From a virus, in IMG/VR virus record IMGVR_UViG_3300020183_003148, positions 1-40,322 of that record: a stretch of 40,322 nucleotides of DNA; one strand, written 5' to 3'. Of the stretch, positions 1 through 40,322 are shown piece after piece (within the stretch, counting starts at the first letter, position 1; each line of letters begins with the position of its first letter). A model generated the notes under the pieces. That model searched no databases and was not told the DNA's origin. It saw nothing but the letters and a program-made list of their open reading frames with translations. A program made the translations under genes and the position numbers.

Positions 1-23
1 AAGACTTTTTCTTTAGTCGTCAT
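1..23 (-). CDS. 5' end of an unidentified gene cut by the left edge
   Basis: Only about seven codons of this leftward gene are inside the window (reading M-T-T-K-E-K-V), so no product can be named. The start is chosen because GGAGAA lies 7 bases upstream (minus strand, plus 31-36). An in-frame ATG at 50-48 gives nine more residues but has no ribosome binding site near it. A consensus sigma-70 promoter at 96-124 and a 5'-UTR stem-loop at 63-87 point straight at this gene, so it is probably an early, independently expressed gene. The start region looks partly duplicated: an ATTACAAAGTT block occurs at 22-32 and again at 53-63. Confidence 0.6.
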
Positions 24-62
24 TACAAAGTTCTCCAAAATTAGTCGCATTTATTACAAAGT

Positions 63-87
63 TTTGAGAGGCGACTGTTCTCTCAAA
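63..87 (-). promoter_or_regulatory. 5'-UTR stem-loop of the left-edge gene
   Basis: TTTGAGAG (63-70) and CTCTCAAA (80-87) form a perfect 8-bp stem with a 9-base loop. On the minus strand it begins a few bases after the predicted transcription start (~89), so it would cap the 5' end of the mRNA. No U-tract follows it, so it is not an obvious terminator. A role in mRNA stability or translation control is inferred. Confidence 0.5.
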
Positions 88-95
88 GAGATGTC

Positions 96-124
96 AGTAT
101 ATAATAAACTGAGTTAATTGTCAA
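96..124 (-). promoter_or_regulatory. Sigma-70 promoter for the left-edge gene
   Basis: On the minus strand, TTGACA (119-124) is followed after exactly 17 bases by TATACT (96-101). The predicted start is near 89, giving a leader of about 66 bases before the ATG at 23. This is one of four promoters in the window with a perfect -35 box and a 17-base spacer. Confidence 0.8.
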
Positions 125-130
125 GCGTTA

Positions 131-1597
131 TTAGGCAATTGATATTTCTTTTGCCAGTTCTTTCCGACGCATAAAACGGTAAAGATTTGCATCCGTTGAA
201 CCCATTTTTTTATTTTCATTTTTATGACAAACCATACAATTTTCAACAGTTGTTTTACCGCCGTCTGAATGAGCTACAATATGACCGCCAACGGCATCTT
301 TGATACTCAAGTTTTTACCTGTAATCCAACATTTATAATTTTGTTTACGCAAAATCTGCTCTACAATTTGAGAAGAAAAAACACGATTTGAGTCTAGAAA
401 TATGATACCACAATTATTGATATTCATTTCTTCAAGCAACCATTTTATAGACTGTTCACACCTTGTTTGATCGTCATGTACAGTTAAATATTGACGAAAA
501 CATTCACAAACAAGACGAAGACCTTTATTATCTTTATGTGTATCAGTTCGTAAATTTTTTTCATTTTTTCCAACAAAATGATCCATAGAATTTCTGATTT
601 TAATATATAAATTATTCCAATCTTCAACTTTAAAACCATTTCGGCCAAAAGTTCTAATTAAATATGTATAAAAACGAGAAACAACAGTAAATTCTTGTGT
701 GCTAAAAAGTTGTCTAGATTTGGATTTTTTTGCTTTAACATAATTTAACATAAAATCTAAACCTTCAATTACCATATTTTGGTTTCTTTTTGCTTCATTT
801 GGATTGTTCACCCAATTACCATTCTCTTTATCACCCAGTTCAATAAAACAAGCTTCTGTCTCTTTGTTTGAACATGTCATCCAATTTTTATCTTTTGGTG
901 TTTTTGTCAATACAGTAAGTAACCGTGTAACAAATTCATCATCTCGCAATCTAGTTGAAGGTGAGTTAAACCAATATTGTTTTCTTTTTTCGGAAGACAA
1001 ATCACGATATTCAAACAAAGGATGATACTTATTATTCTGTCCTCGAATGGGCCTTGAAATTTCACGAATAAATTTTGCTACCAAATTATCTTCATATGAA
1101 TTAAGCATTTCTTGCCAATTAACATCGGTACTAATATTCGTCCGTCGGAAAATTTCACCCGCTTGCTCATCTGTCATCGTTTTATCATAAATTGTAAATC
1201 TAATTTTATAGTGAATCAAGTAGTCTTTCACCTCAACTGGTAAATCTTTATAATACATATTACCGATTTTAAAAACTTGATCTTCAACATAACAAATTGT
1301 ATTTTTATGAGTTTTAAATTTACCTTTTATATAATCACGAATAGTTCGTTTTCTATGACCTCCATCAATTGATCTAAATTTATGAAAGCCAACTCCTATT
1401 TCTCTTAACTTTAATTCACCAATATCATAGCCACGAAATAAAGTATCTAAAATGCCTTGTCGTTTACTCATTGATTCAATATCAGGTCTTTGGCCTACGG
1501 GATCACAGTCAATCAATTCATTAGATGTTGGATTTAACATATGACAAAAAGTATCAACGTTAACTTCTTTAGTATACCAACTTACATGAGCACTCAT
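131..1597 (-). CDS. DUF262 (ParB-like) / HNH endonuclease-like protein
   Basis: This 488-residue protein pairs an N-terminal DUF262-type domain with a C-terminal HNH nuclease-like domain. The DUF262 signature is IDGGHRKRT at residues 77-85 (family form IDGxQR) plus the downstream iF.R.N pattern (IFRRTN, about 148-153). The HNH part covers about residues 424-466, with a first Cys in CWITG, a GGHIVAH core and a CMVCHKNEN segment. DUF262-HNH fusions include GmrS/GmrD-type modification-dependent nucleases and the SspE class of defence proteins; the family is NTP-linked DNA cleavage or nicking. In a phage it might act on competing phage DNA, host DNA or modified DNA, which is inference. TAGGAGA lies 5 bases before the ATG. 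It follows the AAA+ gene by 55 bases with only a weak terminator between, so co-transcription is likely. A phage HNH of homing type is the alternative. Confidence 0.7.
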   Translation of the reverse strand: MSAHVSWYTKEVNVDTFCHMLNPTSNELIDCDPVGQRPDIESMSKRQGILDTLFRGYDIGELKLREIGVGFHKFRSIDGGHRKRTIRDYIKGKFKTHKNTICYVEDQVFKIGNMYYKDLPVEVKDYLIHYKIRFTIYDKTMTDEQAGEIFRRTNISTDVNWQEMLNSYEDNLVAKFIREISRPIRGQNNKYHPLFEYRDLSSEKRKQYWFNSPSTRLRDDEFVTRLLTVLTKTPKDKNWMTCSNKETEACFIELGDKENGNWVNNPNEAKRNQNMVIEGLDFMLNYVKAKKSKSRQLFSTQEFTVVSRFYTYLIRTFGRNGFKVEDWNNLYIKIRNSMDHFVGKNEKNLRTDTHKDNKGLRLVCECFRQYLTVHDDQTRCEQSIKWLLEEMNINNCGIIFLDSNRVFSSQIVEQILRKQNYKCWITGKNLSIKDAVGGHIVAHSDGGKTTVENCMVCHKNENKKMGSTDANLYRFMRRKELAKEISIA

Positions 1598-1625
1598 AAA
1601 AATCTCCTAAAAAGGAAAATAAAAA

Positions 1626-1640
1626 CCTAAAAAATTTAGG
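1626..1640 (-). terminator. Weak hairpin with U-rich tail after the AAA+ gene
   Basis: On the minus strand CCTAA/TTAGG form a 5-bp stem with a 5-base loop, followed by TTTTTATTTT. It sits between the stop of the AAA+ ATPase gene and the start of the DUF262-HNH gene. The stem is short and A/T-rich, so it would be a leaky terminator at best. Confidence 0.35.
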
Positions 1641-1652
1641 CGGAAAAACTGA

Positions 1653-2831
1653 TTAAAACGGAATCTCTTCATCCGTTTTTGCCGGCGTTTCAGATACCGG
1701 CGGAGTCAGAATTTGTTCAACAGTAGCACCAGAATCTACCTTGGTATACAGGTCAAGAAAAGATGCCTTAGTATCATCATCAAAGCGGTTCAAGCACATA
1801 CGAATTGCCTTCATCTTGTCATTAAAGATGCCAAAGGTTTCAACAATGTGTACCAAACGGCGTGTAGAAATCACTTCATCACAACCGCCATCAGCAAAAG
1901 TCTTGCGAATAACATCAGCCCAAGTAACGAGCTTGTCAGCAAAATCTTCATCATCACAACCAACTGAAGCAAGTTCCTTACGAACAATCTTACGTTCAGT
2001 GACAACCGGAGGCCATTCTTGTTCCATCGTATTGCGAAAACGCTCAAGAAATGCTTCGTTCAAAACATTGGTGAACATATAACGACCATCATCAGAGCCT
2101 TTGCCCTTAGTATTAGCAGTAGCAAATACCGTAAAACCGAGCGCAGGCACAATCAGTTCGCCTTTCTTTTTCAACATAAACGGCTTGCCTTCAAGTACAC
2201 GCTGCAAGCAAGAAAGATTTTGAGCACCGTAATCAATTTCATCAATGCAGAGCACAGCGCCTTGTCTAGCGGCAGTGGTCACAGGACCATCACGCCATTC
2301 CATGTTACCGTTAATCAACACATAGTTGCCAAGCAAATCACTTTCATCAGTTTCAGGTGTCATTGAAACGCAAACAAACTTACGCTTCGCACGAGCACAG
2401 GCTTGTTCGACACTCATGGTTTTGCCGTTACCAGAATGACCAGAAATAAAAACAGGAAAGAAACGATTACTTTGTACAATTGACAAAACATCATCAAAGT
2501 TACCAAACGCTACATAATTTTTGTAGTTCTTAGGCACAAGATCAGTTTCTTCCAGGTCGGTCGAAACATTTTGAATTCGATTTTCAGACTTTTCTACAGG
2601 TTTAATCATTGGCAATACTTGAGCGGTCATTTGAATTGCCGGAGTACCAGCAACTGGCACTTTGTACAATCCACGACCAACACGATTTGTTTCTTCTTTA
2701 GTAAACCACGGAACACCAGAGATACCAAGTTCTGAGCAAATCTTCTTAATTTCACGCCGAGTCACAATTGGCCGCTGAAGGGCAACCAGAGCATCAATAA
2801 AATTTTGGCGGGTTTCAGCACGGGTAGGCAT
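1653..2831 (-). CDS. MoxR/CobS-like AAA+ ATPase
   Basis: An AAA+ ATPase of the MoxR/CobS type: it couples ATP hydrolysis to remodelling of a partner, usually a VWA-domain protein. Walker A is GHSGNGKT (about residues 131-138 from the ATG used here) and Walker B is AVLCIDEID (about 192-200). A sensor-1-like asparagine lies in VFATANTKG. About 100 N-terminal residues before the ATPase are less conserved. An upstream TTG at 2837 is open, but AAGGA sits 6 bases before the ATG at 2831 and directly abuts the TTG, so the ATG is the likely start. The gene has its own perfect sigma-70 promoter. The gene immediately upstream is a VWA/CobT-like protein, the classic partner. T4-like cyanophages also carry cobS-like genes, so a direct cobaltochelatase role cannot be excluded, but a chaperone pair is more likely. 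Confidence 0.85.
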   Translation of the reverse strand: MPTRAETRQNFIDALVALQRPIVTRREIKKICSELGISGVPWFTKEETNRVGRGLYKVPVAGTPAIQMTAQVLPMIKPVEKSENRIQNVSTDLEETDLVPKNYKNYVAFGNFDDVLSIVQSNRFFPVFISGHSGNGKTMSVEQACARAKRKFVCVSMTPETDESDLLGNYVLINGNMEWRDGPVTTAARQGAVLCIDEIDYGAQNLSCLQRVLEGKPFMLKKKGELIVPALGFTVFATANTKGKGSDDGRYMFTNVLNEAFLERFRNTMEQEWPPVVTERKIVRKELASVGCDDEDFADKLVTWADVIRKTFADGGCDEVISTRRLVHIVETFGIFNDKMKAIRMCLNRFDDDTKASFLDLYTKVDSGATVEQILTPPVSETPAKTDEEIPF

Positions 2832-2857
2832 AATCAATCCTTATCAATAATACACAC

Positions 2858-2886
2858 ATTATATAACACAACAGAAACATTGTCAA
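2858..2886 (-). promoter_or_regulatory. Perfect consensus sigma-70 promoter for the AAA+ gene
   Basis: Minus strand TTGACA (2881-2886), 17-base spacer, TATAAT (2858-2863): a full match to the bacterial housekeeping consensus. The predicted start near 2851 gives a 20-base leader containing AAGGA. It lies wholly between the VWA gene stop and the AAA+ start. Confidence 0.88.
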
Positions 2887-2909
2887 GTCTCTGTTGCATA
2901 AAAACAACA

Positions 2910-5243
2910 TCAGGCGGCAATGCCCTGAATGAATCTGGAGACCAGAACACGATTAATAGAACGCTTTTTATTATACTTCATAAAGGCATTTTTCAACTTT
3001 GAAGCAGTCATTTTGCCTTCGATTTCGATTTCTTCATTCTCAGTAGTTAGCTCTTCACCGCCAGCAATGATAAAGAAATCATGGTAACCACGGGTCTTGC
3101 AAGCAACAAACTTTTCAGTCTTAAACTGTTTTACAATCTTACTTAATTTTTCATCAAGAGCATTTGCTTCATTAAAGGCATTAGCTCTACGAGCAGCATA
3201 ATGCTTAGTAACATAATGTTCACCATCTTCAAACACATATCGATTAGCAATCGAACTTTTAGTTTGGCGACCACTAGAAGTCAGAAAGAAACCAAAAACT
3301 TTAGAGTTCGTGGTCTGTTTAAACCAATCTAGAGCGCAAAGCAGCAAAGGATCATATTTTGTAAGATTACATTCAAGCTTGTGTTGAAACTTATTTTGAG
3401 TATCTTGTACAATTACATTAGAGTAGTTGGTGTCATACCATTGAGACCTGACTTGATTATAGCGCACATCATATTCATAGTAAAACTTGCTTGTATCAGA
3501 ATCGCCATCATGGACAATAATCAAACTGGACAAATCAAGATTATGTTGCTTACGGAATTCTTTCATAATGTGACCAGTAGCAATAATTGCTTCGTTCAGC
3601 GGAGTATTGGATAATTTTTCGGATTTAGGATAAGAATGCCAACGAACTTCATATGCCAACTTTAAGCACAAAAGAGCACGAACTGCCTTAGTGAATTCAG
3701 AATTAGACATTGATGAGTTCAAGTACTCACGCATAAACACCGGAAATAATTTAAGGTCTCTATCGTTAGCAGAAAATACGTTATTATATTGTTTATGACC
3801 GTGATCCGCCTTATAAGATTCAGTTTCACCACCGAAACCATAAACAATAAACGGAATATTCACTTTGCGGCAGAACATGGACAAAATCAAAATTTGTTCA
3901 ATTGATCCAGGCATATTGTCAGACATAGAACCAGATTTGTCAAGCAACAAAATCAAACCGTGATTCTTACCCTTAGGCGTAAGCATCACTTTGCGGAAAA
4001 TGTTATCATCAAACTTATACGATGAAAGCTTGTTAATGTCAATGTCACCAGTATCGGACAACTTAGACTTATTGTAAGCCTTAGCCGCCTTACGCATTTC
4101 AAATTCTTTTACTAGAAGACCAATAAATCGCTCATTACGATTCTTGAAATTGTTTACCAGTTCACGAACTTTATCTGGATTCATACGAATGTAATTACTC
4201 TCATTTGGTTTTGTATAGAAGTCTTCGATTTGTTCAATAACACGCTTTGCAGGAGTGATCGAATACTTTTTATTGTACTTTGGAATATTTACATAAATAT
4301 ATGGTTGACTTTTTTCATCAAGCAAAAGATTTTCACGCTTACGAAACTCTTCATCAGTTACACATTCGGGTGCAAACTGATCTTTATCGGTGAGACTAGA
4401 TTGCTTGTTGCGATTAATTTTATTTGATTTGTTTTTAGAATCATCTTCATCATTTACATCAGATGCTTTAGATTCTTCTTCACTTGAATCACCGCTCTCT
4501 TGATCTTCTGTATTTTCATCAGAATCAAAATTATTATTTGATTTGGATTTCAAGTCTGAATCCTCTGAACCAAAGGTACCATCAGGAGAATCCATACTGG
4601 AATCAAATAAATCTTCATTCTCTTCATTTGATTCATCGAAAGCATAATTAAAATCATAATTTTGCATTTCAAATTGCTCATCTTTAGAGTATTCGAAAAT
4701 ACTGTCCGTTAATCGAACAACATCATCCCATGTTTCAAGTGATTCAATTTCAGTAACAAACTTTTGTTCCTTAGAACTAAATTGAATCCAGTCTGCTGTA
4801 TATTGAGACTTTGTAAAAATATTCAGGCGATCAATAAACGCCATATCGTTAGTGCTGCGACCATGAAGACCAAAGAAATCACGGTCAAATAGTTCTTTAT
4901 AAGCCTTTTGAAAAGATGACTTCAAACCAGGATACCGGCGTTTCACTTTCTTTTCAATACGAGCATCTTCAACTACATTCAAAAAGTTTTTATAACTTGC
5001 AGGCTTAGATTTGTCAGTAGCGGCAGAATGCCAGCCGTCAGCAGGGGTATACAATGCGTGACCGACTTCATGGCCAGTTAGCAGGTCATAGAGGTCACCA
5101 TTCATATTCTGCCAAATTGGCAAATAGAGTACACGATTGATCGGATCAAATTTTGCAGTATGAATCTTTTGGTGTTGCACCGTTAGATTCTCGGTTGCCA
5201 TCAACTTGGCCAGCTGCGATTTTTGTTCGGCAGTAAAAGTCAT
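2910..5243 (-). CDS. VWA-domain (CobT-like) protein with HExxH metalloprotease-like N-terminus
   Basis: A 777-residue protein with three visible parts. Residues 1-200 hold HEVGH (58-62) and a VVEDARIE segment (about 90-97), together a gluzincin-like zinc site with Glu as likely third ligand. Residues about 203-280 are a very acidic Ser/Asp/Glu-rich linker. Residues about 428-700 form a von Willebrand A domain with the MIDAS motif DKSGSM (435-440). This is the CobT-like layout found beside MoxR/CobS ATPases, where the VWA protein is the adaptor or effector. The ATPase gene lies directly downstream with its own promoter, so the two levels may be tuned separately. Its substrate is unknown; peptidase activity is inferred from the motif only. 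A strong promoter is 28 bases upstream of the ATG; the Shine-Dalgarno is poor. Confidence 0.8.
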   Translation of the reverse strand: MTFTAEQKSQLAKLMATENLTVQHQKIHTAKFDPINRVLYLPIWQNMNGDLYDLLTGHEVGHALYTPADGWHSAATDKSKPASYKNFLNVVEDARIEKKVKRRYPGLKSSFQKAYKELFDRDFFGLHGRSTNDMAFIDRLNIFTKSQYTADWIQFSSKEQKFVTEIESLETWDDVVRLTDSIFEYSKDEQFEMQNYDFNYAFDESNEENEDLFDSSMDSPDGTFGSEDSDLKSKSNNNFDSDENTEDQESGDSSEEESKASDVNDEDDSKNKSNKINRNKQSSLTDKDQFAPECVTDEEFRKRENLLLDEKSQPYIYVNIPKYNKKYSITPAKRVIEQIEDFYTKPNESNYIRMNPDKVRELVNNFKNRNERFIGLLVKEFEMRKAAKAYNKSKLSDTGDIDINKLSSYKFDDNIFRKVMLTPKGKNHGLILLLDKSGSMSDNMPGSIEQILILSMFCRKVNIPFIVYGFGGETESYKADHGHKQYNNVFSANDRDLKLFPVFMREYLNSSMSNSEFTKAVRALLCLKLAYEVRWHSYPKSEKLSNTPLNEAIIATGHIMKEFRKQHNLDLSSLIIVHDGDSDTSKFYYEYDVRYNQVRSQWYDTNYSNVIVQDTQNKFQHKLECNLTKYDPLLLCALDWFKQTTNSKVFGFFLTSSGRQTKSSIANRYVFEDGEHYVTKHYAARRANAFNEANALDEKLSKIVKQFKTEKFVACKTRGYHDFFIIAGGEELTTENEEIEIEGKMTASKLKNAFMKYNKKRSINRVLVSRFIQGIAA

Positions 5244-5270
5244 GTATGTATCCGTATCAATTATGTAAGG

Positions 5271-5299
5271 ATTGTACGATAGCTTCAGTGCTTTGTCAA
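5271..5299 (-). promoter_or_regulatory. Sigma-70 promoter for the VWA gene
   Basis: Minus strand TTGACA (5294-5299), 17-base spacer, TACAAT (5271-5276). The predicted start near 5264 leaves a leader of about 21 bases before the ATG at 5243. Placed between the structured RNA candidate and the coding sequence. Confidence 0.82.
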
Positions 5300-5360
5300 G
5301 CCCTTTGTAAGCTGTTGATTTTACTCAGGAATTTTGTTGCCAGAAAACAACAGAAGTGGA

Positions 5361-5419
5361 GCGGTTTAGAGGAGTTAAACCTCTCTACCTACGGGGGTAG
5401 GCTGTCTCGGACTCACCGC
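5361..5419 (-). ncRNA. Candidate structured RNA: three-way junction with alternative pairing
   Basis: On the minus strand a 59-base segment is closed by GCGGT (5415-5419) with ACCGC (5361-5365). Inside are two hairpins: CCTAC/GTAGG around CCCC (5388-5401) and AGAGG/CCTCT around a 7-base loop (5368-5384). A second, mutually exclusive pairing, GGTTTA with TAAACC (5363-5381), uses the same strands as both the closing stem and the second hairpin. It lies in a 197-base gap between the DruA-like and VWA genes, about 12 bases after the predicted start of a late-type promoter. Too short and without a T-loop for a tRNA. It could be a 5'-UTR switch, a processing site or a small RNA; I do not recognise the class. 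Confidence 0.4.
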
Positions 5420-5437
5420 ATATAAACAACTATACTA

Positions 5438-5445
5438 TATTTATC
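5438..5445 (-). promoter_or_regulatory. Late-type promoter element before the structured RNA
   Basis: GATAAATA on the minus strand, overlapping the TAA stop of the DruA-like gene. It matches the late element seen upstream of gp13. If used, transcription would begin near 5431 and run through the structured RNA candidate into the VWA gene, giving that gene both an early and a late promoter. Confidence 0.4.
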
Positions 5446-6718
5446 GACCCACTTGCGGCAAATATTTGTCTTTTGTTTCTTGCCAGGTCATTATTGCTAG
5501 ATTGTCATAGAAAAGAGACTCACTTGACACTCTGCTTTTTTTAACCAATTGCTTGATACGAGGCTTTGCGTGTTTCTCTTTCCATAAATTACTTAGGTTT
5601 TCTACTGATGAATCAAAGCACTTTTTCATATTCTTGCCATCATGTTCGCCTCGGAGAAATTCTACAGATTCGGCATACAATGGACACCAATAAATGCCTC
5701 GAGCATGATCAGACTTGACAAGTTCTTTTGGCACACTGAGTTTGCTATATGTGAATGTCAATGAACGATTTTTGTGATCACGCTTATGTGGTTGACCGGA
5801 TGGTTTCTTTGCAATGTACCATTCAAAATAACGGCGAGTGTGATTAGTTTTCAACCACTCACGAATCATATAACGAGTATCATTATTTGGTTCATATGAC
5901 ACAGAGCCGGAAGTAAAGCCCATTTTCTGCCAGTAGTCTAAGTTGTCATACTGAGAAAGGCCGTCAGCTTTAGTTTTACCATAAAGTGAAGTGGTACTTA
6001 CAGATACTAACTTGTCACCATATAACTTTTCCCACATCTCTTGTATAGGATCGGAAAGACAAAGAAGTGCCAATAATTTACCGCCAACATAATTAAAACC
6101 AAGTGGTTGCAGAGGTACAATTGTAGAACCAATTGCAGTATGATTAATCATGCCGCCTTGTGTCTTTAATTCTTTTGACCAACCAATATACTTGTCTCTT
6201 GGTGTTAAATCAAGAAAGTCAGATGAAATACAAATTACACCAAGATACTTCTTAGTAACTCTATCACGCACGATAAAGTTTAGATTACGACCAATATTAG
6301 AATTGTTCTTCATCGTAGAAGAAAATGTTCGAATACAATTCCAAAGTTCAGGCAATTCTTTATCTTTATTAGTGTAGAGAAGTTCTGGTTGCAAAGCTTC
6401 ATATGATTCTGGTGTTTCTGGCAACCAAAAGTTACGCTTGATTTCTTCAATTGCTCGGCGTTGTTCTTCATCTTCAAGTACACGTTTCTCGCCTTCCCAA
6501 AGATCATTTACAATAATAGACGGATAACGTTCTTGTACTTCACACCATTTTTGATATAAAGTGTATTCTTTTACATCCATCTTTGAAACATAAGTAAGTT
6601 CCTGAATTACACGCTCACGAAGCATACTTTCATCAATGTCTTCAAACATCAAACCGGAATCACGCCATTTTTGCCATTGCGTTTCAACATCATCTTTAGG
6701 ATCAAATGAATAACTCAT
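5441..6718 (-). CDS. DUF4338 / DruA-like protein
   Basis: A 425-residue protein whose middle (about residues 138-270) has the pattern of DUF4338, the family of DruA from the Druantia anti-phage system. Visible are a LGVICISSD strand, the PRDKYIGW motif, an N-H-T-A-I-G segment where the family has its VNN segment, and the late S-T-T-S-L-Y-G ... G-F-T-S-G-S pattern. The biochemical activity of the family is not established. It is the last gene of the gp55-gp46 early operon and its ATG overlaps the TAA of the deformylase gene by one base. In a phage it may be a domesticated defence or counter-defence protein, which is inference. A generic conserved phage hypothetical is the alternative; the match is by motif only. 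Confidence 0.55.
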   Translation of the reverse strand: MSYSFDPKDDVETQWQKWRDSGLMFEDIDESMLRERVIQELTYVSKMDVKEYTLYQKWCEVQERYPSIIVNDLWEGEKRVLEDEEQRRAIEEIKRNFWLPETPESYEALQPELLYTNKDKELPELWNCIRTFSSTMKNNSNIGRNLNFIVRDRVTKKYLGVICISSDFLDLTPRDKYIGWSKELKTQGGMINHTAIGSTIVPLQPLGFNYVGGKLLALLCLSDPIQEMWEKLYGDKLVSVSTTSLYGKTKADGLSQYDNLDYWQKMGFTSGSVSYEPNNDTRYMIREWLKTNHTRRYFEWYIAKKPSGQPHKRDHKNRSLTFTYSKLSVPKELVKSDHARGIYWCPLYAESVEFLRGEHDGKNMKKCFDSSVENLSNLWKEKHAKPRIKQLVKKSRVSSESLFYDNLAIMTWQETKDKYLPQVGR

Positions 6719-7290
6719 TACTTGTTCTTTCGAATTGCAGTTTTAATTATTTTTTTTTGTTTTGCCTTTGCTATTTTAAGAGCAACTGAACCAACATAAC
6801 TGGTAAACTTGATGCCATTCATATGATCAAGTTCATGTAGATAACAGCGAGCAGTCAAGCCGTCAAGTCTTGTTTGAACAACTTGCCCGTGCTCATTGGT
6901 AAACTCTACGTTAATCCATTGAGGTCTTTCAATCTTACAGAATAAAGCAGGAAAAGAGAGGCAACCTTCATCTTTTTTTTCAACTTCATCCGATTTCATC
7001 AAAACTTTTGGGTTGATGCATACCATATTGAAGTCTTCGTGGCCAATGACAAACATTCTAATTGGTATACCACATTGATTGGCAGAGAGGCCAATGCCGC
7101 CAAATTTTTTCATTGTTAACTTCATTCGTTCAATTAAAATATTTATTTGAGTATTTGGCAGAGATTTAGTATATTCTGGCATCTTTTGTGAAAGCAACGG
7201 ATAATGTTCATTGTATAAACTCATTGGCTCTAAAACTTTTGGTTTTGTCAAACTATCAGTAGTATTAATAACTAAGACTTCATCATTCAT
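6718..7290 (-). CDS. def: Peptide deformylase
   Basis: Removes the formyl group from the initiator methionine of new proteins. All three family motifs are present: GIGLSANQ (65-72, family GxGLAAxQ), EGCLS (108-112) with the metal-ligand Cys, and HELDH (152-156) with the two metal-ligand histidines and catalytic Glu. At 190 residues it is slightly longer than other phage deformylases, with a Lys-rich C-terminal tail. The ATG overlaps the gp46 stop (ATGA) and its TAA overlaps the start of the DruA-like gene, so it is embedded in the recombination-gene operon. Phage deformylases in marine T4-like phages are thought to aid turnover of photosystem or other short-N-terminus proteins; no photosynthesis gene is present here. 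Confidence 0.95.
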   Translation of the reverse strand: MNDEVLVINTTDSLTKPKVLEPMSLYNEHYPLLSQKMPEYTKSLPNTQINILIERMKLTMKKFGGIGLSANQCGIPIRMFVIGHEDFNMVCINPKVLMKSDEVEKKDEGCLSFPALFCKIERPQWINVEFTNEHGQVVQTRLDGLTARCYLHELDHMNGIKFTSYVGSVALKIAKAKQKKIIKTAIRKNK

Positions 7291-8999
7291 TTTTTTACCT
7301 TTGAAAAATTCTTTTCTTTTATAAATCGAATAACATTAGTAAATTTATCTTGTAACACATCGCCTTTGTGTGATATGACAAATAAATTTACATTTTCTAA
7401 CATATGTAGGATATTCATCAAATACTCGGTGCCGTTGGCATCAAGACTTGAATCAAAAATTTCATCAAGTATCAGTAGATTGGTATTGGCAGAATTTTTT
7501 AGCTTAGCAACAGCACGCCAAGTTAACATCAAAGCCATATCAATTCGTTGTTTTTCGCCTTCAGAGAAGTTATTATAAGAAAACTCATCACGATGCCGAG
7601 ACTTAATTGTTTCTTTGAACGATTCGTCTAGATTAAAATTAACAAAGAAATCTAATGACGCTAAATACTTGTTGACCAATTTATTAATCACCGGAAGATA
7701 CTGTCTTACAATTTTTGTTTTGATACCTGTGTCTTTCAACAAATTATAGGCAGTTTCTAAATATGACTTTTCTTGTATTAATTCTTTTAAGTTTACTTCT
7801 AGTTGAGACAAAGAATCCTGCAATTCTTTTAGGTTGTTGTTTTCTTTCTCTGTTCCTTGTTCAGTTGTTCTAAGCTCTTCTATCTTCTTTTGAAGTTTTA
7901 AAACATATTTGTTTGTTTCAGAAATAGAAGTATTGTTGGTCGCAATTTTTACTTGTAACTGTTGAATATTGGTTTGCACTTCACTAATGTCATTTAACTT
8001 CTTTTGTTCTTCAAGCAAAAGCGTTTCAAGTTTCTGTAAAGCTTGTGTGTTTTCTTCGACTTTGCTTTTTAATAAAACAAGTTCACCATCTTTAAAGTCG
8101 GCCGCGATTGCTTGTTTACAGGTAGGACAATCATCGTGATCTTCAAAGAAAGCAATATCTTTTTTGAATTTTAACAAATTGTTTTCAATTTGTGATTCCA
8201 ACCTTGTCATCTTTTTGACTTTGTTTTCAACACCAGTCTTAGATGATACCACATTTTGTAACTCGCCAACTCTAGTTGAAATCACCTCATTGTTTGAAGT
8301 AAGTTCTGTAACAACAATCAGATTGTTAGCAATTTCATTTTGATGTTTAGAAATCTCATCATCATTCGTCTTTTTTAAGTCTTCAATATGTTTCTTTTTA
8401 AGTTCATATGCCTGTGTGGCCAGTTCAATCTGGTGTTTAGTTGTTGAAGTGACTTCTCTATTCGTAGAAAGTCTTTCTCGCACAAGAGTATTCATTGTAG
8501 AAAATATTTGAATGTCCAACAAATCTTCAATAATTGTTCGCCGGTCTGCAGCGCTTAGCTGCATAAATGGTGTAAATGATGCTGAACCAAGAATTACAAT
8601 TTGTGTAAAAGACTTATAATTTAGTTTTAAAATAAACTTTTCAAGTTGATCTTGATAGTCTCTTGAAGCGGCTTCTTGATTTATAAGTTGTCCGTTACAG
8701 TAAATTTCAAAAATGTTTGGTTTAATACCACGAACAATCTTATATGCCTTGTTATTTGTATTAAACTCCACTTCAACGATACAATCTTTGCTATTGATAG
8801 AATTTAACAACTGTGGTTTGTTGATGTTACGAAATGGTTTACCAAACAAACCAAAACACAATGCGTCTAACAAAGTTGATTTGCCAGACCCATTTTCTCC
8901 AACAATTAAAGTGTTTGTATTTGTTGCAAGATTAATTTCTGTAAAGTAATTACCCGTTGAAAGAAGATTCTTCCAACGAACTTTTTGAAACAAGATCAT
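7287..8999 (-). CDS. 46: Recombination endonuclease subunit gp46 (SbcC/Rad50-like ATPase)
   Basis: ATPase subunit of the gp46/gp47 nuclease complex that resects DNA ends for recombination-dependent replication. Order of motifs: Walker A GENGSGKS (34-41), long coiled coil with a zinc hook CPTC (291-294), second coiled coil, ABC signature SEGEKQR (about 479-485), and Walker B LLILDE (508-513) followed by the D-loop. At 570 residues the length matches T4 gp46. The ATG overlaps the stop of gp47 (TAATG), so the two subunits are translationally coupled. Confidence 0.97.
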   Translation of the reverse strand: MILFQKVRWKNLLSTGNYFTEINLATNTNTLIVGENGSGKSTLLDALCFGLFGKPFRNINKPQLLNSINSKDCIVEVEFNTNNKAYKIVRGIKPNIFEIYCNGQLINQEAASRDYQDQLEKFILKLNYKSFTQIVILGSASFTPFMQLSAADRRTIIEDLLDIQIFSTMNTLVRERLSTNREVTSTTKHQIELATQAYELKKKHIEDLKKTNDDEISKHQNEIANNLIVVTELTSNNEVISTRVGELQNVVSSKTGVENKVKKMTRLESQIENNLLKFKKDIAFFEDHDDCPTCKQAIAADFKDGELVLLKSKVEENTQALQKLETLLLEEQKKLNDISEVQTNIQQLQVKIATNNTSISETNKYVLKLQKKIEELRTTEQGTEKENNNLKELQDSLSQLEVNLKELIQEKSYLETAYNLLKDTGIKTKIVRQYLPVINKLVNKYLASLDFFVNFNLDESFKETIKSRHRDEFSYNNFSEGEKQRIDMALMLTWRAVAKLKNSANTNLLILDEIFDSSLDANGTEYLMNILHMLENVNLFVISHKGDVLQDKFTNVIRFIKEKNFSKVKK

Positions 9000-10063
9000 T
9001 AATCAGTAACTTCCGTATTCAAAGCTTCAACATAAAGTTCGCGCATAAGTTTTTTCAGTTTATCATTTTCAACATCAAGTTCAAGTGCATCAATATACTT
9101 AGACAAAATGGTCATCGTATCTTCTGCTTGATCCACAATGTCATCATCAATTTGCACATCGGTGAAGTCTTCAACGATTGCAATATCGGAACAACCAGAT
9201 TTATAAAAACTATCAATTACGAAATCAAACAGGTATGGATTCTGTTTGTTAACAACCACAATTTTCACATAAGTTTCTTTGAGAGAAGAGAAGTCATATG
9301 TTTTCCAATATTCAAAATCAGTAGAACTATCATCATACGCAATTTTGTTAAACATGTTATATGGATTTTTTATAAACTCCATCTCTCTTGTTTCTGTATC
9401 AAAGATATGAAAACCTTTTGGATCAGAATAATCTACCCAAGTCATTTCATAAGGTGTACCAACATATGTGATGTTACCAGCAGAAGACTTATGATGAAAG
9501 TGGCCTGACAAAACTATATCATAACGATTTAGTAGTTGTTTATCAATACCTGTGTCACAAACATTGCCACGATCCATTTCAAAACCAGCAATCTCAAAAT
9601 GACCAAAACAAATTTCAGATTTGGAGTTTTTTATTTTGTCAAAAATGTCAGATTCGTTTTCATCACAAATCCAAGGAACAATATCAATATCTAATTCATC
9701 AAACTGAATTGTTTCAAAACTTTGATAGATTTTGATATTTTGATAATTGTTAATTAACAATGATGGTGAATTAACATCAAGTGTATTTTTAAAAGCAACA
9801 TCATGGTTGCCAATAAGTGTATGTAGTGTTATATCATTAGCCGCACATACATCAAAAAAATATTTACGAGAAAGATATAGTGAGTTAAAATTAATGTATT
9901 TTCTTCGGTCAAACAAGTCACCCATCTGAAAGATGGTTGTAATTTTGTTTTCTAGTAAATACGGAAAAAATATATTATTATAAAACTTTTGAAAATACTT
10001 ATGAAAGTCTAACGAATCGCCACGAGCACCAAAATGACTATCACCTAAAATACATAATTTCAT
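8999..10063 (-). CDS. 47: Recombination endonuclease subunit gp47 (SbcD/Mre11-like nuclease)
   Basis: Metallophosphoesterase subunit of the gp46/gp47 complex. The five-part calcineurin-like signature is clear: GDSHFG near residue 7, GDLFDRR near 48, IGNHD near 84, a GHFEIAG segment near 155, and SGHFHH near 177. Length of 354 residues is typical. Its ATG overlaps the stop of the small DUF465-like gene (ATGA). Confidence 0.97.
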   Translation of the reverse strand: MKLCILGDSHFGARGDSLDFHKYFQKFYNNIFFPYLLENKITTIFQMGDLFDRRKYINFNSLYLSRKYFFDVCAANDITLHTLIGNHDVAFKNTLDVNSPSLLINNYQNIKIYQSFETIQFDELDIDIVPWICDENESDIFDKIKNSKSEICFGHFEIAGFEMDRGNVCDTGIDKQLLNRYDIVLSGHFHHKSSAGNITYVGTPYEMTWVDYSDPKGFHIFDTETREMEFIKNPYNMFNKIAYDDSSTDFEYWKTYDFSSLKETYVKIVVVNKQNPYLFDFVIDSFYKSGCSDIAIVEDFTDVQIDDDIVDQAEDTMTILSKYIDALELDVENDKLKKLMRELYVEALNTEVTD

Positions 10064-10236
10064 AGTAGTTTTGTCAACGTTTCGATTTCGTCCTTGAGTT
10101 TAAGTTTTTTCTTTTTTAAATCAATAATCATCATTTGATTTTGATGAGTCTGTTCAACACGAGTAATTTCTCGGTCAAGCAATTCGTGTCTTTCTTGTAA
10201 TCGTTGAATGCGAGCAAGTGTTTCTTCATTAGACAT
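10060..10236 (-). CDS. Small coiled-coil protein, DUF465/YdcH-like
   Basis: A 58-residue gene between gp55 and gp47. The protein begins MSNEETLARIQRLQERHELL, then a charged helix with ITRVEQT, and ends in the run LKKKKLKLKDEIETL. The R.H.LD.EI first half and the LKK.KL.LKDEI second half are the DUF465 (YdcH) pattern, a short helical hairpin or coiled coil of unknown function. The start overlaps the last 8 bases of gp55, with GGAG a few bases upstream, and the stop overlaps the gp47 start, so it is tightly built into the operon. A regulator or adaptor of gp55 or the nuclease is possible but unproven. Confidence 0.8.
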   Translation of the reverse strand: MSNEETLARIQRLQERHELLDREITRVEQTHQNQMMIIDLKKKKLKLKDEIETLTKLL

Positions 10237-10771
10237 CCAAATCTCCTTCTAGTTCTTTAAGAGTTTTAATTTGTTTATTTTTTTTATTTTTTTTATTTTC
10301 TTCAAACGTGTGAATAAATTCAGAGATGTTATCATATAATTTAAACTGTCTCATGTTGCCATCGGAATCTTCATGCATTTCAAATTCATCTAAAATACCA
10401 AATTGTTCTGTTGCTTTGTATTTAACATATAGTTGTTTCTTTTCTTTCATAATACGGCGAAGAAAAGCATAGTAAATAATCTGTGTAAAATAAGCAAACG
10501 GATTTTTTGATTTTGTTGAATCAAAGTTTTTAAAATACATCAAGCAGTTTTCAATGCCATCAGAAATCATCTCATCTCGAAAAGAGTAAGATACAAAGTT
10601 TGGCTTACGAGATAAATGATCGGCAATTTTTAGAAAACACTCGCCAATGTAATTTGGAATGGGAGGTTCTGATTTATTTTCAACTTGTGCCTTATCGCAG
10701 GCTTCTTTGTATTCAACAAGCGCCTTGAGAAAGTCGGCATTATTGATGTAGTGATTAGTTTTCTTTGTCAT
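10229..10771 (-). CDS. 55: Late-transcription sigma factor gp55
   Basis: Phage-encoded sigma-family factor that redirects host RNA polymerase to late promoters. The 180-residue protein has the sigma region-2-like core: a SRKPNF..YSFRDEMISDGI segment (about 55-75), YFKNFD.....NPFAYFTQIIY..F (about 80-110), and a basic RRIMKEKKQ stretch. The length is close to T4 gp55 (185 aa). It is the first gene of an operon running gp55, DUF465-like, gp47, gp46, deformylase, DruA-like. The predicted transcription start is only 1-3 bases before the ATG and no Shine-Dalgarno is visible, so the mRNA looks leaderless. Late-type promoter elements elsewhere in the window are its expected targets. Confidence 0.92.
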   Translation of the reverse strand: MTKKTNHYINNADFLKALVEYKEACDKAQVENKSEPPIPNYIGECFLKIADHLSRKPNFVSYSFRDEMISDGIENCLMYFKNFDSTKSKNPFAYFTQIIYYAFLRRIMKEKKQLYVKYKATEQFGILDEFEMHEDSDGNMRQFKLYDNISEFIHTFEENKKNKKNKQIKTLKELEGDLDV

Positions 10772-10779
10772 AGTTTTAC

Positions 10780-10808
10780 ATTGTAAAGGTTTTGTGTGAG
10801 TATGTCAA
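10780..10808 (-). promoter_or_regulatory. Sigma-70 promoter for the gp55 operon
   Basis: Minus strand TTGACA (10803-10808), 17-base spacer, TACAAT (10780-10785). Six to seven bases downstream puts the start at about 10773-10774, next to the gp55 ATG at 10771. The 89-base gap between the YunG-like and gp55 genes holds this promoter and nothing else I recognise. Confidence 0.82.
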
Positions 10809-10860
10809 CACCTATCATAGCATTTGCCTGAAAGGGCCTTGTTTTCGCTCTTGACAAGTG

Positions 10861-11265
10861 TTACATTGGCGGTGTTCCGTTTGATGATAATTCTTCAATA
10901 ACTCTTCCTAGTAGCGTGAGAGTTCTAATTCTGTAATCAAATCCCAACATTGAAGACTTCTGACCTTTATCATATGGTGGCACTCTATCTTGAGAAGTGT
11001 ATTGATCTGCCGTAATGTCAATCAACTTGCCATTTAAATCAACTGCCCACCAATGCCAAATATTTTCATCATCAAGGCCTCTCCAAAGTTTGATGTTTTT
11101 AGTGCCAAATACTTTTTGAAGACATGCAGAAGCGGTATGACAATGACCAAACATTGGATTGGTACTATTTCTTTCTGTCCACTTCTTAGGTAATAAATCT
11201 GGTGTTAAGTTTTTTTCAATAATTTTAATCACCAATTTTAAATTATCATCATTGTAATCTATCAA
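10861..11265 (-). CDS. YunG-like conserved phage protein
   Basis: A 134-residue protein with the pattern of the YunG family: GHCHTASACLQ (about 40-50), a His-Trp-Trp segment (WHWWAVDLNG) and DITADQY. The spaced Cys, His and Asp could form a papain- or transglutaminase-like triad, but no activity is established for the family. The start is TTG, whose TTGA overlaps the TGA of the Sm-like gene; no ATG occurs in frame before residue 39 and AAGGTAAG lies 6 to 9 bases upstream. It is the last gene of the uvsY-uvsW run. Confidence 0.6.
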   Translation of the reverse strand: MIDYNDDNLKLVIKIIEKNLTPDLLPKKWTERNSTNPMFGHCHTASACLQKVFGTKNIKLWRGLDDENIWHWWAVDLNGKLIDITADQYTSQDRVPPYDKGQKSSMLGFDYRIRTLTLLGRVIEELSSNGTPPM

Positions 11266-11678
11266 TGTAGCTTACCTTTCTTTGCTTCTTTTAATGAATT
11301 CAACATTTCTTGCATGGTGTCTTCATCAACATCATCTTCTTCACTTTCTTCCATTTTTAAATCTGTTTCATTGACTGTCAAATTTGTTTCAATTTCTAAA
11401 ACTGTGTTTGTATAATGATCTATTAATTTTCTTTTTGGCTCAACAACTGTAATAATGTCATCATAATTAATTGTTGCAAAATTATCTTCAATGATTTCTA
11501 ATGGTAACCAAGGTGCCATAATTAACATTGCTTGTCCAGCTACAGGCATTCTTCGCATATGTAGTTTCATTGGATTTTCTACACCAACGCAACCATGCTC
11601 ATCGTCCATTAAACAAGCGCCAATAATATCTTCGCCTGTGTTAAGCCTTAGAATTTTAATTTGTATTTCTTCTGTCAT
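11262..11678 (-). CDS. Sm-like (LSm-fold) small phage protein
   Basis: A 138-residue protein. The first 85 residues have an Sm-like strand pattern: IKILRLNTGEDIIGACL, a VENPMKLHM strand, and a final ITVVEPKRKL strand. The last 40 residues are acidic (EESEEDDVDEDT) and end in a basic patch. Its GTG/ATG region overlaps the uvsW stop and its stop overlaps the YunG-like start. Related small proteins are common next to uvsW in T4-like marine phages. RNA or DNA binding is an inference from the fold pattern only. Confidence 0.5.
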   Translation of the reverse strand: MTEEIQIKILRLNTGEDIIGACLMDDEHGCVGVENPMKLHMRRMPVAGQAMLIMAPWLPLEIIEDNFATINYDDIITVVEPKRKLIDHYTNTVLEIETNLTVNETDLKMEESEEDDVDEDTMQEMLNSLKEAKKGKLH

Positions 11679-13162
11679 GGTTTTAGCTCGATGTTGTAAA
11701 ATTTGTAATTAAATTTTTCTTCATCATATATTTTAACACGTTCAAGAAAATGTTTCAATGTATAATTGGCAGATTTGCCAAATCTAAAATCATCAACAAT
11801 GTCAAATAAAGTTGCTTCTTGTTTATTATCTCCAAGTCTAAGGCCACGACCTATTGATTGAAGATTTCGAATTCTAGATTTTGATGGAGATGCAAATACA
11901 ATATTGTGAAGATTACGTATATTAACACCCGTACTATAAACACCGTAAGAAGCTACAATAATAGCATCAGTTTCTTTTTCAGTGATTGCACGAACAGATT
12001 CGCGCACTTCAACATCGGTACCTCCAAAAACAAAAAATACGTGACGATTTTTAATGTGTTCTTTGATAAGTTGATATAAAATTTTACCGTGTTTTTCAAC
12101 TAATTGAAATAATAACAAAGTATTGCCTTCTAGTGAGAGAACTAGATTTTTGATAAACTCATTTCGTTTTGAATTAGACACTATGTAGTTTAACTCTGTT
12201 TGATAATCCCATTTTCTACTTTCTTTACAAATAAGTTCAGAATATTTAAGTATCAGACATTTAATTCTAAAATCAGCCAGTTGTTTTTTCTCAATCAATT
12301 CAGATGTAGATGTTGACTGATAAACTGGACCAAATAAACCTTCAAGCACTAATCGATGCGTTTGTGTGCCATCTAAAGTACCTGTGCATCCTATTCTGTA
12401 TTTAGACTCTGTGCAACCTGTCATTATTGTTGTAAGAGATTTAGCCTTAAATGAGTGTGCTTCGTCACCAATTACAAAATCAAATTGTTCAAAGTATTCT
12501 TTTGGTTGTGTGTAAATAGATTGCCATGTAGAAATAAACAAAAACTTTTTGGCTTGTTTGTCACGACCTTGATAAATTGTATGACAGTTTTCAACTGAAT
12601 CATAACCATAAGATTCAAAGTCTTTGTACATTTGTGATACTAAAGAAATATTAGGCACAATTAAAAGACCACGTTTTAGACCAATTTCTTGAAAGTATCT
12701 TACCATTAAGTATATAATAAGAGATTTGCCTGATGCAGTTGGCGAAAGCAACAACATACGGCGATTTCGTATTCCTTGTACGAAAGATTTTACTTGATAA
12801 TCTCTTACCTCAAATGGCAAATTAAGTGTGTTAATAAATTCTATTGCCTCATTAAGAGAAAAATCTTCAGTAAGATAAAGTTTAGAATCACATTCTATTG
12901 TGTAATCACGCTCTTTGCAAAACTTTTCAATGTAAGGAAGTAGACCACGATATATGGTAAATGTGCGTAAGTCTGCCAGACGTATCTTACCATCCCACAC
13001 TCTTGATTTATATTGCGGAGTAAATTGATAACCAGGTACAAAGAATGTGAAGTAATCAGAAAGTTCTTGCGCTAAACTTTTTTCACATTCAAATTTTATA
13101 TAAACTTCGTTTAGCGATTTAAGTATTAAGTTAGACACCTTGTATAAATTTTTCCCAATCAA
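11675..13162 (-). CDS. uvsW: UvsW helicase
   Basis: Superfamily-2 helicase that unwinds R-loops and branched DNA, shutting off early R-loop-primed replication and processing recombination intermediates. Motif I is SPTASGKS (140-147), motif II is DEAH (233-236), motif III region is GCTGTLDG (about 254-261), and motif VI is QSIGRGLRLG near residue 436. The N-terminal 100 residues match the UvsW DNA-binding domain position, and the 495-residue length is close to T4 UvsW. The start lies inside the end of uvsY (32-base overlap). Confidence 0.95.
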   Translation of the reverse strand: MIGKNLYKVSNLILKSLNEVYIKFECEKSLAQELSDYFTFFVPGYQFTPQYKSRVWDGKIRLADLRTFTIYRGLLPYIEKFCKERDYTIECDSKLYLTEDFSLNEAIEFINTLNLPFEVRDYQVKSFVQGIRNRRMLLLSPTASGKSLIIYLMVRYFQEIGLKRGLLIVPNISLVSQMYKDFESYGYDSVENCHTIYQGRDKQAKKFLFISTWQSIYTQPKEYFEQFDFVIGDEAHSFKAKSLTTIMTGCTESKYRIGCTGTLDGTQTHRLVLEGLFGPVYQSTSTSELIEKKQLADFRIKCLILKYSELICKESRKWDYQTELNYIVSNSKRNEFIKNLVLSLEGNTLLLFQLVEKHGKILYQLIKEHIKNRHVFFVFGGTDVEVRESVRAITEKETDAIIVASYGVYSTGVNIRNLHNIVFASPSKSRIRNLQSIGRGLRLGDNKQEATLFDIVDDFRFGKSANYTLKHFLERVKIYDEEKFNYKFYNIELKP

Positions 13163-13565
13163 TAAAAGACCTTAACTGATAAGTGCGAGAGTTAAGCTCT
13201 TTAAGTATAGAATTGCAAACTTCTACAATTTCTTCATGCATTAATTTTTGTGCAAGACAACGATTTATATCTTCATCTGCATCCAAATATGTAGTAATGT
13301 CAGACTTAAGCACAAATGGAAATGGTTCCCATCCATGTTTCTTTAAATCATCATCATCTAATTTACCCGTATAATATTCCCACTTGATTTTTTTTATGCG
13401 ATTATATTTGAATTCAGCTTCACGAACCAATAGACGATGATTTGAAAGTATGTTAAGATACTTACTATGAAGTTTAGGAATGTTAAGTAGAGCCTTACCT
13501 GGCTCGGTGCGGTCAATCTCAGAGTCTTTTGCCCATGTTGCTAATAAATCATCAAGTTTACTCAT
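13131..13565 (-). CDS. uvsY: Recombination mediator UvsY
   Basis: Loads UvsX recombinase onto ssDNA coated by gp32. The 144-residue protein has the family pattern KL..LL..W..D..ID.TE at the start, a basic helical middle (EAEFKYNRIKKIKWEYY) and a C-terminal FIDWEKFI. Length matches T4 UvsY (137 aa). CAGGAG lies upstream of the ATG but is the 3' arm of a perfect hairpin (13574-13588), which would hide it from ribosomes and is followed by a U-run. Confidence 0.9.
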   Translation of the reverse strand: MSKLDDLLATWAKDSEIDRTEPGKALLNIPKLHSKYLNILSNHRLLVREAEFKYNRIKKIKWEYYTGKLDDDDLKKHGWEPFPFVLKSDITTYLDADEDINRCLAQKLMHEEIVEVCNSILKELNSRTYQLRSFIDWEKFIQGV

Positions 13566-13573
13566 TAAAAAAT

Positions 13574-13588
13574 CTCCTGTTTCAGGAG
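13574..13588 (-). terminator. Hairpin that both ends the tube-like gene and buries the uvsY ribosome binding site
   Basis: CTCCTG (minus) pairs with CAGGAG around a 3-base loop, and ATTTTTT follows at once: a compact intrinsic terminator for the upstream tube-like gene. The same 3' arm contains AGGAG, the Shine-Dalgarno of uvsY. Read-through would therefore give an mRNA with a sequestered ribosome binding site. Confidence 0.65.
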
Positions 13589-13601
13589 TGTATCACAAAA
13601 T

Positions 13602-14129
13602 TTATTCAGGAACAACCAGGTCGTATAAAGAATACCTAAATGTTGCGTCAGCGGTAATAATACTGTCTGGGCTATCAGTTGCGGACATAACAAAAGAACT
13701 AATTGAGATTGGAAAAACATCATAAAATTTAAACTCTAACACAGGTTGATTGGCAGAGGACAATAATGTTAAAGTAGCATCAGTATATTGTGGTTGTTTT
13801 TGTGCGTATGGATTTATAGATGCCAATGCCTTATACTCTTCATAAGAATATGGAAAAGTCATTGCGCGTATCCAATTATGTATCTCACGCCAAGATTCTA
13901 ACTTTTCGTCAACCATAAAAGTAACATTTAACAAATCATACACAGGTTTTTCACCTGGTTTATAAAGCTCAACAAATGGAGTTGACACTGGTATTTCTGA
14001 AGTAGAAATACCTGGCACAGTTACAGTTTGACAAAAGTAACGAAGTGCTGGTGTTCTTGCAAAGTTCAACATGAACTTATTTGGCTGCAAGAAGTTTGGA
14101 TTAGATGGGTTTCTTGTAAGTACGACCAT
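13602..14129 (-). CDS. Tail-tube-fold protein (gp19/gp54 superfamily), second copy
   Basis: A 175-residue virion protein with the tube-fold pattern: an N-terminal PNKFMLNF strand, Q.VTVPGIS (about 35-42), a TPF...Y.PGEKP..D.L.VTFMVD hairpin (about 50-75), an LESW..IHNWI helix (about 78-87), and late ELEFKFYDVFPISIS-type strands. The gp19 tube gene at 20826-21371 shows the same order, so this is a diverged paralog; a tube initiator (gp54-like) or tube cap role is the likeliest. It follows the capsid gene behind a strong terminator. A CATAAATA element (14135-14142) is too close to the ATG to give a normal leader, and no Shine-Dalgarno is visible, so its expression is unclear. Confidence 0.7.
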   Translation of the reverse strand: MVVLTRNPSNPNFLQPNKFMLNFARTPALRYFCQTVTVPGISTSEIPVSTPFVELYKPGEKPVYDLLNVTFMVDEKLESWREIHNWIRAMTFPYSYEEYKALASINPYAQKQPQYTDATLTLLSSANQPVLEFKFYDVFPISISSFVMSATDSPDSIITADATFRYSLYDLVVPE

Positions 14130-14149
14130 ATTGATATTTATGTATAAAA

Positions 14150-14175
14150 AAAGAGGGACATTTCTGTCCCTCTTT
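14150..14175 (-). terminator. Strong intrinsic terminator after the capsid gene
   Basis: An 11-bp perfect stem, AAAGAGGGACA with TGTCCCTCTTT, closed on the minus strand by a GAAA (GNRA) tetraloop and followed by a T-run. It lies 40 bases after the gp23 stop. A second small hairpin, CCAC-TAGA-GTGG (14182-14193), precedes it. Confidence 0.92.
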
Positions 14176-14214
14176 GAAATACCACTCTAGTGGTGGTTTT
14201 ATCTAACAAAAAGA

Positions 14215-15567
14215 TTACATTAAATTCGCAATCTTAAATGCACGATAGTACACGTTTGCTAGGTTGGTTAGAGCACCAGCGCCTTGTGTAGTACCTTCAG
14301 CAAATGGGTTGGCAACTAGACCGTAACGAGTCTTGAAACCAATCTTTGGCTGGAAGGTGCCTGTATCAACTGCACGAACCATCTGTAGAGGTACATATGG
14401 GCAGTAGAAGATACCAGCGTCATAAGCGTTAGAACCCTTATAACCAACAACCGCGAACTCAGATGTGGAACCAGCTGGGAAGTATGGATCAATATAGACC
14501 TTGATACGACCAAACATTGTACCAGCAAATGTGTTGCCTGTGTCGTCAACTGTTAGGCTGACTTGAGTTTGAAGCGCCGAATTGTAGTCGAGAAGACCAG
14601 CCATCGCAAGAGCAGAAGCAACATCCGAAGAGCATAAAAGGATGTTGCCCTTGCCTCTACGAGTTTGCTTGGCGATAGTATTCGCTTCGCGCTCAATTTG
14701 GAAAGCAAGACCCTTAACTTTTTCAACCATCCAACGACCGTTAGAGTCTGTGTCTAGGTTGAATGTACCGGCTGTTGTTGTACCAACTTGTGCGCCTGTC
14801 TTAGCAACAGCGTAAACTGTGCGAACGACTTCACGGTTGATTTCAGCAAGAATTTCAGACGAGAGAATGTTTGCCAACTCTGTCTCAGCGTCAAGACCAT
14901 GAACTGCCTTCAAGTCTTGTGCAAGTTCAAGAGAGTATTCTGCCTTTAGAGCACGAGTCTTGGCAGTAACAGTGACCTTCTCAATAGAGAATGCCATCTC
15001 TTGGAAAGTGTTAGCAGCTGCGCCATCACCAAGTGCTTCAGCACGAGCTGTAGACATAGCAGCAACACCAGCACCGTTAGCAACAAATGTGTTAGCAGCA
15101 GCAGCACCAACAGCAAGAGTTGTTTGAGCAGTACCTAAACCAGAGAAACCTGTGTTGGCCTCATCGTAGAAAGCTTCTGTGCCACTTTGCGAGCTAAAGC
15201 GCGAGCGCATGGCAAAAATAAGGCCTGTAGGACCAGTCATTGGCTGAACACCGCAAATATCATAAGCGATGAGGTTAGGCAATGAACGGCGAACCAACGA
15301 AATAAGAATTGGATCAAAACCTGCAACAGGACCAGCAGCAGCTGCACCACCAGAGAAACCGGTAGCACCAGCAGAACCTAAACCAGCAGAAGCTGACATT
15401 GTTGGAACAGCTTCGTTAAGAATAGAACCAGCCTTCATCATTTCTTGAGCTTGATTCTCAAGAATAACGGCAGTAACAGCCTTACGATATGGGTCTTTAA
15501 TTGGTGCAAGATCAGGATGATCTAGAACACCTGCCCATTTTGTTTGTAGTTGTTCGGAAAGATACAT
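14215..15567 (-). CDS. 23: Major capsid protein gp23
   Basis: HK97-fold major head protein, 450 residues before maturation. The N-terminal 52 residues are the delta-domain, with a prohead protease site LNE|A at 50-53 (T4 consensus L/I-x-E before A/G), leaving a product of about 398 residues. An Ala/Gly-rich stretch (60-80) precedes FDPILISLVRRSLPN, a block conserved in T4-like gp23, and the C-terminal end has the VYYRAFKIANLM motif. AAGGAGA lies 9 bases before the ATG and a late-type CTAAATTA element 22 bases upstream. A strong terminator follows, suiting the high copy number needed. Confidence 0.97.
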   Translation of the reverse strand: MYLSEQLQTKWAGVLDHPDLAPIKDPYRKAVTAVILENQAQEMMKAGSILNEAVPTMSASAGLGSAGATGFSGGAAAAGPVAGFDPILISLVRRSLPNLIAYDICGVQPMTGPTGLIFAMRSRFSSQSGTEAFYDEANTGFSGLGTAQTTLAVGAAAANTFVANGAGVAAMSTARAEALGDGAAANTFQEMAFSIEKVTVTAKTRALKAEYSLELAQDLKAVHGLDAETELANILSSEILAEINREVVRTVYAVAKTGAQVGTTTAGTFNLDTDSNGRWMVEKVKGLAFQIEREANTIAKQTRRGKGNILLCSSDVASALAMAGLLDYNSALQTQVSLTVDDTGNTFAGTMFGRIKVYIDPYFPAGSTSEFAVVGYKGSNAYDAGIFYCPYVPLQMVRAVDTGTFQPKIGFKTRYGLVANPFAEGTTQGAGALTNLANVYYRAFKIANLM

Positions 15568-15586
15568 TAGAAAATCTCCTTAATTA

Positions 15587-16648
15587 TTATAATTTAGTTT
15601 TGGAAATAGCTTGTGAGACCGCAGCAACGAATGGGTCTGTGATGACCTTCTTTTCATCGGCGTCTTCTACTTGTTCATGCAATTGTGCTACATCTGCTTT
15701 TTTAACACCAGATGGAAAGTAGTTCTCACGAATTGTTTCAAGTTTTTCTTTGTATTCTTCCTCTGTGGAAAAATCTACACTCTCTGCGAGCGACTTAATT
15801 TTTTCAACTTGAGTAGCGGTGAGACCCTCGCAAACAGCATGGGTAACTTCTAATTTGCGTGATTCGGTCAAAGACTTTTTGAGTTCGACACCACGCTCAA
15901 TTTCTTCATTGAGTTTGCCTTCAAGTTCTTCAACCTTAGTGGCAAGTTCATCAACGAGGTCAACTTTTTCGGTTGGAACATCAATATAATGTTCTGCGAA
16001 TAGATTACGAAGACCTGCAATGAATTCTTCTGTCAATTCGGCGCGAAGACCGGATTCGATAGCAATTTCATTCTGTTCAATCCATTGTTCAACAACATAA
16101 GAAAGGTAATCATCTACCTTTTCTGTCAGGTCTTTCTTAATATCTTCAACAGCTTCTTCGAGCATTGAAGCATATTGACCTTCTAAGTCTTCTTGAATTT
16201 GTGCAATGCGATCCATTACACGAGCTTCAAAAATTGTAGCAGCTTTGGACTTGAAATCTTCAGAAATAGTAGAGTCATCACCAAACATAGCGTCAACATC
16301 TTCTTTCATCTTTTTCTTCATTTTGTCCATATGTGCCATATGCGATTTTTCATCAAGAAGTTCTTCTTCAGAAACTTCAGCATCTTCTTTACTCATATGA
16401 AGTTGAGTGTCTGGTGAAGCGGCTGATGGCTTTGTAGAAATAGAAGCTTTATTTTTGGCAGAATTGTCTGGTGCTTTGGCGCCGGCATGAATCTTATGTG
16501 AATCGTCCATTGGCTTACCATTTTCAGGTGTCGGCCCGCCTAAGTCTTCAACTTCGCCTTCTAATTTTTGTACTGGCGCAGCAGAAGCTTTTGCCTTGCT
16601 GGCTGCAAGAATGTCGGCTGCTGCTTCCATTAATTTATTTGATGCCAT
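15587..16648 (-). CDS. 22: Prohead scaffold / core protein gp22
   Basis: A 353-residue, highly charged and mostly helical scaffold protein that shapes the prohead and is then cut up by gp21. Residues 25-110 are a low-complexity Ala/Lys/Asp linker; about 130-290 is coiled coil (VEELEGKLNEEIERG and neighbours). A terminal segment FPSGVKKADVAQLHE and SQAISKTKL end is typical of this family in T4-like marine phages. It lies between gp21 and gp23 and has its own exact TATAAATA late promoter. Confidence 0.9.
   Translation of the reverse strand: MASNKLMEAAADILAASKAKASAAPVQKLEGEVEDLGGPTPENGKPMDDSHKIHAGAKAPDNSAKNKASISTKPSAASPDTQLHMSKEDAEVSEEELLDEKSHMAHMDKMKKKMKEDVDAMFGDDSTISEDFKSKAATIFEARVMDRIAQIQEDLEGQYASMLEEAVEDIKKDLTEKVDDYLSYVVEQWIEQNEIAIESGLRAELTEEFIAGLRNLFAEHYIDVPTEKVDLVDELATKVEELEGKLNEEIERGVELKKSLTESRKLEVTHAVCEGLTATQVEKIKSLAESVDFSTEEEYKEKLETIRENYFPSGVKKADVAQLHEQVEDADEKKVITDPFVAAVSQAISKTKL
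15590..15597 (-). promoter_or_regulatory. Late-type promoter element for gp23
   Basis: CTAAATTA on the minus strand, 22 bases before the gp23 ATG, the same distance as the other late elements. It overlaps the end of gp22. Weaker match than the TATAAATA sites. Confidence 0.45.
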
Positions 16649-16670
16649 TAGGAATCTCCTTGTGATTTTC

Positions 16671-16678
16671 TATTTATA
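16671..16678 (-). promoter_or_regulatory. Late promoter (TATAAATA) for gp22
   Basis: Exact T4 late -10 sequence TATAAATA on the minus strand, 22 bases before the gp22 ATG, with AGGAGA between. Expected to be used by gp55-programmed RNA polymerase. Confidence 0.8.
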
Positions 16679-16682
16679 AAAA

Positions 16683-17333
16683 TTAAAGTTTTCGTAAGAA
16701 ATTTTCAAATAACTTAAGCGCAACTTCTTCAATTTCTTTTGGATTTGCTTGTTTAATTTGATTTTTTGCATAATCAAAATCCGCCTCTACAAATTTACCA
16801 TCAACAAACATCCATTCTTTATTTTCCATAATACCTTGTACAAAGGCACCAGGCGCAGAGGGATCTGCAACAATATCAGCAGCAGTTGCTAATTTTAAAT
16901 CATCTTGCACTAAGTTATAACCTTCTTTTGTTTGAATAACAGAACCTAAAGCTCTAGAAGAAACACCTAAACTTACGTCATTTTCAATAAGATTTTTTGC
17001 AATTGAACCATAAGGTGTTTCAAGAATTAGTGCTTTACCGTAAAAAGTATTACCATCTTCTTTTAAAGATATAATCTTATGAGACACTCTTTCAAGATTA
17101 AGTGTTGGAGTGTCTGGATGTCCTAATTCACCAAGAGCACGATTTGTGTTAATGTATTCTTCATTATAACGATCAACTTCTCGGCGAAGCGTGTCCATTT
17201 TATACATTCTGTTGTTGCGATTTACTGTGTCGCCAACAAGAAATGTACCTTCAATATAAAGATTTTTCTTACCGTTTTCTGAAATTTCAGTAAGGTATTT
17301 TACCTTCTCTATTGATTCTCTAATTAATTTCAT
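16683..17333 (-). CDS. 21: Prohead core protein protease gp21
   Basis: Serine protease that matures the prohead by cutting gp22, gp23, gp67, gp68 and itself. The 216-residue protein has the catalytic His in LGHPD (71-74 region), the catalytic Ser in GVSSRALG (123-130), and the N-terminal strand LYIEGTFLVGD. Length matches T4 gp21 (212 aa). The ATG overlaps the stop of the gene upstream (ATGA). Confidence 0.95.
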   Translation of the reverse strand: MKLIRESIEKVKYLTEISENGKKNLYIEGTFLVGDTVNRNNRMYKMDTLRREVDRYNEEYINTNRALGELGHPDTPTLNLERVSHKIISLKEDGNTFYGKALILETPYGSIAKNLIENDVSLGVSSRALGSVIQTKEGYNLVQDDLKLATAADIVADPSAPGAFVQGIMENKEWMFVDGKFVEADFDYAKNQIKQANPKEIEEVALKLFENFLRKL

Positions 17334-17710
17334 ATTACTGCTCCAGTATCTGGATCAATCGTGTATGTTGCTGTTTTACTTACTGTAACAACAAGTGTGC
17401 CGTCTGTGCCTGAATTTGTAAAATATAAATTGGCACCAGTGTTTGCGCCTGCAATTGATACGTCATAATGTGCAAAAGGAACATCATTTTGACCAAATAA
17501 AGCGAGAACTGGTTCACCAGTGGCATCATTGCCACGATAAACAATCCATTTACCATCAGTAGATGTTGTTATGTGTGAAATTTCAGCTGCGGCAACTAAC
17601 TCTGTTGTTGTATTGGTTGACAACTGATTTAGATTAATCCGAGTAGCTGTGTTACCTGTAATTCGAATTACAGATTTGGATCTTTTAGAATTTGTAATTG
17701 TTGTTGGCAT
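17330..17710 (-). CDS. Virion-associated hypothetical protein
   Basis: A 126-residue protein without a family I recognise. It is rich in Thr, Asn and Ala with alternating strands (KWIVYRG, ANLYFTN, GTLVVTV), and so probably an all-beta, decoration-like protein. It sits inside the prohead operon between the gp68-like gene and the protease gp21, one base after the gp68-like stop and overlapping the gp21 start by 4 bases. A head decoration or vertex protein is the best guess from position. Confidence 0.6.
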   Translation of the reverse strand: MPTTITNSKRSKSVIRITGNTATRINLNQLSTNTTTELVAAAEISHITTSTDGKWIVYRGNDATGEPVLALFGQNDVPFAHYDVSIAGANTGANLYFTNSGTDGTLVVTVSKTATYTIDPDTGAVI

Positions 17711-17711
17711 T

Positions 17712-18149
17712 TTATCTTAATCCCATTGCTGATCTTCTACGCAAAGACATTTTTCTTTTGATTAATGTTCTACGTAATTTAGCGCGTCTTGTTGTTTTCC
17801 ATGATTGCTTTAATTTTCTTGCTTTACGGAGTCTTTCAGCTGCAGGTATTCTTTTAAGTGTGCTGCCGGCGACTCTATAACCTTTAATACCAGAACGTCT
17901 AACATTTTTTTGTACTACAATTTTACCTTTTTTATTTCGGCGTATTCTGCGCCGAATTTTTTGTATTCTGCCCATACGAATAATATTAGGATTTCTCCTA
18001 ACCGCTTCATCATATACTTCAAATGTTTCTGATGAAACTATTTTTTTAACTTCTCCTAAACGAAGAGCAGCAATTTCATTAAGGCGATTGAATAGGTTTT
18101 GTTTTGCCTCAATAAAATTACCCTCTATGATTTGATTTATGAAACTCAT
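17712..18149 (-). CDS. 68: Prohead core protein, gp68-like
   Basis: A 145-residue protein close to T4 gp68 in length (141 aa) and place. The N-terminal 50 residues are helical and mixed in charge (FIEAKQNLFNRLNEI); the rest is extremely basic with runs such as RRRIRRNKKGK and KLRRTLIKRK. This suits a scaffold component that contacts acidic core proteins or DNA. It starts within the stop of the upstream gene (ATGA). Named from composition, length and position, not from a strong sequence match. Confidence 0.65.
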   Translation of the reverse strand: MSFINQIIEGNFIEAKQNLFNRLNEIAALRLGEVKKIVSSETFEVYDEAVRRNPNIIRMGRIQKIRRRIRRNKKGKIVVQKNVRRSGIKGYRVAGSTLKRIPAAERLRKARKLKQSWKTTRRAKLRRTLIKRKMSLRRRSAMGLR

Positions 18150-18937
18150 TTTACTTTAGAAAAAGCGAAACTTGCTACTTTATTAAAGTGTTCTGGAGAC
18201 TTATGAATCATATCAGATATTTTTTTCTTATTTTCATCATTTAAAGCTTTGTGCAGTTGTGTTACTGCTGATGCTGTAAAATGATCTACACTTTTTGTTT
18301 GACCATTACCAAATTTAATTTTTTGTGCTTGTTTGCCATCAACAATTTTGTGAAGTTGATCCATAACAGCTTCTTCTAACTCAACTTCTTCCGCTTGCAC
18401 TATGCCCATTTTGTCGTCTTCAGTAGAATAAGGCACTGAAAAATACTTATTAAGTTTATCACTATAATATAAAGCAATTCTTGTTGAATCAGGATAAAGA
18501 CGAATTGCTTTACGTTTTAAAACAAGAACAAATGGTGGATCAAACTTTGTTAGTTGTTCTTTTAATTCATCTTTTTCTTTTGGTTCTTCTCTTGAAAGAA
18601 CTACACGATGCGCTCTATATTTTTTACCAGTTTCTGGTGAAACTTTATAATCTGAAGAATCAACAACTCCTTCATTAACCGAACGACGAGCTTGCGAAAA
18701 AATTTGTTTATTTGTTGTAAGCAAGTCTACCATTTTATTAAATAAGTTTTGTAGAATCATTCTATCGGCATTATTAAATACAGGTTTATCTTCTTGCATT
18801 TTATCAAGAATTTTATGTATTCTTTGTAACTGTGCCTTATTGGCCAAACCAGCACGAACAAGAGCATCAAACTTAGAATAGTCTGTTTTATCTTCTTCTA
18901 AAATTGGTTCTTGCCTAAATTCTACTAAACTTTTCAT
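18146..18937 (-). CDS. Conserved head-module hypothetical protein
   Basis: A 263-residue soluble protein I cannot assign. The N-terminal half is helical (AQLQRIHKILDKM, ILQNLFNKMVDLL). The middle, KYRAHRVVLS to SVPYSTE, contains beta strands. The C-terminal 75 residues have the pattern KIKFGNG.....DHFTASAV..LHKALNDENKKK, seen in T4-like phage core proteins. It lies between gp67 and gp68, coupled to both by 4-base overlaps, so a prohead core or internal head role is likely. Confidence 0.6.
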   Translation of the reverse strand: MKSLVEFRQEPILEEDKTDYSKFDALVRAGLANKAQLQRIHKILDKMQEDKPVFNNADRMILQNLFNKMVDLLTTNKQIFSQARRSVNEGVVDSSDYKVSPETGKKYRAHRVVLSREEPKEKDELKEQLTKFDPPFVLVLKRKAIRLYPDSTRIALYYSDKLNKYFSVPYSTEDDKMGIVQAEEVELEEAVMDQLHKIVDGKQAQKIKFGNGQTKSVDHFTASAVTQLHKALNDENKKKISDMIHKSPEHFNKVASFAFSKVK

Positions 18938-19131
18938 TCTGTTTCTTGAACTTCTACTGTTTCTTCAGCTTCAGAATTTTCTTGTTTTTCACCAAAAATA
19001 TTAGAAGCCATTTGTTTCTTGTACTCGTCAAGTGCTTCAAAAGCCTTATTTGAAATTAAATTTTCTAAAGTTTCTTTTGCAGCAGCACTTTCACCCGCAA
19101 CAAGTTGGTCGATAAATTGTCTTGTGTCCAT
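18934..19131 (-). CDS. 67: Prohead core protein, gp67-like
   Basis: A 65-residue acidic protein directly after the portal gene, where T4 has gp67. It starts with a helix (RQFIDQLVAGESAAAKETL) and ends in a very acidic tail (EAEETVEVQETE). Gp67 is cut into internal peptides during head maturation. AAAGG lies 6 bases upstream and a TATAAATA late promoter 21 bases upstream. Assigned by size, charge and position. Confidence 0.7.
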   Translation of the reverse strand: MDTRQFIDQLVAGESAAAKETLENLISNKAFEALDEYKKQMASNIFGEKQENSEAEETVEVQETE

Positions 19132-19147
19132 ATTACGCCTTTATTAA

Positions 19148-20779
19148 TTATCTATTTATACCGACTGAATATTTTTCTACTTCGGAGTCTAATTGAGGTG
19201 TTGTTGATTCCGTTGGCACTCTATCTATTGTATTGTCTACATTTTCAACACTTGTATTTTGTTGATCATTTGCAGTTGTATTAAGAGTGCCATCTTCTTC
19301 CATTTCTTCACTCATTTGTTCAATTTCTTCATCAGTCATACGAAGAATATTTTTCTTTGCCCATGTTTGTGAAAAATATTTGCCAATATATGGATCTAAA
19401 AGTTGAAGCGTAGTAACTCTTTCACGAATTAATTCTGCCTCACGAAGTTCTGTAAAATTGTTATCTTTCTTGTAATCGTAATAAATGTCTTCTTTAAAAT
19501 CATCCCATTCTTCTTGTGTACAAATACCTTTAAGCGTAAGTTGCACTTTAAGTGCTTGATCAAAAATTTGAGAGAACTTATTACGAAGGCGAATAACAAA
19601 CTTAGCAAACTTTAATTCATCACGAGTAATTTCAGCAGAGCGGCCAAGAGATGCTAGACCACCGCCACCTTGAGAATCCATACGAGAATATGGAACATTT
19701 AATGACTGTAGAAGTTTTTTGCGAAAGTAATCAACATCTTCAATTTGACCAAGATTTTGACCAGCTGGTAATGTGGTAATTTCTGTGCCTTTGCCGCCTT
19801 CACGCCGTGGTAACCAAAAGTCTTCAAGCATCGACATATGCTTGCGATCATCACGCATTTCGCCAGTATTTGCATCATAAACCATTTTGTTACGGTATCT
19901 GACCATAATATCACGAAGATATTGTTCGGCTTTACCTTTTGGCAAATTACCAACATCAATGTAAAATACACGGCGTTCTGGTGCTCTTGATAAACGGTAA
20001 ATAACAACTGCGTCTTCAATCATACGCAATTGATTTAATGGTTTGATTGCTTTGTGTAGATACGAAATAACAAATGTATTTTTGGCATCCATCAAACCAG
20101 AGTTCACATTAATTACAGAATCTGGCGCAATACGAAGACCTGCATTTACGCCTGCGGTATATGTTTGTGTTGTGGTTCCACGATCATTATATACATAATA
20201 CTCGGCGATTGATTTAATCACCATAGCACCAGTTTTAATGTCTTTATCTTTTGCTACTTCACGCACCTTACGAATTTTGCGTGGATCAATATAGCGAAGT
20301 TCTTGTATGCCTTCTTTTGGATTACTATCGTTTACTATAATGTGAAAGTAAATTCTACCATCAATATACCAACGCTTGAACAAATCATCAGCAAGATTTG
20401 AAAAGTTCAACATTCTTTGAACGTTGTTAAACTCTTCAATAATTTTCTTTTTAATTGTTTCCGGTTGTTTTAGTTTATCTAAATTAATAGAAATAACATC
20501 GCCGCTACCATCATGTGTAATTGACTCATTAACAATATCATCAATTGCTTGTTCTAGTTCTGGATGATTTGACATTTCTCTATAACGAGTAATAAGTTCT
20601 AATTCATTGCGAACAGAACCTTCTAAGTCAACATAAGTGCCGTAATAGGCATTTTGTGTGATGGTAACAGCACCATCATCTAATGCGGGTGTTGGTAGTG
20701 CAAATGAGCGTTGCTCAGGTTTTTCGACCTGAGCAACATCTTTTTTACCAATTGTAAAACCAAAAAGGTTTATTGCCAT
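19148..20779 (-). CDS. 20: Portal vertex protein gp20
   Basis: Dodecameric portal through which DNA is packaged and ejected. The 543-residue protein shows gp20 landmarks: SVRNELELITRYREMSNHPE (about 55-74) followed by EQAIDDIVNES, the WYIDGRIYFHIIV strand (about 140-152), the IYRLSRAPERRVFYIDVGNLP block (about 258-278), and the EDFWLPRREGGKGTEI tunnel-region sequence (about 315-330). The end is a disordered Thr/Asn/Glu-rich tail. GGAAA precedes the ATG and a strong terminator separates it from gp19. Confidence 0.97.
   Translation of the reverse strand: MAINLFGFTIGKKDVAQVEKPEQRSFALPTPALDDGAVTITQNAYYGTYVDLEGSVRNELELITRYREMSNHPELEQAIDDIVNESITHDGSGDVISINLDKLKQPETIKKKIIEEFNNVQRMLNFSNLADDLFKRWYIDGRIYFHIIVNDSNPKEGIQELRYIDPRKIRKVREVAKDKDIKTGAMVIKSIAEYYVYNDRGTTTQTYTAGVNAGLRIAPDSVINVNSGLMDAKNTFVISYLHKAIKPLNQLRMIEDAVVIYRLSRAPERRVFYIDVGNLPKGKAEQYLRDIMVRYRNKMVYDANTGEMRDDRKHMSMLEDFWLPRREGGKGTEITTLPAGQNLGQIEDVDYFRKKLLQSLNVPYSRMDSQGGGGLASLGRSAEITRDELKFAKFVIRLRNKFSQIFDQALKVQLTLKGICTQEEWDDFKEDIYYDYKKDNNFTELREAELIRERVTTLQLLDPYIGKYFSQTWAKKNILRMTDEEIEQMSEEMEEDGTLNTTANDQQNTSVENVDNTIDRVPTESTTPQLDSEVEKYSVGINR
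19153..19160 (-). promoter_or_regulatory. Late promoter (TATAAATA) for the gp67-gp21 operon
   Basis: Exact TATAAATA on the minus strand, 21 bases before the gp67-like ATG and overlapping the 3' end of gp20. It would drive the coupled run gp67-like, hypothetical, gp68-like, hypothetical, gp21. Confidence 0.78.
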
Positions 20780-20799
20780 TTATTTTCCATTCTAAAGAA

Positions 20800-20827
20800 A
20801 AGAGAAAAGGCCGAAGCCTTTCCTCTT
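20800..20827 (-). terminator. Strong intrinsic terminator after gp19
   Basis: On the minus strand a 12-bp stem (AAGAG-G-AAAGGC with GCCTTT-T-CTCTT, one G-U pair) is closed by a UUCG tetraloop and followed by TTCTTT. The stem overlaps the gp19 stop codon. It separates the abundant tube gene from the low-copy portal gene. Confidence 0.9.
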
Positions 20828-21371
20828 AAAACACTTGATCGGCTATTGCTTCCCACCATTGATAGGTGAGTGTTACTGAAAACTCCTCAATAGTGTCATT
20901 TGAACCCCAATCAACATCAATTGGTGTAATGTCAGTTGGAAAAAGGCCAATAAACTTACATATTTTAAGTCTTCTGCCATCTTTACCATATTGAAAAACT
21001 TCTGCATCTTGTGTGTAACCTGTTGGTGTCAAAGCAGCTGCATTGCGAAGATTGGTACGATGTGTATTAATACCATTCATCCAACGCTCAAAAGCATTTC
21101 TTACTGCAAAGTCTTCATCGTTGATCACTGTAATTGTCCAATCAGCAAAAGTTCTATTGCCTGCAAATTTCAACTCACGGCCAAAATACTGAACAGGCAC
21201 AACACCAACAGTAGAGCCCGGAAGTTGTGCTGTTTTACACATAAATGTTGTTTTTGATTGTGCATCTCCTGGTAATGAGTAACCAGGAAATGGTATAGAT
21301 ACTTCAAATAAATTGGGACGAGCACCGTCTCCAACCATTTGTGATCTAAACTGAGTTACGTTAAATGCCAT
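20826..21371 (-). CDS. 19: Tail tube protein gp19
   Basis: Monomer of the inner tail tube. The 181-residue protein follows the family order: PNLFEVSIPFPG (about 19-30), CKTAQLPGSTVGVVPVQYFGRELKFAG (45-71), FADWTITVINDED (74-86), a FERWMNGIN helix (92-100), and YQWWEAI near the end. Length is close to T4 gp19 (163 aa). GGAG precedes the ATG, and a CTAAATAG late element is 21 bases upstream. Confidence 0.93.
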   Translation of the reverse strand: MAFNVTQFRSQMVGDGARPNLFEVSIPFPGYSLPGDAQSKTTFMCKTAQLPGSTVGVVPVQYFGRELKFAGNRTFADWTITVINDEDFAVRNAFERWMNGINTHRTNLRNAAALTPTGYTQDAEVFQYGKDGRRLKICKFIGLFPTDITPIDVDWGSNDTIEEFSVTLTYQWWEAIADQVF

Positions 21372-21392
21372 GTTGTTTTTCTCCTGTTATCT

Positions 21393-21400
21393 CTATTTAG
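21393..21400 (-). promoter_or_regulatory. Late-type promoter element for gp19
   Basis: CTAAATAG on the minus strand, 21 bases before the gp19 ATG. It overlaps the end of gp18. The following terminator at 20800-20827 makes gp19 a single-gene unit. Confidence 0.55.
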
Positions 21401-23067
21401 ACTGCACGACCAACAATTTCTTCAAATGTCACACCACTTCTTACAGCAACAAAATTCAATTGAATAAAGTTAACTGAACGAGATGGTTTGATAAAAATGT
21501 CGCCAACAAATTCATTAGCATCAATTACTTGTTGAGTGTTATTTGTTTCGTCACAAACAACACGGAAGTCAGTAATGCCACGGCGACCTTGCACATCACG
21601 GAGAAATGGCTCAACTAAATTAACAAATTGTGCTCTTGTAAATTCGTCATTAAACTCAAATAAAGAAGAACGAGCAGCACGAGAAATTGATTTTTCAAGA
21701 ACGGTAAACAAACGACGGACATTAATACGATCAAATGCTGATGGGCGATCTAATAATGTTTTATCGCCAAATAACACTGTGCCTTCGCCTTGAAATGTCA
21801 CGACAGGATTTACGCCAGAATTATACAAAGAATCACGGTTTGCTTTAGTTGGATTCCAAGCAAGTTTAATAACATTACGAATTACACCACGACTTGTACC
21901 TGCTGGTGAGAACCAAGGATCACGTTCAAGATCCGTACGAGCGCAAAGACCTGCAATGTCGCCATTTAGTGGCACCCAACGATATACATCGTTGTATTTG
22001 TCATATTGATATTTCCAGCCAGAATCCATCACAGCATATGAAGATGATGGCAATGTATTACGGAAGGCAAGAATATCAGTTGTTTCTTGGCCTGAATTAT
22101 CAACACAATCTGCTTTTTCTGGCGATATAAACACCACACAATCTTTGCGTGTTTCTGCAAGAGTAATAGCATTTTCAACTGTTGCTTCAACTGCTGGGCC
22201 AGTGATAATAAGCGATACATCCTCAGAATCTGGATTAGCAACTTTGTTTAGAGCAGATTGAAGATTGCCTGCAGTTATAGAGCCGTTGGCGCCATTAGCA
22301 AGAGAGGAACTAATTCTTGTTGCTAGTAATGTGTACGATGAATTGACCGTACCCCAATTTGTTGAATCTGGATGTGATAACCACCAAATAAATTTCGATC
22401 TTTGTTCAATTACTTCTTTATAGAACAATGTTGAACCATCAAAACTTTTAGCATCAGGTGCCTTAGAGACAAATGCAAACTTTTCAAGAACTGTATTTGC
22501 TGTACCAGTAAATTTACCATCTTCGTCAACAATGATGATATGCAATTCATCATTAGCGTAAGCACCTCTAGAATTTAAAATATATGTCGAAGTATTTGGT
22601 GCTGATGTGAACGAACCCGAAAATGCCCAACCAGTGTATGTGTTAGAATCAGCAACTTCAACACGAAGTGAATTACCTAAATCGCCAGGGCATCTAGCAG
22701 CAAAACGACCAAATGTGTTTGCACCACCAGTGTGATTATCTAAGTAATCGTCTTCATTTTCAATTAAAACACCAGCACCAGCTGAAGTGGCATTTAATGT
22801 TGATGCCGAGTTAGCTGCGCGAACAACCCGAAGATTGTTTGAGTAAGCTAAAAAGTTTGCGGATGAGAACCAATGTTCATAGTTATTATTATCTGGTTTT
22901 CCAAATCTATCCGCCAATTGAACTTCATCTGAAATCGTTACGACCTCATTGACTGGACCCCAGGCAAAAATTCCGGCAAATGCGCCAATAGATGTGGCGA
23001 CTGAAGGCACAACGCTAGTCAGATCAACTTCTGATACGTTTACGCCAGGTGAAAGCTGAAACGCCAT
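21397..23067 (-). CDS. 18: Tail sheath protein gp18
   Basis: Contractile sheath subunit. The 556-residue protein starts with the sheath signature LSPGVNVSEVDLTSVVPSVA and has the C-terminal domain with INVRRLFTVLEKSISRAAR (about 448-466) and FEFNDEFTRAQF, ending RSGVTFEEIVG. A variable middle insertion covers about residues 100-250. GAGGAGA precedes the ATG. A late-type CTAAATAG element lies 44 bases upstream, with a GAATCAA/TTGATTC inverted repeat in between. Confidence 0.96.
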   Translation of the reverse strand: MAFQLSPGVNVSEVDLTSVVPSVATSIGAFAGIFAWGPVNEVVTISDEVQLADRFGKPDNNNYEHWFSSANFLAYSNNLRVVRAANSASTLNATSAGAGVLIENEDDYLDNHTGGANTFGRFAARCPGDLGNSLRVEVADSNTYTGWAFSGSFTSAPNTSTYILNSRGAYANDELHIIIVDEDGKFTGTANTVLEKFAFVSKAPDAKSFDGSTLFYKEVIEQRSKFIWWLSHPDSTNWGTVNSSYTLLATRISSSLANGANGSITAGNLQSALNKVANPDSEDVSLIITGPAVEATVENAITLAETRKDCVVFISPEKADCVDNSGQETTDILAFRNTLPSSSYAVMDSGWKYQYDKYNDVYRWVPLNGDIAGLCARTDLERDPWFSPAGTSRGVIRNVIKLAWNPTKANRDSLYNSGVNPVVTFQGEGTVLFGDKTLLDRPSAFDRINVRRLFTVLEKSISRAARSSLFEFNDEFTRAQFVNLVEPFLRDVQGRRGITDFRVVCDETNNTQQVIDANEFVGDIFIKPSRSVNFIQLNFVAVRSGVTFEEIVGRAV

Positions 23068-23111
23068 GGATTTCTCCTCTTGTTATAAGTATGAATCAAT
23101 TACTTGATTCT

Positions 23112-23119
23112 CTATTTAG
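23112..23119 (-). promoter_or_regulatory. Late-type promoter element for gp18
   Basis: CTAAATAG on the minus strand, 44 bases before the gp18 ATG, farther than the other late elements. A 7-bp inverted repeat (23093-23110) lies right after it and would be partly in the leader. Confidence 0.5.
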
Positions 23120-23124
23120 TATTT

Positions 23125-24774
23125 TCACAACCTAGAAGGTAAATAACCCGCTGGTGGTGTTTTTTCTTGTGTATCATAATTTCCCCATACATCTTTTCCA
23201 TCAATTATAACTTCTTCTTGTTGCCCATCATTAATAAAACCGACTGGTAACATATCTTCTTCAATTTGTTTGATTCTTTGTTCATAAACCGCTTTACGAA
23301 GGTTTACATCCGTAATTTCTCTAAAATATGGATTTGTTGTTAACCATCCAAAAAGAACTAACGGCATTACCAAGTCATCATGGTATCCTTCATCAGCTGC
23401 GTAAGACCCTCTAGACTCAATAAATGTGGAAATTTCTGATATAATATCTGCATCAAACACTAATAATTTTTTCTCCTCTAACAAAGACTTAAAGTTAAAA
23501 CAACCTATTCGTTTAACTCTTTTATCAGTTGAAACACCAAGTTGTGTTTTGCCTGCACCGGCAAAACCACCTGAAACTTTTTGACCTTTTGAATCTCTTT
23601 GAACAAATAAAATGTTTTCATATTCATATTCTTGATATAAAATATGAGCAACTTGCTCTGAAGAATTTACCTCAACAAGCACATAAGCATTATTGTAATC
23701 TAATGCTGCTCTGTAAATAACAGATGGATATAACATCGGTGCTATTTGATTATCTCTATATTTAGCAACCACTTTATAAGGCACTTCAGTAATATCAACA
23801 ATTACAAATGCAGAATAGTCGCCACCAACACCTTTAGCTGTATCTGCAACAACAATATATGAATGACCTTTTTCAGGCATTTCAAAAATGTCTAAACCAT
23901 CTTTTTGATAGATTGGTTCGTTATAAGACATTTGTTCAATAACATCAGCACGAATAAGTGTAAGTGAAGAGCCAAGAAATTTACAAAGAACTTCTTGATT
24001 ATATTTGACATCGCCAAGAACTTTACGTTGTTCATCTGCCCATTTTTCATCTCGACCAGGAATCTTCCAATATGGAATAAACAACGATGTAAATCCGTTT
24101 CGACCATTCTCCGCATCATTCCAAAACTTCCAAAAATGATTATAACCAAGTGGTGTAGAAGTAATGAGAATTTTAGTTGTTTGACCAGCAGAAACAACAG
24201 GATATACCGAAGTAAAAAATGCATCAGCAACGTTGTTTGGAATAATTGCTGCTTCGTCAATGTACAATAAGTTTACAGATTTAGAACGAATACCAGCAGG
24301 AGTTGTTGCAGCAGTAAAAACTTTAGAACCATTTTCTAACTCTACATCGCCTTTGTTCCAAGTTTTGACACCTTGTTGCATCCAAAGTGGAAGATTTTCA
24401 TACATTAACTGATAGCGTGATAAGATTTCACGAGCAGTTTTATCTTTGTTGGCAAGAATAGCAACATTTTTATCGCCTTGAAATAATGTATACCAAAGAA
24501 TGTATGCAGCTGCTGTGGTGGTTTTACCTGCCTGCCGTGACTCCATAATGATAACACGGCGTTCTTTGTGAATTAGATCAATCTTTTCTTTTTGACAATC
24601 GTATAACTTAAACTTTTGAATACCATGATCAAGCGTAACAATGTAACAATAATTATCAACAAAATAAATTGGATCTTCAGTACATTTTTTGTACTCAAGA
24701 ATGTTTTCTTCGGTAAATGGTATTGTAACGCCAATCTTTTTTAGACTAGCGTTACCAAGATAATTTTCAATCAT
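23125..24774 (-). CDS. 17: Terminase large subunit gp17
   Basis: DNA-packaging ATPase and headful nuclease. Walker A SRQAGKTT (79-86), Walker B LLYIDEAA (169-176 region), coupling motif ITSTPLG (about 204-210), and the RNase H-like nuclease with first Asp in VVADTAKG (311), then later acidic residues near DEGYHDDLVMPL. Length of 549 residues matches gp17 of marine T4-like phages; T4 gp17 is longer. The ATG overlaps the stop of the Dps-like gene by one base. Confidence 0.97.
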   Translation of the reverse strand: MIENYLGNASLKKIGVTIPFTEENILEYKKCTEDPIYFVDNYCYIVTLDHGIQKFKLYDCQKEKIDLIHKERRVIIMESRQAGKTTTAAAYILWYTLFQGDKNVAILANKDKTAREILSRYQLMYENLPLWMQQGVKTWNKGDVELENGSKVFTAATTPAGIRSKSVNLLYIDEAAIIPNNVADAFFTSVYPVVSAGQTTKILITSTPLGYNHFWKFWNDAENGRNGFTSLFIPYWKIPGRDEKWADEQRKVLGDVKYNQEVLCKFLGSSLTLIRADVIEQMSYNEPIYQKDGLDIFEMPEKGHSYIVVADTAKGVGGDYSAFVIVDITEVPYKVVAKYRDNQIAPMLYPSVIYRAALDYNNAYVLVEVNSSEQVAHILYQEYEYENILFVQRDSKGQKVSGGFAGAGKTQLGVSTDKRVKRIGCFNFKSLLEEKKLLVFDADIISEISTFIESRGSYAADEGYHDDLVMPLVLFGWLTTNPYFREITDVNLRKAVYEQRIKQIEEDMLPVGFINDGQQEEVIIDGKDVWGNYDTQEKTPPAGYLPSRL

Positions 24775-25208
24775 TACTTAGTGAAGCTGCGAAGCATCCA
24801 ACCTTGCTTTTGATGTTTATCTAAAATATCTTGTAGAAAGTTACTAACGGCAGGTTCATTTGCTAGCTCAGCTACTGCGATACCAGCGCGAAGATGAATC
24901 ATATAACGTTCATTATCATCTCTTAAATTAGCCATCATATTGAGAGCACTAGGTATTAATTCTGAGTTTGGAATGTCAGATAGTTCTAACATTCTTGGTA
25001 AAGATGTTGGTGCATAAACATCAAGAGCACGAATGTGTTCAGCGATTGTGTCTACATTATTGAAAACAGATTGATAGAAATTACCAAGAAAATCGTGGTA
25101 TTGAGCAAAATCTGGACCCTCAACGTTCCAATGATATGTGTGAGCTTTAAAATATAAACCAAAAGTTGTGCCTAAAATAACTTTCATTTGTTCAATTAAT
25201 TTTTCCAT
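24774..25208 (-). CDS. Dps/ferritin-like protein
   Basis: A 144-residue four-helix protein of the Dps (DNA protection in starvation) family. The first helix has HWNVEG with ligand-position H26; the second helix has H38, then D53 and E57 in VDTIAEHIRAL, all matching Dps ferroxidase positions (E. coli H51, H63, D78, E82). The position equal to E. coli D67 is Gly42 here, so the inter-subunit iron site lacks one ligand. No Lys-rich DNA-binding tail precedes the first helix. It lies between the small and large terminase genes, 7 bases after one and overlapping the other, so it is made late. Cyanophage terminase regions carry similar genes. Protection of DNA from oxidative damage during packaging, or a virion role, is inference. 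Confidence 0.85.
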   Translation of the reverse strand: MEKLIEQMKVILGTTFGLYFKAHTYHWNVEGPDFAQYHDFLGNFYQSVFNNVDTIAEHIRALDVYAPTSLPRMLELSDIPNSELIPSALNMMANLRDDNERYMIHLRAGIAVAELANEPAVSNFLQDILDKHQKQGWMLRSFTK

Positions 25209-25215
25209 TTTAATC

Positions 25216-25614
25216 CTACTTATTTGCCTTAATGAGTTTCATTAATTCTGCGGTAGAGCCAACAAAAACAGCTTTATCAACATTAACTCCATTTGAAGAT
25301 GTTTTATCTACAACTAAATCTTTTTTTCTTTTTTGTACTTCTAGTAAATCTTTATTTAGATCCGATAAATTTTTTATCATGTTGGCGGCAACTTCATATG
25401 CTCTTGGAGACTCAGAGTGTTTTGCAACTTGTAATAAATCTTCAATGGCAAAACCGCCTTTTTGAATTAACTCACGAATATTTTTACGAGCAAACTCAGC
25501 ATCAGATTCTATTACATTGGTTTCTTCAGTAGGCACAATTTCTTGTTTAATAGTTTTAACTTCAATTGGCTCAACATTAAATATTTCAGATAATTTTTCG
25601 TTTATTTTTTTCAT
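25216..25614 (-). CDS. 16: Terminase small subunit gp16
   Basis: DNA-recognition subunit of the packaging motor. The 132-residue protein has the gp16 pattern DAEFARKNIRELIQKGG then an AIEDLLQVAKHSESPRAYEVAANMI helix pair (about 38-83), followed by a K-rich coiled coil (LEVQKRKKDL). The C-terminal end FVGSTAELMKLIK is typical. It overlaps the gp15 stop (ATGA). Confidence 0.9.
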   Translation of the reverse strand: MKKINEKLSEIFNVEPIEVKTIKQEIVPTEETNVIESDAEFARKNIRELIQKGGFAIEDLLQVAKHSESPRAYEVAANMIKNLSDLNKDLLEVQKRKKDLVVDKTSSNGVNVDKAVFVGSTAELMKLIKANK

Positions 25615-26603
25615 GTTACATTAGGCCAATATGTAATAGTTTCATTAAATCCAAAAGCATCATCTGGATCAGCAGTGTTTGGCAATGGTGTTGTTATAAT
25701 TTGCACTTGTTTTAATGGTGTAGAATCTAAAGTTGAAATTGTAAATGAGGCATTACTTAAATCACCAACAACTTTGTCTCCAACTTCAAGATATTTGTTT
25801 AAGTTACCAACAATTAAAGTGCCTGTATTACTATTACTAAAATAAAGAACTTTGCCTGTTAATTGACGATCATCTACACGAATAGTTTCAGACCTTTGAA
25901 ACTGTGAAGTCCCATTTGCAAAATCAACGTAAACAACTTGTCCATCTAAATTTTGTGGTTCAATAAAAATATTTGTATTTGCTTGACGAATAACATCACC
26001 AGATTTAATTGGTGGCCAAATAAATCCTTTAACAGTAAATGATAAATCCCAAAGAATTAATCTTGTGCTTAACATGTCTCCTTCATAATCAATAGAAGAT
26101 GATACTGAATTAAGTATAATTGGTAAATCATACTTTTTATTCATATTAGGAATAAAATCAACAGTTACAGTAAAATCTGGTGTAAAAAATGGTAATATTT
26201 GTTCAAGTATTTGTGTGCCATCTTCAGTATTTCTTACATAGATTGATAAAGAAAATTCATAGTTATATGGAATTGGAGCGTATTGAGTTTTAAGTCCAGT
26301 TGAAGTATTTGCCGAAAAATTTTGTATGGTTGTTATTTGTTTACGAGTCGGATCATAAGATAAACCATCTAAATTAAATGAAATTCTTGGTACAAGTGTA
26401 GCGATTGATTTTGTTAAAGATGGATCAGAAGTAATACGAGTGATGTATTTTTCTTTTGCACCATAGGATAATGGTACTTTAAAATATTCTTTTTTTACGC
26501 CACTTTGAGTTGTTCTTGTAACAACAAGATCATTAAATAAAGTACCAAAAGCTACTACAACTTTTCGTATTGTACGATGGCTAAAAAACTCATTACCTAA
26601 CAT
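25611..26603 (-). CDS. 15: Tail sheath stabilizer / tail terminator gp15
   Basis: Forms the ring at the head-proximal end of the tail and joins it to the neck. The 330-residue protein has the gp15 start FFSHRTIRKVVVAFGTLFND and the block VPLSYGAKEKYITRI (about 43-57), then PRISFNLDGLSYD. The region from about 210 to 310, which includes GNLNKYLEVGDKVVGDL, looks like an added beta domain not present in T4 gp15 (272 aa). The ATG overlaps the gp14 stop. Confidence 0.93.
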   Translation of the reverse strand: MLGNEFFSHRTIRKVVVAFGTLFNDLVVTRTTQSGVKKEYFKVPLSYGAKEKYITRITSDPSLTKSIATLVPRISFNLDGLSYDPTRKQITTIQNFSANTSTGLKTQYAPIPYNYEFSLSIYVRNTEDGTQILEQILPFFTPDFTVTVDFIPNMNKKYDLPIILNSVSSSIDYEGDMLSTRLILWDLSFTVKGFIWPPIKSGDVIRQANTNIFIEPQNLDGQVVYVDFANGTSQFQRSETIRVDDRQLTGKVLYFSNSNTGTLIVGNLNKYLEVGDKVVGDLSNASFTISTLDSTPLKQVQIITTPLPNTADPDDAFGFNETITYWPNVT

Positions 26604-27511
26604 TATGTTTCACCAAATGGATTGGTTTCTGTCCAATCAAGAATGCTATCACTTTCTGTTTGTATACGGTTATTGTCTACAATATCTTCAAACGCATCAT
26701 TCATTGTCGCTGTATCTGATACAACATTTGCTGTCCAAACAGCACCAGAACTTTCACCAATTACATTTGCTGAAGTAAATGTTCCTTGAACATGAATAAT
26801 GTTAACATATTTACTTGCGCTAATAACATCGGAGCTTTGCACAATAGCTTGTGCATTTGCCGCAGCAAGACTTGTACCTTGATAAACTATTTCACCATTA
26901 GCATAATGACCAGAGCCAGTTGTTAATGTAATTTTTGTACGACTGTAATTGTCACGAATTTGCTCATCAATTTCAAAAACACCAGTTTCAACAATTTCAT
27001 TTGAAAATACAAATTGTTTTAGTTTAAGAGCATAAACATAAACATTTCCACCTCGGCCGCGACCAAGTGTATAAAACATTGCTTGATCATTTTCATGTTC
27101 TACAAAGATAATTTCAAAAAAATTCTTTAAAAGAGGAATATAAATTAAATCACCTTCTCTTGGTCTTTCTAAATCTGACGGAGAAGTTGCATATTGAAAT
27201 CTTCTGCGAGAAACCAACACCGATATTTCATCACGAATTTCTAAACCAAATTTAGAAATAAAATCACCCTCACCATCCATACCTGTCACATTTTCAAGAT
27301 ACATTTCGATTGGATGTGCAGTTACATATTCTTTAAGAGTATCTTCTCCATAAATATAATCAATTTCATTATTTGCTCGAACAGTTCTTGGCAAATAATA
27401 AACATCCATGCCATAAATTTGTAAAGCTTCAATAACCAAATCTTCAACAAGAAGTTGTTCTTGTGTTATTTGATTTTGAGGAAAATTATTGAAATAAAGA
27501 TTAGTGGCCAC
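26603..27511 (-). CDS. 14: Neck protein gp14
   Basis: Neck protein between portal/gp13 and tail. The 302-residue protein has the family start with QEQLLVEDLVIEALQIYGMDVYYLPRT and EIDYIYGED. A G.G.FISKFGLEI..E.....SRRRF block follows (about 85-108), then REGDLIYIPLLKNFFEI. Residues about 195-260 add a repeat-like beta region (GSGHYANGEIVYQG). It begins 3 bases after the gp13 stop. Confidence 0.93.
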   Translation of the reverse strand: MATNLYFNNFPQNQITQEQLLVEDLVIEALQIYGMDVYYLPRTVRANNEIDYIYGEDTLKEYVTAHPIEMYLENVTGMDGEGDFISKFGLEIRDEISVLVSRRRFQYATSPSDLERPREGDLIYIPLLKNFFEIIFVEHENDQAMFYTLGRGRGGNVYVYALKLKQFVFSNEIVETGVFEIDEQIRDNYSRTKITLTTGSGHYANGEIVYQGTSLAAANAQAIVQSSDVISASKYVNIIHVQGTFTSANVIGESSGAVWTANVVSDTATMNDAFEDIVDNNRIQTESDSILDWTETNPFGET

Positions 27512-27514
27512 AAA

Positions 27515-28468
27515 TTATCCCGACAAGATTTCACTAGGCATACTAGTTGAATTATACATTTGTTCTTCTAAGTTTTTAATTTCTTCTATAGCCTCATCAT
27601 AAATTTGTTGACCATTAAGAGTTACACCACCTGGCATTTGAATACCAGCAAACTTTTTAAGATTGGAGCCCCATTGCATTTTAATTTTTGCAGTGGCATA
27701 TGCTTTTAAAAAACGATTATCAAAAACATCAGTTAAACCAGTTACTGTCATTGTTGCTGTTGCATTTGATGCCGCTGGCGCTGTCGTAAGTGTAATATTT
27801 GTTGGTGAATTAATTGTTCTAACTTGAAGTGATTCATCACCAAAATTTACAAAATCATTTTCAACAATTTCTTGGTCAAATTTTGTTCCTGTGCCTATGA
27901 CTGTTGTATTACCAGAAACAAGGTTTACTGTGCCAGTTAAATTAACAAGTTCTGGATTCATTTTACGATAACACTCAATAATTACATAGTCACCAACTTC
28001 TACATCTCTTTCCCAATCAATATCTAAAAACACTTTGTTTTGCACTCGATTAAAACGAAATTGTGGTTTTCCAGAAAAAAGAAGATTTAAAGTTTGTATG
28101 TGTTGCATTGTAATTTCATAAGACACATAAGAAACTGAAGTAAAGTCATATAAATCATGCAGTCTTAGTTGATATCTAAGATCAAACATGTTAACTGATG
28201 AATTTGAATCGTCAAACGGTAAAACACCAATAACAAAAAGAACCGCATCGGGAGCATAAATCCAACGGCGGTCAATGTCAGTTTGAGTAATTTTATGCTT
28301 CATAAAGAGTTTTTCTGTACCATCATAGTGGTAATCATAGAAAAAACTCAAGGCATCATCAATACGATCATCAACTTGATCGTCATCTACATTAATATCA
28401 ATAACTGGCCAACCTAATCTTCTAAGACAATAATCTTTAAACTGTAATCTTGTTGTTGGAGCAGCCAT
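27515..28468 (-). CDS. 13: Neck protein gp13
   Basis: Head-completion neck protein. The 317-residue protein has the family start FKDYCLRRLGWPVIDINVDDDQVDDRIDDALSFF.DYHYDG and the KIKMQWGSNLKKFAG block near the end. An inserted beta segment (about 175-245) carries VNLVSGNTTVIGTGTKFDQEI, a common phage beta-module. AAGGA lies 5 bases before the ATG and a GATAAATA late element 21 bases upstream. Confidence 0.93.
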   Translation of the reverse strand: MAAPTTRLQFKDYCLRRLGWPVIDINVDDDQVDDRIDDALSFFYDYHYDGTEKLFMKHKITQTDIDRRWIYAPDAVLFVIGVLPFDDSNSSVNMFDLRYQLRLHDLYDFTSVSYVSYEITMQHIQTLNLLFSGKPQFRFNRVQNKVFLDIDWERDVEVGDYVIIECYRKMNPELVNLTGTVNLVSGNTTVIGTGTKFDQEIVENDFVNFGDESLQVRTINSPTNITLTTAPAASNATATMTVTGLTDVFDNRFLKAYATAKIKMQWGSNLKKFAGIQMPGGVTLNGQQIYDEAIEEIKNLEEQMYNSTSMPSEILSG

Positions 28469-28489
28469 AAAAATCCTTCGTTTATCGTG

Positions 28490-28497
28490 TATTTATC
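28490..28497 (-). promoter_or_regulatory. Late promoter element for the gp13-gp17 operon
   Basis: GATAAATA on the minus strand, 21 bases before the gp13 ATG. The operon gp13, gp14, gp15, gp16, Dps-like, gp17 has only tiny gaps or overlaps, so this single element could serve all six genes. Confidence 0.7.
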
Positions 28498-28926
28498 TCA
28501 CAAATACTTTAGAACTTCTGCCGGTTTTACAAAAGCCTCCTCTCTATAATCACATTGTTCCCATAACCAAAATTGTTTTTCACGCAAATACGAACGATCT
28601 TTTAATAAATTAATATTTTCCGAATGACCAAATATTAAAGGATCAGACTGTCCAAAAAGCACAATACCTGGTTTGTTAGAATTCCAAGCTAAATGTTGAA
28701 AAAAACTATCAACTGAAATCCATATTCGACATTCGTTTATGAGGTTTCGCAACTCAGTAATTGATAAATTTTTACGAAAATTTTCAACTAATTGCTCTTC
28801 ACCATCGATGCCAACTTGTATGATTGGTTCTTGAATAAGAGATATTAATTCTTTCCAATATGGATAATTTTTTGGATTTTTTTTACCATCTCTAAGTTCT
28901 TTTGAGTATGGAGAAATAATAATCAT
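28498..28926 (-). CDS. GT9-type glycosyltransferase, C-terminal half only
   Basis: A 142-residue protein starting MIIISPYSKELRDGKKNPK. It matches the second half of GT9 (ADP-heptose-type) transferases: the P-Y-S-K..R.GK.NPK.YPYW entry and the nucleotide-sugar binding end with CRIWISVDSFFQHLAW then PGIVLFGQSDP. An upstream ATG at 29010 is open but lies deep inside the preceding GT2 gene; the ATG at 28926 overlaps that gene's TGA (ATGA) and is more plausible. The missing first half is the C-terminus of the GT2 gene upstream, in a different frame by -1. This may be a true two-subunit arrangement, a -1 frameshift, or a recent break. It ends just before the gp13 late promoter. Confidence 0.7.
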   Translation of the reverse strand: MIIISPYSKELRDGKKNPKNYPYWKELISLIQEPIIQVGIDGEEQLVENFRKNLSITELRNLINECRIWISVDSFFQHLAWNSNKPGIVLFGQSDPLIFGHSENINLLKDRSYLREKQFWLWEQCDYREEAFVKPAEVLKYL

Positions 28927-29888
28927 TTTACACCATACATCTTTCTGAAAGCTTTCTCTAAAGAATTTTTCCAATTCCATTGATCCATTTTTTTGTAAAT
29001 ACTGTAACAATCTAAATCACCAAAAAGTCTCATAGCATCATCGATGCTTCTGCCTGGAACTATTTCAGGATAACACGAAAATACTGCAGCATTTTTTATT
29101 AATGGTAAAACACTAGTAAACACCAAATGATCGCCCATGCCAGAGTTTAAAACAACGATTGTTTTATCTTTATACTCTAAATGATTTCTAAAAATATATT
29201 CATCATGGTCAAACATATCCTTTTGAAATGTTCTAATGCCACCATTTCGATTTCTTAAATGCCAAGTTACTGTATTTGGTATAACAAGAAGTTTATATCC
29301 TTTTTGTTTTAAACCAAAAGTAAAAAGTGTTTCTTCTCGGTGAGCAACCTGAGATAAACCTAAATTGTAGTCATGTATTCCAGCACGATATAAAAATGAA
29401 CAATGTAAATGATCTACTTCTTTTATATCTTTAATATAATCCCATTGAATATTTTGTTCATCAATATCGTCAATCTTACCAGTTGAATTTAATCCTTTAA
29501 TAAATGGCGGTGTTAGTACAGAACCACCAACAGCACCAACATCTGATGCGGTATGTTTATATAAATTTTCTAAAACATTTGAATCAGCTATAGTATCATC
29601 ATCTAAACGCCAAACCCATTCATAATCCATGGTATTGGCCATTTGATGATTAAAATGTTGGCCTTTTTTCTGACCAAAAATAACTTGCCATTCGATATTT
29701 TTTTCATCCAACATACGAAAAAGATATTCATAGTGTTGTATTTCTCTTATATCTTTTGGTTGTTCATTATCATCAAAAATAACCAACTTATTTGGTTTTA
29801 AAGTTTGTGTTATAACTGATTGAATTGCCATTGGCAAAGTTGTGTCATATCGGCCTCTGGTCGAAATAGAACATAATATGTTGGTCAT
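28923..29888 (-). CDS. GT2 glycosyltransferase with a C-terminal GT9 N-half
   Basis: A 321-residue protein. Residues 1-240 are a GT-A family 2 transferase: STRGRYD at the start, a VIFDD strand near 36-40, and the metal-binding DDD in WRLDDDT (93-99). Residues 242-321 (KTIVVLNSGMGDHLVFTSVL onward) match the N-terminal donor half of GT9 heptosyltransferase-like enzymes, whose acceptor or second half is the next ORF. Its start overlaps the stop of the big GT gene (ATGA) and its stop overlaps the next start (ATGA). Likely adds sugars to virion proteins, host surface or DNA; the target is unknown. Confidence 0.85.
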   Translation of the reverse strand: MTNILCSISTRGRYDTTLPMAIQSVITQTLKPNKLVIFDDNEQPKDIREIQHYEYLFRMLDEKNIEWQVIFGQKKGQHFNHQMANTMDYEWVWRLDDDTIADSNVLENLYKHTASDVGAVGGSVLTPPFIKGLNSTGKIDDIDEQNIQWDYIKDIKEVDHLHCSFLYRAGIHDYNLGLSQVAHREETLFTFGLKQKGYKLLVIPNTVTWHLRNRNGGIRTFQKDMFDHDEYIFRNHLEYKDKTIVVLNSGMGDHLVFTSVLPLIKNAAVFSCYPEIVPGRSIDDAMRLFGDLDCYSIYKKMDQWNWKNSLEKAFRKMYGVK

Positions 29889-31816
29889 TTAAAAGCTTCC
29901 ACTGTCAAAAACAAATGATGTGTTTCATTCATAACATATTTAGATGCAGGTCGAACACGGTTAACTGTTTGAAAACCAGCCCAACCAAGATTTGCTCTTA
30001 ATTGTGTTTCAGTAAATAAAAATTTATGTGTTTGGCCTGGTATCCACGCATGAGCAAAAAAATGTCCGTATAAAAGAATACGCCACTGTTCAATATCCAT
30101 GCCGGTTGCTGGATTACCTTCAACAAATGATCGGCAAGTTTCTAAAAAGTCTGGCGTTTCAAGATATAATTTGCCGCCAGGTTTTAACACACGATACCAC
30201 TCTTTGAGAACCTCTTGTATTTCAAAAAAATGAAAATGTTCAATGATATGAAACGCTTTAATTTCATCAACAGTATTGTCATCATATGGTAGTTTTTGTA
30301 CATCAAGACGAACATCGCATTTAGCATCTTCAGGTGCATATAAATCAATGTTAATATAATTTTCATCATAATCATGGCCGCAGGCCAAATGTAATTTTAA
30401 AGATGGTAATTGTTGATGTTTTTGCCAAAATAAATTCATTTTTGAGGCACCTTTAGATGCTTCAGTATTGTTTCTAACCAAATAACGAATAGTAATTTCT
30501 GAATCCTTAAAGAACACATGGCCTTTTTCATATAATCTTAACCACATATCCCAATCTTCAACACTGTTTATTGTATCATCAAATTTTGTATCTAAAAAAC
30601 ACCGTGCATTAGCAACTACACTTGATATCCAAATAAAATTGTTGTGTCTTAATTGTTTACCAATAAATGTATGTGGCACAACAATATTATAAGGAAAAAG
30701 AACATTGCCGTTTTCATCACAAAATTGCGGTGTTGAATAAACAACATTACAGTTTTGTGTTTGTAAAGTTTCTAAGGCTCTTTGTAAATGATTTGGAAAC
30801 CAAACATCATCTGAATCTAAAAATGCAATGTAATCGCAACCAACAGCAAGCGCAGATTCAATTGCTCGATTTCTTGCGTAAGCTTGTCCTTTATTTTGTT
30901 CGCCTTTAATGTAAACTAAAGATGTGTTTGCAAATAAAAGTTCTTGTAATCCTTTTTCTACACCATCAGTTGAACAATCATCGTATATATAATGAACAAC
31001 ATTTCCCATATTTTGTGTTTTAACAGAATTAATGGCATGAAAAATATGTTCAATATCATTGTATAATGGTGTTATAATGCCTATTTTAAGGTGATTCATA
31101 TTTTTTTCTTTTTTCCAATCTTGATTATACTTAGTTGCAACTCTAATTGCATTCTTTAAAAATATTTCTTTCCAATTAGGCACTAATTTATTATCGTGAA
31201 CTGTGCCTTCGCCAAGATGATAGATTGGAAATGAACCAGTAAAGTATTTTTTATTAAGTTTTATTTTACTTGAAACTTCGACAACTTCAAAACCCGCAGC
31301 CTCAGTTAAAATACAAAACTCCATATCTTCACCAGAGCCTGTGCCATATTCTTCATTAAGTAAACCAATTGTGTCAAAAACTTTACGATCAATCATTACA
31401 CAAAAAAATACCGCAAAATCTTTTTGCATTACTCGTGAGTATTCTTTTACCACACAAGTTATACCACATTTTGAATTATCAAAGCCAGATGCTAATAAAT
31501 TTAACCAAGTATTTTTTTCTTGATTTAAAAATTTAGTATCGTTATTGAGAAGAATTATTTTTTCACCAGAAGAAGCTAAAATACCAAGATTTGTAGCTTT
31601 TGGATAACCAAGTGGTTCATCAGACCAAATCACTTTTAGATTTGGTATGAAAGATTTAAGATCGTTTAGGTAATCTTTTGTATTATCAGTACACCCATTA
31701 GCAGATATAATTATTTCTACATCTTCTAAATCGGTATACTGAACGATAGATTCAATACATGGTTTAAGAAAATCATCACAATGATTATATGTCGGTATCA
31801 CCACACTGTATTTCAT
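29885..31816 (-). CDS. GT2-GT2-methyltransferase fusion protein
   Basis: A 643-residue three-part enzyme. Residues 1-230: GT2 domain beginning SVVIPTYNHCDD, with a NND variant of the DXD motif at 91-93. Residues 243-450: a second GT2 beginning IGIITPLYND with DSDD at 334-337. Residues 473-643: a class I SAM methyltransferase of the type-11 kind, with motif I LHLACG (475-480), the YRVLKPGGKLYLETPD block (541-556) and a typical HIIEHF segment. The joint at residue 240 lies just after a lysine-rich run and has an in-frame ATG, so an internal start is possible. Placed between fibre and neck genes, it suggests glycan building with terminal methylation, probably of a virion or surface glycan (inference). 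Confidence 0.88.
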   Translation of the reverse strand: MKYSVVIPTYNHCDDFLKPCIESIVQYTDLEDVEIIISANGCTDNTKDYLNDLKSFIPNLKVIWSDEPLGYPKATNLGILASSGEKIILLNNDTKFLNQEKNTWLNLLASGFDNSKCGITCVVKEYSRVMQKDFAVFFCVMIDRKVFDTIGLLNEEYGTGSGEDMEFCILTEAAGFEVVEVSSKIKLNKKYFTGSFPIYHLGEGTVHDNKLVPNWKEIFLKNAIRVATKYNQDWKKEKNMNHLKIGIITPLYNDIEHIFHAINSVKTQNMGNVVHYIYDDCSTDGVEKGLQELLFANTSLVYIKGEQNKGQAYARNRAIESALAVGCDYIAFLDSDDVWFPNHLQRALETLQTQNCNVVYSTPQFCDENGNVLFPYNIVVPHTFIGKQLRHNNFIWISSVVANARCFLDTKFDDTINSVEDWDMWLRLYEKGHVFFKDSEITIRYLVRNNTEASKGASKMNLFWQKHQQLPSLKLHLACGHDYDENYINIDLYAPEDAKCDVRLDVQKLPYDDNTVDEIKAFHIIEHFHFFEIQEVLKEWYRVLKPGGKLYLETPDFLETCRSFVEGNPATGMDIEQWRILLYGHFFAHAWIPGQTHKFLFTETQLRANLGWAGFQTVNRVRPASKYVMNETHHLFLTVEAFK

Positions 31817-31831
31817 AATAATTCCAAAATT

Positions 31832-33091
31832 TTATTTCTTTAATTTATCAATTTCCTCTTTTAGTTCTTTAACAGCCTCGATTAAAACAGCTATAATATT
31901 GTTATAAGAAACTGATTTAGCTCCATTAGAATTTTCAGATACAACTTCAGGTATAATTGATTCAACTTCTTGAGCGATAACACCAAGATGTTTTTTCTTA
32001 GAGTCTTTCATTATATATGAAACACCACGAATGTCAAGTATTTTGTTTAATGCGTTATAAATTGGTTGAATATCTTCTTTATATAATAAATCCGATAAAG
32101 TATTAAAATCAGTAGCGCTTAATTCGCCAGTTGATGGTCTAAAATAAAGTTTAGATGATGATGCAGTTGCAGTTTGATTTGAGCCGGTGGCTGCAACAAA
32201 TACTGGATAAAAATCTGAAGCTGTAGATGTATCATTTGTAGCATTAATTATAGTTGATGGGCCAGAAGCACCAGAATAACCAGATATACCAGAATAACCA
32301 GATAAACCAAAGCCAGAGAAACCAGAATAACCACTAGAACCTGGATTATCACCAGAATAACCTGAAGTGCCTGAGATACCTGAGTAACCGGATATACCAG
32401 AATATCCAGAATAACCGGATATACCAGAATAACCAGAATATCCAGAATCACCAGAATATCCAGAATAACCAGATATGCCAGAGAAACCAGATATACCTGA
32501 ATATCCAGAATCACCAGAGTAACCAGATATGCCGGAATAACCAGAGATACCAGAGTAACCAGATATGCCGGAATAACCAGAGATACCAGAGTAACCAGAA
32601 TAACCGGATATACCAGAGAATCCTGAGTAACCGGATATACCAGAGAATCCTGAGTAACCTGAGATACCAGAATATCCAGAGTAACCTGAAGTGCTATCAC
32701 CTGAATATCCAGATATGCCGGAATAACCAGAGACACCAGAGTAACCTGAGATACCTGAATAACCTGAGATACCAGAATATCCAGAATAACCGGATATACC
32801 TGAGAATCCTGAGTAACCGGATATACCAGAGAAACCAGATATACCAGAGAAACCAGATATACCTGAATAACCGGAGATACCTGAATAACCTGAGATACCA
32901 GAATATCCGGAAATGCCTGAGTAACCTGATATACCTGAGTAACCAGAGATACCAGAAAATCCTGAATATCCTGATCTTCCTGAAAATCCCGAAATACCAG
33001 AGTATCCAGAATAACCAGATGGTCCTTGACCAGAATAACCAGAATAACCAGATATACCAGAGCCTAATAGGCTACTTAATGTTACACTCAT
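31832..33091 (-). CDS. Gly-X-Ser collagen-like fibre protein with S74 chaperone domain, short paralog
   Basis: A 419-residue putative tail fibre. Residues 10-270 are almost pure Gly-X-Ser triplets with X mostly Tyr, Phe or Ile (GYSGISGYSG-type); proline is nearly absent, so stability must differ from true collagen. Residues 275-330 form a head domain with INATNDTSTASDFYPVFVAA. Residues about 331-419 are a peptidase S74 intramolecular chaperone with S-D-x-x-x-K (SDLLYK), the candidate self-cleavage dyad, and VIAQEVE..IPEVV. The C-terminal end (KELKEEIDKLKK) is a short coiled coil. The last ~140 residues and their DNA closely match the larger paralog upstream. Its ATG overlaps that gene's stop (ATGA). 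Confidence 0.85.
   Translation of the reverse strand: MSVTLSSLLGSGISGYSGYSGQGPSGYSGYSGISGFSGRSGYSGFSGISGYSGISGYSGISGYSGISGYSGISGYSGISGFSGISGFSGISGYSGFSGISGYSGYSGISGYSGISGYSGVSGYSGISGYSGDSTSGYSGYSGISGYSGFSGISGYSGFSGISGYSGYSGISGYSGISGYSGISGYSGISGYSGDSGYSGISGFSGISGYSGYSGDSGYSGYSGISGYSGYSGISGYSGISGTSGYSGDNPGSSGYSGFSGFGLSGYSGISGYSGASGPSTIINATNDTSTASDFYPVFVAATGSNQTATASSSKLYFRPSTGELSATDFNTLSDLLYKEDIQPIYNALNKILDIRGVSYIMKDSKKKHLGVIAQEVESIIPEVVSENSNGAKSVSYNNIIAVLIEAVKELKEEIDKLKK
32255..33060 (-). repeat. Gly-X-Ser codon repeat tract of the short fibre gene
   Basis: Nearly uninterrupted 9-base units encoding Gly-X-Ser, seen on the plus strand as endless variants of CCAGAATAACCAGATATACC. Synonymous changes differ between units, so the array is not a fresh expansion. 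The high repetition makes slippage, length variation and assembly errors likely. Confidence 0.9.
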
Positions 33092-36000
33092 CTTAGTTTC
33101 TTATAAATGTCATTAATTATTTCTTGTTGTTCTTTAACAGCCTCAATTAAAACAGCAATAATTCTGTTATACGCAACTGTTTTTAGACCATCACTATTTT
33201 GCGAAACAACTTCAGGCATAATTTTTTCAATTTCTTGAGCAATAACACCCATTGATTTTTCTTTTGAATCTTTCATTATATATGAAACACCACGAAGATC
33301 CAATATTTTATTCAATGCATTTTGAATTGGTTGAATATCTTCTTTATAAGTTACATCTGAGAGCGCATTAAAATCAGTGGCGCTTAGTTTACCAGTTGAA
33401 GGTCTGAAATAAAGTTTAGATGATGATGCAGTTGCGGTTTGATTTGAACCAGTTGCAGCAACAAATACTGGATAAAAATCTGAAGCTGTAGATGTGTCAT
33501 TTGTAGCATTAATTGTAGTTGATGGACCGGAAGCACCAGAAATACCAGAATAACCGGATATACCAGAGAATCCTGAGTAACCGGATATACCAGAGAATCC
33601 TGAATAACCGGATATACCAGAGTAACCAGATATGCCGGAATAACCTGAGATACCTGAGTAACCGGATATACCTGAGTAACCTGATATACCTGAGTAACCT
33701 GATATACCTGAGTAACCACTTGGACCAAGATCACTAATTGAAATGGTACCAACCATACCACCGTGATATTGACAAATATAATATAATGTGCTCGGTGCAT
33801 CATACGGCACAGCAAAAATAATTACGCCAACTGCTGCTCCGTTATTAGTTACGCCACTACTATATGCGCTGCCTGTGCCTGTAACCGCAGCAGTTTTAAT
33901 CCAAAATGGATGACCTGATGCGTTTACATTAAAAATATAAGAAAAACCACGAAGCAAATATAAAGTTGGATTATTTGACCCATCAATTACATATGCACTA
34001 GATCCACTGTTTGTTACAGAATATGAGCGAGAGCCTGTGTAACCAGAAATACCTGAATAACCAGATGTACCTGAATAACCGGATATACCAGAGAATCCTG
34101 AGTAACCTGAGATACCAGAATATCCAGAGTAACCTGAGATACCAGAATATCCAGAGTAACCTGAAGTGCTATCACCTGAATATCCAGATATACCTGAAAA
34201 TCCTGATATACCTGAATAACCAGAAGTGCCCGAAAAACCCGATTGGCCTGAGAAACCAGAGTAACCAGAAATACCTGAATAGCCAGAGTAACCAGAAATA
34301 CCAGAGTAGCCGGATATACCAGAAAATCCTGAATAACCGGATATACCAGAGTAACCTGAGATACCTGAGTAACCAGAATCACCAGAGTAGCCGGATATAC
34401 CTGAGAATCCTGAATAACCGGATATACCAGAGAATCCTGAGTAACCGGATATACCAGAGAATCCTGAGTAACCGGATATACCTGAGTAACCGGAGACACC
34501 TGAGTAACCAGAATATCCAGATATGCCAGAGAAACCTGAATAACCCGATATGCCAGAGAAACCAGATATACCTGAGTAACCAGAAATACCTGAAAAACCA
34601 GAGTAACCGGAGATACCTGAGAAACCAGAAATACCTTGGTCGCCCTTATCGCCTGTTACGGTAAATGTAATGACAACATTTGTGCTATTTGAAAATGGTG
34701 TAGAAACACCAGACACATATGAAATAGGCACATCGAAGTGTAAAGTATCATCAACATGTGTGCCAGTAATAGCATAAATTACAAAGTTAAGAGTATTCGC
34801 CTCTTCAGTAATCTTAGTGTAGCCTTTGATTGGGCTTGAAGAATCGTCAATTGTTGTAAGAAACGAATAAATGTTTGAGAGGAGTCGGTCTTGATCGTGA
34901 ATAGTTAGTGTAGTTGCTGACGATAGTGTAGCATTATTAACATTTAAACGTCCTGCGCCTGGATCTGCTGTGTCTGTTTTAGTGTCAAACTTGTAGTAGA
35001 ATGATGCACCGCCAAACTGACCATCACGGCCAGAATATCCCGAAGCGCCTGAATAACCAGAGAAACCAGATTGTCCCGAATAGCCAGAGAAACCACTAAA
35101 ACCAGAAACGCCTGAATAACCAGAAAATCCTGAAGTACTATCGCCAGAATATCCAGAAATGCCTGAGTAACCAGAAGCACCAGAGTAACCAGATATGCCA
35201 GAATAACCTGAGATACCAGAAAACCCAGAAAATCCGGATTGGCCCGAAAAACCGGAATAACCAGAATTACCTGAATAGCCAGAGTAACCAGAAATGCCAG
35301 AAAAACCGGAGTAACCGGAAAATCCTGAAGTACTATCGCCAGAATATCCAGAAATGCCTGAGTAACCAGAAGCACCAGAAGCACCAGAAAAACCAGATTG
35401 GCCAGAAAAACCACTAAACCCTGAGATGCCAGAAAAACCGGAGTAACCGGAAATGCCAGAAAAACCGGAAATGCCAGAAAATCCTGAAGTGCTATCACCA
35501 GAATAACCTGAAATACCTGAATAACCAGAAGTACCAGAGTAACCTGAGATACCTGAGTAACCAGAATAACCTGAGATACCAGAGTAACCAGAGATACCAG
35601 AGTAACCAGAAATGCCTGAGAAACCGGAGTAACCTGAGATACCTGAGAAACCTGAGAAGCCTGAAGTACTATTGCCAGAATATCCAGAAATGCCTGAATA
35701 TCCAGAAGTACCAGAATATCCAGAAATGCCTGAGTAACCTGAGGTGCCGCTAAATGCTACAGTGCCATTAATTCCAGAGTAACCTGAGATACCTGAGTAA
35801 CCAGAATCACCAGAGTAGCCGGATATACCTGAGAATCCTGAATAACCGGATATACCAGAGAATCCTGAGTAACCTGAGTAACCAGAGTAACCAGAAAATC
35901 CTGAAGTGCTATTGCCAGAATATCCAGAAATGCCTGAATATCCAGAAGTACCAGAATATCCGGAAACGCCTGAGTAACCTGAGGTACCTGAGTAACCTGA

Positions 36001-36120
36001 GATACCAGAACCCGAAAAACCGGATCTACCGGAGTAACCACTAGAGCCAGGATTATCTCCACTATAACCAGAATAACCTGAAGCGCCTTGCACGCCAGCT
36101 CTTACTGATATTCTTGCCAT
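33088..36120 (-). CDS. Gly-X-Ser collagen-like fibre protein with cupredoxin-like insert and S74 chaperone
   Basis: A 1010-residue putative tail fibre built of alternating blocks. Residues ~10-362: Gly-X-Ser triplets. ~364-494: a beta domain (GGASFYYKF onward, ending in VITFTVTGDKGDQG, with a short true-collagen-like GDKGDQG). ~495-690: triplets. ~692-797: a cupredoxin-like domain with H737 (GHPFWI), C783, H786 and M789 (CQYHGGM), the full set of type-1 copper ligands. ~800-865: triplets. ~866-1010: head domain and S74 chaperone with S-D-x-x-x-K (SDVTYK, 911-916) and GVIAQEIE. AAGGA precedes the ATG. In-frame triplets run throughout without a break. Confidence 0.85.
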   Translation of the reverse strand: MARISVRAGVQGASGYSGYSGDNPGSSGYSGRSGFSGSGISGYSGTSGYSGVSGYSGTSGYSGISGYSGNSTSGFSGYSGYSGYSGFSGISGYSGFSGISGYSGDSGYSGISGYSGINGTVAFSGTSGYSGISGYSGTSGYSGISGYSGNSTSGFSGFSGISGYSGFSGISGYSGISGYSGISGYSGYSGISGYSGTSGYSGISGYSGDSTSGFSGISGFSGISGYSGFSGISGFSGFSGQSGFSGASGASGYSGISGYSGDSTSGFSGYSGFSGISGYSGYSGNSGYSGFSGQSGFSGFSGISGYSGISGYSGASGYSGISGYSGDSTSGFSGYSGVSGFSGFSGYSGQSGFSGYSGASGYSGRDGQFGGASFYYKFDTKTDTADPGAGRLNVNNATLSSATTLTIHDQDRLLSNIYSFLTTIDDSSSPIKGYTKITEEANTLNFVIYAITGTHVDDTLHFDVPISYVSGVSTPFSNSTNVVITFTVTGDKGDQGISGFSGISGYSGFSGISGYSGISGFSGISGYSGFSGISGYSGYSGVSGYSGISGYSGFSGISGYSGFSGISGYSGFSGISGYSGDSGYSGISGYSGISGYSGFSGISGYSGISGYSGYSGISGYSGFSGQSGFSGTSGYSGISGFSGISGYSGDSTSGYSGYSGISGYSGYSGISGYSGFSGISGYSGTSGYSGISGYTGSRSYSVTNSGSSAYVIDGSNNPTLYLLRGFSYIFNVNASGHPFWIKTAAVTGTGSAYSSGVTNNGAAVGVIIFAVPYDAPSTLYYICQYHGGMVGTISISDLGPSGYSGISGYSGISGYSGISGYSGISGYSGISGYSGISGYSGFSGISGYSGFSGISGYSGISGASGPSTTINATNDTSTASDFYPVFVAATGSNQTATASSSKLYFRPSTGKLSATDFNALSDVTYKEDIQPIQNALNKILDLRGVSYIMKDSKEKSMGVIAQEIEKIMPEVVSQNSDGLKTVAYNRIIAVLIEAVKEQQEIINDIYKKLR
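33540..36080 (-). repeat. Gly-X-Ser codon repeat tracts of the long fibre gene
   Basis: Three tracts of 9-base Gly-X-Ser units (about 35035-36080, 34045-34640, 33540-33715), separated by the two non-repetitive domains. The unit is the same as in the short paralog, and TGAAGTACTATCGCC-type blocks (encoding GDSTSG) recur at regular places in the first tract, showing a higher-order repeat of about 250-300 bases. Confidence 0.88.
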
Positions 36121-36134
36121 TTTGTTTTATCCTT

Positions 36135-36470
36135 TTATCTGGTGACGTTAGGCAGGACTGTTGCAATTCCTTCAAATATTCTTTGAATAGAATTGTTTGA
36201 CGTATCATTCATTTCAACATCAAACACATAACGGCCAGCACGAAGATTAGCAGTTGTGTTAGCAGTAAGAGTCATAGCAACAATACCATTTGCAGAGTCA
36301 GTTATTGAAATGATAAAATCAGTTGCTGTGGATGAATAATAAGATTTTCTAAGTTGAGAAGTTATAGTATGATTAGACAAGCTTCGCGGTGTTTCATCAC
36401 TATTTGTAACTTCAATTTGCATTGCAAAGTTAGCACCAGATTCTATATCTAATTCAATAAAGTCTGCCAA
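36135..36470 (-). CDS. Small virion protein, BppU-N/Ig-like
   Basis: A 111-residue all-beta protein with the pattern F.LDI..G..F...I.V....TPRSLSNH.I.SQLRKSY...TATDF...ITD..NG.V.M.L...TTA.LRAGRYVFDVE, the shape of N-terminal domains of baseplate upper proteins (BppU-like). The start is TTG; GGAG is 8 bases upstream and a CTAAATAC late element 22 bases upstream, and no ATG occurs nearby. It lies just upstream of the large fibre gene, so a fibre-attachment or baseplate-linking role is plausible. Confidence 0.65.
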   Translation of the reverse strand: MADFIELDIESGANFAMQIEVTNSDETPRSLSNHTITSQLRKSYYSSTATDFIISITDSANGIVAMTLTANTTANLRAGRYVFDVEMNDTSNNSIQRIFEGIATVLPNVTR

Positions 36471-36492
36471 AATACAGTCTCCTCTTTAGACG

Positions 36493-36500
36493 GTATTTAG
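36493..36500 (-). promoter_or_regulatory. Late-type promoter element for the fibre operon
   Basis: CTAAATAC on the minus strand, 22 bases before the TTG start at 36470. The 181-base gap 36471-36651 contains this element and otherwise only AT-rich sequence with no further gene I can support. Confidence 0.55.
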
Positions 36501-36651
36501 TCAAAAGAGAAGTTATAATTTTTAATTTTAAAAAAAACTTTAAATCGATGCTTTCATAAATTTTTTGGTACCAATTTTAATTCAAGTCAAATATTACTCT
36601 CGTAAAAAGAATTCTTAATTGCTTTCTTGAATCAGAGTCTCATGTGCCATC

Positions 36652-36849
36652 TTAGACGGCAGGAGGAGAGGACTTAATGATAGCCGGTGGAAGCTCAGCC
36701 TCAGACTTCTCAGGCGCTGGCAGCTGAGGTGCTGCTTGCTCTTGAATAACTTGAATCAAAGAAAAAACTTCTTGATACGGGCGAGTGCCCAGATATTGTA
36801 GGATGCCGTTAACGAGCGGCAGGGTCAGTTCAATTTTGGTGTCGTTCAC
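36652..36849 (-). CDS. Small conserved phage hypothetical protein
   Basis: A 65-residue protein starting at GTG, with AAGG 7 A-residues upstream. Its first 40 residues (IELTLPLVNGILQYLGTRPYQEVFSLIQ) form two amphipathic helices, followed by a Pro/Ala-rich tail. Proteins with a similar ...LGxxPYxxVxxLIQxIxxQ pattern are widespread in tail regions of marine and freshwater phages, without known function. Confidence 0.7.
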   Translation of the reverse strand: MNDTKIELTLPLVNGILQYLGTRPYQEVFSLIQVIQEQAAPQLPAPEKSEAELPPAIIKSSPPAV

Positions 36850-36859
36850 TTTTTTTCCT

Positions 36860-37195
36860 TTATTTGGCTGTAGGAGAAGTAATCCATGGTAGTTTTGGAG
36901 AAAGTATCGGCGGGTTTATTTGATTGTCGATCTGATGCTGCACGGCGGCTTCGGTTGCAGCCTTATCGACTCCATTGGCCCAACACCAACCCAGCACTTG
37001 ATCTTGAGTCAAATTTGAATATGGCGTGAAATCGCCCTGAGTGATCGGGAAGCTGCAAGTGTTGTAAACTTGAGCCGTGTATTCGCCATTAACACCTGTA
37101 CATTCCCAATGCACCACAGTCACATAATCAGCACCTTGCGGTGTCTCCGGGACGCAGTTTAAAGCGGAGATAGTCCATATAATTTGAGTCGTCAT
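36860..37195 (-). CDS. Conserved phage hypothetical protein
   Basis: A 111-residue protein. The first 70 residues are beta-rich (IIWTISALNC, YVTVVHWECTG, GEYTAQVYNTCSF), then a D.TPYSNLTQDQVLGWCW helix and an IDNQINPPI...PWI tail. The same pattern (W.I..L...P..G..D.V....W...G.......) is common in small tail-region proteins of many phages; function is unknown. Three or four Cys are present. It ends 10 bases before the next small gene. Confidence 0.7.
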   Translation of the reverse strand: MTTQIIWTISALNCVPETPQGADYVTVVHWECTGVNGEYTAQVYNTCSFPITQGDFTPYSNLTQDQVLGWCWANGVDKAATEAAVQHQIDNQINPPILSPKLPWITSPTAK

Positions 37196-37217
37196 TTTAG
37201 TTTCCTTTCTTATTTAG

Positions 37218-37245
37218 TTTCACGTGCAATCACTTGTGCGTGAAA
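37218..37245. repeat. Inverted repeat in the fibre intergenic gap
   Basis: TTTCACG (37218-37224) and CGTGAAA (37239-37245) form a 7-bp stem. On the minus strand it precedes CTAAATAA (37210-37217) and AAGAAAGGAAA. No U-tract follows, so it is not a clear terminator. Confidence 0.4.
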
Positions 37246-37269
37246 AGATTGAATTTTTGCCAGCAAAAA

Positions 37270-37353
37270 CTACACCAGTGAGAATACACCTGTTACGGCA
37301 GTTCCAAAGATGCACGAAGTAACAACGGCATTGATGAACATTTGAATTTTCAT
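37270..37353 (-). CDS. Putative 27-residue membrane peptide
   Basis: A short ORF reading MKIQMFINAVVTSCIFGTAV then TGVFSLV. Residues 4-27 would span a membrane once. The codons are ordinary, but no clear Shine-Dalgarno precedes the ATG. It lies alone in the 180-base gap between the glycine-rich gene and the next hypothetical. Small membrane peptides of this type occur in marine T4-like phages; it may also be chance. Confidence 0.4.
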   Translation of the reverse strand: MKIQMFINAVVTSCIFGTAVTGVFSLV

Positions 37354-37375
37354 AATTTTTGTCAAGAAAAAGTAA

Positions 37376-38404
37376 TCAAAAAGTAATCAAAGCAAGACCA
37401 TGATTGCCGCTTTGAACAGTGCCACCAATATCTACTTTGCCAGAAGCGAAACCAGCCAGCAACGTACCGGGGTTGTGAGCGGTAGCGTAGCTGCCCGTGA
37501 TCAAGATACCGCTACTTACGAGTCCTGCGTTTATGTAACCACTGCCGCCACCGGCGGGCCTTGCATCACTTGTGCCGCCACCGCCGCCATAGTAGCCGCC
37601 ACCACCGCCGCCGCCATCATCATTGCCGTCGGCCCTTTGTCCTGAGCCGTTACCACCTTGCAAATAAGACCCGGGGGCGTTGTAGGTGTATGAGTTTCCA
37701 CCACCGAATTGAGTCCCGCCAGTGGAGCCACCGCTGCTGGCGTCTTGGCCAGAACCGCCTCCGCCGGCGCCGGCGCTGCCAAAGTATCCGCAAGTACCTC
37801 CACCGCCACCCGCAATTAATAAAATTAAAGTTGACGACATACCTGCGTAAAAAGTCGAAGTAGATAACATGCTCATGCCACCACCGCCGGCACCACTGGC
37901 GTCTCCCCTTGTTCCAAAACCGCCATTGGGCCAACCACCGAGACCGCCAGGGGCGTAATTAGGAGCATCGGGCCCGCTACCGCCACCACCAACATGCAGG
38001 TAATAATTTGTTCCGGGCTGTAGTGTCACGGTGCCTTGTGCAAATCCGCCGCTGCCACTTTGGAAGCCTCCGCTATATGCTCCATTTCCGCCTGCGCCGC
38101 CCCAAAGTGTAAATGTGACCGCCTTAGCACTACCGCCAATTGTTATGGTTCTGTGACCGCCGGTGTAAAATACATAAGTGTTTGTGTTAATTAACGAACC
38201 ATCCAAATAAACAAGCGGAGCATTAGATTTACCATAAAAATTAGTAGGCATCGTTATTGCTCCAGATGCTACTCCTGCCAAAGTTCTTACTGCGGCGTCA
38301 TTTAGAGATATTTGTCCTGTAGAACTTAGACCAAGTTCTACTGCAATAGATTCACCTGCAGTTGCACCTGCTAAACTAATGGGTCCGGATGCGTTTAGTG
38401 CCAT
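37376..38404 (-). CDS. Glycine-rich adhesin-like tail protein
   Basis: A 342-residue protein. Residues 1-60 (LNASGPISLAGATAGESIA...FYGKS) are a fibre-attachment type start seen in phage tail proteins. Residues 90-342 are glycine-rich with runs such as GGGGGG and GAGGGGSG plus aromatic residues, like the glycine-rich domain of ALK/LTK and phage adhesins; in Salmonella phage S16 the gp38 adhesin packs such runs into a polyglycine-II sandwich. A receptor-binding tip is therefore likely. Its start is 3 bases after the upstream S74 fibre stop, so it belongs to the same fibre operon, as T4-type gp37-gp38 pairs do. Confidence 0.75.
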   Translation of the reverse strand: MALNASGPISLAGATAGESIAVELGLSSTGQISLNDAAVRTLAGVASGAITMPTNFYGKSNAPLVYLDGSLINTNTYVFYTGGHRTITIGGSAKAVTFTLWGGAGGNGAYSGGFQSGSGGFAQGTVTLQPGTNYYLHVGGGGSGPDAPNYAPGGLGGWPNGGFGTRGDASGAGGGGMSMLSTSTFYAGMSSTLILLIAGGGGGTCGYFGSAGAGGGGSGQDASSGGSTGGTQFGGGNSYTYNAPGSYLQGGNGSGQRADGNDDGGGGGGGYYGGGGGTSDARPAGGGSGYINAGLVSSGILITGSYATAHNPGTLLAGFASGKVDIGGTVQSGNHGLALITF

Positions 38405-38407
38405 GTA

Positions 38408-40322
38408 TTAATCTCTTAAACGTTTTTTAATATCTTTTATCTCGCTGGCAATTTCTTTGATTGCTTCAACTAACAATGCTGATACTCTTTCGTAATACAT
38501 GGTTTTATATTTTTCATCTATTGGTGCAGCGGTTACAATTTCAGGTAATACTTTTTCCATGTCTTGTGCTGAAAGACCAACTTCACGTTTTGGTTTATAG
38601 CCCAAACTTTGTGCTAATTCATTTGCTTCATAATAGAAACCGGTCAATGAGCAAACCTTGTCAAGTGCGTTTTCAATATTACCTAGCCTTGTTTTTAATC
38701 TATCATCTGAATAATATGCTGTGATATTGCTTGTTGCACGAATATCACCTGCTACGTCTAACCTCGCTCCCGGAGTCGCCGTTCCAATGCCAACGTTACC
38801 ATTATTCAAAATATTAAATAGTGGCGTAGTTGCAGACACATCAGATGTTGATGCATTGCCCCAAAACCTCCACCCGTCGCTTGTGCCAGAATCATAACCT
38901 ATGCCACCAAATTTATTTTGTGCAGCGGTACTGTGAAAAATTAGTACTGGATAAGAACCTTGCAATATAGCAACTCTTGTCCAACCATTAGTTAATGAGT
39001 CAGTGCCAACCACATGAAATTTTGTTCCAGGATTCGTAGTTCCAATGCCAACATTCCCGCTGTCGGCGATACGAGCGCGTTCGACGCCGGAGCCAGCAAG
39101 AAACGCCAAGTAACCAGCCGTAGTCGTTCCAAAATTTACATTGGTGCTGGTGTTTTCAATAAGGCAATTTGTGGTGCGGAAATTTCCTGCGACATGAAGT
39201 TTCTGTGCAGGCGAATTCGTCCCGATGCCGAGGTTGCCGGAGGAGTCGAGGCGCATCTTCTCGCCATTGGCTTGGAACAGCAGCGTATTGGTTGTGCCGG
39301 CCGACCCCGTTGAGCCGTAGCCGATGATGCCAACGCCGCCGCCGACCGTGCCGACCGTAAAAGCAGTATCGGGCGCATACCAATTGCTTGCGAAAGCGCT
39401 GCCGCTAACATCCAACTTATAAGCAGGCGAACTCGTTCCAATGCCGACATCCCCCCCGCTGGTGATGCGGGCGCGTTCGGTGTCGTTGGTGCGGATAATA
39501 ATTGGGTGGTTTGTCTTTGATGATAAATAAGCAGCACCACCATCTGCCGCCAATTCTGCCGTAACTGCGGTGGCCGACGTGCGCTTCAGCAGTAGATATG
39601 CCCCATCTGCCCCAGACCCCTCTATCGTGCGATAGGTCGCGCTAATAGCCTGCGGACTGCTCGTCCCCACCCCCAAATTCCCATCTTTTGTCAACGCCAT
39701 CAAAGTTGACGAGTTGTACTGAAACATCAACTCATCGTTAGCGTTTGAGAATGTGCCTTGGACAATCCAGTTGTTTGTATCGGCAGTCAGTTTTAAGTAC
39801 GGGTTATTTCCCGCACCAGAAGTTTTAATTTCTGCATACGGATTGCCGCTAGTGTTAACGAAGATATTTCCCGCAACTTCTAACTTCTGACCCGGACTGC
39901 TCGTCCCGATGCCGACATCTCCTGCCGCCGTGATGCGTGCGCGTTCGGCGTTGTTAGTGCCAAAAACCAAAGCGGCGTTTGCGTCATTGTATAAAAGTGC
40001 AATATTGTCACTTGCAGAAGAAAACCCTTGCCCAATGCGAAACTTGTTTGAAGTCGCACCATTATTAAAAAAGTCAAGATACGCACCACCCCCAGATGCA
40101 CCCTGACATACCGCAGGGGCTGCACTGCTAACACCAGCCACTAAAAACTTAGAACCTCCGACAGTTGAAGTGCCACCAACCAGAAATTCTCCCGTCGCCG
40201 TGATGCGTGCGCGTTCGGTTGTGCCGCCAGCGCCAAACGCAAGAACAGCTTGCGAGGACAACATAGTGTCTGTCGCATTCCCGCTTCCGACAATTCCAGA
40301 ATAAGAACCAAAATATGCAAGC
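38408..40322 (-). CDS. Tail fibre protein with S74 chaperone domain, cut by the right edge
   Basis: At least 638 residues; an ATG at 40264 exists, but the frame stays open to the right edge (reading AYFGSYSGIVGSGNATD before it), so the true start lies outside. The visible part holds about seven copies of an ERARIT..G.VGIGTSSP..KL.VAG module, typical of beta-structured fibre shafts. The last ~110 residues are a peptidase S74 chaperone with S-D-x-x-x-K (SDDRLK) and VGLSAQDMEKVLPEIV, ending in a coiled coil. The chaperone trimerises the fibre and then cuts itself off. The first ~1.2 kb is visibly richer in G+C than the rest of the window, a sign of module exchange. Confidence 0.85.
   Translation of the reverse strand, partial: LAYFGSYSGIVGSGNATDTMLSSQAVLAFGAGGTTERARITATGEFLVGGTSTVGGSKFLVAGVSSAAPAVCQGASGGGAYLDFFNNGATSNKFRIGQGFSSASDNIALLYNDANAALVFGTNNAERARITAAGDVGIGTSSPGQKLEVAGNIFVNTSGNPYAEIKTSGAGNNPYLKLTADTNNWIVQGTFSNANDELMFQYNSSTLMALTKDGNLGVGTSSPQAISATYRTIEGSGADGAYLLLKRTSATAVTAELAADGGAAYLSSKTNHPIIIRTNDTERARITSGGDVGIGTSSPAYKLDVSGSAFASNWYAPDTAFTVGTVGGGVGIIGYGSTGSAGTTNTLLFQANGEKMRLDSSGNLGIGTNSPAQKLHVAGNFRTTNCLIENTSTNVNFGTTTAGYLAFLAGSGVERARIADSGNVGIGTTNPGTKFHVVGTDSLTNGWTRVAILQGSYPVLIFHSTAAQNKFGGIGYDSGTSDGWRFWGNASTSDVSATTPLFNILNNGNVGIGTATPGARLDVAGDIRATSNITAYYSDDRLKTRLGNIENALDKVCSLTGFYYEANELAQSLGYKPKREVGLSAQDMEKVLPEIVTAAPIDEKYKTMYYERVSALLVEAIKEIASEIKDIKKRLRD

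Follow-up and report, generated by a model that had tools for sequence, protein, structure and literature searches.

Type-1 copper cupredoxins such as plastocyanin, amicyanin and rusticyanin are small soluble electron carriers, whose sites bind copper tightly and whose stability is raised by the bound metal. Their His-Cys-His-Met ligand set has a known variant with glutamine (HCHQ) in stellacyanins. Phages also encode a cupredoxin, namely the cyanophage plastocyanin (petE, 400 GenBank records), which is a soluble photosynthetic electron carrier and not a module of the virion. As for metal sites in phage fibres, iron is bound by HxH motifs in T4 gp37 and predicted to be bound likewise in other phage fibres; such iron-binding fibres (T4 gp37, phage R22Y) hold the metal on paired histidines and have no cupredoxin fold, and the proposed model of metal-aided phage entry concerns iron, not copper (PMC11705849). 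In the open-access papers searched, we found no description of cupredoxins in phage virions, tail fibres or baseplates, and by the same search copper sites in structural proteins of virions appear to be undescribed. Here we analyse a domain within a phage fibre that, judged by its predicted fold and its ligands, is most likely a type-1 copper cupredoxin.

The domain is encoded in a complete virus record of 40,322 bases (the window, i.e., the whole stretch of DNA analysed); the genome from which it comes is probably larger. The major head, portal, scaffold and tail sheath proteins of the window are of T4 type, and the head protein of this T4-like phage matches those of cyanophage S-H38 at 63% and pelagiphage HTVC008M at 61%. 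The features relevant to the fibre are listed below by their coordinates.

33088..36120, minus strand: collagen-like tail fibre ORF of 1010 aa (Pfam Collagen 1e-82 and Peptidase_S74 2.1e-15; PHROG tail fibre families)
34042..34653, minus strand: Gly-X-Y (collagen-like) repeats, aa 490-693, upstream of the cupredoxin domain
~33724..34041, minus strand: predicted cupredoxin domain, aa 694-799 (AlphaFold2; Foldseek against the PDB; phrog_677 at 1.9e-29)
33910..33912, minus strand: His737 (domain H44), predicted copper ligand in an H-P-F motif, 100% in copper-type representatives
33772..33774, minus strand: Cys783 (domain C90), predicted copper ligand, the sole Cys of the whole 1010-aa protein
33763..33765, minus strand: His786 (domain H93), predicted copper ligand
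33754..33756, minus strand: Met789 (domain M96), predicted axial ligand, replaced by Gln in three related domains and kept in the ligand-less clade
33520..33723, minus strand: Gly-X-Y repeats, aa 800-867, downstream of the cupredoxin domain
33205..33360, minus strand: Peptidase_S74 intramolecular chaperone at the fibre C-terminus, aa 921-972 (Pfam)
31832..33091, minus strand: paralogous collagen-like fibre of 419 aa, sharing its C-terminus with the 1010-aa fibre, without the cupredoxin domain and with no Cys

The 1010-aa protein consists of long Gly-X-Ser/Tyr repeats with globular inserts at aa ~371-489 and 694-799 and the S74 domain at its C-terminal end, the combination of Gly-X-Y repeats and C-terminal chaperone that defines a collagen-like phage fibre. 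The first insert (34654-35010), which breaks up the Gly-X-Y repeats, is matched by no Pfam model. The second insert is the domain of interest, and the initial annotation rightly described it as interrupting the repeats, since Gly-X-Y sequences flank it on both sides. It had been placed at 33550-34045, where the domain does lie, but some 175 bases of that interval already belong to the repeats downstream of it, and the extent is ~33724-34041 instead. Directly downstream of both fibres are a GT2-GT2-methyltransferase fusion (29885-31816), a GT2-like gene (28923-29888) and a GT9-like fragment (28498-29010). These genes (28498-31816) may serve to glycosylate the fibres, which are rich in Ser and Tyr.

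The four residues originally proposed as a complete type-1 ligand set (H737, C783, H786 and M789) are all found at these positions of the 1010-aa ORF, and ligand order, loop and predicted cupredoxin fold agree with that proposal. The four putative ligands (one Cys, two His, one Met) are the only residues of their kind in the domain. As the protein has no Cys other than Cys783, an internal disulphide is impossible, and we reject a disulphide role for this residue. The C-x2-H-x2-M spacing is the same as in amicyanin, as had been pointed out, with the aligned amicyanin chain reading CTFHPFM. We reject an assignment to amicyanin proper: the copper loop length is all that the two have in common, the phage domain is part of a T4-like phage fibre, and methylamine dehydrogenase, the partner enzyme of amicyanin, was absent from the window proteins scanned.

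With an input of 64 sequences from the window and related loci, AlphaFold2 predicted a beta-sandwich of eight strands at high confidence (mean pLDDT 96.2, pTM 0.89). In a Foldseek search against the PDB, the best 50 matches were all cupredoxins or copper proteins with cupredoxin domains, including rusticyanin, AcoP, CueO, laccases, nitrite reductase (CuNIR), a CuA chimera and plastocyanin (best E-value 6.3e-5; query TM about 0.4-0.64). The comparison with known structures suggested by the initial annotation thus yields a confident cupredoxin fold, and sequence alignments put C90, H93 and M96 (domain numbering) at the plastocyanin and amicyanin copper loops. Profile searches point the same way: the domain profile matches nearly exclusively copper proteins in the PDB (plastocyanin at 8.7e-5), hhalign places the domain family on plastocyanin at 95.5%, and one phage relative matches Prochlorothrix plastocyanin (1b3i) as a single sequence at 1.5e-5. 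The window domain itself, in contrast to established type-1 cupredoxins, matches no curated model of Pfam or NCBIfam, and its copper binding is a prediction. Among the family members, 37 of 64 match PF00127 (best 2e-5), and relatives also match the NCBIfam copper-protein models TIGR03095 (4.4e-7) and TIGR02657 (1.1e-6); these E-values are modest (at best 2e-5 for the Pfam and 4.4e-7 for the NCBIfam models), which, like the lack of a match for the window domain, counts against the copper reading.

Two further groups of matches concern proteins of other origin. PF25489, named after a plant protein (At5g54830-like domain), matches 15 of the 64 family members (best 7.6e-6), so it may be related to the cupredoxins. 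In BFVD, the modelled domain resembles three pithovirus/marseillevirus "beta-sandwich proteins" (A0A481Z6J5, A0A481YVH3 and A0A481Z7Q7; query TM about 0.8), so that these giant-virus proteins are possible cupredoxins by structural similarity of the models.

The register of the first His differs among the alignments. The phage domain has H-P-F at this site and type-1 cupredoxins have P-H-N; when HMMs are aligned to plastocyanin and amicyanin, the prolines pair with each other, and the phage His44 falls two residues before their His. In the alignment to fern plastocyanin, His44 lies on the His of the G-H-N motif, and in that to CueO the phage H-P-F lies on H443-P-F, H443 being the type-1 copper ligand of CueO; the latter alignment is weak (hhalign to whole CueO, 1-3%) and was used for the register only. 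These two are the only in-register cases among the aligned copper proteins. The assignment of His44 as a ligand is supported by its loss as a set with the Cys and the second His, as detailed below.

The domain is not peculiar to the window phage. By tblastn, it was found in 358 GenBank phage records, almost all of them cyanophages, with a few pelagiphages and marine viruses, and four IMG/VR scans returned 523, 390, 88 and 68 relatives, to which the ligand-less type adds 51. Its position within the host protein depends on the group. At window-like loci, the domain is internal in all 85 cases and has Gly-X-Y on both sides in 72 of them; at gp9-type loci, it resides at the C-terminus in 80 of 94, and at S-H9-1-type loci it is mostly C-terminal. 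Such variation in architecture indicates that the module moves between virion proteins. The gp9-type proteins (phrog_677) are cyanophage baseplate wedge-tail fibre connectors, the last ~100 residues of which are the same domain (E 1.9e-29), with the ligands intact in nearly all copies sampled. There the domain forms the C-terminal end of a T4 gp9/10-type protein, whereas in the window fibre it is internal to the collagen-like shaft. The window ORF is not a homologue of T4 gp9, as T4_gp9_10_N is found in Syn19 gp9 and only Collagen and S74 are found in the window ORF. Both autographivirus cyanophages examined, P-SCSP2 and P-GSP1, carry the domain as well. Other cyanophage proteins (L086, L311-L378) end in a C-terminal cupredoxin domain, which in S-H9-1 stands behind a subtilisin-like protease (subtilase) domain.

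Bacterial cupredoxin-domain proteins, among them those of Acidobacteria (L381), Paraliomyxa (L380) and OCS116/PS1, reach 62% identity to the phage domain, nearly all with the same quartet. They differ in having single or tandem domains that mostly lie outside collagen-like repeats; the exception is a collagen-like protein from Actinomycetota (L402) with a C-terminal copy. Some of these bacterial proteins look exported, with an apparent signal peptide and a C-terminal anchor, as does the short acidobacterial protein. In OCS116/PS1/Rhodobiaceae alphaproteobacteria (L384, L387, L389, L391-L401), proteins of ~430 aa contain two tandem cupredoxin domains, both with H-C-H-M.

Running the family HMM over all fetched loci gave 312 distinct near-full domains. 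The quartet H-C-H-M is present in 275 and H-C-H-Q in three; 31 have F-(A/S)-(V/T/I)-M, the set is wholly lost in two, and one belongs to a truncated ORF. Invariance of the ligands among homologues, which had been named as a check on the assignment, therefore holds apart from losses of His/Cys/His as a set, chiefly in one clade. Down to roughly 30% identity, H44, C90 and H93 are the sole columns conserved at 100% in copper-type representatives, above every residue of the core; these representatives were picked for having the three residues, but from the full set of 79 this choice removed nothing except the set-wise losses and the truncated ORF. Some of the search peptides include ligand residues, and we therefore evaluated separately the domains found with ligand-free peptides. 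The quartet was intact in 13/13, 19/19, 38/38 and 3/3 of these; the ligand-less clade was retrieved by the S-B43 query alone, together with one intact relative. Seed bias is thereby rejected as the cause of the conservation.

Losses of His/Cys/His were always joint, affecting the 31 domains of one cyanophage fibre clade and two isolated copies, with no partial loss. In a tree built without the ligand columns, the first His was lost three times, each time with the Cys and the second His, although three events, two of them on long-branch rows, are too few for significant co-variation. Such set-wise loss is the pattern that a metal site would predict from the sequences. Met96 behaves differently, being kept in 31 of 31 ligand-less domains; its conservation is thus partly structural and, by itself, no evidence for copper.

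The ligand-less clade comprises S-B43-like cyanophage fibres (L180-L230), in which Phe, Ala and Val/Thr replace His/Cys/His of the cupredoxin domain. A model of L181, 99% identical to S-B43, was built from 29 sequences and is again a beta-sandwich (pLDDT 82.9). Foldseek returned nothing at E<=0.001 for this model, with a mixture of Ig-like and cupredoxin structures. The clade fits a former cupredoxin from which the copper site has gone, at a lower model confidence that limits the comparison. Persistence of a whole clade without the ligands means that the fibre module can work without metal.

Taken with the predicted fold, these patterns make it probable that we are dealing with a true cupredoxin whose copper site (His2CysMet) is type-1-like, used as a module of aquatic phage virion proteins and located here in the collagen-like shaft of a trimeric fibre. 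Sequence and model make it similarly likely that it binds copper. Each fibre trimer would then show three beta-sandwich knobs. The cytoplasm, where virions are assembled, contains almost no free copper, so the knobs would probably be loaded after lysis. Bound copper would lock and stabilise the knob, which may stand out from the thin shaft and offer a rigid surface for contact; in other phages the same knob would form the end of gp9 or follow a protease. That the ligands are so strictly conserved as a set speaks for use of the metal. Among the roles considered, stability and contact through a copper-locked knob most likely ranks first, followed by copper-dependent recognition or redox; given copper binding, we regard the first as having an even chance of being correct.

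A functional redox module, serving in electron transfer, in redox or copper sensing at the host surface or in copper-dependent recognition, is a sub-reading compatible with copper binding. The type-1 ligand set is complete, the module also occurs in further proteins of the virion, such as gp9 where fibre and baseplate join, and the many cyanophages that encode soluble plastocyanin suggest that copper proteins fit the biology of these phages. However, we identified neither a partner or acceptor nor a conserved patch on the surface, fibres of the copper-less clade manage without the site, and the metal in the described phage entry is iron (PMC11705849), which together leave a redox function doubtful.

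We consider it unlikely that the domain descends from a cupredoxin but has given up copper for a structural or adhesive role, e.g., an Ig-like decoration or receptor-contact knob whose ligands are relics or serve packing. In favour of this reading, the S-B43-type clade lacks His/Cys/His and is still found in fibres, its model remains a beta-sandwich, and its Met96 has a structural reason to stay. Yet relics would decay singly, whereas the three residues are universal in copper-type representatives and lost only jointly, and the ligand-less model has no clear cupredoxin match, as if the fold drifts after loss of the site.

Even less probable is a His/Cys/His set that binds another metal such as zinc or iron, or makes a Cys-His reactive site. 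Joint conservation and loss would suit any site requiring all three residues, and iron on HxH motifs in T4 gp37 and, by prediction, in other phage fibres offers a precedent (PMC11705849). No HxH motif is involved here, however; the matches of both the fold and the spacing of the ligands are specifically to copper proteins, and the HCHQ variants mirror known copper sites. Finally, a chance motif or search artefact is refuted, despite the random recurrence of short motifs: when the domain is shuffled with its composition preserved, C-x2-H-x2-M arises in just 0.017% of cases, all six frames of the window contain it only once, and the quartet recurs in the relatives, those found by ligand-free seeds included.

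On the favoured reading of a copper-binding cupredoxin, the sequences suggest that many aquatic phages may carry copper sites on their outer structures. It is possible, and put forward here tentatively, that abundant aquatic T4-like phages have working blue-copper sites in fibres and baseplate connectors, for copper-dependent host recognition or for redox at the host surface, that copper bound organically in their virions forms a pool in the water, and that one cyanophage clade has abandoned the site. The module is common, with hundreds of environmental contigs besides the 358 GenBank phage records. The S-B43 clade, set against the intact quartet of most cultured cyanophages, provides a natural copper-less control. 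Should the domain bind copper, phages of marine and fresh waters would act as ligands of the metal, and phage fibres would gain a metal-dependent stability or adsorption step. If true, the finding would extend the idea of iron in phage tails to copper, with a far more specific site.
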